From assembly GCA_028561875.1 (NCBI GenBank), contig JAQQTI010000003.1, positions 1-64,000 of the forward strand: a DNA stretch of 64,000 nucleotides, in the 5' to 3' direction. Both the position numbers and the translations under genes were made by a program. This document shows, piece after piece, positions 1-64,000 of the stretch (positions are counted from its first letter, which is position 1; each line of letters starts with the position of its first letter). The notes beneath the pieces are model-generated. The model was given only the letters and a program-made list of their open reading frames with translations, was not told the DNA's origin and ran no database searches. Source of the DNA: Methanomassiliicoccaceae archaeon COG_1 (GTDB lineage: Archaea; Thermoplasmatota; Thermoplasmata; Methanomassiliicoccales; Methanomethylophilaceae).

Positions 1-18
1 AATTAATTATCTTCCATC

Positions 19-1242
19 GTGTCCGAGAGACTGCTGATCCGTGATAAGTATCTGGAAAGAATCAGACCGTACTACGAGATGGACACCGTCAAAGTTATTA
101 CAGGACCCAGGCGTGCCGGCAAATCGGTCATACTCACGGCAATCAAAGATGAGATCGATGCCGATGAAGAACACAAGATCTACGTGAACTTCGAGGACAT
201 GGATTATGATTTCATCAAGAACGCCTCCGACCTGAACGGTTATATCTCTCAGAGAATCGGGGAAGGGAGATACTATCTCTTCTTCGACGAGATACAGCAC
301 GTGAAACACTTCGAGAAGGCCATAGTCTCGTTCAAATCGAAATACGACTGCTCCATATTCATAACGGGAAGCAACAGCGAACTGCTCTCGGGAGAACTGT
401 CCACTCTTCTCGTGGGGAGGACGAAGGAGTTCCTTATCCAGCCGTTCACGTTTTCGGAGGCGGAAAAATACTTAGAACTGTCAGGGAAAGGATCGGGAGA
501 CAACATTTTCGATGATTACCTCCGCATGGGCGGTTACCCGCAGCGTTTCCAGCAGCCTTCGGAGAATGCGGTAAGGGAGTATCTCCAGGACCTGTTCGAA
601 TCCATACTCAGAAAGGACCTGCTCAAAAGGAACAACGAACGTGCTGCCGAGAGGCTCAGGAGAGTAGCATCGTTCGCGCTCGCCAACAGCGGTTCGAGAT
701 TCTCCGCCCAGAACGTCGTAGACCATCTGAACAAGGTACACAAGTCGGAGAAGTATATCTCCCCCCAGACAGTGTACAACTATCTGGAGAGGATGGAGAA
801 GGCCTTCCTCATAAGGGGCGTAAAGAAGTACAACATCGCGGGGAAGGAAGTCATGGACTCAGTTGCCAAGTATTATGCGCTGGACAACGGGATGTCCTTC
901 ATCAACACGAATTCCATCGACATCAGGGACACATTCTTCCTGGAAACCCTGGTCTACCAGGAACTTATATCCCGCGGATACGAAGTGTACGTGGGGGAGA
1001 CATACAGGAGCGAAGTGGATTTCATTGCCGTGAAGGACGGGAAGAAGTGCTTCATCCAGGTGACATACCTGCTTGCCGACGATAAAACGATTGAGCGCGA
1101 ATTCGGTGCTTTCGCCCCGATCAGGGACGGCTCTCCCAAATTCGTACTATCCTTGGATAAACTGGATATGTCCCGCGACGGCATAACCCATCTGAATATA
1201 ATCGATTACCTTGAGGGGAAGTCGGACCTCATACTGACGTGA
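19..1242 (+). CDS. AAA ATPase with DUF4143 domain
   Basis: A 407-residue protein starting at GTG, of the COG1373 archaeal/bacterial AAA_14-DUF4143 family. Walker A is GPRRAGKS (residues about 29-36), Walker B LFFDEIQ (about 92-98), and the sensor-1 strand reads FITGSNS. A winged-helix linker follows, then a C-terminal DUF4143 domain with the PD-(D/E)XK-like core EVDFIA...FIQV, in which Gln stands at the usual catalytic E-x-K position. The cellular role of the family is not established. It is the first of five intact paralogues in the window. Its promoter lies outside the window, so I cannot see whether it carries the upstream palindrome found at the others. Confidence 0.9.
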   Translation: MSERLLIRDKYLERIRPYYEMDTVKVITGPRRAGKSVILTAIKDEIDADEEHKIYVNFEDMDYDFIKNASDLNGYISQRIGEGRYYLFFDEIQHVKHFEKAIVSFKSKYDCSIFITGSNSELLSGELSTLLVGRTKEFLIQPFTFSEAEKYLELSGKGSGDNIFDDYLRMGGYPQRFQQPSENAVREYLQDLFESILRKDLLKRNNERAAERLRRVASFALANSGSRFSAQNVVDHLNKVHKSEKYISPQTVYNYLERMEKAFLIRGVKKYNIAGKEVMDSVAKYYALDNGMSFINTNSIDIRDTFFLETLVYQELISRGYEVYVGETYRSEVDFIAVKDGKKCFIQVTYLLADDKTIEREFGAFAPIRDGSPKFVLSLDKLDMSRDGITHLNIIDYLEGKSDLILT

Positions 1243-1391
1243 TCGGTTTGTAATCATCGGAATTATTACCGGAATTTCAAACCAATTGAGAACGATACAT
1301 CTAACCCCGCGGATAAGAATCATCCCCGTACTGGCTTGTTACATGTGGTACGCGTCTTTATAAATTGATTAGAACTCGACATCGCCACTTT
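1243..1391. promoter_or_regulatory. Intergenic region with TATA box
   Basis: The stretch after the ATPase stop contains a good archaeal TATA box (TTTATAAAT, about 1357-1365) about 30 nt before an ATG at 1392. This predicts a leaderless or nearly leaderless transcript feeding the small-peptide and membrane-protein genes downstream. I see no other gene here. Confidence 0.5.
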
Positions 1392-1490
1392 ATGATTGTT
1401 GTTCGAAGTCCGGCCCAATCGCCACTTGGCGGCATAGGTACTGGTTGCACCGTCGCTGACATAGGCGTAACCATTATCAGCGCTTCATGA
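1392..1490 (+). CDS. Candidate 32-residue peptide with Gly-Gly motif
   Basis: A short ORF (MIVVRSPAQSPLGGIGTGC...) whose ATG sits at the transcription start expected from the TATA box at 1357. It contains PLGG followed by a small, Gly/Thr/Ile-rich tail. It ends 34 nt before the two-helix membrane protein at 1525, in the same peptide-then-membrane-protein order as the clear modules downstream. It does not share the MPARFA leader of those peptides, and it is short enough to be chance. It could be a shortened or divergent peptide gene, or noise. Confidence 0.25.
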   Translation: MIVVRSPAQSPLGGIGTGCTVADIGVTIISAS

Positions 1491-1524
1491 ATACGAACAG
1501 TCATCGCATCAGGAAAATAGTAGT

Positions 1525-1791
1525 ATGAACCTCCCACATTTGACGGGTAAAATCAGAACGATCGCCTATGCATACTGCGCGGTTGAAACCGCTCTGTTAA
1601 TCGTTTGCATGATTTCTCTGAACACCGGGAAAACGATATCCGCATACGTTACAGGGATGACGATGGTCATCGTCCAAATTCTGTTTGTAATGTGGGCATG
1701 GGCGTTCGTAAAGAAGCTGCAATCTCTGAACGATGTTCGAGTCTGGAAATGCGAATCCGTTCGTCCGGCCGTTTGTCAGGGGCTTTCATAG
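1525..1791 (+). CDS. Two-helix membrane protein, putative immunity protein
   Basis: An 88-residue protein with two hydrophobic segments (about residues 12-34 and 42-63). It is a paralogue of the protein at 2635-2862: both open with a short polar stretch, continue with an A-x-x-Y-C-x-x-E-x-A-L motif in helix 1, and have VQI(L/I)FV at the same place in helix 2. After VKKLQ its C-terminus differs completely from the paralogue, which may reflect a frameshift. It stops at TAG (1789-1791), the only reasonably supported gene here to do so; reading through TAG would add 16 residues. By position it is a candidate self-immunity protein for a peptide like those downstream (inference). Confidence 0.6.
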   Translation: MNLPHLTGKIRTIAYAYCAVETALLIVCMISLNTGKTISAYVTGMTMVIVQILFVMWAWAFVKKLQSLNDVRVWKCESVRPAVCQGLS

Positions 1792-1912
1792 CGGGGAGCA
1801 GGCCATCGTCTGATCTCGGTTCAGAACAGGTTGTTCCGTTAAAATTGAGCCCGCACTATTCATACAGGAATTATACCCAACCTTTCAGAGTTAGAGCTTT
1901 AAACTGCTGAAG
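1792..1912. other. Short intergenic stretch
   Basis: Lies between the convergent ends of the genes at 1525 (+) and 1913 (-). I see no convincing gene, repeat or RNA in it. Confidence 0.4.
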
Positions 1913-2050
1913 TCAACGTTTCTGTTCTTCTGTCTTCTTTATCGCGTTTTCGAACAGATTCTTTGCAGTGTTGGAATACAACCTCTTCCAAGTAAACATG
2001 CAAAAGCTTCCAGTAACGAACCCTATCAGAACGAGTATTATCGATTCCAT
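1913..2050 (-). CDS. 45-residue single-helix membrane peptide, putative immunity partner
   Basis: A small ORF beginning MESIILVLIGFVTGSFC: one transmembrane helix (residues 3-20) followed by a charged tail rich in Lys and Glu. It starts 10 nt after the stop of the peptide gene at 2061-2318 on the same strand, with an AAGGA Shine-Dalgarno-like element 6 nt before its ATG. This spacing and the RBS argue that it is translated from the same transcript as the upstream precursor. A tiny membrane peptide after a bacteriocin-like gene is the classic position of an immunity gene, so I infer that role. No recognised family. Confidence 0.6.
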   Translation of the reverse strand: MESIILVLIGFVTGSFCMFTWKRLYSNTAKNLFENAIKKTEEQKR

Positions 2051-2060
2051 GTTATTCCTT

Positions 2061-2318
2061 TTAATTCGAGGCGTCCCATGTTGCGGCAAGCGTGATTGCA
2101 GGAAGTCTTGCGATTACGGTTGTACCGCTATATATTGTTGTTGTAGCGACAGCGGCTGCAATTACGGGAAGGGATATCGAGGCAGCAACTCCAACGACCG
2201 CGCCAACTCCTGCTGCGACAGCCACACCTCTGGTAAATGTTCTCTTGAACTTCTTCCAGCTCCAAGCGCCCCCGTACTCCATCTCCGCGGGAGTCATGCC
2301 TGCGAGGTTCGCGGGCAT
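2061..2318 (-). CDS. Double-glycine leader peptide precursor B (bacteriocin-like)
   Basis: An 85-residue precursor starting MPANLAGMTPAEMEYGG. The leader resembles double-glycine leaders (compare the LTEKEMANIIGG type) though two residues shorter. The predicted mature part starts AWSWKKFKR, continues with an Ala/Val/Gly-rich hydrophobic run of about 55 residues, and ends WDASN. Its C-terminal portion (VIARLPAITLAATWDASN) aligns with the ends of precursors C and D (VIGRSSILAGAN...VWNS, VWNS-type ends), showing common ancestry. An in-frame extension upstream to 2501 is open but merely antisense to precursor A. The gene is followed by the 45-residue membrane peptide. Likely function: secreted antimicrobial or signalling peptide (inference). 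Confidence 0.6.
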   Translation of the reverse strand: MPANLAGMTPAEMEYGGAWSWKKFKRTFTRGVAVAAGVGAVVGVAASISLPVIAAAVATTTIYSGTTVIARLPAITLAATWDASN

Positions 2319-2346
2319 GATTCCTGCAGAAACAGAATATGGCGGA
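2268..2346. repeat. Head-to-head inverted leader-coding repeat
   Basis: A 79-bp imperfect inverted repeat (38-bp arms around GGT at 2306-2308, 27 of 38 positions pairing by my count). The centre, 2295-2319, is almost perfectly palindromic: CATGCCTGCGA-GGT-TCGCGGGCATG with one mismatch. Read rightwards it encodes MPARFAGMIPAETEYGG (precursor A); read leftwards it encodes MPANLAGMTPAEMEYGG (precursor B). Most mismatches are silent third-position transitions, so both arms are under protein-level constraint. It may be the scar or site of an inversion between peptide cassettes. Confidence 0.8.
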
Positions 2347-2604
2347 GCCGGATTCTGGAGCCGCGCGAAGAAATGGGTTAAGAAACATAAGAAGGCGATT
2401 TGCACCGTAGTTGTTATAGCATGCGCCGCGACGGGAATAGGAGCGGGCATAGCATCGGCAGGATCTGCGGCGCTACTGAGCACGGCTATTGCAGGAGGCA
2501 TTCCGATAACCGGCTATTGCCTAACGAGCATAAGTATAATGAGTGCGATTAGCACTGTCTTAACGGCCATAGGTCTAGCCGCGGGTTTCATCGGAGATTT
2601 CTGA
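2296..2604 (+). CDS. Double-glycine leader peptide precursor A (bacteriocin-like)
   Basis: A 102-residue precursor MPARFAGMIPAETEYGG followed by AGFWSRAKKWVKKHKKAIC, then a Gly/Ala/Ile/Ser-rich hydrophobic core ending GLAAGFIGDF. The aromatic-plus-lysine start of the mature part matches precursor C (SGFWKKAKGWLKK). The start is chosen at the leader methionine shared with the other copies; the frame is open back to 2092, but that part is antisense to precursor B. GGGAG sits 2 nt before the ATG, closer than is usual for a Shine-Dalgarno. A TATA-like element (CTATATATTG) lies at about 2128-2138. The next gene (2635) is a two-helix membrane protein, probably its immunity partner. Confidence 0.6.
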   Translation: MPARFAGMIPAETEYGGAGFWSRAKKWVKKHKKAICTVVVIACAATGIGAGIASAGSAALLSTAIAGGIPITGYCLTSISIMSAISTVLTAIGLAAGFIGDF

Positions 2605-2634
2605 TAAACAGCCGATAGCTGTGAGGCGCACCCC

Positions 2635-2862
2635 ATGATGAATATTCAGTACCTGGCGGGAAGTCTCAAGATTGCAACTTGGACGTACTGCATACTAGAG
2701 ATTGCTCTAGTGACCGTCTTCGCAATTTCGTTGGTTGATGAAAGAAGAACGCTCGGATTGGTTGCGGGAATTGCCATTATGACTGTCCAGATTATATTCG
2801 TCGCATGGATTTGGCACTCCGTAAAAGGATTACAGCAACCGAACGAAGAACGGACTCGATAA
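2635..2862 (+). CDS. Two-helix membrane protein, putative immunity protein for peptide A
   Basis: A 75-residue protein with two hydrophobic helices (about residues 13-33 and 41-62) and a charged tail (NEERTR). It is a paralogue of the 88-residue protein at 1525. It lies 30 nt after precursor A; GTGAGG about 8 nt before the ATG could serve as RBS. The start could be either of two consecutive ATGs (2635 or 2638). No enzyme motif is visible. Position after a peptide precursor suggests an immunity function (inference). Confidence 0.65.
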   Translation: MMNIQYLAGSLKIATWTYCILEIALVTVFAISLVDERRTLGLVAGIAIMTVQIIFVAWIWHSVKGLQQPNEERTR

Positions 2863-2961
2863 GATAAACTCATCAGTCCGGCGGATTGACGGATTTTTAC
2901 ATTTCCTGTTGATTAGAACGGCTATAGAATCTGTTAAGTACCTCCCCCCATACATTATGCC
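2863..2961. promoter_or_regulatory. Promoter region of peptide C
   Basis: The AT-rich element GTTAAGTAC (about 2933-2941), followed by a pyrimidine run and CATT, has a counterpart before peptide D (GTTAAATAC, about 4110-4118, then a pyrimidine run and CATT). The shared layout suggests a common promoter architecture, although neither is a textbook TATA box. Confidence 0.35.
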
Positions 2962-3000
2962 GTCGGGAACGGGGCGAGGGGCTCCGCCCGGCGGGTGAGA
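2962..3000 (+). repeat. 39-bp identical leader repeat, copy 1
   Basis: GC-rich 39-bp sequence running up to the start of peptide C and identical to 4154-4192 before peptide D. It can fold as GGGCG...CGCCC (5 bp plus a possible 2-bp extension past a bulge). It carries GGGTGAG, a likely Shine-Dalgarno, 4-6 nt before the ATG at 3005. Perfect conservation in untranslated sequence, next to coding regions that have diverged strongly, points to a functional 5' UTR element or recent gene conversion. Confidence 0.8.
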
Positions 3001-3004
3001 TGAA

Positions 3005-3340
3005 ATGGACGCCTGCGTTAACGCATACGGAATGAGGATGCCCGCGAGGTTCGCGGACATGACCCCCGACGAGATGGAGTACGGAGGGTCTGGATTTTGG
3101 AAGAAAGCCAAGGGATGGCTAAAAAAGAATGCGGTTAAAATCGTTCTTGTCACCGCCATTGCGGCGGCGGCCGTCATAGCTCCTGTCGGCCTGATATATG
3201 TTGGCGCTGTTTTAGCGACGTCAGCATCTACTGCCGTAGGCGCTACGGTTGGGTCTGCCATATTAGCAGGCTCTTTTGTAATCGGCCGGTCGTCAATCTT
3301 AGCCGGAGCGAACATTGCAAATCGCGTATGGAATTCCTGA
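3005..3340 (+). CDS. Double-glycine leader peptide precursor C (bacteriocin-like)
   Basis: A 111-residue precursor with N-terminus MDACVNAYGMRMPARFADM, leader end TPDEMEYGG (GG at residues 27-28) and a mature part opening SGFWKKAKGWLKKNAVK. It continues as an Ala/Val/Ile/Gly-rich segment of about 60 residues and ends NRVWNS. The short leader, the Gly-Gly site, the Trp/Lys-rich start and the membrane-active core are features of class II bacteriocin precursors; no archaeal family is known to me. The start is fixed by the RBS-bearing 39-bp repeat just upstream. The next gene, 19 nt downstream, is a six-helix membrane protein. No peptidase or ABC exporter with a C39 domain is in the window. Confidence 0.75.
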   Translation: MDACVNAYGMRMPARFADMTPDEMEYGGSGFWKKAKGWLKKNAVKIVLVTAIAAAAVIAPVGLIYVGAVLATSASTAVGATVGSAILAGSFVIGRSSILAGANIANRVWNS

Positions 3341-3359
3341 ATTGTGCATAGCGGATTCG

Positions 3360-4022
3360 ATGTTTGATACCACGCGTTCAGCGATCAGGCCGCCACACAG
3401 GATGCTGAATCTGTTGGGAGTGGTCGCCCTGATAATGACGATTGGCGCTCCGATGGGGCTGCCTACATTCGGTCTGATCATCGGATCTGCTACTTGGATT
3501 GCGTATGTCCATTGCGCAGTCAATCTCCAACACCTAGTTTCTCGCATCAATCCGCTAGTGAACGGAGAAGAGTGTTCGGTCGGTATGCGTTTCAAAGCGC
3601 TTAACCTTCTTTGCATAGCGGTCTGCGTAATTTGTGTATTATTGTACGTGGGAATATGGGCAGCGGATTTTCCCGGGGTACGGTTCCCCGAATTAACAGC
3701 GGTTTCTGCAGTCCCGTTCGCGCTGGTCTCGATATTGCCATTTTACATCGTCATGCTGATGCTGTTCTACGGAACATATAAAGTCAATACTGATGCAATG
3801 ACTCTCGCTTCTTTTGCCACAATCCTGCTTTTATTCGCACCGATAATTCCATTTTACATGGCCCTTCAAACAGAATTCGGCTCTATCTATACCCCGTTGG
3901 ACATACCAGACGCGCTGCTCATTGCAGCAGCAGTCGTTATGTTGATTGCCACTGCGGCGCTAGGGGCGTTCGTCAGGAAGAATGCGATAGACACATATGA
4001 TATCGAGACGGACAATCGATAA
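3360..4022 (+). CDS. Six-helix membrane protein, putative immunity protein for peptide C
   Basis: A 220-residue integral membrane protein with about six hydrophobic helices. I chose the ATG at 3360 because it gives the same length and N-terminal layout as the paralogue at 4540 and avoids overlap with peptide C; the frame is open to 3315. Shared motifs with that paralogue are IAYVHCAVN, RFKALN, YGTYKV and MTLASFA. The helix-1/2 motif IAYVHCAVN faintly resembles IAYAYCAVE of the 88-residue protein at 1525. No transport or enzyme family is recognised. One such protein follows each of peptides C and D, hence the immunity or export hypothesis. Confidence 0.75.
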   Translation: MFDTTRSAIRPPHRMLNLLGVVALIMTIGAPMGLPTFGLIIGSATWIAYVHCAVNLQHLVSRINPLVNGEECSVGMRFKALNLLCIAVCVICVLLYVGIWAADFPGVRFPELTAVSAVPFALVSILPFYIVMLMLFYGTYKVNTDAMTLASFATILLLFAPIIPFYMALQTEFGSIYTPLDIPDALLIAAAVVMLIATAALGAFVRKNAIDTYDIETDNR

Positions 4023-4153
4023 TGCCACCCCTGTGACAAATTTCTCTTGAACGAGGAATTGGTGAAGGGATGGAAGAACCCTGCTCCGTGTCCATACGGC
4101 GACCAATTCCGTTAAATACTTTCCCTCCTCATTCTTTCGTCATCCATCCTACA

Positions 4154-4192
4154 GTCGGGAACGGGGCGAGGGGCTCCGCCCGGCGGGTGAGA
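4154..4192 (+). repeat. 39-bp identical leader repeat, copy 2
   Basis: Identical to 2962-3000 and in the same position relative to a peptide gene. Here the GGGTGAG element is followed by six extra bases (AAAGAG) before the ATG at 4199, so a second purine-rich stretch may also serve as RBS. See copy 1 for the possible hairpin. Confidence 0.8.
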
Positions 4193-4198
4193 AAAGAG

Positions 4199-4531
4199 AT
4201 GAACGCTTGCGCAAACGCATACGGGATGAGGATGCCCGCGAGGTTCGCGGACATGGCCCCCGACGAGATCGAGTACGACGGAATTGGATTCCGGAGCTGG
4301 TGGAAGAGAAACAAGAAGAATGTCCTCAAAGCCGTGGCCATTGCAGCAGTCATCACGATCTGCGTAGTGGCTCCTGTGGCAATCGTCGACGTCGGTGCAT
4401 TGATGGCGACAAGCGCGACCACAGCCGCCGGAGCTACCGTTGGATCGATGATATTGGCGAATTCCTATGCCATAGGTTACTGCTCAATAAGGGGCGGAGC
4501 CACTGTGGCTAACCCGATTTGGAACTCTTGA
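4199..4531 (+). CDS. Double-glycine-type leader peptide precursor D (bacteriocin-like)
   Basis: A 110-residue homologue of precursor C: MNACANAYGMRMPARFADM, then APDEIEYDG, so the first Gly of the GG site is Asp here. The mature part opens IGFRSWWKRNKKNVLK and ends NPIWNS. The leader DNA is almost identical to that of C, including the palindrome CCGCGA-GGT-TCGCGG at 4236-4250, while the core has diverged. The start at 4199 follows the 39-bp repeat; the frame is open back to 4070, but that part has no counterpart in C. The altered cleavage site might impair processing or indicate that only the second Gly is needed. Confidence 0.7.
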   Translation: MNACANAYGMRMPARFADMAPDEIEYDGIGFRSWWKRNKKNVLKAVAIAAVITICVVAPVAIVDVGALMATSATTAAGATVGSMILANSYAIGYCSIRGGATVANPIWNS

Positions 4532-4539
4532 GTTGAAAC

Positions 4540-5208
4540 ATGTCTTCGAATGGCGGTCTTCTCTCCGCGATGAAAGCCCCTGACAAACGGCTGAGCATCA
4601 TGGTATTGCCCGCAGTGCTGGTTATGCTGGTGTCTCCCTTCGTGTCTCCGTCCATCGGACTCCTAATGGGCCTGGTGCCATCCATAGCATACATCCATTG
4701 CGCGGTAAACGTTCGCCACCTGATGCCCCGCAACAACCCGCTGATCGGACCGGACCCATGTTCCGCGCTCACCCGTTTCAAAGCCCTCAACGCCATGTGC
4801 CTGATCATGAGCGCATTGGGTGTACTGATGTACATCGACACGTGGGCGCTGGAGATGTCTGATGTAGCGTACCCAGACCTCGGCCCCGCATCGATGGTAT
4901 CATTCGGATTGATCTCCGTTTTGCCACTATTCATCATAGAACTGCTTCTCTATTATGGAACGTACAAGGTGGAGGGACAGCTGATGACTCTGGCGACGTT
5001 CGCATCCATATTCGCAATGGTGCTCCCCTGCGCGATAATGTATGAATACGCCCTTAATGACTTCAACTCGTTGAATATTGCTCTGAACGTACAGGACGGA
5101 ACACTTATCGTCGCGGCCGCGGTTTTGCTGGTCGTTACCGTGATGCTTGAGATGTTCGTCAAGAAGAACGTGGCGGATAAGGACGGCATCGGCACAGACG
5201 GCGAATGA
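4540..5208 (+). CDS. Six-helix membrane protein, putative immunity protein for peptide D
   Basis: A 222-residue paralogue of the protein at 3360 with the motifs IAYIHCAVN, RFKALN, YGTYKV and MTLATFA and about six hydrophobic helices. It starts 8 nt after the stop of peptide D, without a clear Shine-Dalgarno, suggesting translational coupling. Pairwise divergence from its paralogue matches the divergence of the two peptides, as expected for peptide-specific immunity proteins (inference). Function is not established. Confidence 0.75.
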   Translation: MSSNGGLLSAMKAPDKRLSIMVLPAVLVMLVSPFVSPSIGLLMGLVPSIAYIHCAVNVRHLMPRNNPLIGPDPCSALTRFKALNAMCLIMSALGVLMYIDTWALEMSDVAYPDLGPASMVSFGLISVLPLFIIELLLYYGTYKVEGQLMTLATFASIFAMVLPCAIMYEYALNDFNSLNIALNVQDGTLIVAAAVLLVVTVMLEMFVKKNVADKDGIGTDGE

Positions 5209-5619
5209 GGACGTCCCGGGGTTCGGGAACGGCATGCGCGTCCGCGCCTGCTACGACGCGGCCGAGGCCGCGGAGGGATGTAACAAGGACTGAAGGCGTT
5301 CGCGGTGTCCGATTCATCGAAGGCATCGGAGACGGAGTTGGGGCTGGAGAACGCGAAACACCGCGATCCGGAACTAGCGTACGGGAAGCCTCCGCCGTTC
5401 GCCGGGAGGCATCCGGACTACGCCGCGGACGACGGCGGCCCCCGTGAACACGGTGCGTGAGCGGAACGCGTTCGCATCCGCGGACAACCGCGCTGGCATG
5501 TCCGCGATGCCAGCCTCCCCGGGAACGACGTCCGGGCGGATGACAGCCCCCCACGGTGTCGGGGGCCGGGCGGAGAGGGCCTTCGGCGTCATCAGCATAG
5601 GTGAGGTTCATATCACAGA
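5209..5619. other. GC-rich intergenic stretch without recognisable gene
   Basis: The GC content rises sharply after the peptide island. Open frames exist on both strands, but they are low-complexity Arg/Pro/Ala-rich shadows with no start context and no recognisable motif. This may mark the right edge of the inserted peptide island. Confidence 0.45.
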
Positions 5620-5663
5620 TAACGCGATAAATTTTTTCAATAATGAAAAGTTTTATTGCGTTA
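5620..5663 (-). terminator. Inverted repeat at the 3' end of the ATPase gene
   Basis: TAACGCGATAAA at 5620-5631 pairs with TTTATTGCGTTA at 5652-5663 (11 of 12), with a T-rich 20-nt spacer. It overlaps the stop of the minus-strand ATPase at 5661, so a transcript end or processing signal is plausible. Confidence 0.4.
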
Positions 5664-6887
5664 AAACCTGAAACCATCTCCTAGCAGGAAATCCTCCACC
5701 AGACGTAGCCTCTTGATGCCCTTCCTGCCTATCGCGATCGGATCCAGGGATACGATGTATTTCGGGTAATTGTCGTCGATCTTCAGGAGCGAGCGTTCCT
5801 CCCTGTCCTCGGTCTCGGGGGAGGCCATAAGGTACGTCACTTGGATGTAGGCTACGTCCCTGCCGTTCGATACGACGAAATCCACCTCCGCATCCCGGAG
5901 TTTTCCCACCTGGACATCGTACCCTCTGGCATTCAATTCGTTGAAGACCATGTTCTCTATGATGTGCCCCATCTTGAGATCGTGTCTGCGATTGGGATAC
6001 GCCGTATGCAGCGAGATGTCGGTGACGTATGATTTGTAATGTGTCTTCAGGGCTTTCTTTCCGAAAATATCAAAACGCATGCACTTATCGGCCAGGTTGC
6101 TTGCGAATATCAGGTCCAGATAACCGTTCACCGTATTGGGGGTCGTTCTTATCCGCTCGGAACGCAGGTAATCGGAAATGGAAGTTGAAGATATCTCCGC
6201 ACCCGGCGTGGACAGTACGTAATCCAGCAGCTTATCAAGCAAGGCCTTGTTCCTGACCTTCCTGCTCTTCAGGACGTCCTTCTTTATAGTCTCCTCTATG
6301 ACCGAACGGATGTACAGAATCCGGTCCTCCGGATTGGCATATGCGAAACTCTTGGGATACCCCCCGTTCAGGATGTAGTCCCGGAAAGCATCCGAAGGGA
6401 CGAAATCCATCCCGTTCGCCTGACAGAACGACCTCACCTCGCTCAGCGAGAACGTGAATATCCTGAACTCTATGTACCTCCCAGTGAGCTTTGTCATCAG
6501 TTCTCCGCCGAGGAGATAAGAATTGGAACCGGTGATGAACACCGAGACCCCGTCGTTGCGGTACGCATTGATGAGAGGCTCGAAGCCCCTCACATTCTGG
6601 ATTTCATCGACGAGCAGGTATCTGTCGCCCCGGTAATCCTGGAATCCCGAATCAATCAGACTCTCCAGCGAATCCGGCGACCTGATCTTCAGATTCTTCT
6701 TGCTGTCGAGATCTATGTAGACCAGCGCCCTGCAGTCCATCCCATCGGCGCCGATCTCCTCCACGATCTGTCTCATGATCGTGGACTTGCCGCACCTGCG
6801 GACACCGGTCAGGACCTTGATGGTGTCCTTGTCATTGTAAAAAGGACGGATTCTGGAGAGATACCTCTCCCTCTTCAGCTCTTGCAT
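5661..6887 (-). CDS. AAA ATPase with DUF4143 domain
   Basis: A 408-residue COG1373 family member. It begins MQELKRERYLSRIRPFYNDK, with Walker A GVRRCGKST (about residues 29-37), Walker B YLLVDEIQ, FITGSNSYLLGGE, and a DUF4143 domain with EVDFVVSNGRD...YIQVTY. The C-terminus is the typical IKRLRLVEDFLLG. An almost perfect palindromic operator-like element lies 25 nt upstream of the start (6912-6940). Function is unknown; family members are abundant and rapidly gained in gut-associated methanogens (general knowledge). Confidence 0.9.
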   Translation of the reverse strand: MQELKRERYLSRIRPFYNDKDTIKVLTGVRRCGKSTIMRQIVEEIGADGMDCRALVYIDLDSKKNLKIRSPDSLESLIDSGFQDYRGDRYLLVDEIQNVRGFEPLINAYRNDGVSVFITGSNSYLLGGELMTKLTGRYIEFRIFTFSLSEVRSFCQANGMDFVPSDAFRDYILNGGYPKSFAYANPEDRILYIRSVIEETIKKDVLKSRKVRNKALLDKLLDYVLSTPGAEISSTSISDYLRSERIRTTPNTVNGYLDLIFASNLADKCMRFDIFGKKALKTHYKSYVTDISLHTAYPNRRHDLKMGHIIENMVFNELNARGYDVQVGKLRDAEVDFVVSNGRDVAYIQVTYLMASPETEDREERSLLKIDDNYPKYIVSLDPIAIGRKGIKRLRLVEDFLLGDGFRF

Positions 6888-6911
6888 GAATTCAGCACGT
6901 GATTTAATAAT

Positions 6912-6940
6912 ATAAAACTTACATAATATACAAGTTTTAT
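6912..6940. promoter_or_regulatory. Palindrome upstream of ATPase gene
   Basis: ATAAAACTT (6912-6920) and AAGTTTTAT (6932-6940) form a perfect 9-bp inverted repeat around an 11-nt AT-rich spacer, 25 nt before the ATG of the ATPase. Position and symmetry fit an operator overlapping the promoter, possibly for autoregulation. Confidence 0.55.
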
Positions 6941-7042
6941 CGTTTTAACTCCGATTCTCCGTCAAAGGGTCTTGGTTCATACTTGTAGCCGAAATCCTCG
7001 CTGTTTTTAGGTATGTGCCCCCATCATCGATCGTAGAGGGCC

Positions 7043-7730
7043 TTATTCGGCATACGGTCTTACTTCCCCGAGGACGGATTCGGGAAAGTACATCCCGCCC
7101 TTCACCCCCACGGACCTTCCCGGAGGCCTGATGCCGAACGACGGCATCAGCATACGGTTCCCCCTGGCGGTCCCCAACACGCGCCATCCGTACTCCGAAC
7201 CCACGGCCAGTACGTTGTCCGGAGATCGTATGGCAGACCTCGCCGGTTCGGGCCTGTTCCGCCCTCTCGGTCCGGCGGCCATCGTGCACCGGAGCACCGG
7301 TGCGACGAACCCGATCACGAGACGTCCCCTGGCCGTCTCCCGGTCGCCTGCTCTCCGCCTGTCGCCGTCCGGTCCGTTCTCCAGTGCGTCGGATGCCTGC
7401 TCCACACGCATCCTGCAGCCGTAGCGGGCCATCACCTCCTCCCATGTCCCGGCGCCGTCGGAGAACATCGTCGACATCCCGCCCCTGTCGAGCGCGAGGG
7501 ACATGGCTTTGTTCCTGCGTTTGATGTCCGGCGCCCCGTCGGTGACCCGGGGTTCGAAATACCTCGAATACCCGCCAGCAACCTTCTTCAGTCCGTTCAC
7601 GGCCGTATAAGGCCCCATCTTCCTCGGCCTCCGTCCCATGCCGTCGAGGGCGCATATCAGTGTGTTCAGGTCCTCCGACGATTTCCTGGGGTCGTAGCAC
7701 GCGTGCGCGCTGATGCGGTAGGACTGCCTA
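7043..7730 (-). pseudogene. Decayed DDE transposase (IS1634-like), C-terminal half
   Basis: The minus frame reads ACYDPRKSSEDLNTLICALDG, then GYSRYFEP, then GTWEEVMARYGCRMRVEQASDALENG, then RGRLVIGFVAPVLRC. This order resembles the C-terminal half of IS4/IS1634-type transposases: a linker, then YxxRxxVExAFxxLKN-like and GxLFIxFLALxL-like segments. The N-terminal half with the first catalytic Asp residues is missing, and the frame beyond 7730 runs into a dispersed repeat. Family assignment is by eye only. Confidence 0.5.
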
Positions 7731-7799
7731 CATATGACCGGGGATTTCAGTTCAAAAAACGCCGATTTCCATAGAGTAACGCGCCCCCTCGATGTCGAC

Positions 7800-7850
7800 T
7801 GGCCCGCCGGGACCCGCCTTAAGCATCGGTCGGCATTGAAAAAAGCACGG
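7800..7850. repeat. Diverged copy of the dispersed tRNA-derived repeat
   Basis: The segment with CCGCCGGGACCCGCCTTAAG and GGCATTGAAAAAAG matches, with substitutions, the second halves of the repeats at 9247-9340 and 10706-10799. It lacks the GATTCGAACC part and lies between the transposase relic and the next ATPase. Confidence 0.55.
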
Positions 7851-7913
7851 ATCGAACGATGGCCGGCCCGCATTTGCTCTCTGAATCGCTTGGACACATC
7901 CGATCGGTTCCGA

Positions 7914-9161
7914 TCACATCCTCTCGAGACTGTTCGGGTCCTTCATGAAATCGATGACGTTCATTATCCGGACCCCCTTCTCATCGATATGAGGGGGGAC
8001 GTCGTCACCTACCAACAGGATCTTTCTGAACCCGTCGTTCATCTTCAGGAACGGTCTTAATTCCCGGGCCTTCTTATCGGGTTCGTCCATCCTGTACGCG
8101 GACTGGACGTACACCCTGTCGCTGCCCTTGTTGGCTACAAAGTCTATCTCCAGCTGCTTGTACTTCCTCTTCCCCGCCTTATACTCCCTGATGCCGATCA
8201 CACCGACATCGACAGAATACCCTCTGTATCTGAGTTCGTTGTAGACGGCGTTCTCCATGAGATGGCCGTATTCGTCCTGTCTGAAACCCAGCTTTGCGTT
8301 CCTGACGCCTATGTCGACAGCATAGTATTTGGACGGGGTATCGATGTACTCATTCCCTTTGAGATCGAATCTCTTGGATTGCTCGAAGAGGAAAGCATCC
8401 TCCAGGTGGGAGACGTAATTCGTCACGGTGTTGTCATCCACATCGATCCTGCCGCTGTGCATGATGTCGGCGATACGGTTGGGATTCGTCAGGGAACCTA
8501 CCGCCGAAGAGAGGACGTCGAACACCTTGTCCAGCACATCGGGCATCTTCACCCTCTTCCTCTCGATGATGTCCCTCATGTAGACGACCTTTATCAGTTC
8601 GGTCAGGTAGTTCATCTTATCCTCATCCGCCAGTTCAACGGATTCCGGAAGACCCCCGTATGTAAGATAGGTGCGCCACGCCGTGCGGTCGTCCATGTCG
8701 ACAGCTTGGCGGTATTCGGAGAATGACAGAGGACGGACGTTGATGCTGCTTCCTCTGCCCCTGAATTCGGTGACGATGTCGGAGGACAGGAACTTGGAAT
8801 TGCTGCCCGTTATGTAGATGTCCACATTCCTCCTTCCTACGAGGCCGTTGACGAAATCCACGAAATCCTCGGCGAGTTGAATCTCATCCACCATCACATA
8901 ATATTCGGAATCGTCAGTGATGCGTGAAACCACCTCTCTGTACAGGGCCTCGGCATTGCGAAGGGGTTTGTTCTCTATAGAATCCAACGCTATGGGGATG
9001 ATGTTATCCTCGGGCACTCCCGATTCAAGGAGATAATTGCGGAAGATGTTGAACAGAAGATACGTCTTTCCGCTGCGCCTGAGGCCGGTGACTACCTTCA
9101 CACCGCCTTTGAACCGCAATCTCTTCAGACGTTCCAGGTACCTGTCCCTCTTTATCTCCAT
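7914..9161 (-). CDS. AAA ATPase with DUF4143 domain
   Basis: A 415-residue COG1373 protein when started at MEIKRDRYLERLKR (9161), which matches the N-termini of its paralogues. The frame is open to 9251, but the extra 30 codons contain a perfect palindrome and have no family counterpart. Walker A is GLRRSGKT, Walker B MVDEIQ, followed by YITGSNSKFLSSD. The DUF4143 core reads EIDFVANKGSDRVYVQSAY, so the Gln-x-Ser variant replaces QVTY. Function unknown. The dispersed tRNA-derived repeat lies about 90 nt upstream of the start. Confidence 0.9.
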   Translation of the reverse strand: MEIKRDRYLERLKRLRFKGGVKVVTGLRRSGKTYLLFNIFRNYLLESGVPEDNIIPIALDSIENKPLRNAEALYREVVSRITDDSEYYVMVDEIQLAEDFVDFVNGLVGRRNVDIYITGSNSKFLSSDIVTEFRGRGSSINVRPLSFSEYRQAVDMDDRTAWRTYLTYGGLPESVELADEDKMNYLTELIKVVYMRDIIERKRVKMPDVLDKVFDVLSSAVGSLTNPNRIADIMHSGRIDVDDNTVTNYVSHLEDAFLFEQSKRFDLKGNEYIDTPSKYYAVDIGVRNAKLGFRQDEYGHLMENAVYNELRYRGYSVDVGVIGIREYKAGKRKYKQLEIDFVANKGSDRVYVQSAYRMDEPDKKARELRPFLKMNDGFRKILLVGDDVPPHIDEKGVRIMNVIDFMKDPNSLERM

Positions 9162-9180
9162 GACCATCATTCCGAATTTG

Positions 9181-9194
9181 TTGGATATATCCAA
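9181..9194. promoter_or_regulatory. Palindrome upstream of ATPase gene
   Basis: TTGGATATATCCAA is a perfect 14-bp palindrome, 20 nt upstream of the preferred ATPase start at 9161. It occupies the same position as the palindromes at the other ATPase genes but has a different sequence. Confidence 0.5.
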
Positions 9195-9246
9195 TGAATC
9201 CGGAATATATGTTGCTTCGTACGACTGCCATACGCATGCGGTCTCG

Positions 9247-9340
9247 GCCATAATGAAATGAAATGTGGATTCGAACCTGATCAGAAGTGGGACCGCCGGG
9301 ACCCGCTTATATCATTGGCCAGACATAGAAAAATGAGGTA
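9247..9340. repeat. Dispersed tRNA-derived repeat, copy 1
   Basis: About 94 bp, including a 35-bp block (9267-9301) identical to 11712-11746. Read on the minus strand it contains GGCGGTCCCA (an acceptor-strand 3' end) and GGTTCGAATCC (a T-arm), so it derives from the 3' end of a tRNA gene. A diverged copy is at 10706-10799. The copies flank single genes as if delimiting cassettes. Confidence 0.75.
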
Positions 9341-9368
9341 CGGTATATCTACCATCCAAATCGAACAG

Positions 9369-10547
9369 TCATGATTCGTCTCCCAGTAACCAGTCCGTTA
9401 CATTAACGATTCTTACACCTTCATCGTTACCCAATCCAAATCTATCCATAGTCAGTATGGTCTTCTCGTAGTTGTCCGGGACAGATTTCAATGGTCCGAT
9501 CTCCCTATCGTATATCTCGTCATCCATCACCGTCTTGGAAACCTGGAAATATCTCACTTCATCCCCTTTGATTGCAGTGAAATCCACTTCCTGGTCACGG
9601 AAACTGCCTACGAATACCCTGTATCCTCTGCGCAGTAGTTCAAAATAGACGACATTTTCCAAAGGTGCGCTTATATCACGCAATTCATTAGCATTCACGA
9701 GAATACTTCTCATCCCGAGATCAGTAGCGTAATATTTCCCCTTGGATGTGAACACATTCTTTCCTACTATGTCATATCTGTCGGCGTGATAGAACAGATG
9801 TGCTTCCAGGATTGCCCCCAAGTACTTACGTACTGTATCGTCGGATATGCCGAGTACTTCGGATATCCTTTCCGCATTCGTTACGTTGCGGATGTTCGAG
9901 TAGAGGAATCTGCATATTGAAATCAGTTTATCGGGCTTTCCGGAGATGCGGGACAGCACATCTTTAATCATGACTGTGTTATAGACACCTTCTGATTGTG
10001 CACGACACACCCTCTCTCCTCTATCTGGTTCTATCGGAGGGAGCGGCCCAAAACGGAGGTACTGACCGAATCTTTCGTTCGTATCGCCGCCATTCAGTTC
10101 CATGAATTCCCTAAACGACAGAGGGAGGACCTCGACCTCCATGTACCTGCCAGACAGCTTTGTCGATAATTCAGAAGACAGCATCCTGGAATTCGAACCG
10201 GTTATGTAGATATCGCAATCCTTGCGTGCAACAAGCATGGCCACCACACGTTCCCATCCGTCAACATCCTGTATCTCGTCGATGAGAATGTAATGCGTTC
10301 CCTTCTGTTCCAAACACGGCCCCATCATCCCCTTGAGATCCGATACACTCACCTCTTCCCCCATCAGATCAAGGTCTATGTAACAGATGGATTCGTCCGG
10401 AATCCCTTGAGAACGGAGACAATCCAGATGCTGAAGCATGACCGTCGTCTTCCCAGTCCTCCTCATCCCGGTTATGACCTTCACGAGATCGGTTTTATCG
10501 GATGAATCCCTCAGAATCTGCAGGTAGTCGTGCCTTTTTATCTCCAT
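9369..10547 (-). CDS. AAA ATPase with DUF4143 domain
   Basis: A 392-residue COG1373 protein: MEIKRHDYLQILRDS, Walker A GMRRTGKTT (about residues 27-35), Walker B ILIDEIQDV, YITGSNSRMLSSELS, DUF4143 with QEVDFTAIKGDE...YFQVSK, and the C-terminus VRIVNVTDWLLG. Around residue 170, where paralogues read GGLPxxDPxRD, it has FGPLPPIEPDRGERVC, a local divergence that may reflect small compensating indels. A 22-bp perfect palindrome lies 32 nt upstream. Flanked on both sides by the dispersed tRNA-derived repeat. Confidence 0.9.
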   Translation of the reverse strand: MEIKRHDYLQILRDSSDKTDLVKVITGMRRTGKTTVMLQHLDCLRSQGIPDESICYIDLDLMGEEVSVSDLKGMMGPCLEQKGTHYILIDEIQDVDGWERVVAMLVARKDCDIYITGSNSRMLSSELSTKLSGRYMEVEVLPLSFREFMELNGGDTNERFGQYLRFGPLPPIEPDRGERVCRAQSEGVYNTVMIKDVLSRISGKPDKLISICRFLYSNIRNVTNAERISEVLGISDDTVRKYLGAILEAHLFYHADRYDIVGKNVFTSKGKYYATDLGMRSILVNANELRDISAPLENVVYFELLRRGYRVFVGSFRDQEVDFTAIKGDEVRYFQVSKTVMDDEIYDREIGPLKSVPDNYEKTILTMDRFGLGNDEGVRIVNVTDWLLGDES

Positions 10548-10578
10548 ATTTTTAGGTAAAATCTATGTAAATATAAAC

Positions 10579-10600
10579 TTTCCCTAAATATTTAGGGAAA
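10579..10600. promoter_or_regulatory. 22-bp perfect palindrome upstream of ATPase gene
   Basis: The half-site TTTCCCTAAAT is followed by its exact reverse complement. A single related half-site (TTTTTAGGTAAAA) lies at about 10549-10561, right at the start codon. The arrangement suggests two operator half-sites over the promoter and start. Confidence 0.6.
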
Positions 10601-10705
10601 ATAACAAAATTTGTCTAAAATTTTCAGTCCGTTTTTATTGGATGCATCCAATAAATTCCGAATACAGTTTCCTCGAATAACAATCGATACCCACATCTCT
10701 ACTTT

Positions 10706-10799
10706 GGCATAATGATCAAAAATGTTGATTCGAACCTGATCTGAAGCGGGCCCGTCGGGAACCGCTTAAGACATTGGCCAGACATCAAAAATCATGGTA
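10706..10799. repeat. Dispersed tRNA-derived repeat, copy 2
   Basis: Homologous to 9247-9340 over its whole length with scattered substitutions (GGCATAATGA..., GATTCGAACCTGAT, CCGCTTAAG, CATTGGCCAGACAT). It separates the ATPase gene from the Fic toxin gene. Confidence 0.7.
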
Positions 10800-10856
10800 A
10801 CTTATATCCTGTATACAGGCATAAGTTCTGTACATATCATTGATGCCAAAACCCTG

Positions 10857-11456
10857 TCAATTGGCTTCATGTATGATTTTGAGGAATAGCGATTCCATCT
10901 TGGAATCATCAACGAAAAATGAATGGTGACTCGCTTCCAACATCTCATCGTCTGTAATCAAAGAGAAATCCAAATAGTATCCGTTCATCAGAGCGACTTG
11001 ATTGACGAAGGCGCGCTGTGTGCGCCCGTTTCCTTCCCTGAACGGATGGATTGCGTTGATCTCTCCAAGATAATGAGCTAGGGTCCGCGCCAATCGATCC
11101 TTGCCCATAGAACGGAAATCCTCTTTGGACATCTGTCTGAAAACATTATCGAGATTCGACAATACGTATTCGTGTTTACAGAATGAAGCTCCTTTGGAAA
11201 TGTCCACTGTGCGTATCTGCCCCGCCCAATCATAAAGATTCCCGAACAAAAATGCATGAATCGAACAGAGGTGTTCGGTCGTGAAACTGACGCATGATGA
11301 GTTCTTCATCAATTCTGTTGTCTTGATAAAAGAAACATCCCTTTCAATCTTTGACAACTTATCTTGATCCTTGATACCCATCTTGTTTCTGAGGATGTCA
11401 GAACCAGGATAACAGTAGACGGAATCGTATTCGAATTCGTAATCGTACTTAGACAT
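10857..11456 (-). CDS. Fic domain toxin (AMP transferase-type)
   Basis: A 199-residue Fic/DOC protein. The active-site motif HPFREGNGRTQR (about residues 136-147) is complete, with the catalytic His and the anion-binding Arg residues. Upstream, LYDWAGQIRTVDI is the usual helix and flap of bacterial Fic toxins. The start is MSKYDYEFEYD at 11456, overlapping the antitoxin stop by 8 nt; nine more codons are open upstream. Such enzymes transfer AMP or other nucleotide groups to Tyr/Thr/Ser of targets such as gyrase subunits (family knowledge). It lies between tRNA-derived repeats, typical of a mobile toxin-antitoxin cassette. Confidence 0.9.
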   Translation of the reverse strand: MSKYDYEFEYDSVYCYPGSDILRNKMGIKDQDKLSKIERDVSFIKTTELMKNSSCVSFTTEHLCSIHAFLFGNLYDWAGQIRTVDISKGASFCKHEYVLSNLDNVFRQMSKEDFRSMGKDRLARTLAHYLGEINAIHPFREGNGRTQRAFVNQVALMNGYYLDFSLITDDEMLEASHHSFFVDDSKMESLFLKIIHEAN

Positions 11457-11622
11457 CGGACATCTCCGAATAACGTGCGACAATCATACGAATTGCATCG
11501 TCAAAACTTGTGTTGCCCTCGAGACAATCGAGAGCCAGATTGCGTATCTCTTCGGGAACGGTAAGCCCTTCCAGAGCTTCGGAACCGTAACTGGTTCTGA
11601 TGATGGCTTCATTGCTGATCAT
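11449..11622 (-). CDS. Fic antitoxin (class I, VbhA-like)
   Basis: A 57-residue ORF, MISNEAIIRTSYGSEALEG..., just upstream of and overlapping the Fic toxin (ATGTCTAA junction). Residues 14-19, SEALEG, fit the class I inhibitory motif (S/T)xxxE(G/N), whose Glu blocks the ATP gamma-phosphate pocket of Fic proteins. The remainder (LTVPEEIRNLALDCLEGNTSFDDA then IRMIVARY) is predicted helical. Order, overlap and motif together make this a convincing toxin-antitoxin pair. Confidence 0.85.
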   Translation of the reverse strand: MISNEAIIRTSYGSEALEGLTVPEEIRNLALDCLEGNTSFDDAIRMIVARYSEMSDV

Positions 11623-11711
11623 ACCGATTTTCTCTCCGTTTCCTTATAGCCGAACAGACTAATAATCTTAACTAGAGGGCGCTACAACTACAAAATAATC
11701 GTTCGATTTGG

Positions 11712-11746
11712 GGATTCGAACCTGATCAGAAGTGGGACCGCCGGGA
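11712..11746. repeat. Dispersed tRNA-derived repeat, 35-bp copy
   Basis: Identical to 9267-9301. Here it overlaps the 3' end of the tRNA-like fragment at 11733-11803, showing the origin of the family: tRNA 3' end, a short spacer, and a second T-arm sequence. Confidence 0.8.
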
Positions 11747-11803
11747 TTCGAACCTGGGTCCGGGGCTCTGAAGGCCCCTGCCTCAGGCCGTTCGACCTGA
11801 GGA
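11733..11803 (-). pseudogene. tRNA-like fragment lacking its 5' acceptor strand
   Basis: On the minus strand the segment has an arm GGGGC-CTTCAGA-GCCCC, a T-arm (CCAGG-TTCGAAT-CCCGG, one mismatch) and the acceptor strand CGGTCCC plus A73. No GGGACCG partner exists upstream; the sequence there is transposase remnant. If the 7-base loop is the anticodon loop, the anticodon would be UCA (reading UGA), but it may instead be a variable arm of a Leu/Ser tRNA. I treat it as a tRNA pseudogene or attachment-site remnant; isotype unresolved. Confidence 0.55.
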
Positions 11804-12268
11804 GATGGTTGAGATGGCACCCGAGGATGAGCGACACGGACCTTACGAACTCCCTTCCCAGCATGGTTGCCGGATCGCCGGTGCCGAACCGTTTCCATGA
11901 CGTCTTATCGAAATCTATGTTCTGCTCTACGAGTCTGCGCGCGTCATAGGTGGACATCATCTCCCCGCGTCATCCCGCTACGGACAGCATCACGAACGTT
12001 CCTGCCCTGTTCTCTGCGAAGCTGACTACATCGTTCCGTATGCAGTACGATATCCCTCTGCCGTTCGGCCCGGCCTCGAAGGACTTCGAGGCCTTGCCGG
12101 CAATGGCCTTGAAATCCCTCATGGGGTCCGGGCTGTCCATCCCGTCGAAACGCTTGGACAGGCTGTCTATCACGAGTCTGAGGTCCTGTACCTCGTCGGA
12201 CCTCTTCTCCGTGTCGAAGTGTACGAAGGCCTTGATGCGCTCGCCGTCCTTACCTGCCCCCGGGGACG
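11804..12268 (-). pseudogene. Decayed transposase (IS4/IS1634-like) fragment
   Basis: Minus frame: KDGERIKAFVHFDTEKRSDEV..., SKRFDGMDS, GRGISYCIRNDVVSFAENRAGTF, an in-frame TGA at 11970-11972, then MSTYDARRLVEQNIDFDKTSWKRF and GREFVRSVSLILGCHLNHL, where it joins the tRNA-like fragment. The order resembles the catalytic-core-to-C-terminus part of DDE transposases of this group. The 5' part is missing. Family assignment is by eye. Confidence 0.5.
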
Positions 12269-12415
12269 TTCACGATATCACCTTCGGAAATCTGTGTAAG
12301 TTGGCATAGATTCCCGATCATAAATCAGTACACATGAACTCCTGGGCAGACGGAAAGATGTGATGGAAGGGTGTTTCCGGGACAGGTTCAACCCCGTCCC
12401 GTTGTTCGGGTTTAT

Positions 12416-12646
12416 TCAGGCCTTCTTCTTGGAGGTGGAGAAGAATGCACCGATACCTGCGACCGTCACTATTGCGACAATAGCAACAATCCAGATTGGG
12501 GGCCCTCCGCCGTTTTTTCCGGAATCGGACGAATCGTTGTATGCTCCCAATGCCCAATAGGAAAAGTGCTCCACTTCGAAGGTGCGCTTCCATCGGCATG
12601 GGTGACCTATCTTGGCCACCGAGGGCGTGACGGGCTCGTTGTTGCC
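12416..12646 (-). pseudogene. C-terminal remnant of a membrane-anchored surface protein
   Basis: The last about 75 codons read ...FEVEHFSYWALGAYND, a Ser/Gly-rich linker (SSDSGKNGGGPP), a 17-residue hydrophobic helix (IWIVAIVAIVTVAGIGA) and a basic tail (STSKKKA). This is the C-terminal architecture of archaeal secreted, adhesin-like proteins anchored by one helix. No continuing large reading frame exists upstream, so only the tail survives. It could also be a short intact gene, but no start context is visible. Confidence 0.5.
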
Positions 12647-12944
12647 GGAGACGCGGTTCGGGGCCTCGGAGAGCATGTCCGCGCTCCACTCGGAGGCCTT
12701 GACGATGCGGTGGGAGCCGGACGGTGCGGGAAGAAGGTAGCCGGCAGATGCCGCGACAAGACCGTGTCGGATCGACAACGATTTCCAGCCGGAGAACGGA
12801 GGGCGTCCGGGCGTGCGAGATCAAAAGGGACCGGGCACATCGTTCTTCACCAGGGGATGTATTGGCCGGGTCGCTTCTCCGGTCATCCGCGGCCGAGGCC
12901 TCCGATTGACGGGCGGAAGGACGGGGAGCCCGGCCCGCGCGTCC
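12647..12944. other. Intergenic stretch without recognisable gene
   Basis: GC-rich sequence between the surface-protein remnant and aEF1B. Several overlapping frames are open, but none shows a family motif or start signal. Confidence 0.4.
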
Positions 12945-13214
12945 TCAGTAGTTCGTCGAGGAGACGCACTCTACGTTGTTGATTCCCGGTATCGAGGAGA
13001 GGGCCTTCTCGAGGTCGGAACCGATGGTCTCGCTCGTATCGTCGATGAGGAACCCGGCGTTGACCTTCATGAGGCCGAAGGCGACAGGCTGGATCTTGGT
13101 CTCAAGGAGCTTGACGCCCTCGGGGATTACCTTGGGGATGGCCTCGATGACGGTGTTGAGGTCGACGTCGGTCCCCTCGGGCAGGATGTCGTAGGAGGAA
13201 ACGATCTGTCCCAT
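12945..13214 (-). CDS. Translation elongation factor aEF1B (EF-1 beta)
   Basis: An 89-residue protein, MGQIVSSYDILPEGTDVDLN...VECVSSTNY, matching archaeal EF-1 beta in length and in the beta-alpha-beta fold with the hallmark KIQPVAFGL strand. It promotes GDP/GTP exchange on aEF1A. It starts 9 nt after the zinc-ribbon gene, in the arrangement conserved in many archaea. The start ATG at 13214 is unambiguous. Confidence 0.95.
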   Translation of the reverse strand: MGQIVSSYDILPEGTDVDLNTVIEAIPKVIPEGVKLLETKIQPVAFGLMKVNAGFLIDDTSETIGSDLEKALSSIPGINNVECVSSTNY

Positions 13215-13223
13215 CCAGGCACC

Positions 13224-13391
13224 TCAAGGTCCGATGAACCCGCATTTGGGGCATTCGTAGGGTACGCTCTGGTCGCGGCACTGCGAACACCTGCCGATCT
13301 CCGCAGCGCCGCAGTTCGGGCACTTGAAGAAGGTGTTGCCGTGGCCGATGAGCCTCATCCCGCAGGACGAGCACATCTTTTCACTTGCCAT
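13224..13391 (-). CDS. Small double zinc-ribbon protein (HVO_2753/DUF1610-like)
   Basis: A 55-residue protein with four CxxC knuckles (CSSC at 7-10, CPNC at 24-27, CSQC at 35-38, CPKC at 47-50), enough for two zinc fingers. It is the first gene of an operon with aEF1B, as in haloarchaea, where the homologue is a structurally characterised zinc-finger micro-protein (family knowledge). Its molecular role is uncertain; linkage suggests a translation-related function. Confidence 0.9.
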   Translation of the reverse strand: MASEKMCSSCGMRLIGHGNTFFKCPNCGAAEIGRCSQCRDQSVPYECPKCGFIGP

Positions 13392-13404
13392 GCGCGAGCG
13401 ATAA

Positions 13405-13420
13405 GGTTACTCGTATTTAA
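13405..13420 (-). promoter_or_regulatory. TATA box of the zinc-ribbon/aEF1B operon
   Basis: On the minus strand ATTAAATACGAG lies about 20-29 nt before the ATG at 13391, consistent with a leaderless or short-leader transcript. Confidence 0.5.
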
Positions 13421-13545
13421 TGGGACACGTCCGACCGGGCCCCTCTTCCGCCCTCCCCCTGCCGCGCTCCGCACGACGCGGATCTGGCACATGGCCATCC
13501 TCCCCCGGGGCGGGGTTTATTACCGATGAGGGGGATGGCCGTGCC

Positions 13546-14412
13546 ATGTTGGTCCATCCCGACTGCGCCCCCTGCCTACTCCGCCGCGTGCTGTTCCAGG
13601 CCCGCCTCGCGGGCAACGGGAGCGAGTCCGACGCCGTGAGCGCGGCCGTACGGAAGTACGCCGAGGCGATCTCCCCGGGCGTCTGCTCCACGGACATAGC
13701 CACCGCGGTCCACCGCGCGGCGTACGCGGCGATGGGGGTCGAGGACCCCTACCTGGGGCTCAAGATCCGCTCGGAGGAGGTCGCCGAGAGGCTCCTCCCG
13801 GCCGCCGAGGGGTACATCGAGTCCTCGGACGACCGTCTGGCCGCCGCCGCCAAGGTCGCCATAGCCGGCAACGTGATGGATTTTGGCTCGGGGATATCCA
13901 TAGACGATCCGGACCTGTTCTCGTCGGAGCTCGACGGGCTCCTCGCCGAGGGGATCCCCGGGGGCGGGATGGCCGCCTTCGAGGCGATGCTCTCCTCCTC
14001 GCAGAGGGTGCTGTACGCTCTCGACAACTGCGGCGAGGACGTGTTCGACAAGCCCCTGATCCGCGAGATCAGGTCGAGGGGGAAGGAGGTCATCGGCGTG
14101 GCGAAGGGCGCCCCGGTCCTCAACGACGTGACCCTGCCGGATGCGGCCCGCATAGGGCTGGATCGCGAGATGGACGGCATCGTGGGGGCGGGCGGCTTCG
14201 CCGTCGGCCTGCCGGCGGATTTCTCCGCGGAACTCTCGGAGGCGGCATCCTCCGCGGACATGCTGCTCTCGAAGGGTATGGCGAACTACGAGTCCCTGAG
14301 CTCCCGCCCGATCGGCCTCCCGACGGCATTCCTGCTCAGGGCGAAGTGCATCCCCGTCGCCGGCTCCATCGGGGTCCCGGTGGGGACCAGCGTCGTCCAC
14401 TGCGTCCCATGA
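13546..14412 (+). CDS. DUF89/ARMT1-like metal-dependent phosphatase
   Basis: A 288-residue archaeal DUF89 protein (COG1578). It opens MLVHPDCAPCLLRRVLFQAR with the conserved CxxC. The metal-binding and catalytic region reads YALDNCGEDVFDKPLIREI (about residues 164-182) and the C-terminal part VAKGAPVLNDVT...SKGMANYES. Family members are Mn/Ni-dependent phosphatases acting on damaged or toxic phosphometabolites such as sugar phosphates. The start at 13546 is chosen because the conserved N-terminus begins there; 42 further codons upstream lack homology, and a TATA-like GTTTATTAC lies about 30 nt before it. Confidence 0.85.
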   Translation: MLVHPDCAPCLLRRVLFQARLAGNGSESDAVSAAVRKYAEAISPGVCSTDIATAVHRAAYAAMGVEDPYLGLKIRSEEVAERLLPAAEGYIESSDDRLAAAAKVAIAGNVMDFGSGISIDDPDLFSSELDGLLAEGIPGGGMAAFEAMLSSSQRVLYALDNCGEDVFDKPLIREIRSRGKEVIGVAKGAPVLNDVTLPDAARIGLDREMDGIVGAGGFAVGLPADFSAELSEAASSADMLLSKGMANYESLSSRPIGLPTAFLLRAKCIPVAGSIGVPVGTSVVHCVP

Positions 14413-14414
14413 CC

Positions 14415-14428
14415 CCGATATTTAAGTC
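14415..14428 (+). promoter_or_regulatory. TATA box of the heptose genes
   Basis: ATATTTAAG, centred about 29 nt before the ATG at 14452, predicts leaderless transcription of the heptose nucleotidyltransferase-kinase gene. Confidence 0.55.
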
Positions 14429-14451
14429 ATGTAAGGCATCCGAGGTCCGAT

Positions 14452-16485
14452 ATGACGGGAAGAGTGAAGCAGGCGGTGATTATGGTCGGCGGGAAGGGGA
14501 CCCGCCTCCATCCCCTGACGAACACCGTCCCAAGCCCGCCCTCCCGTTCTGGACAGGCCGTGCCTTAGCTACCTCATCTCCTCCCTCGCGGACGCCGGCG
14601 TCCGCGAGATATTCCTGGCCTGCGGGTACAAGTCCGACGTGCTCAGGAGAGGCCGTCGGGGACGCTCCGACATGGGCGTAGACATAACGTACTCCGACGA
14701 GGACGCCCCGCTAGGCACGGGCGGCTCCATGAAGGCTCTCGAGGGCAGCCTCGACCCCGTTTTCGTCGCCGCCAACGGCGACACCTTCGCCGACCTCGAG
14801 GTCGGCGCGCAGATCTCCGAGCACCTCCGCTCCGGCGCCGCCGTCACCGTCTCCCTCACCCATGTCGACCGCCCCAGCGAGTACGGCATCGTACGCGTCG
14901 GCGCGGACGGCAGGGTCGAGGAGTTCCGCGAGAAGCCTAACCCGGAGGAGGTCTTCTCCGACCTCATCAACGCGGGGATATACGTGGTGGACAGGGGGGT
15001 GCTCGCCCTCGTCCCGGAGCACTCTTTCTACGACTTCTCCAAGGACCTGTTCCCCGTGCTCATGGGGAGGGGGGAGAGGCTGCAGGGTTTCGAGCTGAAG
15101 GGCGTGTGGAAGGACGTCGGCCGCCCCTCCGACCTTATATACGCCAACCTTCTGATGGCCAGCCGCCTCTACGGCGGCCGCGACTGGGGGGAGCGCACCG
15201 CGGGCTGCGGGATAGGCGGCGAGTTCTACCTCGGGCCAGGCGCTGTCATTAAAAACAGCGAAGCGCATTCCTCCGTGTTAATGAGAGGATGTACCGTCTC
15301 CGGCAGCTCCCTCTCCGGGTCCGTACTCATGCCCGGCTGCTCCGTCGACGGGGCGACGGTCGAGGGCTCCATACTCGGGCCGGGGTGCACCGTCGGGAGG
15401 GCCGCGGTCGTGAGAGGCTGCGTGCTCGGCGACGGCACCGCGGTCAAGGCGGGGGACGTCCTCGTGGGAGTGAGCCGAGTGGAATTCATCAGGTCGAGGG
15501 CGCCTCTGCGCATCGGGATCGCGGGCGGCGGCACGGACGTCGATCCCTACGCCTCGGAGAAGGGGGGCTACGTGTTCAACACGACCATCGACAAGTACGC
15601 GTACTGCACCCTGTCGCCGCGGGAGGACGCGCATATGAACGTCAGTTCGGAGTACTACGGCCGGTTCCAGGCCCCGCTCGACGGCGGCCCCCTCAAGCTG
15701 GACGGGAACATGGACCTCATAAAGGCCGTCACCAACTACTTCGAGGTCAAGAAGGGATTCGATCTGATCATCCGCTCGGACGCTCCCGCGGGCTCCGGGC
15801 TGGGAGGGTCATCCACGATGATCGTCTCCATGATCGCCGCCATGGTGAACTGGCTGGATGTGGACATGTCGAAGAAGGAGACGGCCGCCCTCGCCTACCA
15901 CCTGGAGAGGGAGGTCATCGGCCTCAAGGGCGGGAAGCAGGACCAGTACGCCGCCGTCTTCGGCGGGTTCAACTCGCTGATCTTCGGCAAGCACAACGTG
16001 GAGGTCGTCCCCGCCGGGCTCTCCGAGGACCTGATCAACGAGCTGCAGTGCAGGGCCGTGCTGTGCTTCACCGGCCTGACGCACGATTCCGCCGCGGTCA
16101 TCGAGACGCAGGTCAGGTCCTACAAGGAGGGGAGGAACGACGAGGCCCTCGACAGGTCGAAGGCCCTCGCCAAGGACATCCGTGCGGCGTTGAGGCACGG
16201 GGACATAGACGAGGCCGGGCGGCTGCTCGGCCAGTCGTGGGAGTACAAGAAGAAGTTCTCCGACAAGATTACCAACCCGGAGATAGACCACCTGTACAGC
16301 ACGGCCATGGCCAACGGCGCCATGGGCGGGAAGGTCTCCGGCGCGGGCGGCGGCGGGTTCATGTTCTTCATCAGCGAGTACGACAAGAAGGCCAAGCTCA
16401 GCAGGGCGATGGCCGAAGCGGGCGCCACGATGACGAACTTCATGTTCGAGCCAAAGGGCGCCGTCTCATGGAGGAGCAGATATGA
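14452..16485 (+). CDS. Bifunctional heptose-1-phosphate guanylyltransferase/heptose-7-phosphate kinase, frameshifted
   Basis: Domain 1 is a sugar-1-phosphate nucleotidyltransferase (MTGRVKQAVIMVGGKGTRLHPLTNT, later ANGDTFADL, VWKDVGRPSD) with left-handed beta-helix repeats at its end. Domain 2 is a GHMP kinase (PLRIGIAGGGTDVD, PAGSGLGGSS, GKVSGAGGGGFMF). This is an HddC-HddA fusion for GDP-D-glycero-D-manno-heptose, in operon with GmhA-GmhB. The first 200 nt need about four single-base corrections: a missing base near 14527 and near 14550, and an extra plus a missing base between 14646 and 14666. A fifth near 16459 is needed to reach the TGA that overlaps the next ATG. Pseudogene or consensus error. 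Confidence 0.8.
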
Positions 16486-17537
16486 CCGACGTTATCATAG
16501 CCGAGGAACTGAGGAAGAGCGCGGAGGCCATATCGGCCATCGACCCCGCGCAGATCGAGAAGGCCGCCGACATCGTGTACGAGTGCGTGAAGCGCAAGGG
16601 GCAGGTGATCTACATGGGAAACGGCGGGTCCTCCGCCGACGCGCAGCACATCTCGGCGGAGCTCTCCGGGAGGTTCGCCTTCGACCGTCCCGCCATGGCG
16701 GGCGTGTGCCTTTCGAACATCGCCCCGGTGACGGCGATCGGCAACGACTACTCCTACGACATAGTCTTCCAGAGGCAGGTGGAGGCGTTCTGCCGCGAGG
16801 GCGACGTGGTCGTCGGCCTGAGCACCTCCGGAAACTCCAAGAACGTGGTCCTCGCCATGGAGAAGGCGAAGGAGATCGGCGCGACCACCATCTCCTTCAC
16901 CGGCCCCGGCGGGAGGATGAGGGAGATCGCCGACTGCGCCGTGATCGTCCCGTCGAAGGAAACCGCCCATATCCAGGAGGGGTACCTCGCGGCGAACCAC
17001 ATCGTCTGCGGCATCGTCGAGAGGAGGATGTTCGGTCGAGGCGCGGTCCTCGTCGACAGGGACGACACCCTCTGCCCCGACGTCCCTCACAACGGGGACC
17101 CAGCGAAGATGCGCGTGTTCCCCGACGTCCCCCCCGCCGTCAGGCGCCTGAACGACGCGGGATGGGACGTGGTGGTCGTCACGAACCAGTCTGGGATAGG
17201 GCGCGGGATGTATTCGGAGGAGGACATGCGGGCGGTAAACGCCGAGATGATTCGCCAGATCGGGGTCGGCGGAGGGAGGATAGCCGACGTCTTCTACTGC
17301 CCGCACAGGCCGGACGAAGGATGCCGCTGCAGGAAGCCGGAGATCGGCATGGGGCTTCAGGCGATCGAGAGGCACCACCTCGATCCGGAGAAGTGCTGGA
17401 TGGTCGGCGATAAGGACGCCGACATGGAGTTCGGCAGGAGGCTCGGCGTCCGCACCGTGAGGGTGGGGGGTGGGATGTCCTTCTCCGACGCCGTTGACGT
17501 CATCCTCTCGCAGGCCTCTTCACGCGCTCCCGTCTAA
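16482..17537 (+). CDS. GmhA-GmhB fusion: sedoheptulose-7-phosphate isomerase and heptose-1,7-bisphosphate phosphatase
   Basis: A 351-residue bifunctional protein. Residues about 1-185 are a SIS-fold isomerase (GNGGSSADAQHISAELSGRF, LSTSGNSKNV, HIQEGYLAANH) converting sedoheptulose 7-phosphate to heptose 7-phosphate. Residues about 186-345 are a GmhB-type HAD phosphatase (VDRDDTLCPDVPH, VTNQSGIGRG, the zinc loop CPHRPDEGCRCRKP, VGDKDADMEFG). With the preceding kinase-nucleotidyltransferase it covers all four steps to the GDP-heptose donor. The start ATG overlaps the upstream TGA, showing translational coupling. Confidence 0.92.
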   Translation: MTDVIIAEELRKSAEAISAIDPAQIEKAADIVYECVKRKGQVIYMGNGGSSADAQHISAELSGRFAFDRPAMAGVCLSNIAPVTAIGNDYSYDIVFQRQVEAFCREGDVVVGLSTSGNSKNVVLAMEKAKEIGATTISFTGPGGRMREIADCAVIVPSKETAHIQEGYLAANHIVCGIVERRMFGRGAVLVDRDDTLCPDVPHNGDPAKMRVFPDVPPAVRRLNDAGWDVVVVTNQSGIGRGMYSEEDMRAVNAEMIRQIGVGGGRIADVFYCPHRPDEGCRCRKPEIGMGLQAIERHHLDPEKCWMVGDKDADMEFGRRLGVRTVRVGGGMSFSDAVDVILSQASSRAPV

Positions 17538-17583
17538 ATGATATATAGGTGCAGACCCATCGTGGCCGTGAGGAGCGGGACCG

Positions 17584-17946
17584 ATGTTTGTCATTTCTCT
17601 GATCGTGAAGAACGAGTTCGGCGTCATGCAGCGCGTCATGGGGGAGTTCACCCGCAACAAGATCAACGTCGAGACGATCGTCGTCGGGAAGTGCGAGGCC
17701 CCTGGGAAGTCGCGGATGGTCCTCTCGGTCATCGACGAGGGCGAGGCCAAACTCGCCATCGGCAGACTGCAGAAGCTCCAGGACGTTTACGGGTGCGAGC
17801 TCGTGCCCGAGGCGGGGCAGTCCGCCTACGCGCTCATCTCCACCTCCAACGGCAACGTCGGCGTCGTCGGCGGATCCGACCAGGTCGAGGAGATCATCGC
17901 GCGCAGCGGGCCGGAGAAGTACGTCAAGGCGCTCAACGCGCTGTGA
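17584..17946 (+). CDS. ACT-domain protein, IlvH/acetolactate synthase small-subunit-like
   Basis: A 120-residue protein opening FVISLIVKNEFGVMQRVMGEFTRNKINVETI, the regulatory ACT fold seen in acetolactate synthase small subunits. A weaker second region follows (SAYALISTSNGNVGVVGG). It is shorter than a full IlvH (about 160 residues), so it may be a stand-alone regulator of amino-acid metabolism. The following gene is a branched-chain aminotransferase, which supports a link to Val/Ile/Leu metabolism. A TATA-like GATATATAGG lies at about 17538-17548 and GTGAGGAG precedes the ATG. Confidence 0.75.
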   Translation: MFVISLIVKNEFGVMQRVMGEFTRNKINVETIVVGKCEAPGKSRMVLSVIDEGEAKLAIGRLQKLQDVYGCELVPEAGQSAYALISTSNGNVGVVGGSDQVEEIIARSGPEKYVKALNAL

Positions 17947-17966
17947 GCCCCAGGGAACGGGTAAAC

Positions 17967-18893
17967 ATGCAAAAATGCGAATTGATATGGTTCAACGGAA
18001 AGCTCGTGAGGTGGGACGATGCCAAGGTCCACGTGCTCGCGCACGCCCTCAACTACGGTACCGGGGTCTTCGAGGGGATCAGGGTCTATCAGACCCCGAA
18101 GGGCCCGGCGATCTTCAGGCTGAGGGATCACGCAAGGAGGCTGGTCGACGGCTGCAAGATCATGGGCATCGACCTCAACTTCGGAGGCAAGGCCTACTCC
18201 CACGAGACGGTCATGGAAGCAATCAAGGACGCCGTCCGCGCCAACAGGGACGTGGACTACGTCAAGCCCTGCGTATTCCTCAGCGGCGAGGAGGTCGGCC
18301 TCAACCCGGTCGGCGTGCAGGCGGCCTTCGCCATCACGTGCATCAACATGGGCGCATACCTCGGCAAGAATGCCAGCGCCGGCATCAAGCTGGTCACGTC
18401 CTCGTGGCAGAGGCCGGACTACCTCTGCGGTCCCGCCGGTGCGAAGGTCAATGGTTCGTACGTCGCATCCTGCCTCGCGAAGAGGGAATCCATACGCCAG
18501 GGGGCCAACGAGGCCGTCATGCTCAACCGTCTCGGCCACGTTGCGGAGTGCACAGGCGAGAACATCTTCATGTACAAGTTCGGGAAGATCTTCACCCCGT
18601 CCGTGGACGAGGGCATCCTGCAGGGCGTCACCCGCGGGTCCGTAATCCGGATTGCCAGGGATCTCGGCTACGAGGTCTGCGAGGTCCCCGTCACCAGGTT
18701 CATGCTGATGGGCGCCGACGAGGTCTGGCTCACCGGTACCGCGGCAGAGATCGCCCCGGTTACCGAGTATGACGGGCAGGCGATCGGCGACGGAGAGCCC
18801 GGGGAGGTCTCCGGGAGGATTCACGCCAAGTTCGCCGAGATCGTCACCGGCAAGGACAGGACCTACGAAGGGTGGCTCGATTACGTGAACCGA
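17967..18893 (+). CDS. ilvE: Branched-chain amino acid aminotransferase, stop codon lost
   Basis: Class IV PLP aminotransferase of the IlvE type, 308 residues to ...TYEGWLDYVN. Motifs: LNYGTGVFEGIR, the PLP lysine in GAKVNGSYVAS, ECTGENIF, and LTGTAAEIAPVTEYDG near the C-terminus. It catalyses the last, reversible transamination in Val, Leu and Ile synthesis. The expected stop position (18891-18893) reads CGA, one transition from TGA. As given, the frame runs on through about 160 nt of non-coding-like sequence and the next gene to 19865. Either a point mutation, a sequence error or an unusual fusion; I favour two genes. Confidence 0.85.
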
Positions 18894-19052
18894 TTCAAGT
18901 CCCGAAGGGGGGCGCCGCAGTGGCAACGGTTGCCTCCATTGCTGCCCGTGTTTCCCGGGGACCACGTCGCACACGGTCGCGCCAGAGCGGATTTCCCGTG
19001 CACGTCTCCTCCATGCCCCAAAATAAATACGTGCAACCAATCGGGACTCGCG

Positions 19053-19865
19053 ATGGAATACGACAGGGACAGGCTCATCAAGTGCCTCGATTACGATGGC
19101 GACCTGAGTGCCTCCGAGAGGTACGTCTACAACTCCATAGCCTACTGCGTAATCCGCGGAATCCTCATACACACGCACATCGCGCCGAACAAGGTCACCG
19201 CGTTCTGGGGCGTGCTGATGCTTGTCTCTTCCCTCGGGTTCCTGCTCGGCGATTACCGCGCCGACATCCTCTGCGGCATAGGGTGGGTGTTCGCGTACGC
19301 ACTCGACTGCGCCGACGGCCCGTGGGCGAGGTACTCCGGCCTGAAGTCCAGGCGCGGCGACTACATCGACGGCGTCAATCACCGTGCGACGTATCCTCTG
19401 GTCATGTTCTGCATCGGCTACCGCGTGTTCTCCGACCCGTCGTACAGCAGCATCTTCGAGGACGTCGGCCTGGATGTCGACCCCCTCGCCTATCTCCTGC
19501 TCGGCGTCGCTGCCGGGATATGCATGGTTCTGATCATCGACGTCGGGAACATATACAACCGCATCTGCCCGGAGAAGGCATTCGCGAGCAACGCGGGCAT
19601 CGCCGAGGTCGAGAGCAGGAACGTCAAGGACAAGGAGCGGTTCAAGAAGATCATGAGGTTCAGCCCTGCGGCGTTCACCAACATGATCGCCCTGATGCCC
19701 GTGTTCGCTGCCCTCGGCAGGCTCGATCTGTTCATCCTCTTCTACGGAATCGCATACCTGGCCGGCGCGGCGAACAGGTACGCCGCGTTCTTCAGGATGC
19801 TGCCTGGCACGCATCAGGAGCGAGCCGGGCATCCGTCAGTGTGCTCTTCCAGCCACACGGTGTAA
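19053..19865 (+). CDS. CDP-alcohol phosphatidyltransferase family protein
   Basis: A 270-residue membrane protein with several hydrophobic helices. The signature reads DCADGPWARYSGLKSRRGDY followed by IDGVNH: the first three acidic residues of the D-xx-DG-xx-AR-x8-G-xxx-D-xxx-D motif are present, but the fourth, catalytic-base position is His. Members move a phosphatidyl or phospho-alcohol group from a CDP-activated donor to an alcohol such as inositol or glycerol phosphate. A TATA-like AAATAAATACG about 30 nt before the ATG supports a separate gene, although the frame is open from ilvE. The last about 15 codons overlap the convergent licD-like gene. Confidence 0.8.
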   Translation: MEYDRDRLIKCLDYDGDLSASERYVYNSIAYCVIRGILIHTHIAPNKVTAFWGVLMLVSSLGFLLGDYRADILCGIGWVFAYALDCADGPWARYSGLKSRRGDYIDGVNHRATYPLVMFCIGYRVFSDPSYSSIFEDVGLDVDPLAYLLLGVAAGICMVLIIDVGNIYNRICPEKAFASNAGIAEVESRNVKDKERFKKIMRFSPAAFTNMIALMPVFAALGRLDLFILFYGIAYLAGAANRYAAFFRMLPGTHQERAGHPSVCSSSHTV

Positions 19866-20674
19866 TCCTCGGTCCTGCTGTAGGCGAGTATGTGCCCGCC
19901 GGCACGCTCCCCCTCGGGGGGCGGTGCCATGTAGTCGCCGAACATCTGCGTGAGCCTCTCGTCATAGTTCTTCAAGAGCCTGAACGAGCGTCCCTCGAAG
20001 TCCACCTCGACGGTCTCCTCGAGGGATGACTTGGGGAGGACGAAAGGAACCTTGTCGGCGGCGTAGTCGGTGCGGCACGAACGGCAGTCATCCTCGCAGA
20101 CCCAGTACATCATACGTATGACGAACCTGTGGATTTTGTCAATCTGCGCCTGCAGGCGGTCGCGCTCCGGCCTCCCGTAGTTGTGGAAGCTGATGCGGCG
20201 CACTCCCCTCTGCGCCGCCATGAGGAGGTTGTAGACCCTCCTCCTCGGCCCGGAGTCGGGGTAGTCGCGGGCGAGGAAGACGTCGATGAAGAGGCCCTGG
20301 TGCATGCGGGTGTGGATGTGCCCCTCCTCTATAGCCGTGGTGTGGTTCATCTTGATCTTGTAGAACGAGTTGGCCCAATCCACGCTGAGGGGCCTCTGCA
20401 GGAAGTACTTCCCGGGCGGGAGATGCTTCTCGAGCGCCTTGACGAACCTCCCCTCCTCCGAGTCCTTTATGACGATGTCGATGTCGTCATCCCATGGTAT
20501 GAAGCCGCGGTGCCTGACGGCGCCGATGGCGGTACCGCAGTCCAGGGAGTAGAACACCCCGCCCTTCCTGAGCGCGGCGTCGACGTCGACCATCATTTCG
20601 AGGAGCCCCTCCTGGATCTCGTTCATGCGGGTGTCATCCGCGTCGTAGCGATAAATTGTTCGCTCCTGCTGCAC
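19814..20674 (-). CDS. LicD family phosphotransferase 1
   Basis: A 286-residue LicD protein with the family signature GTAIGAVRHRGFIPWDDDIDI (about residues 47-67), where the Asp cluster binds metal, and a C-terminal FGDYMAPP motif. LicD proteins attach phosphocholine, phosphoribitol or similar groups from CDP-activated donors to glycans. The start is GTG at 20674; an ATG at 20626 is an alternative. It shares the region with a flippase, other glycosyltransferases and an IspD/TarI-like cytidylyltransferase that could make its donor. Confidence 0.88.
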   Translation of the reverse strand: MQQERTIYRYDADDTRMNEIQEGLLEMMVDVDAALRKGGVFYSLDCGTAIGAVRHRGFIPWDDDIDIVIKDSEEGRFVKALEKHLPPGKYFLQRPLSVDWANSFYKIKMNHTTAIEEGHIHTRMHQGLFIDVFLARDYPDSGPRRRVYNLLMAAQRGVRRISFHNYGRPERDRLQAQIDKIHRFVIRMMYWVCEDDCRSCRTDYAADKVPFVLPKSSLEETVEVDFEGRSFRLLKNYDERLTQMFGDYMAPPPEGERAGGHILAYSRTEDYTVWLEEHTDGCPARS

Positions 20675-20761
20675 GTTGGCAGATTTGCACTGGCCAACCG
20701 GCCCAATACGGTTATATCCTCCAGGTGCTGTCTCTCTTCGCTCTAAGCCGTGTGAACCTAG

Positions 20762-22336
20762 ATGGTCGGGGACAAATCATTCCGGACGAGGACTCCGCTC
20801 AACGCCGCGGTCAACGTGGCGCGCACCGCGGTGATGGCTCTAGTGGGCATCCTGCTGGTCCCGTTCTATCTCGACAGCCTCGGCCTTGCGACGTACGGCA
20901 TAATCCCCCTCGCCACGACGATGACGTCGTACGTGATGATCCTCGCGGACTCCCTCGGGATCGCCTGCTCGCGCTACGCCACATTGGCGATACACAACGA
21001 GCCCAACGCCTCGCGGACGATCAGCACCGCTTTCTACGGCCTCGTCCGCGCCTGCCTTGTCATCATGCCGATCGTCCTGCTCCTGGCGTACCTGTCCCCG
21101 GAGATCTTCGGCGTCTCGGATAACAGCTACGCCGACGTCCGCATGATGTTCCTGCTGATCTTCGCCTCGTCGATGATCGTCGCGGTGACGTCGGCGCTCA
21201 CGTCGGTGTTCAACGCCTTCAACAACCTGTACCAGCTCTACCTCGCGAGGCTCGCATACACCCTTGTCCAGGTCGGGCTGATCTTCTTCCTCTTCACCTT
21301 CGACACCCCTTCCTTGGTGACGGTCGGCGTGTCGTACCTGCTGTCGTCTATGCTGCTGTTCATAATCATCTGCCTCCTCGCCAAGCGCAGCTACCCTCAG
21401 CTCTCGCTGCGCTACCGCGACTACGACAGGAAGCAGTTCAAGAAGATGAGCAACCTGGGGACCTGGACTGTCGTTATCAGGATCGGCAACATGCTGTACA
21501 TCCAGGCCTCGCTGGTCATCATCAACATGTACCTCGGCGCGGAGTACAGCGGAGGGTTCTCGATCATCTCCTCCCTCATCTCCATGATTCACACCGCATG
21601 CTATTCGGTGACCGCCGCCTTCGACCCGCTCGTGTACATCTGCTATGCGAAGAAGGACTACAAGCAGCTCTACAAGCTCGTGCGTACGGGCATGAAGTTC
21701 GTGGCGTTCCTGTTCGCGATGCCGGTGGCGTTCGTGATAGTATTCTCGCCGGAGATCCTCACGGCGTGGGTGGGTTCGAGGTACACGGAGGACCCGTACA
21801 ACCTGCAGGAGCTGGTGGTGATAGCGCTGCTGCCCGATGTCGCGTACTGTGCGGCGACTATGCTGCAGTCGCTGCCGGAGGTCTACCTGAAGGTGAAGGA
21901 GCTCGCGAAGTACACCGTGTTGTTCGGCGTGGTCAATGTCACCCTCTCGGTCTGCGTTACGTGGTACACCGACTGGGGCGTGAAGGGTGTGACGGCGGTC
22001 TGGGCGGCGAGCATGGCGGCCTACACCATAGCGACCATCGTCTTCAACGAGAGGATCACCGGTTTCGAGAGGTTCTCTCTGGCGAAACCCGTCGCGTTCG
22101 GTTATATGGCGATGGCCTTCCTGTGCGCCGTGTTCTATGCCATGTCCCGTTTCGTAGACCTGCCCGGGCAGTGGGCCCCCATCATCGCCGTTTTCCTGAT
22201 CCTGTTCGGAGCCTACATGTTCGTCCTGTCGAGGATGATGAAGGAGAGCGAGAAGGAGATGGTCGCCACATTCATGCCGGAGTTCCTGGTGAAGGTTTTC
22301 CGGCCCCTTCTCAGACGAGGCCCGCGCGCTCCCTGA
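20762..22336 (+). CDS. Wzx-like polysaccharide flippase
   Basis: A 524-residue integral membrane protein of the MOP superfamily (polysaccharide transporter type), with about 12-14 hydrophobic helices. The N-terminus TPLNAAVNVARTAVMALVGILLVPFYLDSLG is typical. It flips lipid-linked oligosaccharides across the membrane. A TATA box (GGTTATATCC, about 20710-20719) lies upstream. It is divergent from the LicD gene and convergent with the ALG13/14-like pair, which it overlaps by 26 nt at the 3' end. Confidence 0.9.
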   Translation: MVGDKSFRTRTPLNAAVNVARTAVMALVGILLVPFYLDSLGLATYGIIPLATTMTSYVMILADSLGIACSRYATLAIHNEPNASRTISTAFYGLVRACLVIMPIVLLLAYLSPEIFGVSDNSYADVRMMFLLIFASSMIVAVTSALTSVFNAFNNLYQLYLARLAYTLVQVGLIFFLFTFDTPSLVTVGVSYLLSSMLLFIIICLLAKRSYPQLSLRYRDYDRKQFKKMSNLGTWTVVIRIGNMLYIQASLVIINMYLGAEYSGGFSIISSLISMIHTACYSVTAAFDPLVYICYAKKDYKQLYKLVRTGMKFVAFLFAMPVAFVIVFSPEILTAWVGSRYTEDPYNLQELVVIALLPDVAYCAATMLQSLPEVYLKVKELAKYTVLFGVVNVTLSVCVTWYTDWGVKGVTAVWAASMAAYTIATIVFNERITGFERFSLAKPVAFGYMAMAFLCAVFYAMSRFVDLPGQWAPIIAVFLILFGAYMFVLSRMMKESEKEMVATFMPEFLVKVFRPLLRRGPRAP

Positions 22337-22793
22337 GGAGGTCGGACAGGAAATCGCAGAGCGAGGTGTCCCTCTCGTATGGCCCGAACTCCAGCGCCCT
22401 GCCCCTGGCGATCCCCGCCCCGAGGCCGTCCAGAGTCTCCACGACGACCCCCCTGCCCAGGGCCTCGACCTTCCTGGCCACGGTCATCTGCTGGTCGGTT
22501 TCCGCCCCGGGCCTGACGACGCAGCGCGGGACGAGGACGAGGGGGATGTTGCGATCCATGCCGTTGAGTATGGTGCCTATCCCGGCGTGACAGACGATGA
22601 GCCCCGCGCGGTCGAAGACGGCCTGCATCTCGTCCTCGGGGAGGTAGCGGAAGCACCGGGAATTCTTCCCCTCGAACCCTGAGGGGCCGACCTGCATGAC
22701 GACCTCTTCGCCGAGGGAGGGCGCGAGGCCGTCCATCGCCTCGAAGAGGGGCAGGTACGGCGCGTCGTTCATGCCGATCGTGACGAGTATCAG
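22311..22793 (-). CDS. ALG13-like glycosyltransferase subunit (GT28)
   Basis: About 160 residues: LILVTIGMNDAPYLPLFEAMD...CHAGIGTILNGMDRNIPLVLVPR, the GT28 C-terminal nucleotide-sugar-binding domain as in ALG13/EpsF. No ATG is at the family start. CTG at 22793 overlaps the upstream stop (CTGA), as ATGA would in a normal coupled pair; the first ATG is at about 22772 and would remove the beginning of the first beta-strand. It should act as the catalytic half with the ALG14-like protein upstream. Confidence 0.8.
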   Translation of the reverse strand: MILVTIGMNDAPYLPLFEAMDGLAPSLGEEVVMQVGPSGFEGKNSRCFRYLPEDEMQAVFDRAGLIVCHAGIGTILNGMDRNIPLVLVPRCVVRPGAETDQQMTVARKVEALGRGVVVETLDGLGAGIARGRALEFGPYERDTSLCDFLSDLLRERAGLV

Positions 22794-23230
22794 AATATCC
22801 CCCCGTGGTACTCGGCGCCGATTTCCTCGGCGAGGCCCTCCCACTTCACGATGAAGCGGTCGGCGAACTTCCTGACGATTCTCGCGGTGCCGGATACGTA
22901 ATCGACGTTGGCGCCAGACTCGATGTAGATCGAGTACACGCCGATGAGCCTGCAGAGCGGGAAGAGGAAGATGTCCGTCCAGCCCATGCCGGTGCTGATG
23001 AGCACGCCGGGCCTGTCGAAGAGGAGGCTTTTGGCCGCGCGCATCAGGCCCCAGAGGAACCCCGGGATGCTGTTCCACGGGGGCTCGATGAGCAGCAGGG
23101 GCTCGTCCATACCCCTGGTGCGCTCGCTGCGGTAGGTTATGAAGCGGTAGTCGTACGGGCCCCATGCGCCCCTGAGGTCGAGCATCTCCTGCAGATGCCC
23201 CCCCCAGCTACAAAGAAGCACGACCTTCAT
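22790..23230 (-). CDS. ALG14-like membrane-anchored glycosyltransferase subunit
   Basis: A 146-residue protein beginning MKVVLLCSWGGHLQEMLDL (the GGH loop of ALG14/EpsE), with DRPGVLISTGMGWTDIFLFPLCRLIG and YIESGANVDYVSGTARI as further family motifs. It recruits the ALG13-like catalytic partner to the membrane. I use the start at 23230: the AT-rich TCAAATACGG element about 25-35 nt upstream suggests a leaderless message; the frame is open to 23284. Confidence 0.85.
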   Translation of the reverse strand: MKVVLLCSWGGHLQEMLDLRGAWGPYDYRFITYRSERTRGMDEPLLLIEPPWNSIPGFLWGLMRAAKSLLFDRPGVLISTGMGWTDIFLFPLCRLIGVYSIYIESGANVDYVSGTARIVRKFADRFIVKWEGLAEEIGAEYHGGIF

Positions 23231-23317
23231 CGTTAAGGGGAAGAGCGTATCCGTATTTGACCTGAGCCCCTTGCCCGTGCGCATATTTAATACGAAGAGC
23301 GGCGTCTCGTCGGCAGG

Positions 23318-24325
23318 ATGCGGTTCAAGACAGACATGGTGGCGGTCGTAGCCGTCGCCCTGATGGCCGTGGTCATCGCCGGCGAGTATTTCACGTACGG
23401 GGCCGAGGTGGACCGCGGTAGCGATGCGGAGTGGGATGCCAGCTCTGTCAGATACAGCATATCCTCCGGCGGCTCAGACTTCTACTCCGCGGTGCTCATC
23501 GGTGCCGGCGCGTACAAAGTCCCGGAGCGCTTTTTCATCTACGTCGACGACACGTACAGCCAATTCTACGATGACGCCTGCGACCGCATGGAACGGGAGG
23601 GGGTGTCGCCCTACCGCATAAATCAGAGGGAGGCGGCGGAGCAGATCGAGAAGAACCTGGCCTTCCGCGGCATCCGTCACGTGAACACCATCAGCTCCGG
23701 AGGGCTCAGGCCCTTGCTCGAGTCAGGGTACGACTTCGGCCTCGTCGTGACGAGCTACGCCCTGCCCTCGTCGGTTTACGCGGGCTCCGCCGACGACCTC
23801 TTCGTGCAGTGGATAAAAGCCGGGGGGGCCGTCTACTGGCTCGGCTCCGAGATGGGTAGGTTCTATGTCGACGGGAAGCGCCTGGAGGAGGTGGCCGGGT
23901 CCGAGGAGCTCTTCTTCGGGAAGTCCGGGGTCATGTGCAGGGAGGACGAGACCGCCGACGAGAAGGTGGACGCGTTCACCGACGCGCTCAGGCTGAAGAA
24001 CACCGGCGCCCTCTTCGGGCTCCGCGGCGTGGGGCACGGTTTCGGGTACTCGTACGGCGGGTACTGCAGCGCCACGCTGCTGCGCTTCGGTGCCGGTATG
24101 ATCGGCGTGTTCTCCGGAGGGGATCAATACGAGCCCCTTGACGATCTGGGGCAGGTAATCGCCTCCGGCCTCACGTACGACAGCGAGTTGCTCGATTACC
24201 GGACGGGGAGCGTCGTCCGCGGGACGGTCCACGGCGAGATGGAATGCGGGTCTAAGGACGCCACGCTGTACATATTCATGGGCGGGACGTACCAGCACTA
24301 CGGGAAGAGGTACCATGCGGCTTGA
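23318..24325 (+). CDS. Membrane-anchored extracytoplasmic protein of unknown function
   Basis: A 335-residue protein with one N-terminal helix (about residues 7-24, MVAVVAVALMAVVIAGEYF), probably an uncleaved anchor, followed by a soluble domain with no motif I recognise. The internal segments YDFGLVVTSYALPSSVYAGSADDL and FVQWIKAGGAVYWLGSEMG resemble the Rossmann-like folds of GATase/DUF4350-type domains, but this is only an impression. The start follows a TATA box (CATATTTAATACG, 23281-23293). The next gene overlaps it by 11 nt and encodes a multi-helix GT-C protein, so the two probably work together outside the cell membrane. Confidence 0.7.
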   Translation: MRFKTDMVAVVAVALMAVVIAGEYFTYGAEVDRGSDAEWDASSVRYSISSGGSDFYSAVLIGAGAYKVPERFFIYVDDTYSQFYDDACDRMEREGVSPYRINQREAAEQIEKNLAFRGIRHVNTISSGGLRPLLESGYDFGLVVTSYALPSSVYAGSADDLFVQWIKAGGAVYWLGSEMGRFYVDGKRLEEVAGSEELFFGKSGVMCREDETADEKVDAFTDALRLKNTGALFGLRGVGHGFGYSYGGYCSATLLRFGAGMIGVFSGGDQYEPLDDLGQVIASGLTYDSELLDYRTGSVVRGTVHGEMECGSKDATLYIFMGGTYQHYGKRYHAA

Positions 24326-25850
24326 CCGTATCAAGGCCCCCGGTTGGTACGTCGGCCTAAAGGGCCGCCTCGGCGAGTTCAAGCATACGCTCGCCGCGGT
24401 CATCGTCATAGGGCTCGTCCTCAGGTTCGCAATCATGGCCCTCGCCATGGTGTACGACTCCGACTACTGGGCGCTGGTGGTCCGGAACATCAACGCCGGC
24501 GAGGGGCTGTACGGGCTCGACGGCTACTTCTACTCGCCGGTGTGGGGTTACGTCCTGGGCTTCATCAACGGGTTCCAGAACGCGTTCTTGGACATCGGCG
24601 AGGCGGCGCGGAGGGTGGCCGAGGTCGCGTACTTCGAGGGCGGCCCGCATCAGACCACGGCGACAATCACGTCGCTCGCCTTCAACTACCTCACGAAAAT
24701 CCCGCTCGTCATGTGCGACCTGGTCCTCGCATGGCTTTCCTACGTTCTTGTCATCGACCTCGGGCGGGGGAAGAGGCGCGCCACCTACGCCTTCGCCCTC
24801 GTGTTCCTCTCCGCGACGGTCATCGGCTCGACGGCAATCATCGGCATGCCCGACACGATCTCCGCGGTCTTCATGATGCTCTCAATCGTGCTCGTGATCC
24901 GCGGTAGGGCATTCTCCGGCGGGGCCTGCCTGATGACCGCGGTGCTGACCAAGTTCTTCCCCGTGTTCGTCCTCTTCACTATCGGCGGCTACATCCTCGC
25001 CAAGCACAAGGGGGATCGTGCGGATATGACGAGGGAGGTGGGCCTGGCAATCGCCGGAGCCGTCGCCGTCGCCGTCATCCTGCTCATCCCGCAGATCCTG
25101 GAGGGCACCGTAGGAGACTGCTTCAGGTTCATCACCGACCGCATCGGGTTCTCGTGGGGCTCGTCCATCAAGAGCATGCTGGTCGGGGCGTTCCGCATAC
25201 TGGCCTACACCGTGGTCCTCATCGTGTCATTCCTAGTCGGCAAGCTTGTGTACAAGAGCTCCGCGGAGGATCTGGATATCAATTTCGTGAAGTACTCGCT
25301 GATAATGGTCTCACTCTGCATGCTGTTCCCGCCGGCGACGCAGTACCTCGTGGTCGTCATCCCGTTGCTCGCGTGCTACGCCGCCATCGCGAAGCCGAAG
25401 CTGGTGCTCTGTTGGTGGATCCTGTCAATCGGCGCGATGATCTTACTCACCGTCTCGCTGTGCACCAATCTGTTGCCGGTCGCCGTCTACACAGGCTGGA
25501 TTGACGTGAGTTCGCTCACGCATTACTATGACGTTTGGAACGCGGGCGCCGGGCCGTTCACGCCGTGGAACATGCAGTTCATACTCGGCAGCACGGTGCA
25601 GTACGTCGGAGTGGTGGCGATTTTCGTCGTCCTGTTCAACAGGAGGCTAATGGGGTACCTCACCAGGATGGTCGAGGCGAGGAAACCGGCGGGGCCTGCC
25701 CGATCGGAGTTTCTTCGTCGAGTCGATGCGGTCCCACACGCTCATGTTGTCACCGCCTTCCGCGACATGCTTCCGCGCCTGTCTGCGGCACCTCAGCTCG
25801 AGCATGATGTTCTGGACCAGCCAGATCGGGTGTGGGGGAAGCTCCCGTAG
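24315..25850 (+). CDS. GT-C fold multi-pass glycosyltransferase
   Basis: Up to 511 residues with about 10-11 hydrophobic helices. The first extracytoplasmic loop contains VYDSDYWALVVRNINAGEGLY, with an Asp pair in the place of the GT-C catalytic motif. Such enzymes transfer mannose or other hexoses from lipid-phosphate donors. The gene is coupled to the preceding one. The last about 60 codons run antisense through the end of the convergent GT2 gene and look unnatural; the real end is probably near NRRLMGYLTRMVEARK (about 25685). The frame ends at TAG (25848-25850). Confidence 0.75.
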   Translation: MRLDRIKAPGWYVGLKGRLGEFKHTLAAVIVIGLVLRFAIMALAMVYDSDYWALVVRNINAGEGLYGLDGYFYSPVWGYVLGFINGFQNAFLDIGEAARRVAEVAYFEGGPHQTTATITSLAFNYLTKIPLVMCDLVLAWLSYVLVIDLGRGKRRATYAFALVFLSATVIGSTAIIGMPDTISAVFMMLSIVLVIRGRAFSGGACLMTAVLTKFFPVFVLFTIGGYILAKHKGDRADMTREVGLAIAGAVAVAVILLIPQILEGTVGDCFRFITDRIGFSWGSSIKSMLVGAFRILAYTVVLIVSFLVGKLVYKSSAEDLDINFVKYSLIMVSLCMLFPPATQYLVVVIPLLACYAAIAKPKLVLCWWILSIGAMILLTVSLCTNLLPVAVYTGWIDVSSLTHYYDVWNAGAGPFTPWNMQFILGSTVQYVGVVAIFVVLFNRRLMGYLTRMVEARKPAGPARSEFLRRVDAVPHAHVVTAFRDMLPRLSAAPQLEHDVLDQPDRVWGKLP

Positions 25851-26591
25851 GAGCCTGAACATGGCCTTCGCGAGGTACTTCCTGTTCCATGTGGGGATGT
25901 CGTAGTCGTACATCTTCTTCATCGTGCACTCGCCGATGTTCACGCGGAGTCTCTGCTTCTCGAAATCCCCGAGGGTCTCCGGGCCGTGATTGAGGATGAT
26001 GCTGTCGGGCACGTAGACGCACCTGTAGCCGGCGCGCTCGAGTCCCATTCTGATGATGTCCTCGTCGGACTGCATGTCAGTGGAGAGGCGGGTGCCGATG
26101 TCGCGGAAGGCGATTAGCTCGCCGATCTTGGGGTAGATTGTCGCGAGGCTGTGGTGCAGAGACCATACCATGTGCACGCCGTACCCGACCCGGTCGTCCA
26201 TGGGGTTGGTGGGTACTGGGCGTCCGCCGGTGATGCCGACCTGCGGGTCGCGGAAGGGCTCCACGAGCTTCTGCAGGGATTCGTCGCTCCCGAAGACGTT
26301 GTCGGCGTTGAGCATGACGACGATGTCGCAGGTCTTGCTGTCGAGGTAGCAGTTGATGGCGGAGTTCTTGCCCTCCCTCTTCTCCTGCCTGATGAGGCGG
26401 AGGTTCGGGTGCGTTCCGGCGAGGCCCATGACGATGTCGTCGGTGCCGTCGTCGCTGCCGCTCGATACCACGATGACCTCCTTTACGGAGATCCCCGAGA
26501 GCTTCTGCGCGTAGATGGACTCGATCGACTTCCCGATGATTTGCGCCTCGTTGTAGGCGCATATGCCGACCGTAACCTCAATGTCCGACAT
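25647..26591 (-). CDS. GT2 family glycosyltransferase
   Basis: A 314-residue GT-A glycosyltransferase: VTVGICAYNEAQIIGKSIESI, VVSSGSDDGTDDIV, MLNADNVFG (the DxD-like site) and TDMQSDEDIIRMG. The C-terminal about 20 residues (after STKKL) are read through sequence antisense to the GT-C gene and may not be genuine. An archaeal promoter (ATTTTATAATGG on the minus strand, 26615-26626) precedes the ATG by about 25-30 nt, fitting a leaderless message. Confidence 0.85.
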   Translation of the reverse strand: MSDIEVTVGICAYNEAQIIGKSIESIYAQKLSGISVKEVIVVSSGSDDGTDDIVMGLAGTHPNLRLIRQEKREGKNSAINCYLDSKTCDIVVMLNADNVFGSDESLQKLVEPFRDPQVGITGGRPVPTNPMDDRVGYGVHMVWSLHHSLATIYPKIGELIAFRDIGTRLSTDMQSDEDIIRMGLERAGYRCVYVPDSIILNHGPETLGDFEKQRLRVNIGECTMKKMYDYDIPTWNRKYLAKAMFRLLRELPPHPIWLVQNIMLELRCRRQARKHVAEGGDNMSVWDRIDSTKKLRSGRPRRFPRLDHPGEVPH

Positions 26592-26720
26592 ATGATCAGT
26601 TTCGGCATCCTTTAACCATTATAAAATATTGCGAAGAGGCGATTCCCGCGTCTGGTACTATGATGTTCGGTGCATCGTCCGGCAGAAACTTCATTATGCG
26701 CGCGGTGCATCACACGCCGT

Positions 26721-27425
26721 ATGAGCGAGCTCAGGCCGTGGGAGCTGAAGAGGCCCGCTTCCGCTACGGCGGTCGACAGTCTCGCACGGGGGGGCATGGT
26801 CCTAGGGCTGGGGACCGGCAACGCCGCGAACTATGCCGTGGACCGCATCGCGGAGATGGCGGCAGCGGGCGCGTCCTTCGAGTGTGTAGCGTCATCGGTC
26901 GCCACCGAGGGGTATGCGCGTTCGAGGGGGCTAGACTTGGTGGACATCGATTCCGTCGATCGCGTCGACGTCACCTTCGACGGGGCGGACGAGGTCGACC
27001 CCGAACTGAACATGGTGAAGGGACTCGGCGGCGCGCTGCTCCGCGAGAAGATCCTCGCCTCAATCTCGGATGTCGAGGCGATAATCGTCGACGACATTAA
27101 GCTCGTGAGCCACCTGGGCACGAGGGCCCCCCTCCCCGTGGAGATCTGCAGGTACGGCCATTCGCGCACGGTGGAGAGGCTCCGTGCGCTGGGGTGCAAG
27201 CCCGCACTCAGGATGGGAGGCGGCGGGGTGTTCGTCACCGACGGCGGGAACCTGATATGCGACTGCCTCTTCGGCGGTATAAGCGATCCGGAGGGGATGC
27301 AATCGGAGATTGACCGCATCCCCGGCGTCGTGGAATGTGGCTTGTTCGTCGGCATGGCCGACAGCGTGTTCGTGTTCCATCCCGACGGGGCGCGGGTCGA
27401 GAGGATCGACCGGATCAGAGATTGA
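26721..27425 (+). CDS. rpiA: Ribose-5-phosphate isomerase A
   Basis: A 234-residue RpiA beginning MSELRPWELKRPASATAVDSL. Hallmarks: GMVLGLGTGNAANYAVDRI (phosphate loop), DVTFDGADEVDPELNMVKGLGGALLREK (catalytic Asp/Glu and Lys region) and GGGGVFVTDGGNLICD. It interconverts ribose 5-phosphate and ribulose 5-phosphate. The start at 26721 gives the normal length and follows a TATA-like TTCATTATG at about 26691. Its place in the glycan locus fits supply of pentose phosphate and sedoheptulose 7-phosphate for the heptose and alditol branches. Confidence 0.93.
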   Translation: MSELRPWELKRPASATAVDSLARGGMVLGLGTGNAANYAVDRIAEMAAAGASFECVASSVATEGYARSRGLDLVDIDSVDRVDVTFDGADEVDPELNMVKGLGGALLREKILASISDVEAIIVDDIKLVSHLGTRAPLPVEICRYGHSRTVERLRALGCKPALRMGGGGVFVTDGGNLICDCLFGGISDPEGMQSEIDRIPGVVECGLFVGMADSVFVFHPDGARVERIDRIRD

Positions 27426-28131
27426 AGAGCTGGTCCTCCGAGAACTCCATCAGCGATTCGCAGAGTGGGATGTCCTCCTGCTTCGTGACCTTGATGTTGT
27501 TGGCGAACCCCTTCGAGAAGTAGACGCGGCGGCCGTAGTGGATGGCCAGGAGGTCGGCGTAGATGAAGTCGTGCCGGTCCTCGGACTCCGCCCTGTCGTA
27601 GAGGGAGAGGAGGTCGTTGTATCCGTAGGCCTGAGGCGTCTGCACGCGCATGAGGCTGTTCCTGTCGAGCTCTTTCACGCCGGAGAGCTGGTCCTCGGTG
27701 TATATGATGGTCTCGTAGCAGGGGATGGCGAGGGACGCGTTGCCGTGCTCCCTAGCGACCCTCATCATCTCGTCGATGGCGGCCTGCGGGAGTATGGGGC
27801 GTGCGGCGTCATGGATGATGACGTAGTCCCCCTCCCCCAGCCTCCCCCTGAGGAAGAACATCCCGTTGCGGGTCGAGTCGTGGGAGGTCTCCCCTCCGGG
27901 CACGATGGCCTCGACCTTATCGAGGCCGTACTCCGCGACTATTCCCTCCAGGCGGCCGATCCAATCTTCGACGCACACCACGACGACGGCGTCAACGTTG
28001 GAGTTCCGCTGGAAGTTCTCGATGGTGTGCGCGATGATCGGCTTCCCTCTGATTTCCAGGAACTGCTTGGGGCGGTCGGCGCCCATCCTCTTGCCGACCC
28101 CGCCCGCGAGGATGACCGCGGTGGTGTTCAT
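27415..28131 (-). CDS. IspD/TarI-like cytidylyltransferase
   Basis: A 238-residue nucleotidyltransferase: VILAGGVGKRMGADRPKQFLEI, VIIHDAARPILP, RVQTPQAYGYNDLL. The IspD/TarI family makes CDP-methylerythritol or CDP-ribitol. Archaea use the mevalonate route, so a role in polymer decoration (CDP-ribitol or a related CDP-alcohol) is more likely, especially beside two LicD genes. The start overlaps the stop of the upstream aminotransferase (ATGA), so the two are co-translated. Confidence 0.85.
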   Translation of the reverse strand: MNTTAVILAGGVGKRMGADRPKQFLEIRGKPIIAHTIENFQRNSNVDAVVVVCVEDWIGRLEGIVAEYGLDKVEAIVPGGETSHDSTRNGMFFLRGRLGEGDYVIIHDAARPILPQAAIDEMMRVAREHGNASLAIPCYETIIYTEDQLSGVKELDRNSLMRVQTPQAYGYNDLLSLYDRAESEDRHDFIYADLLAIHYGRRVYFSKGFANNIKVTKQEDIPLCESLMEFSEDQLFNL

Positions 28132-29195
28132 GCATCGGTCTCCGTGTCAATCTCCGCGAGGGCGTCGGTGAAAGCCCTCATGTACCGAACGCCGCAGACG
28201 GAGAGACGCAGGTAGCCCTCGAGGGGGCCGGAGCCGCAGAGGATCAGGATGTTCCTCCTACGGAGCTCGGAGGTCACGTACTCCGCGGTGCGGTGCTTCG
28301 TCCGCAGGCAGACGAAACATCCGCTGCTGGGTATGGTCTCGTAGTCGTGGTCATTGAGCCACCCGAGGACGTAGTCGCGGCCCTCGGCGAACGTCCGGGA
28401 CTGCTCCTCCACGAGCCTGTCGTGGTGGTCGACGATGGCCTCGCCGAACCTCAGGGTGACCGCGCTTATGGTGTAGTGCGGCCTCCAGTTGCTTATGTGA
28501 TGGATGTTCTCCCTGCAGGAGATTACCGCGCCCAGCCTCAGGCCGGTGATGGCAAGCATCTTCGAGAACGTCCTAAGCACCGCGAGGTTATCGTATCTCT
28601 TCACGAGTCCCACCGAGGTGCCCTCGTAGAAGTAGTGGTAGGCCTCGTCGACGATCACCAACGCGCCGTACTCCTCGGCCTTCTTGATGACGGAGACAAT
28701 CTCCTCCTCGCTGTACACGTTGCCGATGGGCATGTTGGGGTTCACGAGGACGACGATGCTCGTCCTTTCGCCGATGGCATCGAGGATGTCGCCGATGTCC
28801 ATCCTGAATCCGCCCCTGTAGGGAACAGGTCTGGCGTTGAGCCCGTTGAGGCTTGCGAACACGCCGTACATGTTGAAGGTGGGGTTCACGAAGACAATGT
28901 CCTTGCCGGGCTCGCCAAAGACCTTCACGAGGTAGCCCATGCCGACGAGGCTGCCGTCGGTGAGGCAGACGTTCTCCTCTCCCAGGCCGAGGAGCTTGGC
29001 GTACTTGCGGTGGAGGGGCCCCTCCTCGGGGTACATCGAGAGCGTCGCGGGGGTGATCTGCGACATGGCCTCGTCGAAGAGCCATTCTGGCACCCCGTCG
29101 GGGTTCTCGTTCTGGTCCAGCCTTACGAACGGCGCCCTGCCTTCCGGCTGGCTCTTGCGGAATGTCCTTTTAACATTGGGATCGACGTACAGCAT
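28128..29195 (-). CDS. HisC/CobD-like PLP-dependent aminotransferase
   Basis: A 355-residue fold-type I aminotransferase: RLDQNENPDGVPEWLFDEAM (the histidinol-phosphate aminotransferase N-terminal motif), VLVNPNMPIGNVYSEEE, DEAYHYFYEG, the PLP lysine in RTFSKMLAITGLRLG, and the C-terminal SVCGVRYM. In family terms it could be histidinol-phosphate aminotransferase or threonine-phosphate decarboxylase. Coupling to a CDP-alcohol-type cytidylyltransferase suggests that it makes an amino-alcohol phosphate or similar precursor for LicD decoration (inference). Start ATG at 29195. Confidence 0.8.
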   Translation of the reverse strand: MLYVDPNVKRTFRKSQPEGRAPFVRLDQNENPDGVPEWLFDEAMSQITPATLSMYPEEGPLHRKYAKLLGLGEENVCLTDGSLVGMGYLVKVFGEPGKDIVFVNPTFNMYGVFASLNGLNARPVPYRGGFRMDIGDILDAIGERTSIVVLVNPNMPIGNVYSEEEIVSVIKKAEEYGALVIVDEAYHYFYEGTSVGLVKRYDNLAVLRTFSKMLAITGLRLGAVISCRENIHHISNWRPHYTISAVTLRFGEAIVDHHDRLVEEQSRTFAEGRDYVLGWLNDHDYETIPSSGCFVCLRTKHRTAEYVTSELRRRNILILCGSGPLEGYLRLSVCGVRYMRAFTDALAEIDTETDA

Positions 29196-29303
29196 CTCAA
29201 GCCTCTGGGTAGGGTGTTGGCGAATGCAAACCATATAGTAGATATATACTCTTTGACCGCCTGGGCTGGGACCACGAACGGCAGGCAACGTGAGCTTCTG
29301 GAG

Positions 29304-30161
29304 ATGTACAAGGACCTGACGGGCGCCCTCGACAGGCACGGCATAGTGCACTATGCCGTCTACGGCACCGCGATAGGCGCTTTGCGCCACCGCGGTTTCA
29401 TCCCCTGGGACGACGACCTGGACATCGCCGTCTGGGAGGAAGACCTGCCGGCAATAGAAGAGGCCGTCAAATCCGAATTGGATCCTTCGAAATACTTCTA
29501 TCACCGCCCCCTCGGGGACACCCATCCGCACCTGGTCTACCGCGGGCCCGGTTTCGAGCTGGCTCTGAGGGACGGTACCGCTCCGTTCATAGACATATTC
29601 CCGATCATCAGATACCCGCAAGGGAGGGCGAGGAGGTTCTTCGCGTTCTTCGCCGCTTGGGGGATTCACATAACGCTCACCACCCTCGACCTCATGGGCT
29701 CGCTCCGCGGATACAGGGCGATGCTGACGGCCCCCGACTCGCTGAAGCGCGTCCTGTCCATGCTGCCCGAGCCAAACACCGACTGCACGGCGGTGCTCAC
29801 CACGAAATTTCACAGCGAGCTGTTTCCGCGGGGGTGGTACGGGGAGCCGAGGAGGATACCGTTCGAGGATACCGAAACGCCGATACCGGCGGAAGCTGAC
29901 CGCATGCTGACCACCGAGTTCGGCGATTACATGACGCCACCGCTCGAGGACCAGCGCACGGGGTGCCGCGGGTTCCCGCTGAACATCTACAAGGACTACC
30001 TGCTGGAGGCCAAGCCGGAAGGCAGGCGTAAAACCCGAGGGCGAATCATTGAAGTTCAGCTTCCAGCACATCCTGGAGACGAGGGGCCTCACGACCCTGG
30101 CCGTGATACTCGTGCTCCTGACCTCGCTGCGTATATTCGACAACAGCTTCTGGCTCGATGA
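29304..30161 (+). CDS. LicD family phosphotransferase 2
   Basis: Up to 285 residues with the LicD signature GTAIGALRHRGFIPWDDDLDI and the C-terminal FGDYMTPP. I use the ATG at 29304; TTG at 29253 is in frame but lies almost on the TATA-like GATATATAC (29241-29249). The last about 45 codons overlap the next gene and look foreign to the family, so the original stop was probably near 30030. It is transcribed divergently from the aminotransferase-cytidylyltransferase pair that may make its donor. Confidence 0.85.
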   Translation: MYKDLTGALDRHGIVHYAVYGTAIGALRHRGFIPWDDDLDIAVWEEDLPAIEEAVKSELDPSKYFYHRPLGDTHPHLVYRGPGFELALRDGTAPFIDIFPIIRYPQGRARRFFAFFAAWGIHITLTTLDLMGSLRGYRAMLTAPDSLKRVLSMLPEPNTDCTAVLTTKFHSELFPRGWYGEPRRIPFEDTETPIPAEADRMLTTEFGDYMTPPLEDQRTGCRGFPLNIYKDYLLEAKPEGRRKTRGRIIEVQLPAHPGDEGPHDPGRDTRAPDLAAYIRQQLLAR

Positions 30162-31653
30162 GTGTTACTCCATCCTTGCCACCGACAAGTCGTACTCCGA
30201 GATCATAGAGTACCTCAGGAACAGCGACCTCCACCCGCCGCTGTACTACTTCTTCGCCAAGGCGATGGCCGACGTCTTCGGGCACACGCCGTTGGTTTTC
30301 CACCTCACATCGTTCATACCGTACCTGCTGACCATCATCGCTTGCCTGACGCTGGTCAGGGAAAGGTTCGGGAACGCGACGGCGCTCATCGTCATGCTCT
30401 GCGCCTCCGTCCTGCCCGCGGCATACGTCTTCGCTGTGGAGGTGCGCATGTACGAATGGGGGATGTTCTTCACGCTTCTCTGCCTAATCCACGCGCACGG
30501 CGTGATCAACGTCGGGGGGCGGCCCGGTTACCGCGACGCTCTGCTGCTGGGCCTGTACGCGGTGCTCGCGTCCTACACCCATTTCTACTGCATCGTGTCT
30601 GCCGCCATGATCGTGCTCGCCCTTCTTGTCGCGGGATTCCTGTGGAAGAGGGAAGTCGTCAGGCGCTCGCTGCTGGGCCTGGCGGTCTTCCTGGCGGGGT
30701 GCTCGCCGATGTTATTCATGGGCCTGTCGATGCTCGGGGACGTCCCCGACTCGTTCTGGATCACCTCGGTGCCCGACGTTTTCCAGATGCTCGGGTACGT
30801 GTTCGGTTCCAGGGAGGAACTGCTCCTCGCTCCGGCGTTCTTCTTCCTGGCCATAGTGCTGATCGCCCTCTACGGCGAATTCGGCAGGGGGGACCTGATC
30901 CGCAGAGGGATGCTCGACCGCCCGGAAGGGGAGGAGAGGCCGACGGGGGACGGGATGTTCCTCATGGTCTGCGCCTTCTGCGTGTTCGGGACGATAATCG
31001 TCGGCTACGCCGCGTCCATCGTCATCCGTCCTCTGTTCACCTTCCGGTACCTCTACCCTGCGACGGTCGCAGCCTGGCTCATGCTCGGAATGGCCATCTT
31101 CAAATTCAAGGTGGGCATGAGGCTCCTAAAAATCGTGGTGTGCGTCCTCATCGTGTTTTTCGCCCCCGCCTATGCGTATTTCGCCGTGGACGACTACAGG
31201 GGCGCCGTCGAGACGGACGAGACTCTGAAGGCCACCCGCGGCATATCCGAGGGGGACCACATAATCACCGACGCCCTCAAATGGCCGGAGGTCCAGTACT
31301 ATTACCCGGGGACCACGTACGACGTGTTCATGTGGAAACCGTTCTCGCCGGACATGCTGGATCCTGGGGCCCAGAACTGGCTCATCCTGGAGAGGGGGAT
31401 GGACGAGCGGATGGGGAAGAGGCTCTCCGATGCGGGATACGGCTACGAGCCGGTCCACGAGGGCGGCAGCCTGGCTAAGTATCCGGTCAACGTCTACAGG
31501 CTCGTGCCGTACCGACGGTGCGGGGGTTTCCGCCTAGTTTATCTAAGACCTATCGGTTCGGGCATGCGATGGCTTTTCTTCGCGGTCTCATCGGCAGGGT
31601 GTTCTACGGAGCACACGGGGAGCCCATGCGCTACCTGTTCTTCGGGGCGATGA
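30049..31653 (+). CDS. GT39/PMT-like multi-pass glycosyltransferase
   Basis: Up to 534 residues, about 10-11 helices, TTG start. The first loop has FWLDECYSILA (acidic catalytic motif of GT-C proteins of the ArnT/PMT type), followed by DLHPPLYYFF, the usual second motif. It probably transfers a sugar from a polyprenyl-phosphate donor to an extracytoplasmic acceptor. The last about 45 residues after VNVYRLVP overlap the GtrA gene in another frame and are probably not native; the original end would be near 31515. Confidence 0.8.
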   Translation: MKFSFQHILETRGLTTLAVILVLLTSLRIFDNSFWLDECYSILATDKSYSEIIEYLRNSDLHPPLYYFFAKAMADVFGHTPLVFHLTSFIPYLLTIIACLTLVRERFGNATALIVMLCASVLPAAYVFAVEVRMYEWGMFFTLLCLIHAHGVINVGGRPGYRDALLLGLYAVLASYTHFYCIVSAAMIVLALLVAGFLWKREVVRRSLLGLAVFLAGCSPMLFMGLSMLGDVPDSFWITSVPDVFQMLGYVFGSREELLLAPAFFFLAIVLIALYGEFGRGDLIRRGMLDRPEGEERPTGDGMFLMVCAFCVFGTIIVGYAASIVIRPLFTFRYLYPATVAAWLMLGMAIFKFKVGMRLLKIVVCVLIVFFAPAYAYFAVDDYRGAVETDETLKATRGISEGDHIITDALKWPEVQYYYPGTTYDVFMWKPFSPDMLDPGAQNWLILERGMDERMGKRLSDAGYGYEPVHEGGSLAKYPVNVYRLVPYRRCGGFRLVYLRPIGSGMRWLFFAVSSAGCSTEHTGSPCATCSSGR

Positions 31654-32213
31654 ACGTCGTCGTGACGTGGTCCTCCTACGCCCTGCTCGTGCTCGCCGGC
31701 GTCGAACCAGCCCTCAGCAACGCCGCGTCGTGGGTGATCGGCGTCGCCTTCGCTTTCGTCGTCAACAAGCTCTACGTCTTCAACAGCAAGTCCCTCGCCG
31801 CTATGCGGGTGGCGCGGGAGTCCGCGGGGTTCGCGGCGTCGAGGGTAGTCACCGGGGCCATCGCGATCGTCAGCTTCCCGATCCTCTACGACCTCGGCAT
31901 GAACCAGGGCCTCTTCGGGGTAGACGGGTTCCCGGCGAGGATCGCAGTGTCCGGAGTGGAGATCGTTCTGAACTACCTGCTCAGCAAATACATGGTCTTC
32001 CGCAAGAGGGGCGGGGAGGCCGGAGACGACCTCGACCCCTCCTCTTCGCGGCGATCTCGCGGTAGGCGTCGACGAGGAGGTTCACGCAGCGGTCCGAGGA
32101 GTACCCGAGGACGTGCTCGCTGGCGTTTCTGGAGATCCTCTCCCTCTCGCCGGGGTCGTCGAGGAGGCCGAGTACGGCTTCCGCGAACGCGGCGGGGTCG
32201 TCGGCGAGCCTGA
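31569..32213 (+). CDS. GtrA-like membrane protein
   Basis: The first about 150 residues form a GtrA protein with four helices: MRYLFFGAMNVVVTWSSYALLVL, a second helix ending FVVNKLYVF, and LSKYMVFRKR at the end of helix four. GtrA proteins help translocate polyprenyl-phosphate sugars. I chose ATG 31569, downstream of a TATA-like GTTTATCTAAG (31536). Beyond residue about 155 the frame is an Arg/Ser-rich shadow of the convergent glycosyltransferase, so the native end is probably near 32040. Confidence 0.8.
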   Translation: MAFLRGLIGRVFYGAHGEPMRYLFFGAMNVVVTWSSYALLVLAGVEPALSNAASWVIGVAFAFVVNKLYVFNSKSLAAMRVARESAGFAASRVVTGAIAIVSFPILYDLGMNQGLFGVDGFPARIAVSGVEIVLNYLLSKYMVFRKRGGEAGDDLDPSSSRRSRGRRRRGGSRSGPRSTRGRARWRFWRSSPSRRGRRGGRVRLPRTRRGRRRA

Positions 32214-33252
32214 TGTTCTTGCCGTCGACGGCCCCGAGTCCCTCCGCCCCGAACGTGGTGGAGACCACTGGTATGCCGGCCGCCCAGGCGGTGAGGATCT
32301 TAACCCTCGCGCCCGCGCCGATCCACAGCGGCACTACGAACACTTTCGAACGGTGGAAGAACGCGACGTCGTCCTTCTGGAATCCAACGAACTTCACGTT
32401 GTGAGACCTGCAGGCCTCCAGCAGGTGCGGGGCGGGCTGCCCGGAGCCGACGATGACCATGCCGGTCCCCGGGCGCTTTTTGCGGATCAGCGGCAGGGCC
32501 TCGTCGATGAACCACACCAGCCCCTGCGCGTTTGGGAACCAGTTCATGGTGCCGATGTAGAGGAGGTCGGTGGTCTCCTCGTGGCCCCCGGCGGGGGCGT
32601 ACTTTCCGATGTCGACCCCGCCGCCGGTGGGCACGACGTAAACGTTCTCCACCCCTCCCTCGCGGAGGAGTCCCTCCTCGACGGTGGAGACGGTGAAGGC
32701 GGCGTCGTACCATCTCCACACCTTAAGCTCCCATTCGCGGAGCGCAACGCGGCGGGCCTCGACCCTCTCCAGCTCGTCGCCCTCCACGTACTCTCTCCAG
32801 CGGGCGTAGACCATGTGCTCGACGTTGTGGGAGTCCAGCACGAAGGCGGATTCCGGGCTGGCGAGGCGCAGGGCGGGGACGATCCACGACATCTGCGAGT
32901 GCTCGATTTGGATGATGTCGTAGCGGTTCTCCCCCGCCATCTCGCTCGCCCTGTCGAGGAGCTCCTCGCTCATGGTCTCCCAGACGTCCAGGGGCATGCC
33001 GGAGGGCATACCGCCGTAGGAGTGCATGTACCCTCTGCACACGACGCCGACGGCTCTGTCCACGACCGGGATGCGCTTCAGGGCCTCCTCGTTCTTTCTC
33101 GCATAGGTGGAGTTGTAGGTGGAGAACAGGATGTCGAACCTTATCCCGCTATCCAGGGGCATCTTGTAGAGGGGGCCGAGAATCCTCAGCAACCCGCCTG
33201 AGTTCGGCGGGCAGGACATGTAGTTCATGATATTCAGGATGCGTATCTCCAT
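31981..33252 (-). CDS. GT4 family glycosyltransferase
   Basis: A 423-residue GT-B enzyme. N-terminal domain: MEIRILNIMNYMSCPPNSGGLLRI. C-terminal donor-binding domain: TDLLYIGTMNWFPNAQGLVWFIDEALPLI, VKFVGFQKDD, the E-x7-E-like region around AWAAGIPVVSTTFGAEGLG, and a final AFAEAVLGLLDDPGER. The last about 15 residues (RGRGRLRPPRPSCGRPCIC) overlap the convergent GtrA gene and may not be native. Confidence 0.87.
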   Translation of the reverse strand: MEIRILNIMNYMSCPPNSGGLLRILGPLYKMPLDSGIRFDILFSTYNSTYARKNEEALKRIPVVDRAVGVVCRGYMHSYGGMPSGMPLDVWETMSEELLDRASEMAGENRYDIIQIEHSQMSWIVPALRLASPESAFVLDSHNVEHMVYARWREYVEGDELERVEARRVALREWELKVWRWYDAAFTVSTVEEGLLREGGVENVYVVPTGGGVDIGKYAPAGGHEETTDLLYIGTMNWFPNAQGLVWFIDEALPLIRKKRPGTGMVIVGSGQPAPHLLEACRSHNVKFVGFQKDDVAFFHRSKVFVVPLWIGAGARVKILTAWAAGIPVVSTTFGAEGLGAVDGKNIRLADDPAAFAEAVLGLLDDPGERERISRNASEHVLGYSSDRCVNLLVDAYREIAAKRRGRGRLRPPRPSCGRPCIC

Positions 33253-33523
33253 GTCGCCGCCCTCGTTTGGCCCTCGGTTTCCTGGTGATTCTCTCGGTCG
33301 CGAACTGAAGCGCCGTCCTCACGGCGCAGCGGAGCCCCTCGGTCTTGACGATGGACCTGAACGCGTAGACGTAGCTCCTGGCGGTAGCCATGCGGGATGC
33401 GGGGGCGTAGCTCGGTACAGCCGTCGCTGTGCGGTACGCCTCGTTCCGGGCCTTGAGGAGCCGCTCCATCTCCTCCGCCTCGGACCTCCAGTAGTCTTCC
33501 CCGTATTCCGAGCCGCTCATCAT
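33149..33523 (-). CDS. Small hypothetical protein coupled to ABC exporter genes
   Basis: A 124-residue frame of which the first about 90 look like a real protein: an acidic amphipathic start (SEYGEDYWRSEAEEMERLLKAR), suggestive of a short coiled coil, then SYVYAFRSIVKTEGLRCAVRTALQFA. The start ATG overlaps the stop of the ABC ATPase gene (ATGA), favouring translation. The 3' part overlaps the GT4 gene by about 100 nt and is probably not native. No family recognised; perhaps a small accessory of the GT4 enzyme. Confidence 0.5.
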   Translation of the reverse strand: MMSGSEYGEDYWRSEAEEMERLLKARNEAYRTATAVPSYAPASRMATARSYVYAFRSIVKTEGLRCAVRTALQFATERITRKPRAKRGRRHGDTHPEYHELHVLPAELRRVAEDSRPPLQDAPG

Positions 33524-34278
33524 GTGCCCTCCGCGCCGGGGCCGAGCATGGCTTCTTTGTAGTGGGCGCAGACCTCTGCGGCGGCGCCCTCCTCTCTCAC
33601 TCTACCGTCATCAAGCCATATGATGTTGTCGCAGATGTCGGTGGTCTGCTCGATGTTGTGCGTGACGAGCACGATGGTGCCTCCCGCGTCGCGGAAGGCC
33701 TTGAGCCGGTCCATGCACTTCTTCTGGAATTGGATGTCCCCGACGGTGAGGATCTCGTCGACCAGGAGTATGTCGGCGTCGACGTTGATGGCGACAGAGA
33801 ACGCGAGCCTGAGGTACATGCCCGACGAGTAGTTCCTGATCCTCTCGTCGATGAACTCGCCGATCCCGGAGAATTCCACTATGTCGTCGAAGCGTTCGTC
33901 GATGACGCCCTTGGGGATTCCGAAGATGGAGGCGTTGATGTATATGTTCTCGCGCCCGGTCATATCGGGGTGGAAACCCGCACCGAGCTCGATGAGGCAG
34001 GCGATCTTGCCATCGGTCTCCACCGTCCCTTCGTTGGGGCGGAGGATTCTAGTGAGCAGCTTGAGCATGGTGCTCTTGCCAGAGCCGTTGCGGCCGATGA
34101 TGCCGAGCACTCCGCCCTTAGGGACGGAGAAGGAGACGTCGTGCAGCACCTCGCGCACCCGGGTATCGTCCCTCCTCTCGTGGTAGACGACGAGGTCCTT
34201 CAGCGAGTTGCTTCTGCGGTGCGTGTTGAAGCGCTTGCAAAGGCGCCTCACCTCGATGGCGTTCCCGGGGTCGTCCAT
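33520..34278 (-). CDS. ABC-2 polysaccharide exporter ATPase (Wzt/TagH-like)
   Basis: A 252-residue ATPase: Walker A GIIGRNGSGKST, Q-loop region ELGAGFHPDMTGREN, the Wzt-type signature NYSSGMYLRLAFS in place of LSGGQ, and Walker B DILLVDEILTVGD. No C-terminal glycan-binding domain is present. The start ATG at 34278 overlaps the stop of the permease gene. Together they should export a lipid-linked glycan. Confidence 0.93.
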   Translation of the reverse strand: MDDPGNAIEVRRLCKRFNTHRRSNSLKDLVVYHERRDDTRVREVLHDVSFSVPKGGVLGIIGRNGSGKSTMLKLLTRILRPNEGTVETDGKIACLIELGAGFHPDMTGRENIYINASIFGIPKGVIDERFDDIVEFSGIGEFIDERIRNYSSGMYLRLAFSVAINVDADILLVDEILTVGDIQFQKKCMDRLKAFRDAGGTIVLVTHNIEQTTDICDNIIWLDDGRVREEGAAAEVCAHYKEAMLGPGAEGT

Positions 34279-35111
34279 CAGAGCACCTCCGCGAAGTCCT
34301 TCTCGAGGTACCTGAAGACGGCGATGCCGACGGCGAGTAATGCGGCGGCGAGCGCGCAACACATCAGGACCGTGTCGATGCCGGGCACGACCCTCCAGTA
34401 GAAGATGTCGTGGAACATCTCGACGAAGTACGTCATCGGGTTGAGCGAGAGGATCGTGTCGACGAAGGCGTTGCCGAACGTCTTCATCTCGTACATGATC
34501 GGCGTGATCCAGATCCATGCCATCAGCAGTACGGAGACTATGTACTGAACGTCGCGGAGGTAAGCGTTCAGCGCCGAGAGCATGAACGTCAGCCCGGAGA
34601 TGAATACGAAGGCGATGCCTATCGCCACCGGGAGGAAGAGCAATGCGTAAACCGATACCCCGTATCCGGTGGCCGCTAGGATGACGAAGAACATCGCCAC
34701 CATGATCAGGAAGTTCACCATCTTCGACAGCACGGTCGAGAGGGGTAGGACGACGTGCGGGAAGTAGATCTTCTTCAGCATGTCGGCGTTGGCGACTATC
34801 GTGCCCGATCCCTCGGACATCGATTCCGAGAACCAGATCCAGATGACCATCCCCGAAATCAGGTAGATGGCATAGTTATCGAGGTCGGGGTCGAAGATGA
34901 CCGTGAACACGATGAGGTACACGACGATCTGGATGAGCGGGGTGATGAAGTTCCAGAGGAACCCGAGGACGGATCCCTTGTACCTCCCGCGGATCTCCCT
35001 CCTCACGAGGTTGGAGATCATCGAGCGGTAGTCCGAAAGCTCGCCGAACATGCCGAGCACGGAACCCTGCCTGGGCCCCGTGCGCCTCGTCCCGCCCCCG
35101 GAATCAGTCAC
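34278..35111 (-). CDS. ABC-2 polysaccharide exporter permease (Wzm/TagG-like)
   Basis: A 277-residue membrane protein with six helices. Typical segments: LVRREIRGRYKGSVLGFLWNFITPL, ADMLKKIYFPHVVLPLS, NAYLRDVQYIVSVLLMAWIWITPIMY, LNPMTYFVEMF. It pairs with the ATPase that follows it. Its start overlaps the end of the upstream GT2 gene by 8 nt. Confidence 0.93.
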   Translation of the reverse strand: MTDSGGGTRRTGPRQGSVLGMFGELSDYRSMISNLVRREIRGRYKGSVLGFLWNFITPLIQIVVYLIVFTVIFDPDLDNYAIYLISGMVIWIWFSESMSEGSGTIVANADMLKKIYFPHVVLPLSTVLSKMVNFLIMVAMFFVILAATGYGVSVYALLFLPVAIGIAFVFISGLTFMLSALNAYLRDVQYIVSVLLMAWIWITPIMYEMKTFGNAFVDTILSLNPMTYFVEMFHDIFYWRVVPGIDTVLMCCALAAALLAVGIAVFRYLEKDFAEVL

Positions 35112-35877
35112 CGTGCTTCCTCTCCTTCGGGTACATCTCGTAGTAGTCCACGCGGTATACCTTGCAGAGTACCTTCGAGCAGAACCTCCCGAAGCCCCAC
35201 AGCTGGTGAAGAGTCATGATGGGGACCTTGTTGCTGAGGTGCGACTCGCCCTCGGCCCTGGCCTCGAACTTATAATAGGCATAGCGGACGTCGAGCCTCC
35301 TGTCGCAGTGCTTCAGGAGGTCGACAAGGACCTTCCATCCCTGGAGCTCCATATCGTCCCAGTTCTTCTCGATGATGGGGCGGAACACGTCGCATCTGAG
35401 GCCGAAGAGGCCGGACATGAGGTCCTTGGTGGTCTGCTTGCCGTGGATCCTCAGCGCGATTTTGCAGAAGAGCTCGAACGCCATCGAGCCCGAGGTCCTG
35501 ACGAGGCCCATGGCCATCCTTGACGTCCTCGCGCCGACGCAGAGGTCCGCGCCCGCCTCGAGCTGGTCGTAGATGTCCTTGAGCGTGGCGATGGGGTGTT
35601 GGAAGTCGCAGTCCATGCAGACGGCGTAATCGGTGTCGGCAAGGGCGAAGCCCTGCATGACGGAGGCGGCGAGCCCCCTTCCCTCCCGCTCCCTGACGCA
35701 GATCTTTGTGAGAGGGTCATCCAGCCCCTCGATAAGCTCCCTGCTGCGGTCGGTGGAGTTGTCGTCCATGAAGAGTATGCGGAACTCGGGGTAGGCCTCC
35801 CTTATGGCCCTGGCCATTCTGGCGATGTTTCTTTCCTCGTTGTAGGTGGGTATCACGACAGCAAGCGTACCGGGCAT
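35104..35877 (-). CDS. GT2 family glycosyltransferase (DPM1/ArnC-like)
   Basis: A 257-residue polyprenyl-phosphate glycosyltransferase: LAVVIPTYNEERNIARMARAI, ILFMDDNSTDRSRELI, GLAASVMQGFALADTDYAVCMDCDFQHP (catalytic DxD/Q-H motif). It likely charges a polyprenyl phosphate with a sugar for use by the GT-C enzymes in this locus. The start ATG lies inside the 3' end of the upstream membrane-protein frame, so the genes are coupled. Confidence 0.9.
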   Translation of the reverse strand: MPGTLAVVIPTYNEERNIARMARAIREAYPEFRILFMDDNSTDRSRELIEGLDDPLTKICVREREGRGLAASVMQGFALADTDYAVCMDCDFQHPIATLKDIYDQLEAGADLCVGARTSRMAMGLVRTSGSMAFELFCKIALRIHGKQTTKDLMSGLFGLRCDVFRPIIEKNWDDMELQGWKVLVDLLKHCDRRLDVRYAYYKFEARAEGESHLSNKVPIMTLHQLWGFGRFCSKVLCKVYRVDYYEMYPKERKHGD

Positions 35878-36632
35878 TTGCACCACTGTAATCGTTTTTT
35901 TCGGATATTTCCATAGGATATATTGTTTCGTTCGCCGACGCGGATCGGACCGGTAATCCAACCGTCCCGATTCGGAGTCGCGGGGCCCTGGGCTGTCGGC
36001 TTGCACAGCGGGCCCGGGCCGGGTCGCCGCGCCCCCCCTTCTCCGATGCCGTGCCTCCTTTTCAGGATGAACGACAGCGCCATGCTGATGCCGATCACCG
36101 CGAAGATCATGACGATCGTGAACAGCTGCGCCTGGTCCGAGCCGAAGAACCCCTTGAAGAAGTCGCTGAGCAGAGCTATGGAACCGTATTTGGCGATGCA
36201 TCCGGCAATCACGTAGGCCAGGGATCTTCTGATGTCCCATTTTGCGATAGCGATGAACGCGCCGGCGAAGGGGATCATCGGCGCGACCCTGTTGAGCAGG
36301 AGGAGCCTCTCGTCCCCGAGGACGAGGAATCCCGTGTACGTCCCCACCAGCCTCTCCATCCTCTTCGGGATGCGCACGCGCTTCACGACGCAGTACAGCG
36401 ACATTATGCCAATCGTCTCCGCGAGAACCGCCATGAGCAGCAGATCGCAGCCCCACAGCGCGTCGGAGCCGTAGGCGTTGTCCGTGTTCGCCAAGTAGGC
36501 CAGGACGAAGAACAGCTCGGGCAGGGTCGGGACCACGAACGCGTCGAGGAGGAAAATCAGGAAGATCACGAGGAGCAGGCCGGCGGCCCCGTCGCTCCCG
36601 AACAGGTCGAATATCCACTCCCCTACGTTCAT
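35853..36632 (-). CDS. DedA/VTT-domain membrane protein
   Basis: A 259-residue frame with about five hydrophobic segments. The central part, PTLPELFFVLAYLAN..., LLLLNRVAPMIPFAGAFIAIAKW and AGCIAKYGSIAL, resembles the VTT/SNARE-associated (DedA) fold, whose members flip polyprenyl-phosphate or phospholipid. The last about 45 residues (after RRHGIGEGG) are basic, low complexity and overlap the next gene; they may be extension past a lost stop. The start overlaps a small upstream ORF (ATGA). Confidence 0.72.
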   Translation of the reverse strand: MNVGEWIFDLFGSDGAAGLLLVIFLIFLLDAFVVPTLPELFFVLAYLANTDNAYGSDALWGCDLLLMAVLAETIGIMSLYCVVKRVRIPKRMERLVGTYTGFLVLGDERLLLLNRVAPMIPFAGAFIAIAKWDIRRSLAYVIAGCIAKYGSIALLSDFFKGFFGSDQAQLFTIVMIFAVIGISMALSFILKRRHGIGEGGARRPGPGPLCKPTAQGPATPNRDGWITGPIRVGERNNISYGNIRKKRLQWCKCPVRLLS

Positions 36633-36775
36633 CGGACTTCCCCACGCGCCGTCTTCCCGATGCGCCCGTAGCGGGCCACCGGCCTGTCGCAGGCCGGGAG
36701 GGGGATAACGGAGGTCCGCCGGCTCGCGGGGCGCGGCCTGCCGCCATCTCCGCCGGCGGGGACAATCCCATTCAT
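36629..36775 (-). CDS. Small ORF coupled to the DedA-like gene
   Basis: A 48-residue ORF (MNGIVPAGGDGGRPRP...) whose ATG is at the transcription start predicted from the element CTTTTAACCGTATA (minus strand, about 36795-36810). Its TGA overlaps the ATG of the DedA-like gene. No recognised domain; Gly/Arg/Pro-rich. It may be a leader peptide for translational coupling or simply an open 5' UTR. Confidence 0.35.
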   Translation of the reverse strand: MNGIVPAGGDGGRPRPASRRTSVIPLPACDRPVARYGRIGKTARGEVR

Positions 36776-36915
36776 AGCGACGAGCGTATCCGCTATACGG
36801 TTAAAAGGCTCGCCTCGTTCCCGATCGCGCCCTACCCTGCGGCGCGCCGCCGAATGCCAGCGGGAGGGGGCTGAAGACCCGGGAGGGGAGCAGCACGCAA
36901 GTGTCAGCCGTTGTA
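36776..36915. other. Intergenic stretch
   Basis: Contains the putative promoter of the minus-strand glycan genes and otherwise GC-rich sequence without a recognisable gene. Confidence 0.4.
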
Positions 36916-37060
36916 CCGTGTAAAATCACATCACCTGTTCTACCGCGCGTACGGATACGACGTCAGGGGGAGGAGGCTCCTCGAGACGGCCGAGGAGCAC
37001 TCCTCCGGATGGGATAACGGTCGAGAACGTCATAGACTGGATCATGGAACGGTCATTACA
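36916..37060 (+). pseudogene. Remnant of a DUF4143 ATPase gene
   Basis: One frame reads HHLFYRAYGYDVRGRRLLETAEEHSSG, which matches the paralogues' (D)RYDMVGRRLLSTNGKYY region. A second frame reads ITVENVIDWIMER, matching the family C-terminus (IRIVNVIDWL). Everything between, and the N-terminal ATPase domain, is gone. It ends where the methyltransferase gene ends. Confidence 0.65.
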
Positions 37061-37937
37061 CCAAAGGCATCGACGTATTGAGCACAACTGTGCCGATTCG
37101 AACGACCTTAAGGGCGTATGGCTTTCGGCAAGCGGCAGGTCGCAGGCGCAGGCGAACGATCTTCGTGTGCCCGTTCCGGTCGACGACCCTCATCGCCACG
37201 CGGGTGTAGATTCCCAGTTTCTTCCCCAGCATCCTGCGCGCATCCTCGAAGAAGTTCCTGCACTCTTCCAATCCCGTTCCGGTTTTTTCTGCGAATTCCC
37301 TCGCATCGTCCACGGCGAAGTGCATCCTGGCCGATTTGTTGCCGGTCTTTTCTACGTACCGGTTGGCGTATCTGAGGCCCTTGGTGCTGGTGGCATCGAA
37401 CACGAGTTCCGCCGCCGGAAACATCCCCCTCATGCGTTTCACGGCACCGGCCACACGGTCTTCCGTGAAATACTGGAACACCCCCAGGACCAGTATCATG
37501 GTGGGCAGGGTGGCGTCCACCTCGTCCGCCCACCCCATGTCGAACAGGTCCCCGGCGATCAGGGTCTCGTTTTCCGAGGCTGGGAGCAGTCTCCTCCTCA
37601 GCTCTATGACTTCCGGAAGGTCCACGTCGTAGAAATGGGCGTCCAGTTCCGAGAGGCGGAGGTACGCCGTCTCCAATCCGACACCCAGGTGGACGATGTT
37701 GCAGCGCCCGTTTCTTTCGACGAAATCCCTCTCCATAGCATCGGCGTTATGGTACCTCGCGACGGACGCCATCATCGCGTATTCGGACGACCTCCCCCCC
37801 GCGCCGTCCGGAACCTTGCCTTTCAACGCCAGTGCCGCGTCATCTCTGAAATACTCCGGAAAACGTTCGCTGACGTATATCCTGGCGGCGAGAGGTATGT
37901 ACAGCGTATCGGCAACGCCGGCAAATTCGCCGCTCAT
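37056..37937 (-). CDS. SAM-dependent methyltransferase (LCMT/PPM-type)
   Basis: A 293-residue class I methyltransferase of the leucine carboxyl-/polyketide O-methyltransferase group: DTLYIPLAARIYVSERFPEYFRD, RSSEYAMMASVARYHNADAMERDFV, IVHLGVGLETAYLRL (SAM-binding GxGxE), HFYDVDLPEVIELRR, TMILVLGVFQYF. Substrate unknown; the context suggests a surface-glycan or lipid methylation, but the gene stands slightly apart. The start overlaps the stop of a small upstream ORF. Confidence 0.83.
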   Translation of the reverse strand: MSGEFAGVADTLYIPLAARIYVSERFPEYFRDDAALALKGKVPDGAGGRSSEYAMMASVARYHNADAMERDFVERNGRCNIVHLGVGLETAYLRLSELDAHFYDVDLPEVIELRRRLLPASENETLIAGDLFDMGWADEVDATLPTMILVLGVFQYFTEDRVAGAVKRMRGMFPAAELVFDATSTKGLRYANRYVEKTGNKSARMHFAVDDAREFAEKTGTGLEECRNFFEDARRMLGKKLGIYTRVAMRVVDRNGHTKIVRLRLRPAACRKPYALKVVRIGTVVLNTSMPLV

Positions 37938-38158
37938 GACGAAGCCCTCTTGTCCGGCCGTCCGCGACTGAGGACGAAGTTGCCTGCCGGGGACCCGAAC
38001 CCCGGCTTCTCTCCAGATGTCACGTCGGGGAAGGGTCCCGGTAAGACGGGAAGGGAGGGTCCGGCCCGTCTTCCGCCGCAGGCCCCGCTTTCAACCTCGG
38101 AGCCGTCGCCCCCCGGACCCAGAGCACTGTGCGTCGTCGGCACGATTGCGACATTCAT
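37934..38158 (-). CDS. Small Gly/Pro-rich ORF coupled to the methyltransferase
   Basis: A 74-residue ORF starting MNVAIVPTTHSALGPGG, about 26 nt downstream of a strong TATA element (TAAATATATTATCC on the minus strand, 38178-38191). It ends TGA overlapping the methyltransferase ATG. Composition is low complexity with no domain, so it may be a leader ORF or an open 5' UTR. The ATG at 38173 is in frame but too close to the TATA box. Confidence 0.35.
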   Translation of the reverse strand: MNVAIVPTTHSALGPGGDGSEVESGACGGRRAGPSLPVLPGPFPDVTSGEKPGFGSPAGNFVLSRGRPDKRASS

Positions 38159-38191
38159 GAGCGTGGGAAACATCTCGCAGGATAATATATT

Positions 38192-38537
38192 TAGGGACGG
38201 CTAATCACACCTGTCTTGGCTTCCTCTTGCATTCATCAGACATTACGGCAGAAGAGGTTACGTCCCTGCAATGGACGAGGGCTTCGGTTCGGATAAGTGC
38301 ACATAAGCGTGAACTGCTCCCAACCCACGTATATGTCGTACAGGCGCAGCGAGTCGATAGTCACGTACGCAGAACGTTCGTTCCGGGAAACTGCCGCCGC
38401 AAGACGGAGAGGGAGTATGAAGAGATGGGGACCATCTCGAAAAACATCGACTAGGGAAAAAGGCCTAGAAAGAAATACTGCAACCCGGACCGCTCTGTCG
38501 ACACCCGCCCCTCGTATCAGTCCGCCGAGATGACAGA
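38192..38537. other. Intergenic stretch without recognisable gene
   Basis: Several plus-strand frames of 75-78 codons are open, but they lack start signals and motifs. It separates two divergent promoterless ends; no RNA or repeat was recognised. Confidence 0.4.
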
Positions 38538-40325
38538 TCAGTTTTTGTAGGTGTCAAACTCGGGGTCGATTCGGAAGCCGGCCGAAGACGCGCGGACGTC
38601 TGGTAGAACGTCGGTTCGTTCCTTCCAGAAGGATTTCCAGAACTCCCTGGAGGAGTATTTTTCCAGGGAATCGGCGTATTCTTCTTTGAGCCGGGGGAAG
38701 GCCTTCCGCGCTTTGGATCTGAGGCGCAGCGTCCTCCAAACGATGGACAGTGTTCTGCGGAGGCTCCTCTCGCAGAGGCAACCTCTGCCATTCTTCACGT
38801 AGGCCGCCTTCCCCGCGCGGTAGAAGAATTCCGTACGGGTCTCGATGAAATCGGTCTCGACATCGCCTGCCGAAGGGAGCAGCAGGCCATTGAGCGTGAG
38901 GATGCGGAACGCCCTGCCCCTCGTCCTGACGCTCTTCCTCGGCCTGAGCCTCGCCTCGACCGACGGGCCGTCTTCGAAGACCGGGTCCTCGGATTGGATC
39001 ATCCCCTCTCCCATCAAGGAGAACACCGCATCCGGCCCCTTCAGGAAGTCCTCGATGCCACGGAGCATCAGGTCCGCGGAGAGATAGCGGTACCCGGCAG
39101 CCTCCACCAGAGGCTTGTCGAAGATTCTCTCCAGGTCATCTCCCGTCATGTCTCCCGTGGTGCAACCGAGGACAAGCATGTTCCTGACGTAGTAGTATGC
39201 GTTGACGTCGGAATATTTGCTCAGATACGACGGATGCCAGACGGATATCCCGGGGATGATCTCCACATCCGCGCCCAGGCGGACCCCGTACTCGACGTCG
39301 TCGTCCTTGAAGAAGAGCGGGAGCGGATATCCATTCTTCTCTACGAGCTCCCGCGGGAGCGCGAAGTACCACCATCCGGAGTAGTCCGCCTTCTTACTTC
39401 TGTCGAGCTCCAGGTTGCCGTCGATCCCGGAGACGTCTATCTCGTGGTTGTTCCACAGGAAGTACCATTGGTGGTAGGTGGCGCCCGCCTCGTGCACGAC
39501 GGTAGGACGGTCGAGGTTGAGCATGGCCCCGCCGATGCATACGCCGCTGTCCGGGGGTATGATGGAGAACCACGAGACGGTGCGGAAGAGCACCTCCGGG
39601 TCGAGCACGGCGTCGTCGTCGTTGAGGGCGATGTGCGTGACGTCCCCGTCCCCCATCGCTTCGACCATCCCGCGGGCGAAGCCGCCGCTCCCGCCGAGGT
39701 TCTCGTTCGGGATCAATATGCATCCGGGGACGTCGTCCGGGGACAGGGTGCGACCGTTGTCGACTATTATGACGGACAGATGTCCATCAGTCTCGGGGCA
39801 TCCGGAGAGGAAGTCGGATATCGCGGCGGCCTTGGCCTCCGTGATCCTCTCATGGCGGAAGGTGGTGACCACTAGTGCCAGCTTCACATATTTCGTTTTT
39901 TCCGGATGGACGGTGAAGCGTCCTCCGGCGAGGGTCGCGCCATTCTTCCCCGCGGTAGCGGATATCCCCAGGAGGGAACCCTCCGGGATGTCGATGCGGG
40001 ATGGGACGCCCGATTGGATCCTGAGACTCTCGGTCCTCTCCGCTTCTCCGAGGAAGCACGCCTCGACGGCTATGTCGCCCTCGAAATCGAGGACGAGGTC
40101 GATCGAGTCTATCCCCGCTAGCTCCCGGAGCTTCCTGATTGGGATGAGATTGAAATGGGTTCTGAAATCCGCGGTCTCCCCCTCCCGCAGATGCAAAGGG
40201 AAGGAAGCCCCTTCGCATCCTCTGACGTAGAGCCCCCGCTCCCCGTCGACCAGCCCCTTCGGGAGCGTCAGATGCTGCAGGACGGTCTCTTTCAATCTCG
40301 CATGCTCCTGCGCTTCATCTCCCAT
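38538..40325 (-). CDS. GlfT2-like galactofuranosyltransferase (GT2)
   Basis: A 595-residue protein with the GlfT2 layout. There is an N-terminal beta-rich domain (about 1-140), then a GT-A domain with LALVVTTFRHERITEAKAA, ILIPNENLGGSGGFARGM, HIALNDDDAVLDPEV (catalytic DDD), YSGWWYFALPRELVEKNGYPLPLFFKDDDVEYGVRLG and the metal-binding His in SVWHPSYLSKY. A C-terminal helical domain of about 200 residues follows. GlfT2 enzymes extend galactofuranose chains from UDP-Galf. It is directly downstream of galE and glf. The start overlaps galE by 34 nt. Confidence 0.88.
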   Translation of the reverse strand: MGDEAQEHARLKETVLQHLTLPKGLVDGERGLYVRGCEGASFPLHLREGETADFRTHFNLIPIRKLRELAGIDSIDLVLDFEGDIAVEACFLGEAERTESLRIQSGVPSRIDIPEGSLLGISATAGKNGATLAGGRFTVHPEKTKYVKLALVVTTFRHERITEAKAAAISDFLSGCPETDGHLSVIIVDNGRTLSPDDVPGCILIPNENLGGSGGFARGMVEAMGDGDVTHIALNDDDAVLDPEVLFRTVSWFSIIPPDSGVCIGGAMLNLDRPTVVHEAGATYHQWYFLWNNHEIDVSGIDGNLELDRSKKADYSGWWYFALPRELVEKNGYPLPLFFKDDDVEYGVRLGADVEIIPGISVWHPSYLSKYSDVNAYYYVRNMLVLGCTTGDMTGDDLERIFDKPLVEAAGYRYLSADLMLRGIEDFLKGPDAVFSLMGEGMIQSEDPVFEDGPSVEARLRPRKSVRTRGRAFRILTLNGLLLPSAGDVETDFIETRTEFFYRAGKAAYVKNGRGCLCERSLRRTLSIVWRTLRLRSKARKAFPRLKEEYADSLEKYSSREFWKSFWKERTDVLPDVRASSAGFRIDPEFDTYKN

Positions 40326-41296
40326 CCGTACGCGGTGCGGATGCTGTCCTCAAGGGTGCGTTTGGGGGTCCATCCCAACACTTTCCTCGCCTTTGCGCCG
40401 TCGGCGACGAGTGTCGCGGGGTCTCCCGGCCTGCGGGGGCGTACGTCGAGGGGGATTTCCTTCCCGGTGACCTTCTCGCACATCGCGAAGACTTCTCTGA
40501 CGGTGCTCCCCTCTCCCGTGCCGAGGTTGAAACAATCCGTCTTCCCGCCGTTCAGGAGGTACTCCAGGGCGAGCACGTGCGCATCGGCCAGGTCTTCTAC
40601 GTTCACGTAGTCCCTGACGCATGTGCCGTCCCTGGTGCCGTAGTCGTCGCCGAAGAGCTGGAACCTCTTCCCGCCCTCGAAGGTGGATTTCAATATGTTC
40701 GGTATGAGGTGGGTCTCGGGCTCGTGCCACTCCCCCACCCTGCATCCTGAGTCCGCCCCGGCGACGTTGAAATAGCGGAGGCGTACGCTCCTCAGACCGT
40801 AGGCGGCGCCGTAGTCGTCCATGATCCTCTCGACCATCAGCTTGCTGCGGCCGTACGGGTTGATCGGATGCTGCGGGTGCCTCTCGTCGATGGGCGTGTA
40901 CTCCGGCTCGCCGTAGGTGGCGGCGGTGGAGGAGAACACGATCTTATCGATGTCGTGCTCCCTCATGGCGTCGAGGAGGTTGAGCGTCCCGACGACGTTG
41001 TTGCGGTAGTAGATCCCGGGATATTGCATGGACTCCGCGACCTGCGAGAGGGCGGCGAAGTGGACGACGGCCTCGAATTGGCAGTCATCCATGACGGCGT
41101 CGATGTCTTTTGGGTCGAGGAGGTCCCCCTCAACGGAGCCGAGGTAGTCCCCTCTGTATGTGTCCTGCGTTATCGACGCGGGGATCTCCTCGTGCCCGGT
41201 GCCGCGGTTGTCGAGCACCGTGACGCGGTAATCGCTCTCCAGAAGGGCGAGGACGCATTGGCTGCCGATGTAGCCGTCCCCTCCCGTGACCAGCAC
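40292..41296 (-). CDS. galE: UDP-glucose 4-epimerase
   Basis: A 334-residue extended SDR enzyme, GTG start: LVTGGDGYIGSQCVLALLE (NAD-binding), VHFAALSQVAESMQYP, SSTAATYGE (catalytic Ser/Thr), NPYGRSKLMVE (YxxxK), CVRDYVNVEDLADAHVLAL and the C-terminal RPGDPATLVADGAKARKVLGW. It converts UDP-glucose to UDP-galactose for the mutase. It starts 2 nt after the stop of glf. Confidence 0.93.
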   Translation of the reverse strand: MLVTGGDGYIGSQCVLALLESDYRVTVLDNRGTGHEEIPASITQDTYRGDYLGSVEGDLLDPKDIDAVMDDCQFEAVVHFAALSQVAESMQYPGIYYRNNVVGTLNLLDAMREHDIDKIVFSSTAATYGEPEYTPIDERHPQHPINPYGRSKLMVERIMDDYGAAYGLRSVRLRYFNVAGADSGCRVGEWHEPETHLIPNILKSTFEGGKRFQLFGDDYGTRDGTCVRDYVNVEDLADAHVLALEYLLNGGKTDCFNLGTGEGSTVREVFAMCEKVTGKEIPLDVRPRRPGDPATLVADGAKARKVLGWTPKRTLEDSIRTAYGWEMKRRSMRD

Positions 41297-41298
41297 GT

Positions 41299-42423
41299 TT
41301 ATCGTTCGAATTCCTCCCTGTAGACATCCATCACCCTCGCGACGGCCTTGTCCATGTCGTAGTAGCGGTAATCGCCCAGACGGCCCAGGAACCGTATGTT
41401 GGGATATTCCCTTTTCGCCTCCTCCACGTACCTGGCGTGGAGGGCCTCGTTCTCCGGGGAGGGGACGGGGTAGTATCTCTCGTTCTTCCCGACCTCGAAG
41501 GGCTCGGGGTACTCCCTAGCGATGACCGTCCTGTCGGACTTGTCACCGAGGTAGTACTTGTACTCGTGGATCCTGGTGAACGCATGCTCCGCGTCGGGGT
41601 AGTTGACCACAGCGTTGTCCTGGTAGTGCTCCCGGTCGAGCGTTTCCACCTCGAACCTCTCGCTACGGTAGGGGAGGGGGCCGAAGCGGTAGCCGAGGAG
41701 CTCGTCGACGGGGCCGGTGTAGAAGATGCGGTCGTATTCCTCGGGGTTCTTTACCGATTCGAAGGTAGTGTTCAGCGACAGATGTATTTTGGGGGAGTCC
41801 AGCATCTTCCCCACCATGGCGGTGTAGCCGTCCACGGGGATACCCTGGTAAGTGTCGCGGAAGTATCCCCAGGATTCGCCGACGTAGACCGGGACGCGAG
41901 CGGTGACGGCGCCATCTATCTCGTCCGGAGACTTCCCCCACTGCTTCTCCGTGTAGTGGAGGAAAACGTGCTTGTAGACGTAGTCCGAGAGGGCCCTGAG
42001 GTCGGGGTCGTCCTCCTTCAGGAGGTCCATTATAGGGACCTTGGTGCCTTCCTCGTAGCGGTCCAGGAGCTTGGAGATTATCTTCCTTGTGTCCTCTTCG
42101 GGGAAGCATGCGCGGATGCTCTCGAAACTGAACGGGATGGGGATCTCCTTCCCCTCGACCATGCCGAGGACGCGGTGGCGGTAGCCGTTGAACTCCGTGA
42201 ATTGGTTGAGGAAGTGCCAGACTTCTTCGTTCGAGGTGTGGAATATGTGCGATCCGTAGACGTGCTCCATAATGCCGTCGGGGGTGCGGCGGTCGTAGGC
42301 GTTGCCGGCGACGTGGGGGCGGGAGTCGATGAGATCGACCACTCTCTTTCCCCCGTCGGATGTCTTGCGGGCTAGCGCGGCTCCCGAGATGCCAGCGCCA
42401 ACCACGAGGATTTTCTCAATCAT
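41299..42423 (-). CDS. glf: UDP-galactopyranose mutase
   Basis: A 374-residue flavoenzyme: ILVVGAGISGAALARK (FAD-binding), HVAGNAYDRRTPDGIMEHVYGSHIFHT, FLHYTEKQWGKSPDEIDGAVTARVPV, RFGPLPYRSERFEVET and the C-terminal FLGRLGDYRYYDMDKAVARVM. It interconverts UDP-Galp and UDP-Galf. It is the first gene of the glf-galE-glfT2 operon. Confidence 0.95.
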   Translation of the reverse strand: MIEKILVVGAGISGAALARKTSDGGKRVVDLIDSRPHVAGNAYDRRTPDGIMEHVYGSHIFHTSNEEVWHFLNQFTEFNGYRHRVLGMVEGKEIPIPFSFESIRACFPEEDTRKIISKLLDRYEEGTKVPIMDLLKEDDPDLRALSDYVYKHVFLHYTEKQWGKSPDEIDGAVTARVPVYVGESWGYFRDTYQGIPVDGYTAMVGKMLDSPKIHLSLNTTFESVKNPEEYDRIFYTGPVDELLGYRFGPLPYRSERFEVETLDREHYQDNAVVNYPDAEHAFTRIHEYKYYLGDKSDRTVIAREYPEPFEVGKNERYYPVPSPENEALHARYVEEAKREYPNIRFLGRLGDYRYYDMDKAVARVMDVYREEFER

Positions 42424-42671
42424 TTGAAACGGAGGGGTATTGCGTTCAGCATAGAACTTTCTTTGCCATCGGGACGGATGGCAATAGCGTAACAGTGATT
42501 ATGTCCGATGCCGATTTGGTGATTCTGATGAACGCCCACACCAACACTTACACGAGATTCACCGGACCTACTTGAACCCGAGTATCAAATCTTTTACCAA
42601 TCCTCTTATCTTCTCTTCTCCGGCCTTCCCAGCGGTTACATTTTAATCGGCGGTGCTCATACTCGCTGGCG
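42424..42671. promoter_or_regulatory. Divergent intergenic region with promoter
   Basis: Lies between glf (-) and the second ABC permease (+). A TATA-like TTACATTTTAATCGG (about 42636-42650) is placed about 25-30 nt before the ATG at 42672. No gene recognised; a 24-codon ORF at about 42500 has no support. Confidence 0.45.
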
Positions 42672-43517
42672 ATGGCCGAAACGACCGAGGACGGAAGCAG
42701 AGGGAGGAAAGCATTGTCCAGCCCTACCTTCGATTACGTCGACGGGATATTACTTGGGCTGTACGACTCGCGCAGCGTCCTGTTCGCCCTGGTCCGCCGC
42801 AACCTCGCCGGGAGGTACCGTAACTCCTATCTCGGCTTCGCCTGGCAGTTCATCTTCCCGGCCGTGACGGTCCTAATCTTCTACGTGGTGTTCACCGGCA
42901 TCCGCCAGAACCCGATGGAAGACTTCGCCGTCTACCTGTGCGCGGGGATGTTCCCGTTCTTCTTTATGAAGACCAACATCACCCAGGGCGCGGGGTGCAT
43001 AGTGGCAAACGGGGCTTACATCAACAAGATGTACTTCCCCCGCTCCCTTATCGTCCTGGCGCAGGTCATCAGCTCGATGGTGGTCTTCCTCATATCTTAC
43101 GAGACCGCAATCCTCCTGGCCGCGCTCAGCGGGCACCACCTCGACCCGCTCGCCCTGCTATGCCTCGTGCCGATGATACTCCTCATGGCGCTGTTCTCGG
43201 TCGGATGCGTCCTGCTGCTGTCGTCGATAACGGTGTACGTGCGCGACGTGCAGCACCTAATGGACCTAGGCTCCTGGCTCCTGTTCTGGATAACCCCCAT
43301 ATTCTACGTCTCCGACGAGACCTCCGGCATTCTCAACGCCATCATCTGGTCCAATCCCCTGACGTACTTCGTGGATTGCTTCCAGAGCCTGGTGTACTGG
43401 GGCGAGATGCCCGGCTTCACGCAGATCGCCGCCTGTATTTTCATGACCCTCGTGGTCCTGACCGCGGGGTTCTACGCCTTCCAGAGGCTCAAGGGCGGAT
43501 TCGCGGAGAGGGTCTGA
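42672..43517 (+). CDS. ABC-2 polysaccharide exporter permease (Wzm/TagG-like), second copy
   Basis: A 281-residue six-helix permease: LVRRNLAGRYRNSYLGFAWQFIFPA, NGAYINKMYFPRSLIVLAQ, SSITVYVRDVQHLMDLGSWLLFWITPIFY, SNPLTYFVDCFQSL. It resembles the permease at 34278 but is clearly diverged. It pairs with the following ATPase-Sel1 protein, whose gene has its own TATA element (CTATTTTTATCG, about 43566-43577). Confidence 0.92.
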   Translation: MAETTEDGSRGRKALSSPTFDYVDGILLGLYDSRSVLFALVRRNLAGRYRNSYLGFAWQFIFPAVTVLIFYVVFTGIRQNPMEDFAVYLCAGMFPFFFMKTNITQGAGCIVANGAYINKMYFPRSLIVLAQVISSMVVFLISYETAILLAALSGHHLDPLALLCLVPMILLMALFSVGCVLLLSSITVYVRDVQHLMDLGSWLLFWITPIFYVSDETSGILNAIIWSNPLTYFVDCFQSLVYWGEMPGFTQIAACIFMTLVVLTAGFYAFQRLKGGFAERV

Positions 43518-43612
43518 AGGGCAAGTTCCAGATGTCTGATTCCCGGGAATATCCGCGTGGGCGCTACTATTTTTATCGCAATGGGGTTACCCCAACCATT
43601 CAGGCTGATAGG

Positions 43613-45595
43613 ATGGACCCGGGGAATGCGATAGAGGTGAGGGGGCTCAGCAAGTCCTTCGTGCTCGAGAGGAAGACGGGCGAAAAGGGGGCGTTCGGTA
43701 AGGAGAAGACCGAGAAAGTCCGTCGCACCGCGCTCGAGGGGATAGACCTCGATATCAGGAAGGGGGATGTCGTCGGCATCGTCGGGAGGAACGGGAGTGG
43801 CAAGAGTACGCTCCTGAAAATCATCTCCCACATCATGGAGCCCGACGAGGGCACCGTGTCCATCGACGGGAAGATAGCTAGCATCCTCGAGCTTGGGATG
43901 GGCTTCCACCCCGATATGACCGGAAGGGAGAACATCTATCTCAAGGGGGAGCTCTACGGCTTCTCGAGGGGGGCCCTGGATGAGAGGATCGACTCCATCA
44001 TAGCCTACTCGGGCGTGGGGGAGTACATCGACAGTCCCGTGAGGACGTACTCCACCGGCATGACCGGGAGGCTCGCCTTCGCGGTCATGGTTAACATAGA
44101 TGCCGACATCCTCCTGGTCGACGAGGTCCTCAGTACCGGAGACGTCGTATTCGCTGCGAAGGCGAGGGAGCATTTCAGGAAGCTGTCGAAGAGCGGGAAG
44201 ACTGTGATCTTCGTGTCTCACTCCCTCGGAACCATCGAGGACATGTGCACCCGCGGGGTATGGATCGACTCGGGGAGGATTATGAAGGACGGTCGCATAA
44301 AGGACATCACCTCCGCCTATATGCGGGGGGTGGAGGATTCCCCCGAGATAGTCTCCGACCTCGCCGAGTATGAGGTGCCTGACGCCCAGCACAGGCTATC
44401 GCTGATGTACCGCGACGGGAGGGGCGTGGAGAAGGACGAGGCGAAACGGGAGGAGTGGCTCAAGAAGTCCGCGGAGCAGGGGTACGTCCCCGCCCAGGCG
44501 GAGTACGCCGAGCTCCTATACGCCAGGGGCGACGAGGCCTCGAAGGCGGACGCGTTGGAGTTCTACCGCTCCGCGGCTCTGTCCGGGAACGAGGAGGCGA
44601 AGGCGAGGCTGTCGGCAATCCTCGGGGGGTACCGCGCGGACAGGGACGCCGACGCCCTGCGGGCGTTCTACCGGAGGCTGGCGGACAGGGGGAACCCCCT
44701 GGACGAGTTCCGCTGCGGCGATCTGATGCTCACCTCGGCGAGGGGCGAGGACGACAGGAGGGAGGCCCTCGTATGGTTCACCAAGGCGGCCGAGAGGGGC
44801 AACTGTGACGCCATGTTCAAGGTCGGGGAGATGCTACGCGACGGCAAGGGCGAGAAAAAGGACCCGAAGAAGGCCGTCGAGTGGTTCGAGAGGGCCGCCG
44901 CGAAGGGACACGTGAGGTCGCAGTTCTATCTAGGGGAGGTCTACTATCATGGCAGAACCGTCCCGAGGGACGAAGCGAAGGCCCTGAAGTGGTACTAGGA
45001 GGCCGCCTGCCGCGGGGACGGCAGGGCGATGTACATGGCAGCGGTGATGTACCGCGACGGCATGGGCACGGATTCTGACCCGAAGAGGGCGGAGGAGTGG
45101 TTCGACGCTTTCGCGCACTCCGGGCTAACGAGGTTCATGGTATGGGAGGGAGACGTGCTGAAGTTCTTTCCCGACCTCGACCCTGGATGGAGCGCGGCGG
45201 ACTGCTACGGGGTGGCGGCGAAGTATCGCAACGCCGGCGGCTCGGGAGCGCTGGGCGTGCTGTACCGTGACGGGGCTAACGTCCTCGCCGACCCGGAGGC
45301 ATCTGAGAAAGGGTTCGAGGAGCAGGCCGAGAGTTGGGGATGGCCGATGGCTGGGGCCGCGGACTTTCACTACAAGGGATACGGCGGGAAGCCCGATTTC
45401 AAGAGGGCTGCGGAGCTCTATTCAGAGATGGCGGCCATGGGCGACGCCACCGCCTGCTACCGCCTCGCGTTGATGCGCCGGGACGGGAAGGGAATCGAGA
45501 AGGATATGGCCGAGTACCGCAGGCTTCTATGGTGCGCCGGGGAGCGCGGGAACAGGGACGCCCTGGTATTGCTGAGCTCCAGAGGGAAGCATTGA
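43613..45595 (+). CDS. ABC-2 exporter ATPase fused to Sel1 repeats, with in-frame UAG
   Basis: Residues 1 to about 240 form a Wzt-like ATPase (GIVGRNGSGKST, ELGMGFHPDMTGREN, TYSTGMTGRLAFA, DADILLVDEVLSTGD). Residues about 255-660 are Sel1-type repeats (AxxRLSLMYRDGRGVxKD, AKALKWY..., MYRDGMGTD). Codon 462 is TAG (44996-44998), inside a Sel1 repeat: ...DEAKALKWY-TAG-EAACRGDGRAMYMAAVMYRDGMGTD continues in the same frame to TGA at 45593. TAG stands where other repeats have Lys/Arg. In a pyrrolysine-decoding methanogen this would be read through, giving a 660-residue protein. Otherwise the product stops at 461 residues. Confidence 0.85.
44996..44998 (+). other. In-frame amber codon, candidate pyrrolysine site
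   Basis: TAG between the two halves of one Sel1 repeat, with unbroken repeat homology in the same frame for 198 codons afterwards. No competing start is needed downstream, and no Shine-Dalgarno restart is visible. Confidence 0.65.
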
Positions 45596-45919
45596 ACGCT
45601 GGTGGCAACTCTGCTTCAGAGCTATAGATATTCCAAGACGTGCTCCGCCGCAGAATTATACTCATCTGGAAACTCTTTTCACAAATTTTATCGTCCTTGT
45701 CGGGAGCAGATATCGTTTTATTCAATCGGATCAGAACCTGGGCTGTGGATGGCAATCTCGAAGGAAGTTTTGAAGACCGAAGCAGTATTCGAAAGACGAT
45801 TCCATGAGATATTCCAGCAATATCCATCCTTGAATATTCCATAATGCGATGTTTTCCTGCGAGATTTTACGAATATGAGTTCTAATGTCAAAAAATCAAA
45901 AACATCGTGTCGCGTACTA
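45596..45919. other. AT-rich intergenic stretch
   Basis: No convincing gene. Overlapping frames of about 80 codons lack support. The base composition is lower in GC than both neighbours. Confidence 0.4.
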
Positions 45920-46162
45920 GCAGCGGTCGTCTCGTGACCTCGATGTGCCTTGCGGCGGCCATCATCGTGGCGGACGACGACGCGGAGACGGTCGGGCTGG
46001 CGGAGAGGTGCTACGCGGACTGTGGCTCTGCGATGATGGTCCGCATCGGCAGGATGCACAGGGACGGTGGTGCGTTCCGGAGGACGTCGAAAAGGCGGTT
46101 GAGTGAACGCGCAAGGCGGCGGAAAGGAACCCTGGGTACGAGAAGGAGCTCTTCGAAATGAC
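45920..46162 (+). pseudogene. Sel1-repeat gene remnant
   Basis: One frame reads ERCYADCGSAMMVRIGRMHRDGG, then after a frameshift another reads VPEDVEKAVE-stop-TRKAAERNPGYEKELFEM. These match Sel1 repeats like those of the preceding ABC-Sel1 gene. With a frameshift, an in-frame TGA and no start it is a decayed piece, probably of a duplicated gene end. Confidence 0.6.
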
Positions 46163-46202
46163 CCGGACTGAGAGATTGCAGTGCCTGTTCTGCTCGCCAA
46201 TT

Positions 46203-46218
46203 ATTTATTTTAAATACT
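46203..46218 (+). promoter_or_regulatory. TATA box of the four-domain gene
   Basis: TTATTTTAAATACTC, about 50 nt upstream of the ATG at 46268, predicts a 5' UTR of about 25 nt. Confidence 0.55.
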
Positions 46219-46267
46219 CAATCGCCAGCGTAGACAGAACATCGCGGAACCCAGCGGTGATGCCCAC

Positions 46268-49200
46268 ATGGAAGAATCGCACTCCAGAATCGGAATAGTC
46301 GGATATTGGTATGCCACGAATTACGGTAGCGTGATGACGTATTACGCCCTCTATCGGACAATCGAGGGGCTCGGCTACGAGCCGATGCTAATCGACATAC
46401 CCGAGAAGGAGAAGGACCCCGAGGGCGAGGGCGTGTTCTCTCGCATATTTCTGAGGGACCACTGTCGCATAAGCGAGAGCGTGAAGTGGGACGAGATTTC
46501 CAGGCTCAACGACATGTGCGACGGGTTCGTCGTGGGCTCGGACCAGGTCTGGACGCGGGACGCGCTCAGGATCTCCCGCTACATGTTCTTTCTGAACTTC
46601 GTGGAAGGGGACCGCAAGAGAATCGCGTACGCACCATCGTTTGGGAACTCCCGCGTGGATTTCGCCTCCGACGAGAGGGCGAACATCAGGAAGTGCCTCC
46701 GTGCGTTCGACAGGATATCCATCAGGGAGGACGCCGGCAGGGAGTTCGTCCGCAAGGAGCTCCACATCGACTGCGACCAGGTCCTGGACCCAGTGTTCCT
46801 CATGAGTACGAAGGACTACGATGCGATAGCGTCTGAATCCAATGCGGACACGGACGGCGGATACTTACTTGCGTACATCCTTGACCCCACCCTCGACAAG
46901 GAAGAGGTTGTCGCGAAGGTCGCGGGGAAGCTCGGACTGAAGGTGAAAATGGTACTCGACGGAAGGTTCGGGACCTCTGCCAAGAACAAGTCAAAGCTGA
47001 AGAGGTACGCGGACGACGTCATTGAGGACGTCAGCGAGTCCTGCTGGGTCAAGCTCTTTAGGGACGCCTCATATGTGGTCACCGACTCACACCATGGGCT
47101 CGCGATGTCCATTATCTACAGCAAGCCGGTCATCGCCTACGCCAACCACAGTCGCGGGTATTCGCGTTTTATATCGCTCCTGAACCTCCTCGGGATACCG
47201 AAGATTCTGATTGAAAGTAGCGAGGCCATCGGGGACTCCCTCGAGCCGTTCGCGATAGACTACGGGGCGGTGTCAGAGGTCATCGCCAGGGAGAGGGATG
47301 GGTCCGTGGAGTGGCTGAGGGGGGGATTGTACACCAGATCCCCGCGCAACAGCGTGGAGTTCACCGTGGACATATACGAGCAGTGCTGCGGATGCTCCTC
47401 GTGCTTCAACGCCTGCCCGAAGCGCGCCATAACGATGGTGCCCAACGGGGAGGGCTTTTTAAATCCGTCCGTGGACCCCAGCAAGTGCACGGACTGTGGA
47501 ACGTGCTCCAAGAGGTGCCCTGAGCTGAACCCGCGCTTCGACAACTTCGCGAATCCGAAATGCTACGCAGCGTGGGCCTCGGACGACATCAGGAGCGTAA
47601 GCTCTTCGGGAGGGATGTTCTCCGTCGCCGCGCAGGCGGTCCTGGAGGAGGGAGGGGTCGTGTGCGGGGCGGTCTTCAGGAATGACTGGAGTGTGGAGCA
47701 CATCATCGTGGAGGACGAGATCGGCCTCTCCGAGATTCGCGGCTCCAAGTACATACAGAGCGAGATCGGGGACGCGTACCGCAGGGTGAAGGGAATGCTC
47801 AAGAAGGGGAGGCCCGTCCTCTTCACCGGGATGCCTTGCCAGGTTGCTGGGCTGCACGCGTACCTTGGCAAGGATTACGATAACCTGTATACGGTGGATA
47901 TCCTCTGCCACGGCATCACCAGCTACAAGGTGTTCGAGAAGTACAGGAAGGAGATACTCGACGGGAAGAGGATCACCGACATAAAGTTCAAGGCGAAGAA
48001 GCCGTGGGGATGGCACGCGGGGGTGAACGCGAAGTTCGACGACGGCTCTTCGTACTCGGTGATCATCGAGAAGGACCCGTACTACCGTGCGTACATCAGC
48101 GGGCTCTCAAGGAATACCACGTGCGGCACGTGCGTGTTCGAGAGGACGCCCAGGCAGGGTGACCTGACCATAGGCGACTTCTGGAAGATACAGGACTTCG
48201 ACCCCTCCCTGAACGACAACAAGGGGACCTCCCTGGTCCTCGTTAACAGCGCGAGGGGGGAGGAGCTGTTCGGGATGATGGGGCCGAAGCTCCAGAGATG
48301 TGTGGAGGTTCCCATAGCCTACGGTATCGCTGGCAACGGGATTATCAAGTTCCCGTACAATCTCCATCCGAACAGGAACCTGTTCTTCAGGGACATGGAC
48401 TCCATGCCTTATGGGGAGCTCCTCGACAGGTACGAGGGCAAGAGGAAAGGGATAGTGGGGCACGAGAAGAACATGAACAGGAGCAACAGGGACATCTACG
48501 CGATAGCGGACCTCGTGGCGAGGAACTGCAACGGAAGGAAGGTAATCCTGTGGGGGGACAGCCCCGAGCTCAGGAAGGTTCTCGTGGAGGAGTGCGGGCT
48601 GTCCACGCCGTTTATCGTGACCTCTGACAGGAAGAACTACGACGGCAGATGGGTGCACATGTTGGACGAGCTCAAGGGCAGGAACAAGGAGTTCTACCTG
48701 GTGGCCTTCGGGAGGGCGTACGACGCACACTACAGTGAAGCCATTAAATCGTACGGGTTCGAGGAGATAGAGGACTATGTCTATAGGGTCATAAAGCCCG
48801 TGGTCCTGGAGGACTTCGACCTTTCCAAGGGGCCATATACGGATGCATACGGCAACAGGGTCGAGGGCTCCAAGGGAGTGGTCAAGAGAATCGTTCTCAG
48901 AGGATACTGCAATCATATCGAAATTGCTGGCAACGTGTTCGGACTGCAGAATCTGCACTTCGATCTCACCGCCAAGACATATGTGGAGATCGGTCCGTGG
49001 ACTAACTTCACGCAGAACGAGACCGTCATCAATACACAGGGTTACGTCGGGTTCGCGGCCGTGATGATAGGGTCGGCGTGCCGCTTCATGAGGTCCTCTC
49101 TGAGGATGTTCCTCAATCCGCACGGATCCACCATAACCATCGGCGACAAGTGCACGTTCGGGGACAATCTGGACATGCATGCGAATTCTGGGAAGAAAAT

Positions 49201-50467
49201 CATCTTCGGGAAGGACTGCATGCTGTCCAAGGAAATCACGATGTGGGCCGGGGACGGGCACTCGCTGTTCGATGTCAAGACCGGCATGAATGTGAATTCC
49301 ATCTACGAGACGCAGTCCCTCTACCGCAACCAGATTGTGATAGGGGATCACGTGTGGATAGGCGACGGGGCATTCATCATCCACGGGACAAACATCGGGA
49401 GCGGTAGCGTTATCGGGGCCAAATCCGTTGTGAAGAAGAGATGCCACAACAATGTAACACTTGCTGGAAACCCTGCAGTGCAGATCAAGACTGATGTGGC
49501 ATGGTGTCACGGAATGAACGTGATTAATATCTCCCAATGCGAAGAATATGCCAGATTGACCGATGACACCAATCCGCCGCTCTCTGGCGCCGAGGTGCTT
49601 GTCCTTGGAGGTAACAAGCAGAACGGCAGGGCTCTCGTGGAGGAGCTTCTGCGCAGGGGCAACGTAATTACTCTGGGCAACCGCGGCAGGGATCCAGATC
49701 CGTTCGGGGACAAGGTAGATCGGTTGATTCTGGATGTATCCAAACCGGAGAGCGTGAAGAACGCTCTGTCAGGAAGATACTTCGATGCGGTCTTCAATAA
49801 CATCGCCTATTCATCCAACTCCGTCAAGAACGTCCTATCGAACGTGAAGTGCGGGAAGTACGTCCAACTGTCGACAATCGGGGTGTACTTCAGCCAGCGC
49901 ATGGACCAGCAGGAGAGCGATTTCAATCCCCGCAACGCGAAGCTGAAATGGGTCAACGCAGACGTGGGCTATGGATACGGGAAGCAGCAGGCTGAATGTG
50001 CAGTATTCCAGCAGTTCGACAAGGTGCCCTCTATCGCCGTGAGGATCCCTTACGTTGTGCCTACGGACCGTCTGTCCTACTACTGTGACTGCATAGTCAA
50101 CGGTGAGCCCATGGCTATAGGAGACGTCGAGCGTAGGATGACGTTCGTGAGATGCTCCGAGCTCGGGAAGTTCATGGTATGGGCGGTCAACCAGGATTTC
50201 AGCGGAGTGGTGAATTTCGGAAGTTCTGGTTCCGTGTCCGTCGGAGATATCGTCGGATATATAGAAAGGAAGACGGGATGCAAGGCGACGATTTCGAAGG
50301 ACGGTAAAGCCGCCCCGTTCGAGAACAACGACTCGTTCTCGCTGAACCTAGATGTGGTGAACGGGATGGGGTATAAGACGTCGTCCGTGGACGATTGGAT
50401 ATGGGGCGCGATCGACTACTACATCAACGAAGCGACAAAGCGCAAGAAGTCAGAAGGAAAGCAGTGA
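46268..50467 (+). CDS. Multidomain pyruvyltransferase/FrhB-like/acetyltransferase/epimerase protein
   Basis: A 1399-residue protein with four recognisable modules. Residues 5 to about 335 are a polysaccharide pyruvyltransferase (GYWYATNYGSVMTYYALYR, GSDQVWTRD, DSHHGLAMSIIYSKPV). About 365-700 are two 4Fe-4S clusters (CCGCSSCFNACP, CTDCGTCSKRCP) plus an F420 hydrogenase beta-subunit-like domain (SSSGGMFSVAAQAVL, FTGMPCQVAGLHAYL, CHGITSYKVFEKY, IGDFWKIQDF). About 750-860 are a linker domain. About 866-1085 are a left-handed beta-helix acetyltransferase (IGDHVWIGDGAFIIHGTNIGSGSVIGAKSVV). About 1107-1395 are an NAD-type epimerase domain (EVLVLGGNKQNGRALVEELL). It probably modifies a surface sugar; electron donor and substrates are unknown. 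Confidence 0.85.
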   Translation: MEESHSRIGIVGYWYATNYGSVMTYYALYRTIEGLGYEPMLIDIPEKEKDPEGEGVFSRIFLRDHCRISESVKWDEISRLNDMCDGFVVGSDQVWTRDALRISRYMFFLNFVEGDRKRIAYAPSFGNSRVDFASDERANIRKCLRAFDRISIREDAGREFVRKELHIDCDQVLDPVFLMSTKDYDAIASESNADTDGGYLLAYILDPTLDKEEVVAKVAGKLGLKVKMVLDGRFGTSAKNKSKLKRYADDVIEDVSESCWVKLFRDASYVVTDSHHGLAMSIIYSKPVIAYANHSRGYSRFISLLNLLGIPKILIESSEAIGDSLEPFAIDYGAVSEVIARERDGSVEWLRGGLYTRSPRNSVEFTVDIYEQCCGCSSCFNACPKRAITMVPNGEGFLNPSVDPSKCTDCGTCSKRCPELNPRFDNFANPKCYAAWASDDIRSVSSSGGMFSVAAQAVLEEGGVVCGAVFRNDWSVEHIIVEDEIGLSEIRGSKYIQSEIGDAYRRVKGMLKKGRPVLFTGMPCQVAGLHAYLGKDYDNLYTVDILCHGITSYKVFEKYRKEILDGKRITDIKFKAKKPWGWHAGVNAKFDDGSSYSVIIEKDPYYRAYISGLSRNTTCGTCVFERTPRQGDLTIGDFWKIQDFDPSLNDNKGTSLVLVNSARGEELFGMMGPKLQRCVEVPIAYGIAGNGIIKFPYNLHPNRNLFFRDMDSMPYGELLDRYEGKRKGIVGHEKNMNRSNRDIYAIADLVARNCNGRKVILWGDSPELRKVLVEECGLSTPFIVTSDRKNYDGRWVHMLDELKGRNKEFYLVAFGRAYDAHYSEAIKSYGFEEIEDYVYRVIKPVVLEDFDLSKGPYTDAYGNRVEGSKGVVKRIVLRGYCNHIEIAGNVFGLQNLHFDLTAKTYVEIGPWTNFTQNETVINTQGYVGFAAVMIGSACRFMRSSLRMFLNPHGSTITIGDKCTFGDNLDMHANSGKKIIFGKDCMLSKEITMWAGDGHSLFDVKTGMNVNSIYETQSLYRNQIVIGDHVWIGDGAFIIHGTNIGSGSVIGAKSVVKKRCHNNVTLAGNPAVQIKTDVAWCHGMNVINISQCEEYARLTDDTNPPLSGAEVLVLGGNKQNGRALVEELLRRGNVITLGNRGRDPDPFGDKVDRLILDVSKPESVKNALSGRYFDAVFNNIAYSSNSVKNVLSNVKCGKYVQLSTIGVYFSQRMDQQESDFNPRNAKLKWVNADVGYGYGKQQAECAVFQQFDKVPSIAVRIPYVVPTDRLSYYCDCIVNGEPMAIGDVERRMTFVRCSELGKFMVWAVNQDFSGVVNFGSSGSVSVGDIVGYIERKTGCKATISKDGKAAPFENNDSFSLNLDVVNGMGYKTSSVDDWIWGAIDYYINEATKRKKSEGKQ

Positions 50468-50471
50468 TCGA

Positions 50472-51539
50472 ATGGCCAAGGTATCCATCGTTGTCCCCGT
50501 GTACAATGTCCAGGAATATCTGGAGGAATGCTTGGACAGCATCAGGGCCCAGACCCTGGAGGACATCGAGGTCATCTGTGTCGACGACGGCTCCACCGAC
50601 AAATCCCTGAAGATCATCAAGAGGTACGCGAGGGAGGATCCCCGCTTCATCTACATCACCAAGCCGAACGCTGGCTATGGGGACTCCATGAACCGCGGGT
50701 TCGACAAGGCGTCCGGCGAGTACGTGGGGATCGTGGAATCGGACGACTACGTCGAGCCAGACATGTTCGAGACCCTCTACAACGCCGCGAAAGCGAACGG
50801 CTGCGAGGTCGTGAAGTCCGACTACTTCGAGTTCACTACCAAGAACAAGGACAACCAGAACTACATCAACACCGTCATCAAGCCCGAGTTCTACAACAGG
50901 GCCATAAACCACGAGATGACGCTGGACATCTACCATTTCAAGATGAACACGTGGACCGGGATATACCTCAACGAGTTCATCCGCGCCAGCAAAATTAGGC
51001 ACAACGTCACGCCTGGGGCAGCGTACCAGGATAACGGCTTCTGGTTTCAGACTCTCTCCCTGGCCAAGAGAGTATACTTCGTGGATCGTGCGTTCTACCA
51101 TTACCGCCAGGATAACCCCAATTCGTCAATCAACAGTAAGTCCAAGGTGTTCTGCATGTGCGACGAATACAAGTATATCGAGGCGTTCCTCGACAGCCAT
51201 CCAGAGCTCCACGACCAGCTGTATATGATCTTCCTTGTGAAGAAGTACTTCAACTACATCTACACATACCACCGCGTTGCCGAAGAGTATAAGATCCCGT
51301 TCCTCAGGAGGTTTGCCGACGAGTTCCGCGAGCCGATGGAGAACGGAACGTTTACCAGGGAGAACCTCGGCGGTAACGTCTACCAGATAATCTACCGCAT
51401 CGTCAAGAGCCCGGAGACATTCTACTACGAGGATACGATATGGGCGCTGCAGCATAACAGTATCCCCATCGCGCAGGAGATCGACCGCATACACGCGAAC
51501 CGCTACTACAAGCCGTTACACAAGATGAGGCTGATTTAA
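50472..51539 (+). CDS. GT2 family glycosyltransferase
   Basis: A 355-residue GT-A enzyme: VSIVVPVYNVQEYLEECLDSI, VICVDDGSTDKSLKII, GYGDSMNRGFDKASGEYVGIVESDDYVEPDMFETL. A long C-terminal part (about 200 residues) is typical of capsule glycosyltransferases. It starts 4 nt after the four-domain gene and ends overlapping the next GT2 start (TAATG), so it is in one operon. Confidence 0.92.
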   Translation: MAKVSIVVPVYNVQEYLEECLDSIRAQTLEDIEVICVDDGSTDKSLKIIKRYAREDPRFIYITKPNAGYGDSMNRGFDKASGEYVGIVESDDYVEPDMFETLYNAAKANGCEVVKSDYFEFTTKNKDNQNYINTVIKPEFYNRAINHEMTLDIYHFKMNTWTGIYLNEFIRASKIRHNVTPGAAYQDNGFWFQTLSLAKRVYFVDRAFYHYRQDNPNSSINSKSKVFCMCDEYKYIEAFLDSHPELHDQLYMIFLVKKYFNYIYTYHRVAEEYKIPFLRRFADEFREPMENGTFTRENLGGNVYQIIYRIVKSPETFYYEDTIWALQHNSIPIAQEIDRIHANRYYKPLHKMRLI

Positions 51540-52615
51540 TGGCGAAGGTATCCGTCATAGTGCCAGTATACAATTCCGAAGGATATCTCGGGGAATCGCT
51601 GGAATCCTTGGAGAGGCAGGACCTCCCCGATGCGGAGTTCGTCCTCGTGAACGACGGTTCGACCGACCGCTCTCTGGAAATCTGTAAGGAGTTCGTGGGG
51701 AGGGACCCGCGCTTTGTGGTCATCGATCAGAAGAACGCTGGCCCTGCCAATGCCCGCAACAACGGCATCCGGCGCTCGACGGGGGAGTACATTTGCTTCA
51801 TGGATTCGGACGATCGCATGTTACCTGGCGCCCTGTCTCTCTTGTATTCGAGGGCGTCAGTCGGGAACTACGACATTGTTATCCACGGGGCGAGCGTCTT
51901 CGGAGCCGACGAGGTCCCGCAGTGGGTGATACAGCCGACATCTGTGACCGACGCGGAATTCCAGGATTTCCGGCTGAGGGACATCTTCGAAGTCAACGGG
52001 TGTACCCCGTTTCTGTGGCAGCATTTTGTCAGATCCAGCATCATCAAGGGCAACGGGCTGGAGATAGACGAGAAGCTCGAGATAGGCGAGGACCAGGCGT
52101 TCGAGATACTTTATTTCTCGAAAGCGAAAAAGGTATTATCGATTTCCGACAAGCTCTACGACTACCGCATTGGGCATGCCGGCTCGATCATGAACAAGTA
52201 CTCCAAGCGCCTGAAGGACAAGCTGTGGCAGCATATCGAGATGATTCGTTACGTCCAGGACAACCTCGGAGATACCGTAGAGGAATCTGACCAGGCTCGC
52301 ATCGCCTCGTGGGCGATAGAGATGACGTACTGGGATCTAATCAAGCTTCTGTACTACGATCAGGTGCCGTTCGCGACGGAACTGACGAAGTTACTATCCA
52401 AATGGAATCCGGAAGCGCACAGGTCCGAGTTCAGTGTGTTCGACAGGATGAGGTACGAGCATGTTGCCATCATGGCGGAGTATGTCAGCGATCCGCAGGT
52501 TATCCTGGACGGTTTCGCGGACGTGAAGAAGAGATTGGAAGACGAGCTCGACAGGGAGAAGAAGACTATTGTTTACCGTGCGGGAAAGAAAATTCTATCG
52601 ATGAAACGGCCATGA
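51539..52615 (+). CDS. GT2 family glycosyltransferase
   Basis: A 358-residue paralogue of the preceding enzyme: VSVIVPVYNSEGYLGESLESL, FVLVNDGSTDRSLEIC, GPANARNNGIRRSTGEYICFMDSDDRML. The C-terminus carries a charged helix (KKRLEDELDREKK) and a basic end. Translationally coupled to both neighbours in frame order. Confidence 0.92.
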   Translation: MAKVSVIVPVYNSEGYLGESLESLERQDLPDAEFVLVNDGSTDRSLEICKEFVGRDPRFVVIDQKNAGPANARNNGIRRSTGEYICFMDSDDRMLPGALSLLYSRASVGNYDIVIHGASVFGADEVPQWVIQPTSVTDAEFQDFRLRDIFEVNGCTPFLWQHFVRSSIIKGNGLEIDEKLEIGEDQAFEILYFSKAKKVLSISDKLYDYRIGHAGSIMNKYSKRLKDKLWQHIEMIRYVQDNLGDTVEESDQARIASWAIEMTYWDLIKLLYYDQVPFATELTKLLSKWNPEAHRSEFSVFDRMRYEHVAIMAEYVSDPQVILDGFADVKKRLEDELDREKKTIVYRAGKKILSMKRP

Positions 52616-53278
52616 TAGGAAACGACAGCAATTTCTGCTTCAAAATCCTCGCCAGAAACTCCACGATCCTATCGGAGTTCTCCTCCGAGTTTCTCAGGGA
52701 GGGAAAGGCGCTGTACAACAACCTTCATCCTTCTCGGATCATTGTCGGGTATCCAGACGACGATGAGGATTTCAAGGGAGCGAGCCACGAATTCGCGTCA
52801 TTGCTAATGGAATGCTCGGAGGAAGCCGACGCGAAGGCCATGACTATGGGCTCCACCGAGGCCAAGTCCGTCAAGTTGTTCTCCAACACGTTTCTCGCCA
52901 TGAGAGTGGCCTTCTTCAACGAGCTGGACTCGTTCGCGGAGATCAACGGGTTGACGTCTCGCAGTATCATAATGGGGTCTGCATGGAATCGTGGATAAGA
53001 AACTACAACAACCCGTCTTTCGAGTATGGGGACTACCGCCTCCCGAAGGACACGAAGTAGCTCCTCCCCAGCTACGGCGCGTTCCGAACAGCCTCGTCAA
53101 GGCGATAGTGGACAGTAACGACATCAGGAAGGAGTTCATAGTCTTCAAGATAATCCTTAAGCTCCCATCCGAGGGCATTACCATCGGGACGTACAGGCTG
53201 ATCATGAAGTCCGGTTCGAACAATTTCAGGGATTCCAGCATAATCGACGTTCAAGAGATGTGTTCAATAGGGAATTGA
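52612..53278 (+). pseudogene. UDP-glucose/UDP-mannuronate dehydrogenase remnant
   Basis: Two frames together resemble the second half of an NDP-sugar 6-dehydrogenase. The first reads RNSTILSEFSSEFLREGKALYNNLHPSRIIVG and MGSTEAKSVKLFSNTFLAMRVAFFNELDSFAE. The second reads YNNPSFEYGDYRLPKDTK, VPNSLVKAIVDSNDIRKEFI and IGTYRLIMKSGSNNFRDSSI. The N-terminal NAD-binding domain is missing, frames shift near 52980 and 53060, and the catalytic Cys of the GGYCLPKDTK motif is Arg. The gene is therefore dead, although it follows the GT2 genes like an operon member. Confidence 0.8.
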
Positions 53279-53284
53279 AAACTC

Positions 53285-54984
53285 TCATCGACGTTTCCTA
53301 AGCTTCCATGCGAGCTTGCTCGCCTTCATCATTCCAATCCTCAGGAGGTCTCTTCCGCGTAGCACGACGTGCAGGAACTCGGTGTGCTGCGTATTTACCG
53401 CCCACAGCGCGCCTAACAGTCCGTCCGGGTCTCCTTTCCTTCCTTCGTGGGAGAACAGCGCCCTGCACCACCCGTCGACAGCCTCGTGCGAGATCCGGGG
53501 CGGATCTCCGTAGAGGTCGCAAATGAAATCGGAGTACCTCATCTCGCCTTCGAGGATCGCCGCTGCCCGCCCGGCATGCAATGCCTCCTCCGGGGGCCTC
53601 TCCGAATACACCGCGTTTCCCCCCCCCATCCACGTCGCACACGGGTGGCTCCCCGCTCGCGAAGCAGTATTCCGCGAAGTTCACCAGGGATGAGGTCAGA
53701 TGGTCACCGGAGCGATTGCAGTACGCGTTGTGCGGAAGGTCGGACCTCCCGGTTACAGCGTAGTAGCATCCCGCGACTCCAGGGAGGTGCACCTCCATGA
53801 ACCTCTGGGCGGTGAACCTCATTGTTGTCGCGTCCACCAGGAGCACGCGCCCGCATCCTTCTGTCTGCGATTCCAGATATCCCAGGTACCTCTCCCTGGC
53901 CTCCGATACGGCGCGGAGCACTTCATCCTTCTTCTCGCGGAAGATCTTCGCATGCTCCGTAGCATTCCCGGGAGGTATCTCCATCGCCTCCGCCTTCCCG
54001 GTTCTGTAGAGGTACTCGAATACGGATTCGAGGGAGTCCTTGTCGGATTCGTCCTCGAATTCGAAGAGCTTCATGAGCATCCTCGAGGCGTAGAAGTAGG
54101 AGCTCGGGGCTGTCTCTCTCCCGAGCTTTGCGCACAGCCCCTTGTACACCTTCCATATATTGTACGCGTCCCTCGAGAGGAACAGGATTCTGTCGGTGGA
54201 TTCCGAGACATTGTCCACGATGTGCAGTGCGAACTGCAGCGCCATCGGGCCACCGTACCTGCATCCAAGCTCCCTCCAGTATTCCCCACTATCCTCGTCC
54301 TGCCACATGAGCATGTCCGCGCCCGCGACGATGGCTTGGTCGATTCCCTTCCCGGCGAGCGTAGCCTCTCTCGGGTACGCCTCGCGGTACCTCTCCACGA
54401 GAGGGGTCCAGCGGTAGGCGGGAATTCCCTTCTTCCTGGGAATCTCGAAGTCGGACCTGCGGTCGTCCCCGACCATCAGAAGGCGGTGCGGGGACGGAAT
54501 GCCTCTATCGCCGAGAATGTAGTCGTACATAGATCCGTCGTATTTCGTCTTCCCGCAGTCGCTGGACACATACAGGAAGTCGTAGTCAATCCCCAGTTTC
54601 GCGAGGATCTCGGCTATTGCCCTCTTCGGGAGATACATGTCCGAGACCATCAGGATCTTCTTGCCCTTCCGCCTCGCGTATTCGTAGATGAGGGCGAATC
54701 TCCCGTCTTTCCGGGCCAGGAGGATCTCCTTCTCGACCTCCCTCCCTTTCAGGTTCCTGAATCCTGGTGGTAGGAACGAGTAGATCTCGTCGAGGGTAAT
54801 CTCTTTCTTCAGTTCTCTGCGCGCCTTCTTCTCCGCTTCCACTCTCGAACTGGCGAAGCCCTTCCTCCCGGAGATTTTCTCGATGTATCCGAACAGGTCC
54901 GTCGGGCGGAGGAACGGCCGCACGACGGCCGTGTCGTAAACATCAAACGCTACGTAGTCCGCATCCTCGACGAGCTTCTCGAAC

Positions 54985-55001
<17 letters not shown>
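53285..55001 (-). CDS. HAD-like hydrolase with large C-terminal domain, frameshifted at a G(9) tract
   Basis: About 572 residues if one base is removed. The N-terminal HAD domain has AFDVYDTAVVRPFLRPTDLF (motif I), ILMVSDMYLPKRAI (motif II), KTKYDGSMYDY and RLLMVGDDRRSDFEIPRKKG (motif IV). The C-terminal about 330 residues belong to the large HAD proteins found in polysaccharide loci (DRILFLSRDAYNIWKVYKGL, FYASRML). In the given sequence, nine Gs on the coding strand (C run at 53619-53627) shift the frame. With eight Gs the frame continues NAVYSERPPEEALHAGRAAA and ends AWKLRKRR at 53285; as given it runs to 53298 with an unnatural tail. Confidence 0.8.
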
Positions 55002-55869
<868 letters not shown>

Positions 55870-55891
55870 CACTCGCGTGATTGCCTGCCCA

Positions 55892-55952
55892 CGTATAATT
55901 ATGAGCCCCGATGCCCGCTCCTCTTCTTTAACATCGTTCATTTATAGTCATA
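55892..55952. promoter_or_regulatory. Divergent promoter pair
   Basis: Minus strand: ATAATTATACG about 25-30 nt before the rmlA ATG. Plus strand: CATTTATAGTCAT (about 55939-55951), about 30 nt before the TTG of the GT2 gene. Both predict leaderless messages. Confidence 0.5.
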
Positions 55953-55974
55953 AGAAATTGTTCCACCGATTGCA

Positions 55975-57357
55975 TTGCCTCAGGATACGAGCCACAAGGT
56001 CAGCATAATCGTCCCCGTTCTCAACGGCGGACCCTACATAGCCGGCCTCGCCGATGCGATCCTGACGCAGCAGTATCCCGATTACGAGGTGTGCTTCGTC
56101 GTGGACTCCCGCACGGAGGACGACACGGTGAAGAGGATAGAGGAGAGCATCCCCCGCCTTATGTCCGCCAGGTACGTGATGAACGACGGCGCGGGCCTCC
56201 TGGGCATCAGCCGGAACATCGCCCTCGACATAACCGACGGGGGGATAGTGTGGTTCCTCGACGTCGACGACCTCCCCTATCCGGATTTCCTCAGAAGCAT
56301 GGTCGCCACCATGGACACCACCGACGCCGACGTGGTCCTCTGCAACTACGTCATAAGCGACAGGAAGGAGATCCCGGCGATAGAGAGGGACTTTTCCGTC
56401 CGCGTCATGAACTCCGGCGAGGCCCTGGAGCAGAGGTGCCAAGAACGCATCCCGGTGACGTCCTGGGCGAAGATACAGACGCGCGCCCTCTTGGACGACA
56501 ACGGGATACGCTTCGGCGACGGGCTCTGCGAGGACATCGAGTTCACGTACAAGGAGCTCGCCTGCGCCGGGAGGGTGGCGTACGACGAGCGCCCTCATTA
56601 CCTCTACTACTGCCACGAGGACTCCGTCTGCAGCACGGAGGACGATGCCCGCGGGATCGCCGAGGTGGAGGCCTACGGCAGGCTCATGGGGTACATCGAG
56701 GGGGAATCCCCCGCGTTCTACCCGTCGTTCCGCGCCCGCGCCGCGATCACCGCCATGAGGTCCATGGTCCACATGTCCTATCCCGTGTTCAAGGAGCAGA
56801 GGGGATCCAACTGGGTGCTTCCGCTCATAAACGAGCTGGGGATACGGCGCCCGCGCCCGGAGGTGTTCATCTTCCGCCACAGCGCCTGGGCCTACTACCG
56901 TGTCGCCTCGTTCCTGATGAGGCACTACTACTACCGCATGGGGATGCTGTTCGACGAATCCGCGGGGAGGCGTCGCGATCTCCTCGCGGACCGCCACTTC
57001 CGCAGGTTCCGATACGCACGGGGCGGCATCCCCAGCACAACAGGGAGCATCCGCCGGCGATTGCGAAGAGGCGGGGGCCGTCCCCGGACCGATCCGAGCA
57101 GGCGCTTCGCATCTCTCCCGTCAGGCCCCTTAATGAGCACGTTCCAGCCATCCCCCGGCAGAGGTCCCTCGACAGGCCGGCCCCCGTCCGCCCGTCAACT
57201 TAACCGTTCTCAAAACATCGGGGAACGAATCCGGCAGACGTCTCACCCGATCACCGTTTACCCTTGGGAGATCGACCGAAACGCATCCCGGGAATCACTC
57301 CGCGAGCCAGTCTATAACGTTCTTTATCATTATCCCGCACTCGTTGCCCAGCCCTAG
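55975..57357 (+). CDS. GT2 family glycosyltransferase
   Basis: TTG-started GT-A enzyme: HKVSIIVPVLNGGPYIAGLADAIL, FVVDSRTEDDTVKRI, GLLGISRNIALDITDGGIVWFLDVDDLPYPDFLRSM. Residues up to about 345 (YYYRMGMLFDESAGRRRDLL) look native. The following about 115 residues are Arg/Pro/Ser-rich, overlap the convergent ATPase gene and end at TAG (57355-57357), so the real stop was probably near 57000-57050. Confidence 0.82.
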   Translation: MPQDTSHKVSIIVPVLNGGPYIAGLADAILTQQYPDYEVCFVVDSRTEDDTVKRIEESIPRLMSARYVMNDGAGLLGISRNIALDITDGGIVWFLDVDDLPYPDFLRSMVATMDTTDADVVLCNYVISDRKEIPAIERDFSVRVMNSGEALEQRCQERIPVTSWAKIQTRALLDDNGIRFGDGLCEDIEFTYKELACAGRVAYDERPHYLYYCHEDSVCSTEDDARGIAEVEAYGRLMGYIEGESPAFYPSFRARAAITAMRSMVHMSYPVFKEQRGSNWVLPLINELGIRRPRPEVFIFRHSAWAYYRVASFLMRHYYYRMGMLFDESAGRRRDLLADRHFRRFRYARGGIPSTTGSIRRRLRRGGGRPRTDPSRRFASLPSGPLMSTFQPSPGRGPSTGRPPSARQLNRSQNIGERIRQTSHPITVYPWEIDRNASRESLREPVYNVLYHYPALVAQP

Positions 57358-58482
57358 ACGGTCCAGGGTCAGCACGGTCTTGGGGTAATTGTCATCGGGG
57401 CGCATCAGCGTTCTCGTCTCCCTCCCCCTGGTCCCTTCCGACATGAGGGTCTGGCACACCTGGAAGTACTCCGTGGACCCGTATCTGGACGCTAAGAAAT
57501 CCACCGCCGAGTCTCTGTAGCTTCCGGTCCTTACCTTGTAGCCCCGGCGCAGGAGTTCTACGTAGACGACGTTCTCCAGCGGCCTGCTTATGTCGGTCCC
57601 GGCGGCGATGTCCAGGACGGCTTTCCTAATCCCGAGGTCGGTCACGTAGTATTTCCCGTTGGTGCTCAGAAGTTTCCTCCCCACCATGTCGTAGCGGTCG
57701 CAGGGGAGGATCAGGAACGCGTCCTCCATCGCCTTCAGGTATATCCCCACCGTGGATTCGGGAAGGCCCGTCTCCCTCGCGACCGACGACCTGTTGGTCA
57801 CGTTCCCTATGTTGGAGAACAGGAACCTGGCAATCGATTCCACCTTGGACGGGTCGCCGACGTTCGCATGTCTCAGGACGTCCTTCACCAAGATGGTGTT
57901 GTACACCCCTTGGAGGTAATCCTCCCTGTACCTGGAATCCCTCGAAGGGTCCACCCCCGGAAGGCCTCCGCACTCCAGGAACTCGGCGAAGGCCCTCTCC
58001 CGGTCCGTATAACCGTGCATCTCCGTGAATTCCCCGAACGAGAGGGGATACACCCGTATCTCCACGTGACGTCCCGCTATGTGGGTCGCCAGCTGGGAGG
58101 AAAGCATGCTCGAATTGGACCCGGTCACGTAGACGTCGCACCTCCCCGTGGCCTCGAGCCCGGACAGGGACAGCTCCCAGCCCTTCACGTTCTGGATCTC
58201 GTCCAGTAGCACGTAGGTCAGACGCTCCCGGGACGTCCTTTCCGAGAGAAGCGCGTTCAGCCGCTCTCTGTCCGTTACGTTCTGATACTCGAACCTCTCG
58301 AAGTTTATGTGGATTATGTCCTCCTCGGGAACGCCGGACCCCCTGAGTTCTTCGGCGTACAGTTCCAGCAGGACGGATTTCCCGCAACGCCTCATCCCCG
58401 TTATCACCTTGATGACGTCCGTGTCACCGCGCCCGGCACGCATTTTCCCCAGGTACCTCTCCCTTACCAGATAGCCATCCAT
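57295..58482 (-). CDS. AAA ATPase with DUF4143 domain
   Basis: A 395-residue COG1373 protein: MDGYLVRERYLGKMRAGRGD, Walker A GMRRCGKS, Walker B VLLDEIQNV, YVTGSNSSMLSSQLATHIAGRHVEIRV, DUF4143 with SAVDFLASRYGSTEYFQVCQ (Ala replaces the usual Glu before VDF), and C-terminus GIMIKNVIDWLAE. A cluster of repeats with a 22-bp perfect palindrome lies upstream (58516-58574). It is inserted between the glycan locus and the translation operon. Confidence 0.9.
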   Translation of the reverse strand: MDGYLVRERYLGKMRAGRGDTDVIKVITGMRRCGKSVLLELYAEELRGSGVPEEDIIHINFERFEYQNVTDRERLNALLSERTSRERLTYVLLDEIQNVKGWELSLSGLEATGRCDVYVTGSNSSMLSSQLATHIAGRHVEIRVYPLSFGEFTEMHGYTDRERAFAEFLECGGLPGVDPSRDSRYREDYLQGVYNTILVKDVLRHANVGDPSKVESIARFLFSNIGNVTNRSSVARETGLPESTVGIYLKAMEDAFLILPCDRYDMVGRKLLSTNGKYYVTDLGIRKAVLDIAAGTDISRPLENVVYVELLRRGYKVRTGSYRDSAVDFLASRYGSTEYFQVCQTLMSEGTRGRETRTLMRPDDNYPKTVLTLDRLGLGNECGIMIKNVIDWLAE

Positions 58483-58515
58483 GGTACGTGATTGCGATGT
58501 CCGTATAAATCATCT

Positions 58516-58574
58516 ATTAATCATGGATTTCTGTATAATATAATATAATCCATGATTAATCATGGATTTCTGTA
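58516..58574. promoter_or_regulatory. Tandem operator-like repeats and 22-bp palindrome upstream of ATPase gene
   Basis: ATTAATCATGGATTTCTGTA occurs at 58516-58535 and again at 58555-58574. The second copy forms, with AATCCATGATT before it, a perfect 22-bp palindrome at 58547-58568. The first copy is 34 nt before the ATPase ATG. The TATAATATAATATAA stretch between the copies may hold the promoter. The layout suggests cooperative binding of a dimeric regulator. Confidence 0.65.
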
Positions 58575-58905
58575 AACACCGGGATGCCCCGACCCGTGCG
58601 GCCAGAGTTCTCCAGCCCCTTCCCGTTAGCCCGACGAACCTCCACCCTTCGGCCCGTGCGCCCCTCCCGGGGGCCCTCCGCCGAATAAGTAGTCGCGCCC
58701 CTCGCACTGGGTCATTCATATCATCTGCCGATTCCGAATGCGCCTCCGGCGATACCGGGGGGCGCATCCCCTCACGATCCTCGGGCCGTAGAGCTCTCCG
58801 GACAGTCCGGACCCTGCGCCGCGTCCCCGTCGATCACCGGGCGCAGCCGGAATCCGTAGAGGACGTGCATCCGGCACATCCTCATCGCCCAGCCCCCAGC
58901 GGCAA
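58575..58905. other. Intergenic stretch without recognisable gene
   Basis: GC-rich sequence between the ATPase regulatory region and the translation operon promoter. Open frames of 85-135 codons on both strands have no motif or start context. Confidence 0.4.
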
Positions 58906-58906
58906 C

Positions 58907-59008
58907 GGTTCTATTTTATACTATAAGGAACTAGGCGGGCCCTGCTCTTTTAGAGCCGATGAATGGTGAAGCCGCCCCCGTCGGGGGCGACGGAAGGAGG
59001 TAGTTTGT
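58907..59008 (+). promoter_or_regulatory. Promoter and structured 5' UTR of the L7Ae operon
   Basis: TATA box CTATTTTATACTATAAG (58911-58927), predicted transcription start near 58943. The UTR of about 65 nt can form two hairpins: GCTCT-TTT-AGAGC (58944-58956) and CGCCCCC-GTC-GGGGGCG (58973-58989). A GGAGGT Shine-Dalgarno follows (58996-59001), 7 nt before the ATG. L7Ae is known to autoregulate through kink-turns in its own leader in some archaea; I could not fit a convincing kink-turn here. Confidence 0.55.
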
Positions 59009-59380
59009 ATGGCAGTATATGTTAAGTTCGAGACCCCGAAGGAAGTTTCCGACAAAGCCTACTCTCTCGCGGAGGTCGCGAGGGACAGTGGCAGGGTCAA
59101 GAAGGGGACCAACGAGGTAACGAAGATCGTCGAGCGCGGCGAGGCGGCCATGGTCATCATGGCCGCCGACGTCGAGCCCCCCGAGATCCTCGCCCACATG
59201 CCCGCCCTCTGCGAGGAGAAGAACGTTCCCTACGTGTACGTCCCCTCCAAGGAGGAGCTCGGGAAAGCGATCGGACTCGAGAAGCCCACCGCGTCCGTCG
59301 CCATCGTCGACGTCGGAAGCGGCAAGGCCCTCTGCGACGAGATCTCGGCATCCGTGAACGACCTGAAGTCCTCCAACTGA
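59009..59380 (+). CDS. rpl7ae: Ribosomal protein L7Ae
   Basis: A 123-residue kink-turn-binding protein: ARDSGRVKKGTNEVTKIVERGEAAMVIMAADVEPPEILAHMPALCEEKNVPYVYVPSKEELG contains the full L7Ae RNA-binding motif. It serves in the large ribosomal subunit and in C/D and H/ACA RNPs and RNase P. First gene of the operon L7Ae-S28e-L24e-Ndk-aIF5B, the usual archaeal order. Confidence 0.98.
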   Translation: MAVYVKFETPKEVSDKAYSLAEVARDSGRVKKGTNEVTKIVERGEAAMVIMAADVEPPEILAHMPALCEEKNVPYVYVPSKEELGKAIGLEKPTASVAIVDVGSGKALCDEISASVNDLKSSN

Positions 59381-59389
59381 GGGATCCGA

Positions 59390-59605
59390 ATGGTCGACAC
59401 TGACAGCATTCCCTCGGAAGTGGTCGAGATCATCGGCCGCACCGGCATGACCGGGGAGGCTACCCAGGTCAAGGTGCGCGTGCTCGACGGCCGCGACAAG
59501 GGGAGGATCATCACGAGGAACATAATGGGCCCCGTCAGGATGGGGGACGTCCTGATGCTGAGGGAGACCTCGAGGGAGGCCCGCAAGCTCGGAATGAGGC
59601 GGTGA
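59390..59605 (+). CDS. rps28e: Ribosomal protein S28e
   Basis: 71 residues: [63 protein letters not shown], the complete OB-fold S28e with its conserved end. It starts 9 nt after L7Ae. Confidence 0.97.
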
Positions 59606-59607
59606 AA

Positions 59608-59862
59608 ATGGTCGAGGAGAAGAAGTGCTCGTTCTGCGGCAAGGTCATCGAGCCCGGGACCGGCAAGATGTTCGTCAAGAAGGACGGCACCGTGCTGAAC
59701 TTCGACACCAACAAGTGCTACAAGAACATGATCGTCCTCAAGAGGGTGGCCAGGACCACCCTGTGGACCGCCAAGGCCCACGAGGAGAAGGCGGTCCGCG
59801 TGAAGCCCAGGGAGACCGCTCCCGCCGAGGCCCCCGCCGCCGAGGAAGCCCCCCGGGAGTGA
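59608..59862 (+). CDS. rpl24e: Ribosomal protein L24e
   Basis: 84 residues from the ATG at 59608 (a GTG two codons upstream overlaps the S28e stop and could also be used). Zinc-binding [22 protein letters not shown]...[10 protein letters not shown] matches L24e. The Ala/Pro/Glu-rich tail ([14 protein letters not shown]) is longer than in many archaeal homologues. Confidence 0.95.
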
Positions 59863-59869
59863 ACCTCGC

Positions 59870-60325
59870 ATGGCCATGGAGAGGACGTACCTCATGATAA
59901 AGCCCGACGGCGTGCAGCGCGGCCTGGTCGGCGAGATCGTGTCCCGCTTCGAGAGGAAGGGGCTGAAGCTCGTCGCCGCCAGGCTCATGACCATACCGAA
60001 GGAGACCGCCGAGGTTCACTACGCCGAGCACAGGGGCAAGGGGTTCTTCCCCTCGCTCATCTCGTACATCTCCTCCGGACCCGTCTTCGCGATGGTCTGG
60101 GAGGGCGAGGGCGCCGTGCAGGTCTGCAGGAACCTCATGGGGAAGACCAACCCCCAGGAGTCCGCTCCCGGCACCATCCGCGGCGACTACTGCATGGTCA
60201 CCGGCGTCAACATCATCCACGGCTCCGACTCCGTCGAGTCGGCGGAGAGGGAGATCTCGATCTTCTTCAGGCCCGAGGACCTCGTCGGGTACAAGCGCGA
60301 CGGGGACAAGTGGATATACGAGTGA
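59870..60325 (+). CDS. ndk: Nucleoside diphosphate kinase
   Basis: 151 residues: [41 protein letters not shown], and the active-site His in [21 protein letters not shown]. It phosphorylates NDPs to NTPs through a phosphohistidine. It sits between L24e and aIF5B, as in many archaea. Confidence 0.97.
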
Positions 60326-60389
60326 GGCCGGAGGGCCCCGGGCCCCGCCGCCAAACCGCTTGCAACGTTTTACCAGGAGGGAGAAAGTC

Positions 60390-62141
60390 GTGGCGATAAG
60401 GCAACCCGTAGTCAGCGTCCTCGGTCACGTCGACCACGGCAAGACGAGGCTCCTCGACAGGATCCGCGGCACCGCCGTGGGCTCCCGCGAGGCGGGGGCC
60501 ATCACGCAGCACATCGGCGCCACCGAGGTGCCCATAGGGCGCATATACGAGATGTGCGGGCCGATCGCGGGCGGTAAGAGGTTCGCCGTCCCGGGGTTGC
60601 TCTTCATCGACACGCCCGGGCACCAGGCGTTCACCTCCCTCCGCGCGAGGGGGGGCTCGCTCGCCGACCTGGCGGTCCTCCTCATAGACATCCGCGAGGG
60701 GCTGATGCCCCAGACGATCGAGTCAATCCGCATCCTGAGGCAGTACAGGACCCCGTTCGTGATCGCCCTGAACAAGGTCGACACCGTAGAGGGCTGGAGC
60801 TCCGAGGAGGGGCGCCCGTTCGTCACGTCCGAGGGGCGGCAGCAGGACCACACCCGCGAGGTCTTCGAGCAGCACATGTACGACGTCATCTCGCAGCTCT
60901 CGGACAACGGCGTGTTCGCCGACCGCTACGACCGCATCGACGATTTCACCAAGGCGGTCGCCCTCGTGCCGATCAGCGCCAAGACCGGCGAGGGCGTGCC
61001 CGACCTGATGCTCGTGCTCATCGGCCTCGCGCAGAGGTTCCTCGAGTCGCAGCTCGAGAAGGGGGAGGGGCCCGGCAGGGGCACCATCCTCGAGGTGAAG
61101 GAGGTCAAGGGGCTCGGGCAGACGCTCGACATGATCCTCTACTCCGGCTCGATCGAGACCGGCAGCACGGTCGCCATCGGCACCCGTTCCGGGGAGCCCC
61201 TCGTCACCCGCGTCAAGGCCATCCTGAAGCCCAAACCCCTGGACGAGATACGCGATCCGCGGGACAGGTTCGACAGCGTGAAGGAGCTGCACGCCGCGGC
61301 CGGCGTGAAGATCGCCTGCCAGGACACGGCCGGCGCCATCGCCGGCGCGCCCATCCGCGTCATCAAGGGCAGGAAGGACCCCGCCATCCGGGAGATCACC
61401 GAGGAGACCGCCATCAGGATCGAGACGGAGGAGAAGGGCGTCACCATCAAGGCGGACGCCATCGGCTCCCTCGAGGCCCTAGCCTACGAGGCGAGGGCCG
61501 CCGGCATCCCGATCCGCAAGTACGGCATCGGCGAGATCACCCGCAGGGACGTCCTCGAGTCCTCCTACGGCGACGTCTCCTACCACGTCATCCTCGGGTT
61601 CAACGTGCGGCCCTCGAAGGACGCCGAGCAGGAGATCGCCACCCACAACATCAGGGTCTTCACCGACGAGATCGTCTACGCCCTCATCGAGGCCTACGTC
61701 GAGTGGCGGGACGAGGCGAGGAAGCGGACCGAGACCGACAAGAGGGCGCTGTACGCCTTCCCCGCGAAGGTCTTGGTCCTCCCCGACCACGTGTTCAGGG
61801 TCAGCAAGCCCGCCGTCGTCGGGGTGAGGGTGCTCGCCGGGCGCATCCGCGTCGGCGAGAGCCTCATCAACTCCGAGGGCAGGGGCTGCGGTGACATCAA
61901 AAGCGTCCGCGACGACGACGGGAACGCCCTCAAGGAGGGCGTGCGGGGCGACGAGGTCTCGGTGGCCATCGACGGCGTGACCGTCGGACGGCAGATAAAC
62001 GAGAACGACGTCCTCTACGTCGACATGATCGAGAGCGGGTTCAAGGCCCTCTCCGGCGTGGACCTCGACGAGGACGAGAAGGCGGCGCTCGGCGACACCG
62101 TCGCCATCAAGCGCCGCTCGGAGCCGTTCTGGGGGATGTGA
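60390..62141 (+). CDS. infB: Translation initiation factor aIF5B (IF2-like)
   Basis: 583 residues from GTG at 60390, preceded by AGGAGGGAG 8 nt upstream; the open frame extends to 60360 but without support. GTPase motifs: GHVDHGKT, the switch region REAGAITQHIGATEVP, FIDTPGHQAF, ALNKVD. Domains II-IV follow (KSVKEVKGLGQTLDMILYSG-type segments, IGSLEALAYEA, HNIRVFTDEIVYALIEAYVEW). It promotes subunit joining. The SIS gene starts 1 nt after its stop. Confidence 0.97.
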   Translation: MAIRQPVVSVLGHVDHGKTRLLDRIRGTAVGSREAGAITQHIGATEVPIGRIYEMCGPIAGGKRFAVPGLLFIDTPGHQAFTSLRARGGSLADLAVLLIDIREGLMPQTIESIRILRQYRTPFVIALNKVDTVEGWSSEEGRPFVTSEGRQQDHTREVFEQHMYDVISQLSDNGVFADRYDRIDDFTKAVALVPISAKTGEGVPDLMLVLIGLAQRFLESQLEKGEGPGRGTILEVKEVKGLGQTLDMILYSGSIETGSTVAIGTRSGEPLVTRVKAILKPKPLDEIRDPRDRFDSVKELHAAAGVKIACQDTAGAIAGAPIRVIKGRKDPAIREITEETAIRIETEEKGVTIKADAIGSLEALAYEARAAGIPIRKYGIGEITRRDVLESSYGDVSYHVILGFNVRPSKDAEQEIATHNIRVFTDEIVYALIEAYVEWRDEARKRTETDKRALYAFPAKVLVLPDHVFRVSKPAVVGVRVLAGRIRVGESLINSEGRGCGDIKSVRDDDGNALKEGVRGDEVSVAIDGVTVGRQINENDVLYVDMIESGFKALSGVDLDEDEKAALGDTVAIKRRSEPFWGM

Positions 62142-62142
62142 T

Positions 62143-63168
62143 ATGACCTCGCCCGAGATCAAGCAGGCCACCGACCGCATGTTCTACGAGGTCGGGCAGT
62201 TCCCGCAGATGCTCCTCGACACCGTGGAAACCGGCTTCAGGTTCAAGCCCAAGGGGGCCGAGGCGAGCGGCATACTCCTGCTCGGGATGGGAGGGTCCGG
62301 AATAGCCAGCGACATCGCCCACGACATCTCCCTGGCGGATTCGAGGATTCCCGTCAAGGTGTGGAAGTACCCCGACCTGCCCGCATGGGCGGGGCCCGGG
62401 GTCATCGCCGCCGTCTCGAGCTACTCGGGAAACACCCGCGAGACCCTCGCGCAGTACAGGCAGGCCATGGGGCGGGGGTGCCAGATCGTCGTCTTCACTC
62501 AGGGAGGGGTTCTCGGCGAGGAGGCCGTCCGCAACAAGCAGGCGACGTTCGCCTACGTCGGCGGGGTCCAGCCCCGCAGCGCCCTGCCCGCCGGCCTCGC
62601 GGGGTACGCCCTGCTGCTCGACAGCATCAACGGCACCGACTACGCCGGGGACATCCGCAGGACCGTACCGGACCTGCAGAGGCTGTCCCGCCGGTACGCC
62701 AAATCGGACGGCTTGGCACATCGCATCGCCGAATCCATCGGCGGCCGCACGCCGGTGATCTACTGCTCGTCGGACATATCCGGCACGGGGGTCAGATGGA
62801 AGGGGCAGGTCTGCGAGAACGCCAAGACCACCGCCGGAGTCGGCATAATATCCGGCCGCACCGAGCTCCCGGAGTGGTCCCGCAGGGGCATGTCCAGGAA
62901 GTGCGTCCCCGTGTTCCTCTACGAGGAGGGCGCCCCGAAGGCCGTCAGGGACTGCTTCGACGCCTGCATCAAGGACGTCAGGGCCCGCGGAGCCGACGCC
63001 AAGGTCGTCATGCTGAAGGGCGGCACCGTCCTCCAGAGGACGCTGTACGGCACGCTCCTCGGCGATTACGTCTCCCTCTTCCTGGCCAAGGCCCGCGGCG
63101 TGGACCCGATGAACGTTCCCACGATCACCGAGCTGAAGAGGCTGCAGTCCGCAGCGCTGGACCCCTGA
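62143..63168 (+). CDS. Bifunctional phosphoglucose/phosphomannose isomerase-type SIS protein
   Basis: 341 residues: GILLLGMGGSGIASDIAHDI (SIS domain 1), AVSSYSGNTRETLAQYRQA, a C-terminal half with TPVIYCSSDISGTGVRWKGQVCENAKTTA and LLGDYVSLFLAKARGVDPMNVPTITELKRL. This matches archaeal PGI/PMI, which isomerises fructose 6-phosphate with glucose 6-phosphate and mannose 6-phosphate. It follows aIF5B directly. It could supply hexose phosphates to the glycan locus. Confidence 0.9.
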   Translation: MTSPEIKQATDRMFYEVGQFPQMLLDTVETGFRFKPKGAEASGILLLGMGGSGIASDIAHDISLADSRIPVKVWKYPDLPAWAGPGVIAAVSSYSGNTRETLAQYRQAMGRGCQIVVFTQGGVLGEEAVRNKQATFAYVGGVQPRSALPAGLAGYALLLDSINGTDYAGDIRRTVPDLQRLSRRYAKSDGLAHRIAESIGGRTPVIYCSSDISGTGVRWKGQVCENAKTTAGVGIISGRTELPEWSRRGMSRKCVPVFLYEEGAPKAVRDCFDACIKDVRARGADAKVVMLKGGTVLQRTLYGTLLGDYVSLFLAKARGVDPMNVPTITELKRLQSAALDP

Positions 63169-63192
63169 ACGTCCCGCGCGCCCGCGCCCGGA

Positions 63193-63206
63193 AGAACCTT
63201 TATATG
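63193..63206 (+). promoter_or_regulatory. TATA box of the S6e/aIF2-gamma operon
   Basis: ACCTTTATATGCCG lies about 40 nt before the S6e start, giving a short leader. Confidence 0.55.
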
Positions 63207-63240
63207 CCGTCCGCCGTTAGGGCGCCTCACAGGCGTTCAA

Positions 63241-63645
63241 ATGGCAGATTTCAAAGCTATCGTCAACGACGTGAAGACCGGCAAGTCGTACAACGTTGCC
63301 GTCACAGGCCACCACGCGAACTCCCTGGATGGAAAGAACATCGGGGAGATCGTAGACGGGATTTTCGTAGGTCTCCCCGGATACAAGCTCAAGATCACCG
63401 GCGGCAGCGACAGGAACGGCACCCCCATGAGGGCCGACCTCCCCGGGAAGAAGAGGGGCAGGCTACTCCTCGCCGACGGCCTCGGGTTCCGCGAGAGGGA
63501 GCCCGGGCAGAGGAAGAGGGTCGCCGCCCGCGGATCGGCCATCTCCTCCGAGACGGTCCAGATCAACATGGCAATCACAGAGTACGGCCCCAAGTCCGTC
63601 GAGGACCTCCTGGCGGCCCCCGAAGGTGAGGAGAAGAAAGAATGA
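63241..63645 (+). CDS. rps6e: Ribosomal protein S6e
   Basis: 134 residues: [68 protein letters not shown] is the canonical S6e core, followed by [15 protein letters not shown] and a short acidic end. It overlaps the next gene by 4 nt (ATGA). Confidence 0.97.
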
Positions 63646-64000
63646 AGGTCCCCGAGCAGCCCGAGATCAACATCGGGATGATCGGTCACGTCGACCACGG
63701 GAAGACGACCCTCACCAAGGCACTATCCGGCGAATGGACCGACCGCCATTCCGAGGAGGTCAAAAGGGGGATCTCCATCCGCCTCGGGTACGCCGACGTC
63801 GCCTTCTACAAGTGTCCGGACTGCGAGGGCGCGAAGGCGTACTCCACGCAGAGGAAGTGCCCTGGATGCGGAGCGGCCACCGAGTTCCTTCGCGCGGTGT
63901 CCTTCGTCGACGCCCCCGGGCACGAGACCCTTATGGCCACGATGCTGTCGGGTGCCGCCCTCATGAGCGGCGCGCTGCTGCTCGTCGCGGCCAACGAGAG
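63642..64000 (+). CDS. Translation initiation factor aIF2 gamma, 5' part
   Basis: The first about 119 codons, running off the window end. G1 is [19 protein letters not shown], switch 1 [18 protein letters not shown], a zinc ribbon CPDCEG...CPGCGA, and [30 protein letters not shown]. It is the GTPase subunit that delivers initiator tRNA. It follows S6e as in other Euryarchaeota/Thermoplasmatota. Confidence 0.96.

Follow-up and report, generated by a model that had tools for sequence, protein, structure and literature searches.

The window, by which we mean the whole 64,000-nucleotide stretch of DNA that was analysed, includes a gene in which an ABC ATPase domain is fused to an array of Sel1 repeats; it lies downstream of its ABC-2 permease partner and carries an in-frame TAG at codon 462 (Table 1). 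The start of this gene at ATG 43613 is matched by orthologues that open with the motif M(D/K)P.(N/S)AIE, and a DNA search of the genome for second gene copies returned fragments of 40 bases only. A separate downstream gene beginning at ATG 45029 was considered and is rejected, as this start falls within a Sel1 repeat and the protein is split there in no orthologue.

Table 1. Features of the exporter ATPase and permease genes (positions in the window).
Feature	Position	Strand	Remarks
ABC-2 permease (Wzm/RfbD-like), partner of the ATPase	42672..43517	+	PF01061, E=1.9e-17; stop TGA
ABC-ATPase/Sel1 fusion gene	43613..45595	+	660 residues with TAG as residue; stop TGA 45593-45595
Wzt-type ABC ATPase domain, residues 1-240 (approximate boundary)	43613..44332	+	PF00005, residues 41-172
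Pre-TAG Sel1 repeats, residues 241-461	44333..44995	+	PF08238; helical repeats in AlphaFold2 model
In-frame TAG, codon 462, putative pyrrolysine	44996..44998	+	within predicted Sel1 helix 454-466
Post-TAG Sel1 repeats, residues 463-660, intact and coding	44999..45592	+	PF08238, E=1.4e-13; codon bias; orthologue identity

An ABC ATPase domain (PF00005) with an adjoining ABC-2 permease (PF01061) constitutes the Wzt-type pairing, and the ABC domain here is closest to the Wzt/RfbE-type glycan export ATPases (galactan, O-antigen, TagH), with a Wzm-like permease as its partner. The best NCBIfam match of the ABC domain, to galactan export Wzt/RfbE (E=3.4e-58), reaches 196.7 bits against an equivalog cut-off of 400, and because this cut-off is missed we term the ATPase Wzt-like only; the match of the permease to galactan_ABC_perm (E=1e-15) is likewise under its cut-off. 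Whereas the Wzt/RfbE-type ATPases carry a Wzt carbohydrate-binding domain, the protein encoded here has the Sel1 repeat array at its C-terminus. Among the neighbouring genes are those for a UDP-galactopyranose mutase (glf) and a galE-like epimerase, one for a glycosyltransferase that matches the GlfT2 domain weakly, and other sugar-related genes. The Wzm/Wzt-type pair and these neighbours support the proposal, made in the first-pass annotation, that the protein is a glycan exporter component, and the exported substrate is probably a galactose-containing surface glycan.

The reverse strand carries another ABC ATPase paired with an ABC-2 permease, at 33520-35060 of the window; over the ABC domain this ATPase shares 46% identity with the first, and it has only 252 residues and gives no Sel1 match. 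Beyond the exporter ATPase, at 45930-46165 on the forward strand, two reading frames hold Sel1-like fragments separated by a stop, probably the remains of a decayed Sel1 gene. A single forward-strand ORF of 1399 residues at 46268-50467 comprises a polysaccharide pyruvyl transferase, an FrhB/FdhB-like iron-sulphur protein and a hexapeptide acyltransferase-like part; its C-terminal part resembles a sugar-nucleotide epimerase and has no Pfam match.

The TAG is in frame, as first noted, and is followed by 198 open codons before the TGA is reached. The probability of such a stop-free run is P=0.0026 in a Markov-1 simulation, and each of the other five frames across this stretch contains three to five stops. 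The repeat homology, earlier claimed to be continuous across the TAG, is indeed so: PF08238 matches with E=1.1e-30 before the codon, 1.4e-13 after it and 8e-45 when the two parts are joined, the joined protein scoring 150 bits compared with 105 and 51 bits for the separate parts. The 198 codons have a GC3 of 0.83 and a positive codon score of 0.285 bits/codon, which is a drop from the 0.54 of the pre-TAG Sel1 part and compares with -0.5 to -0.75 bits/codon in the intergenic stretch beyond the TGA. The additional statement that confident genes of the window all end in TGA or TAA does not hold, as TAG is the stop codon of a GT2 glycosyltransferase ORF (55975-57357).

Searches of 60 relatives and then of 102 genomes of the family gave strong matches in 30 other genomes, and 32 orthologous loci, a few of them duplicates of one genome, were aligned with the query. 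All 32 loci have a sense codon at the position equivalent to codon 462 (Leu in 11, Met in 9, Glu in 7, Thr in 3, Lys in 2; TAG in none) and run on for 168-414 residues past the site, with truncation there in none. Homology to one protein on both sides of the TAG, together with sense codons in orthologues, is what marks a candidate pyrrolysine (Pyl) protein outside the methyltransferases, and both are seen here. The description of the site as a surface-like repeat position is accurate in part: the position is variable, but with Leu or Met in 20 of the 32 orthologues a surface-like character is not supported.

The closest orthologue (L011, from genome G018) is 48% identical to the query over residues 1-650 and has Glu at the site; pylS was not matched in G018, which is 99% complete. 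Identity between the query and L011 is 43% before the TAG and 37.5% after it, compared with 23-42% and 20-34%, respectively, for other orthologue pairs (two close pairs excepted). Since these values are within or above the range among the other orthologues, no decay is apparent, and the post-TAG part, to judge from these identities, is diverging no faster than it does among orthologues. Genome G089, in which pylS is present, contains another ABC-Sel1 paralogue with a TAG of its own at a different repeat position.

The AlphaFold2 model of the protein rests on a shallow alignment of three sequences and is uncertain as a whole (mean pLDDT 71.5, pTM 0.51), with pLDDT values of about 88-93 in the Sel1 region near residue 462. 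In the model this residue lies in a helix formed by residues 454-466, and termination at 462 would be expected to sever this helix, with the loss of all later repeats.

All of the pyl genes sought are found in the genome, which belongs to a methanogenic member of the Methanomassiliicoccales and is a 1.51 Mb draft in six contigs, 86% complete. The genes pylS (261 bits, cut-off 178), pylB (395 bits), pylC (333 bits) and pylD (173 bits) all exceed curated cut-offs, and pylT, a tRNA-Pyl with anticodon CUA (ARAGORN tRNA-Pyl (cta), L004 1291-1361), is immediately upstream of pylS. The PylSn model TIGR03912 matched nothing in the genome; as PylS lacking the N-terminal domain is known, and expected, in the Methanomassiliicoccales (PMC11467909), the missing match is not evidence against pyrrolysine. 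Positive controls are provided by MtbB, MttB and two MtmB genes in one region of the same genome (L040), each interrupted by one TAG. By its gene content, the cell has the capacity to decode UAG as pyrrolysine. The pylS frame closes with a TAG that overlaps the pylC start (L004 2180-2290), about 20 codons beyond the segment SYLNGYRIN, which we take to be the usual end of PylS; PylS would then itself terminate at the codon that it serves.

Use of TAG was surveyed in 464 kb of the genome, made up of 20 stretches of 20 kb and the window. Beyond the known methylamine-gene sites, this sample holds three other cases of in-frame TAG, two of them in non-methyltransferases; these two further genes are pyrE and one for a PPK2-type polyphosphate kinase. 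The single-copy pyrE (L054 1756-2295; genome C3:151756-152295) has its TAG at L054 1996 (codon 81 in the ORF as called); the corresponding codon in 11 congeners, whose flanks are near-identical, is GAG (9/11) or AAG (2/11), encoding Glu or Lys. The remainder of pyrE after the TAG is intact and 73-84% identical to congeners, and the gene as read through scores 154.5 bits against the pyrE cut-off of 106.8; this core enzyme of pyrimidine synthesis would depend on UAG decoding. In the polyphosphate kinase gene (L052 18225-19598) the TAG is at 18555, codon 111 (Q111), and two congeners, G011 (L103; a closed genome of one contig) and G006 (L104), have TAG at two other variable positions of this gene.

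Stops with open, coding-scored flanks of 40 codons number five for TAG, nine for TGA and none for TAA in the sample; by eye, the nine TGA stops mark the joins between neighbouring genes, the following gene having its start codon close by. No TGA or TAA was seen inside a domain in the sample, all stops within conserved domains being TAG, although TGA triplets outnumber TAG triplets by 2.6 to 1. On these counts, TAG is specifically tolerated within genes of this genome. It also terminates real genes, namely those for KsgA (L044) and a CbiA/CobB-like protein (L046) and the GT2 gene of the window. Iteratively trained gene calling gave 32 of 376 called ORFs ending in TAG, some of which are spurious, such as that at 24315-25850 of the window, which has no Pfam match; a simple gene call inflates this count through antisense shadow ORFs. 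UAG is not exclusively a sense codon here, and its use is mixed, as in relatives. As TAG ends real genes, some termination at codon 462 may occur.

We conclude that UAG 462 is very probably decoded as pyrrolysine, tolerated through near-neutral drift at a variable, non-conserved position in a repeat helix of a full-length Wzt-like ATPase of 660 residues. A sense codon at position 462 would have mutated to TAG, and ribosomes, supplied by the cell with pyrrolysyl-tRNA(CUA), would insert pyrrolysine there and proceed to the TGA; both the insertion and its efficiency we infer from sequence. Decoding by the machinery of the methylamine pathway would in this way complete an ABC ATPase with its C-terminal Sel1 array, the partner of the upstream permease, and the drift from sense codon to UAG would be near-neutral in a lineage that seldom needs UAG as a stop. 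The proposal of a pyrrolysine outside the methylamine methyltransferases is thus supported by the pyl genes, the sense codons in orthologues and the comparable TAGs in other genes of the genome. That the residue has a functional role is not supported, since the position is not conserved; the pyrrolysine is most likely incidental and not required.

The codon could instead be a leaky stop that yields isoforms of 461 and 660 residues with different roles, perhaps set by the supply of pyrrolysine from growth on methylamines. We consider this unlikely: the real genes that end in TAG imply that there is some release at UAG, but the break would fall inside the predicted repeat helix and not at the edge of a domain, the orthologues neither end nor bear TAG at the site, and the wandering of TAG positions within the genus fits drift and not regulation. 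For the same reasons, namely a non-conserved position, TAGs that wander between congeners and a stop that would cut a helix, we do not retain the initial suggestion of two isoforms set by readthrough. It is highly improbable that readthrough tied to pyrrolysine supply couples glycan export to methylamine availability, through full-length and truncated forms of the ATPase.

That the TAG is an ordinary nonsense mutation in a recent pseudogene, with the downstream part decaying, is very unlikely. The decayed Sel1-like fragments further downstream indicate that Sel1 genes do decay here, and the codon score is lower after the TAG than before it; against this, the 198 codons contain no other stop or frameshift, orthologue identity is undiminished after the TAG, and pyrE of the same genome, a single-copy gene, also has a TAG with its remainder well conserved. 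An assembly or sequencing error that turned a sense codon into TAG is conceivable in a draft genome. It is nevertheless the least probable explanation, as the in-domain stops of the sample are all TAG, with no TAA and none of the commoner TGA, and the closed congener G011 also has TAG in its polyphosphate kinase gene.

Pyrrolysine in such proteins has precedents. Borrel et al. (2014; PMC4153887) used the same reasoning to predict 16 non-methyltransferase Pyl proteins in "Ca. M. alvus", one of which, listed in their Table 7, has a Sel-1 domain and 389 residues (AGI86303.1); the authors propose that a background of this kind allows mutations to amber codons to become stable, and give the share of TAG stops as 1.6% in "Ca. 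M. alvus" and 11.3% in M. luminyensis. In-frame amber codons are reported in 46 genes of the rumen isolate ISO4-H5 (PMC5011839). The predicted Pyl proteins of these two sources belong to the same order and, as here, combine an in-frame TAG with homology beyond it and orthologues without TAG; the present case differs in being a 660-residue ABC-ATPase/Sel1 fusion from another species, and is not among the proteins listed in the parts of the two papers covered here.

The ABC-ATPase/Sel1 gene is a further example of a pattern already described in close relatives, and is a well-supported addition to the ordinary proteins that appear to carry pyrrolysine. Together with pyrE and the polyphosphate kinase gene, with its TAGs at differing variable positions in congeners, it supports an almost neutral drift of UAG into and out of genes in this family. 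Gene callers cut such proteins short: 198 residues are missed here, and for pyrE the shortening would mimic the loss of a core enzyme.

Kivenson et al., in Science in 2025, reportedly described an archaeal 'Pyl code' in which all TAG is read as pyrrolysine, with broad incorporation confirmed by proteomics. Our case is similar in that many ordinary proteins of archaeal methanogens would contain a UAG-encoded pyrrolysine; it differs in that TAG still terminates some genes, such as that for KsgA, and we do not assert an all-sense reading. In MtmB, MtbB and MttB of this genome, the same machinery decodes the in-frame UAG, and the pyrrolysine is conserved and catalytic, whereas the position of codon 462 in the ABC-ATPase/Sel1 gene is not conserved.
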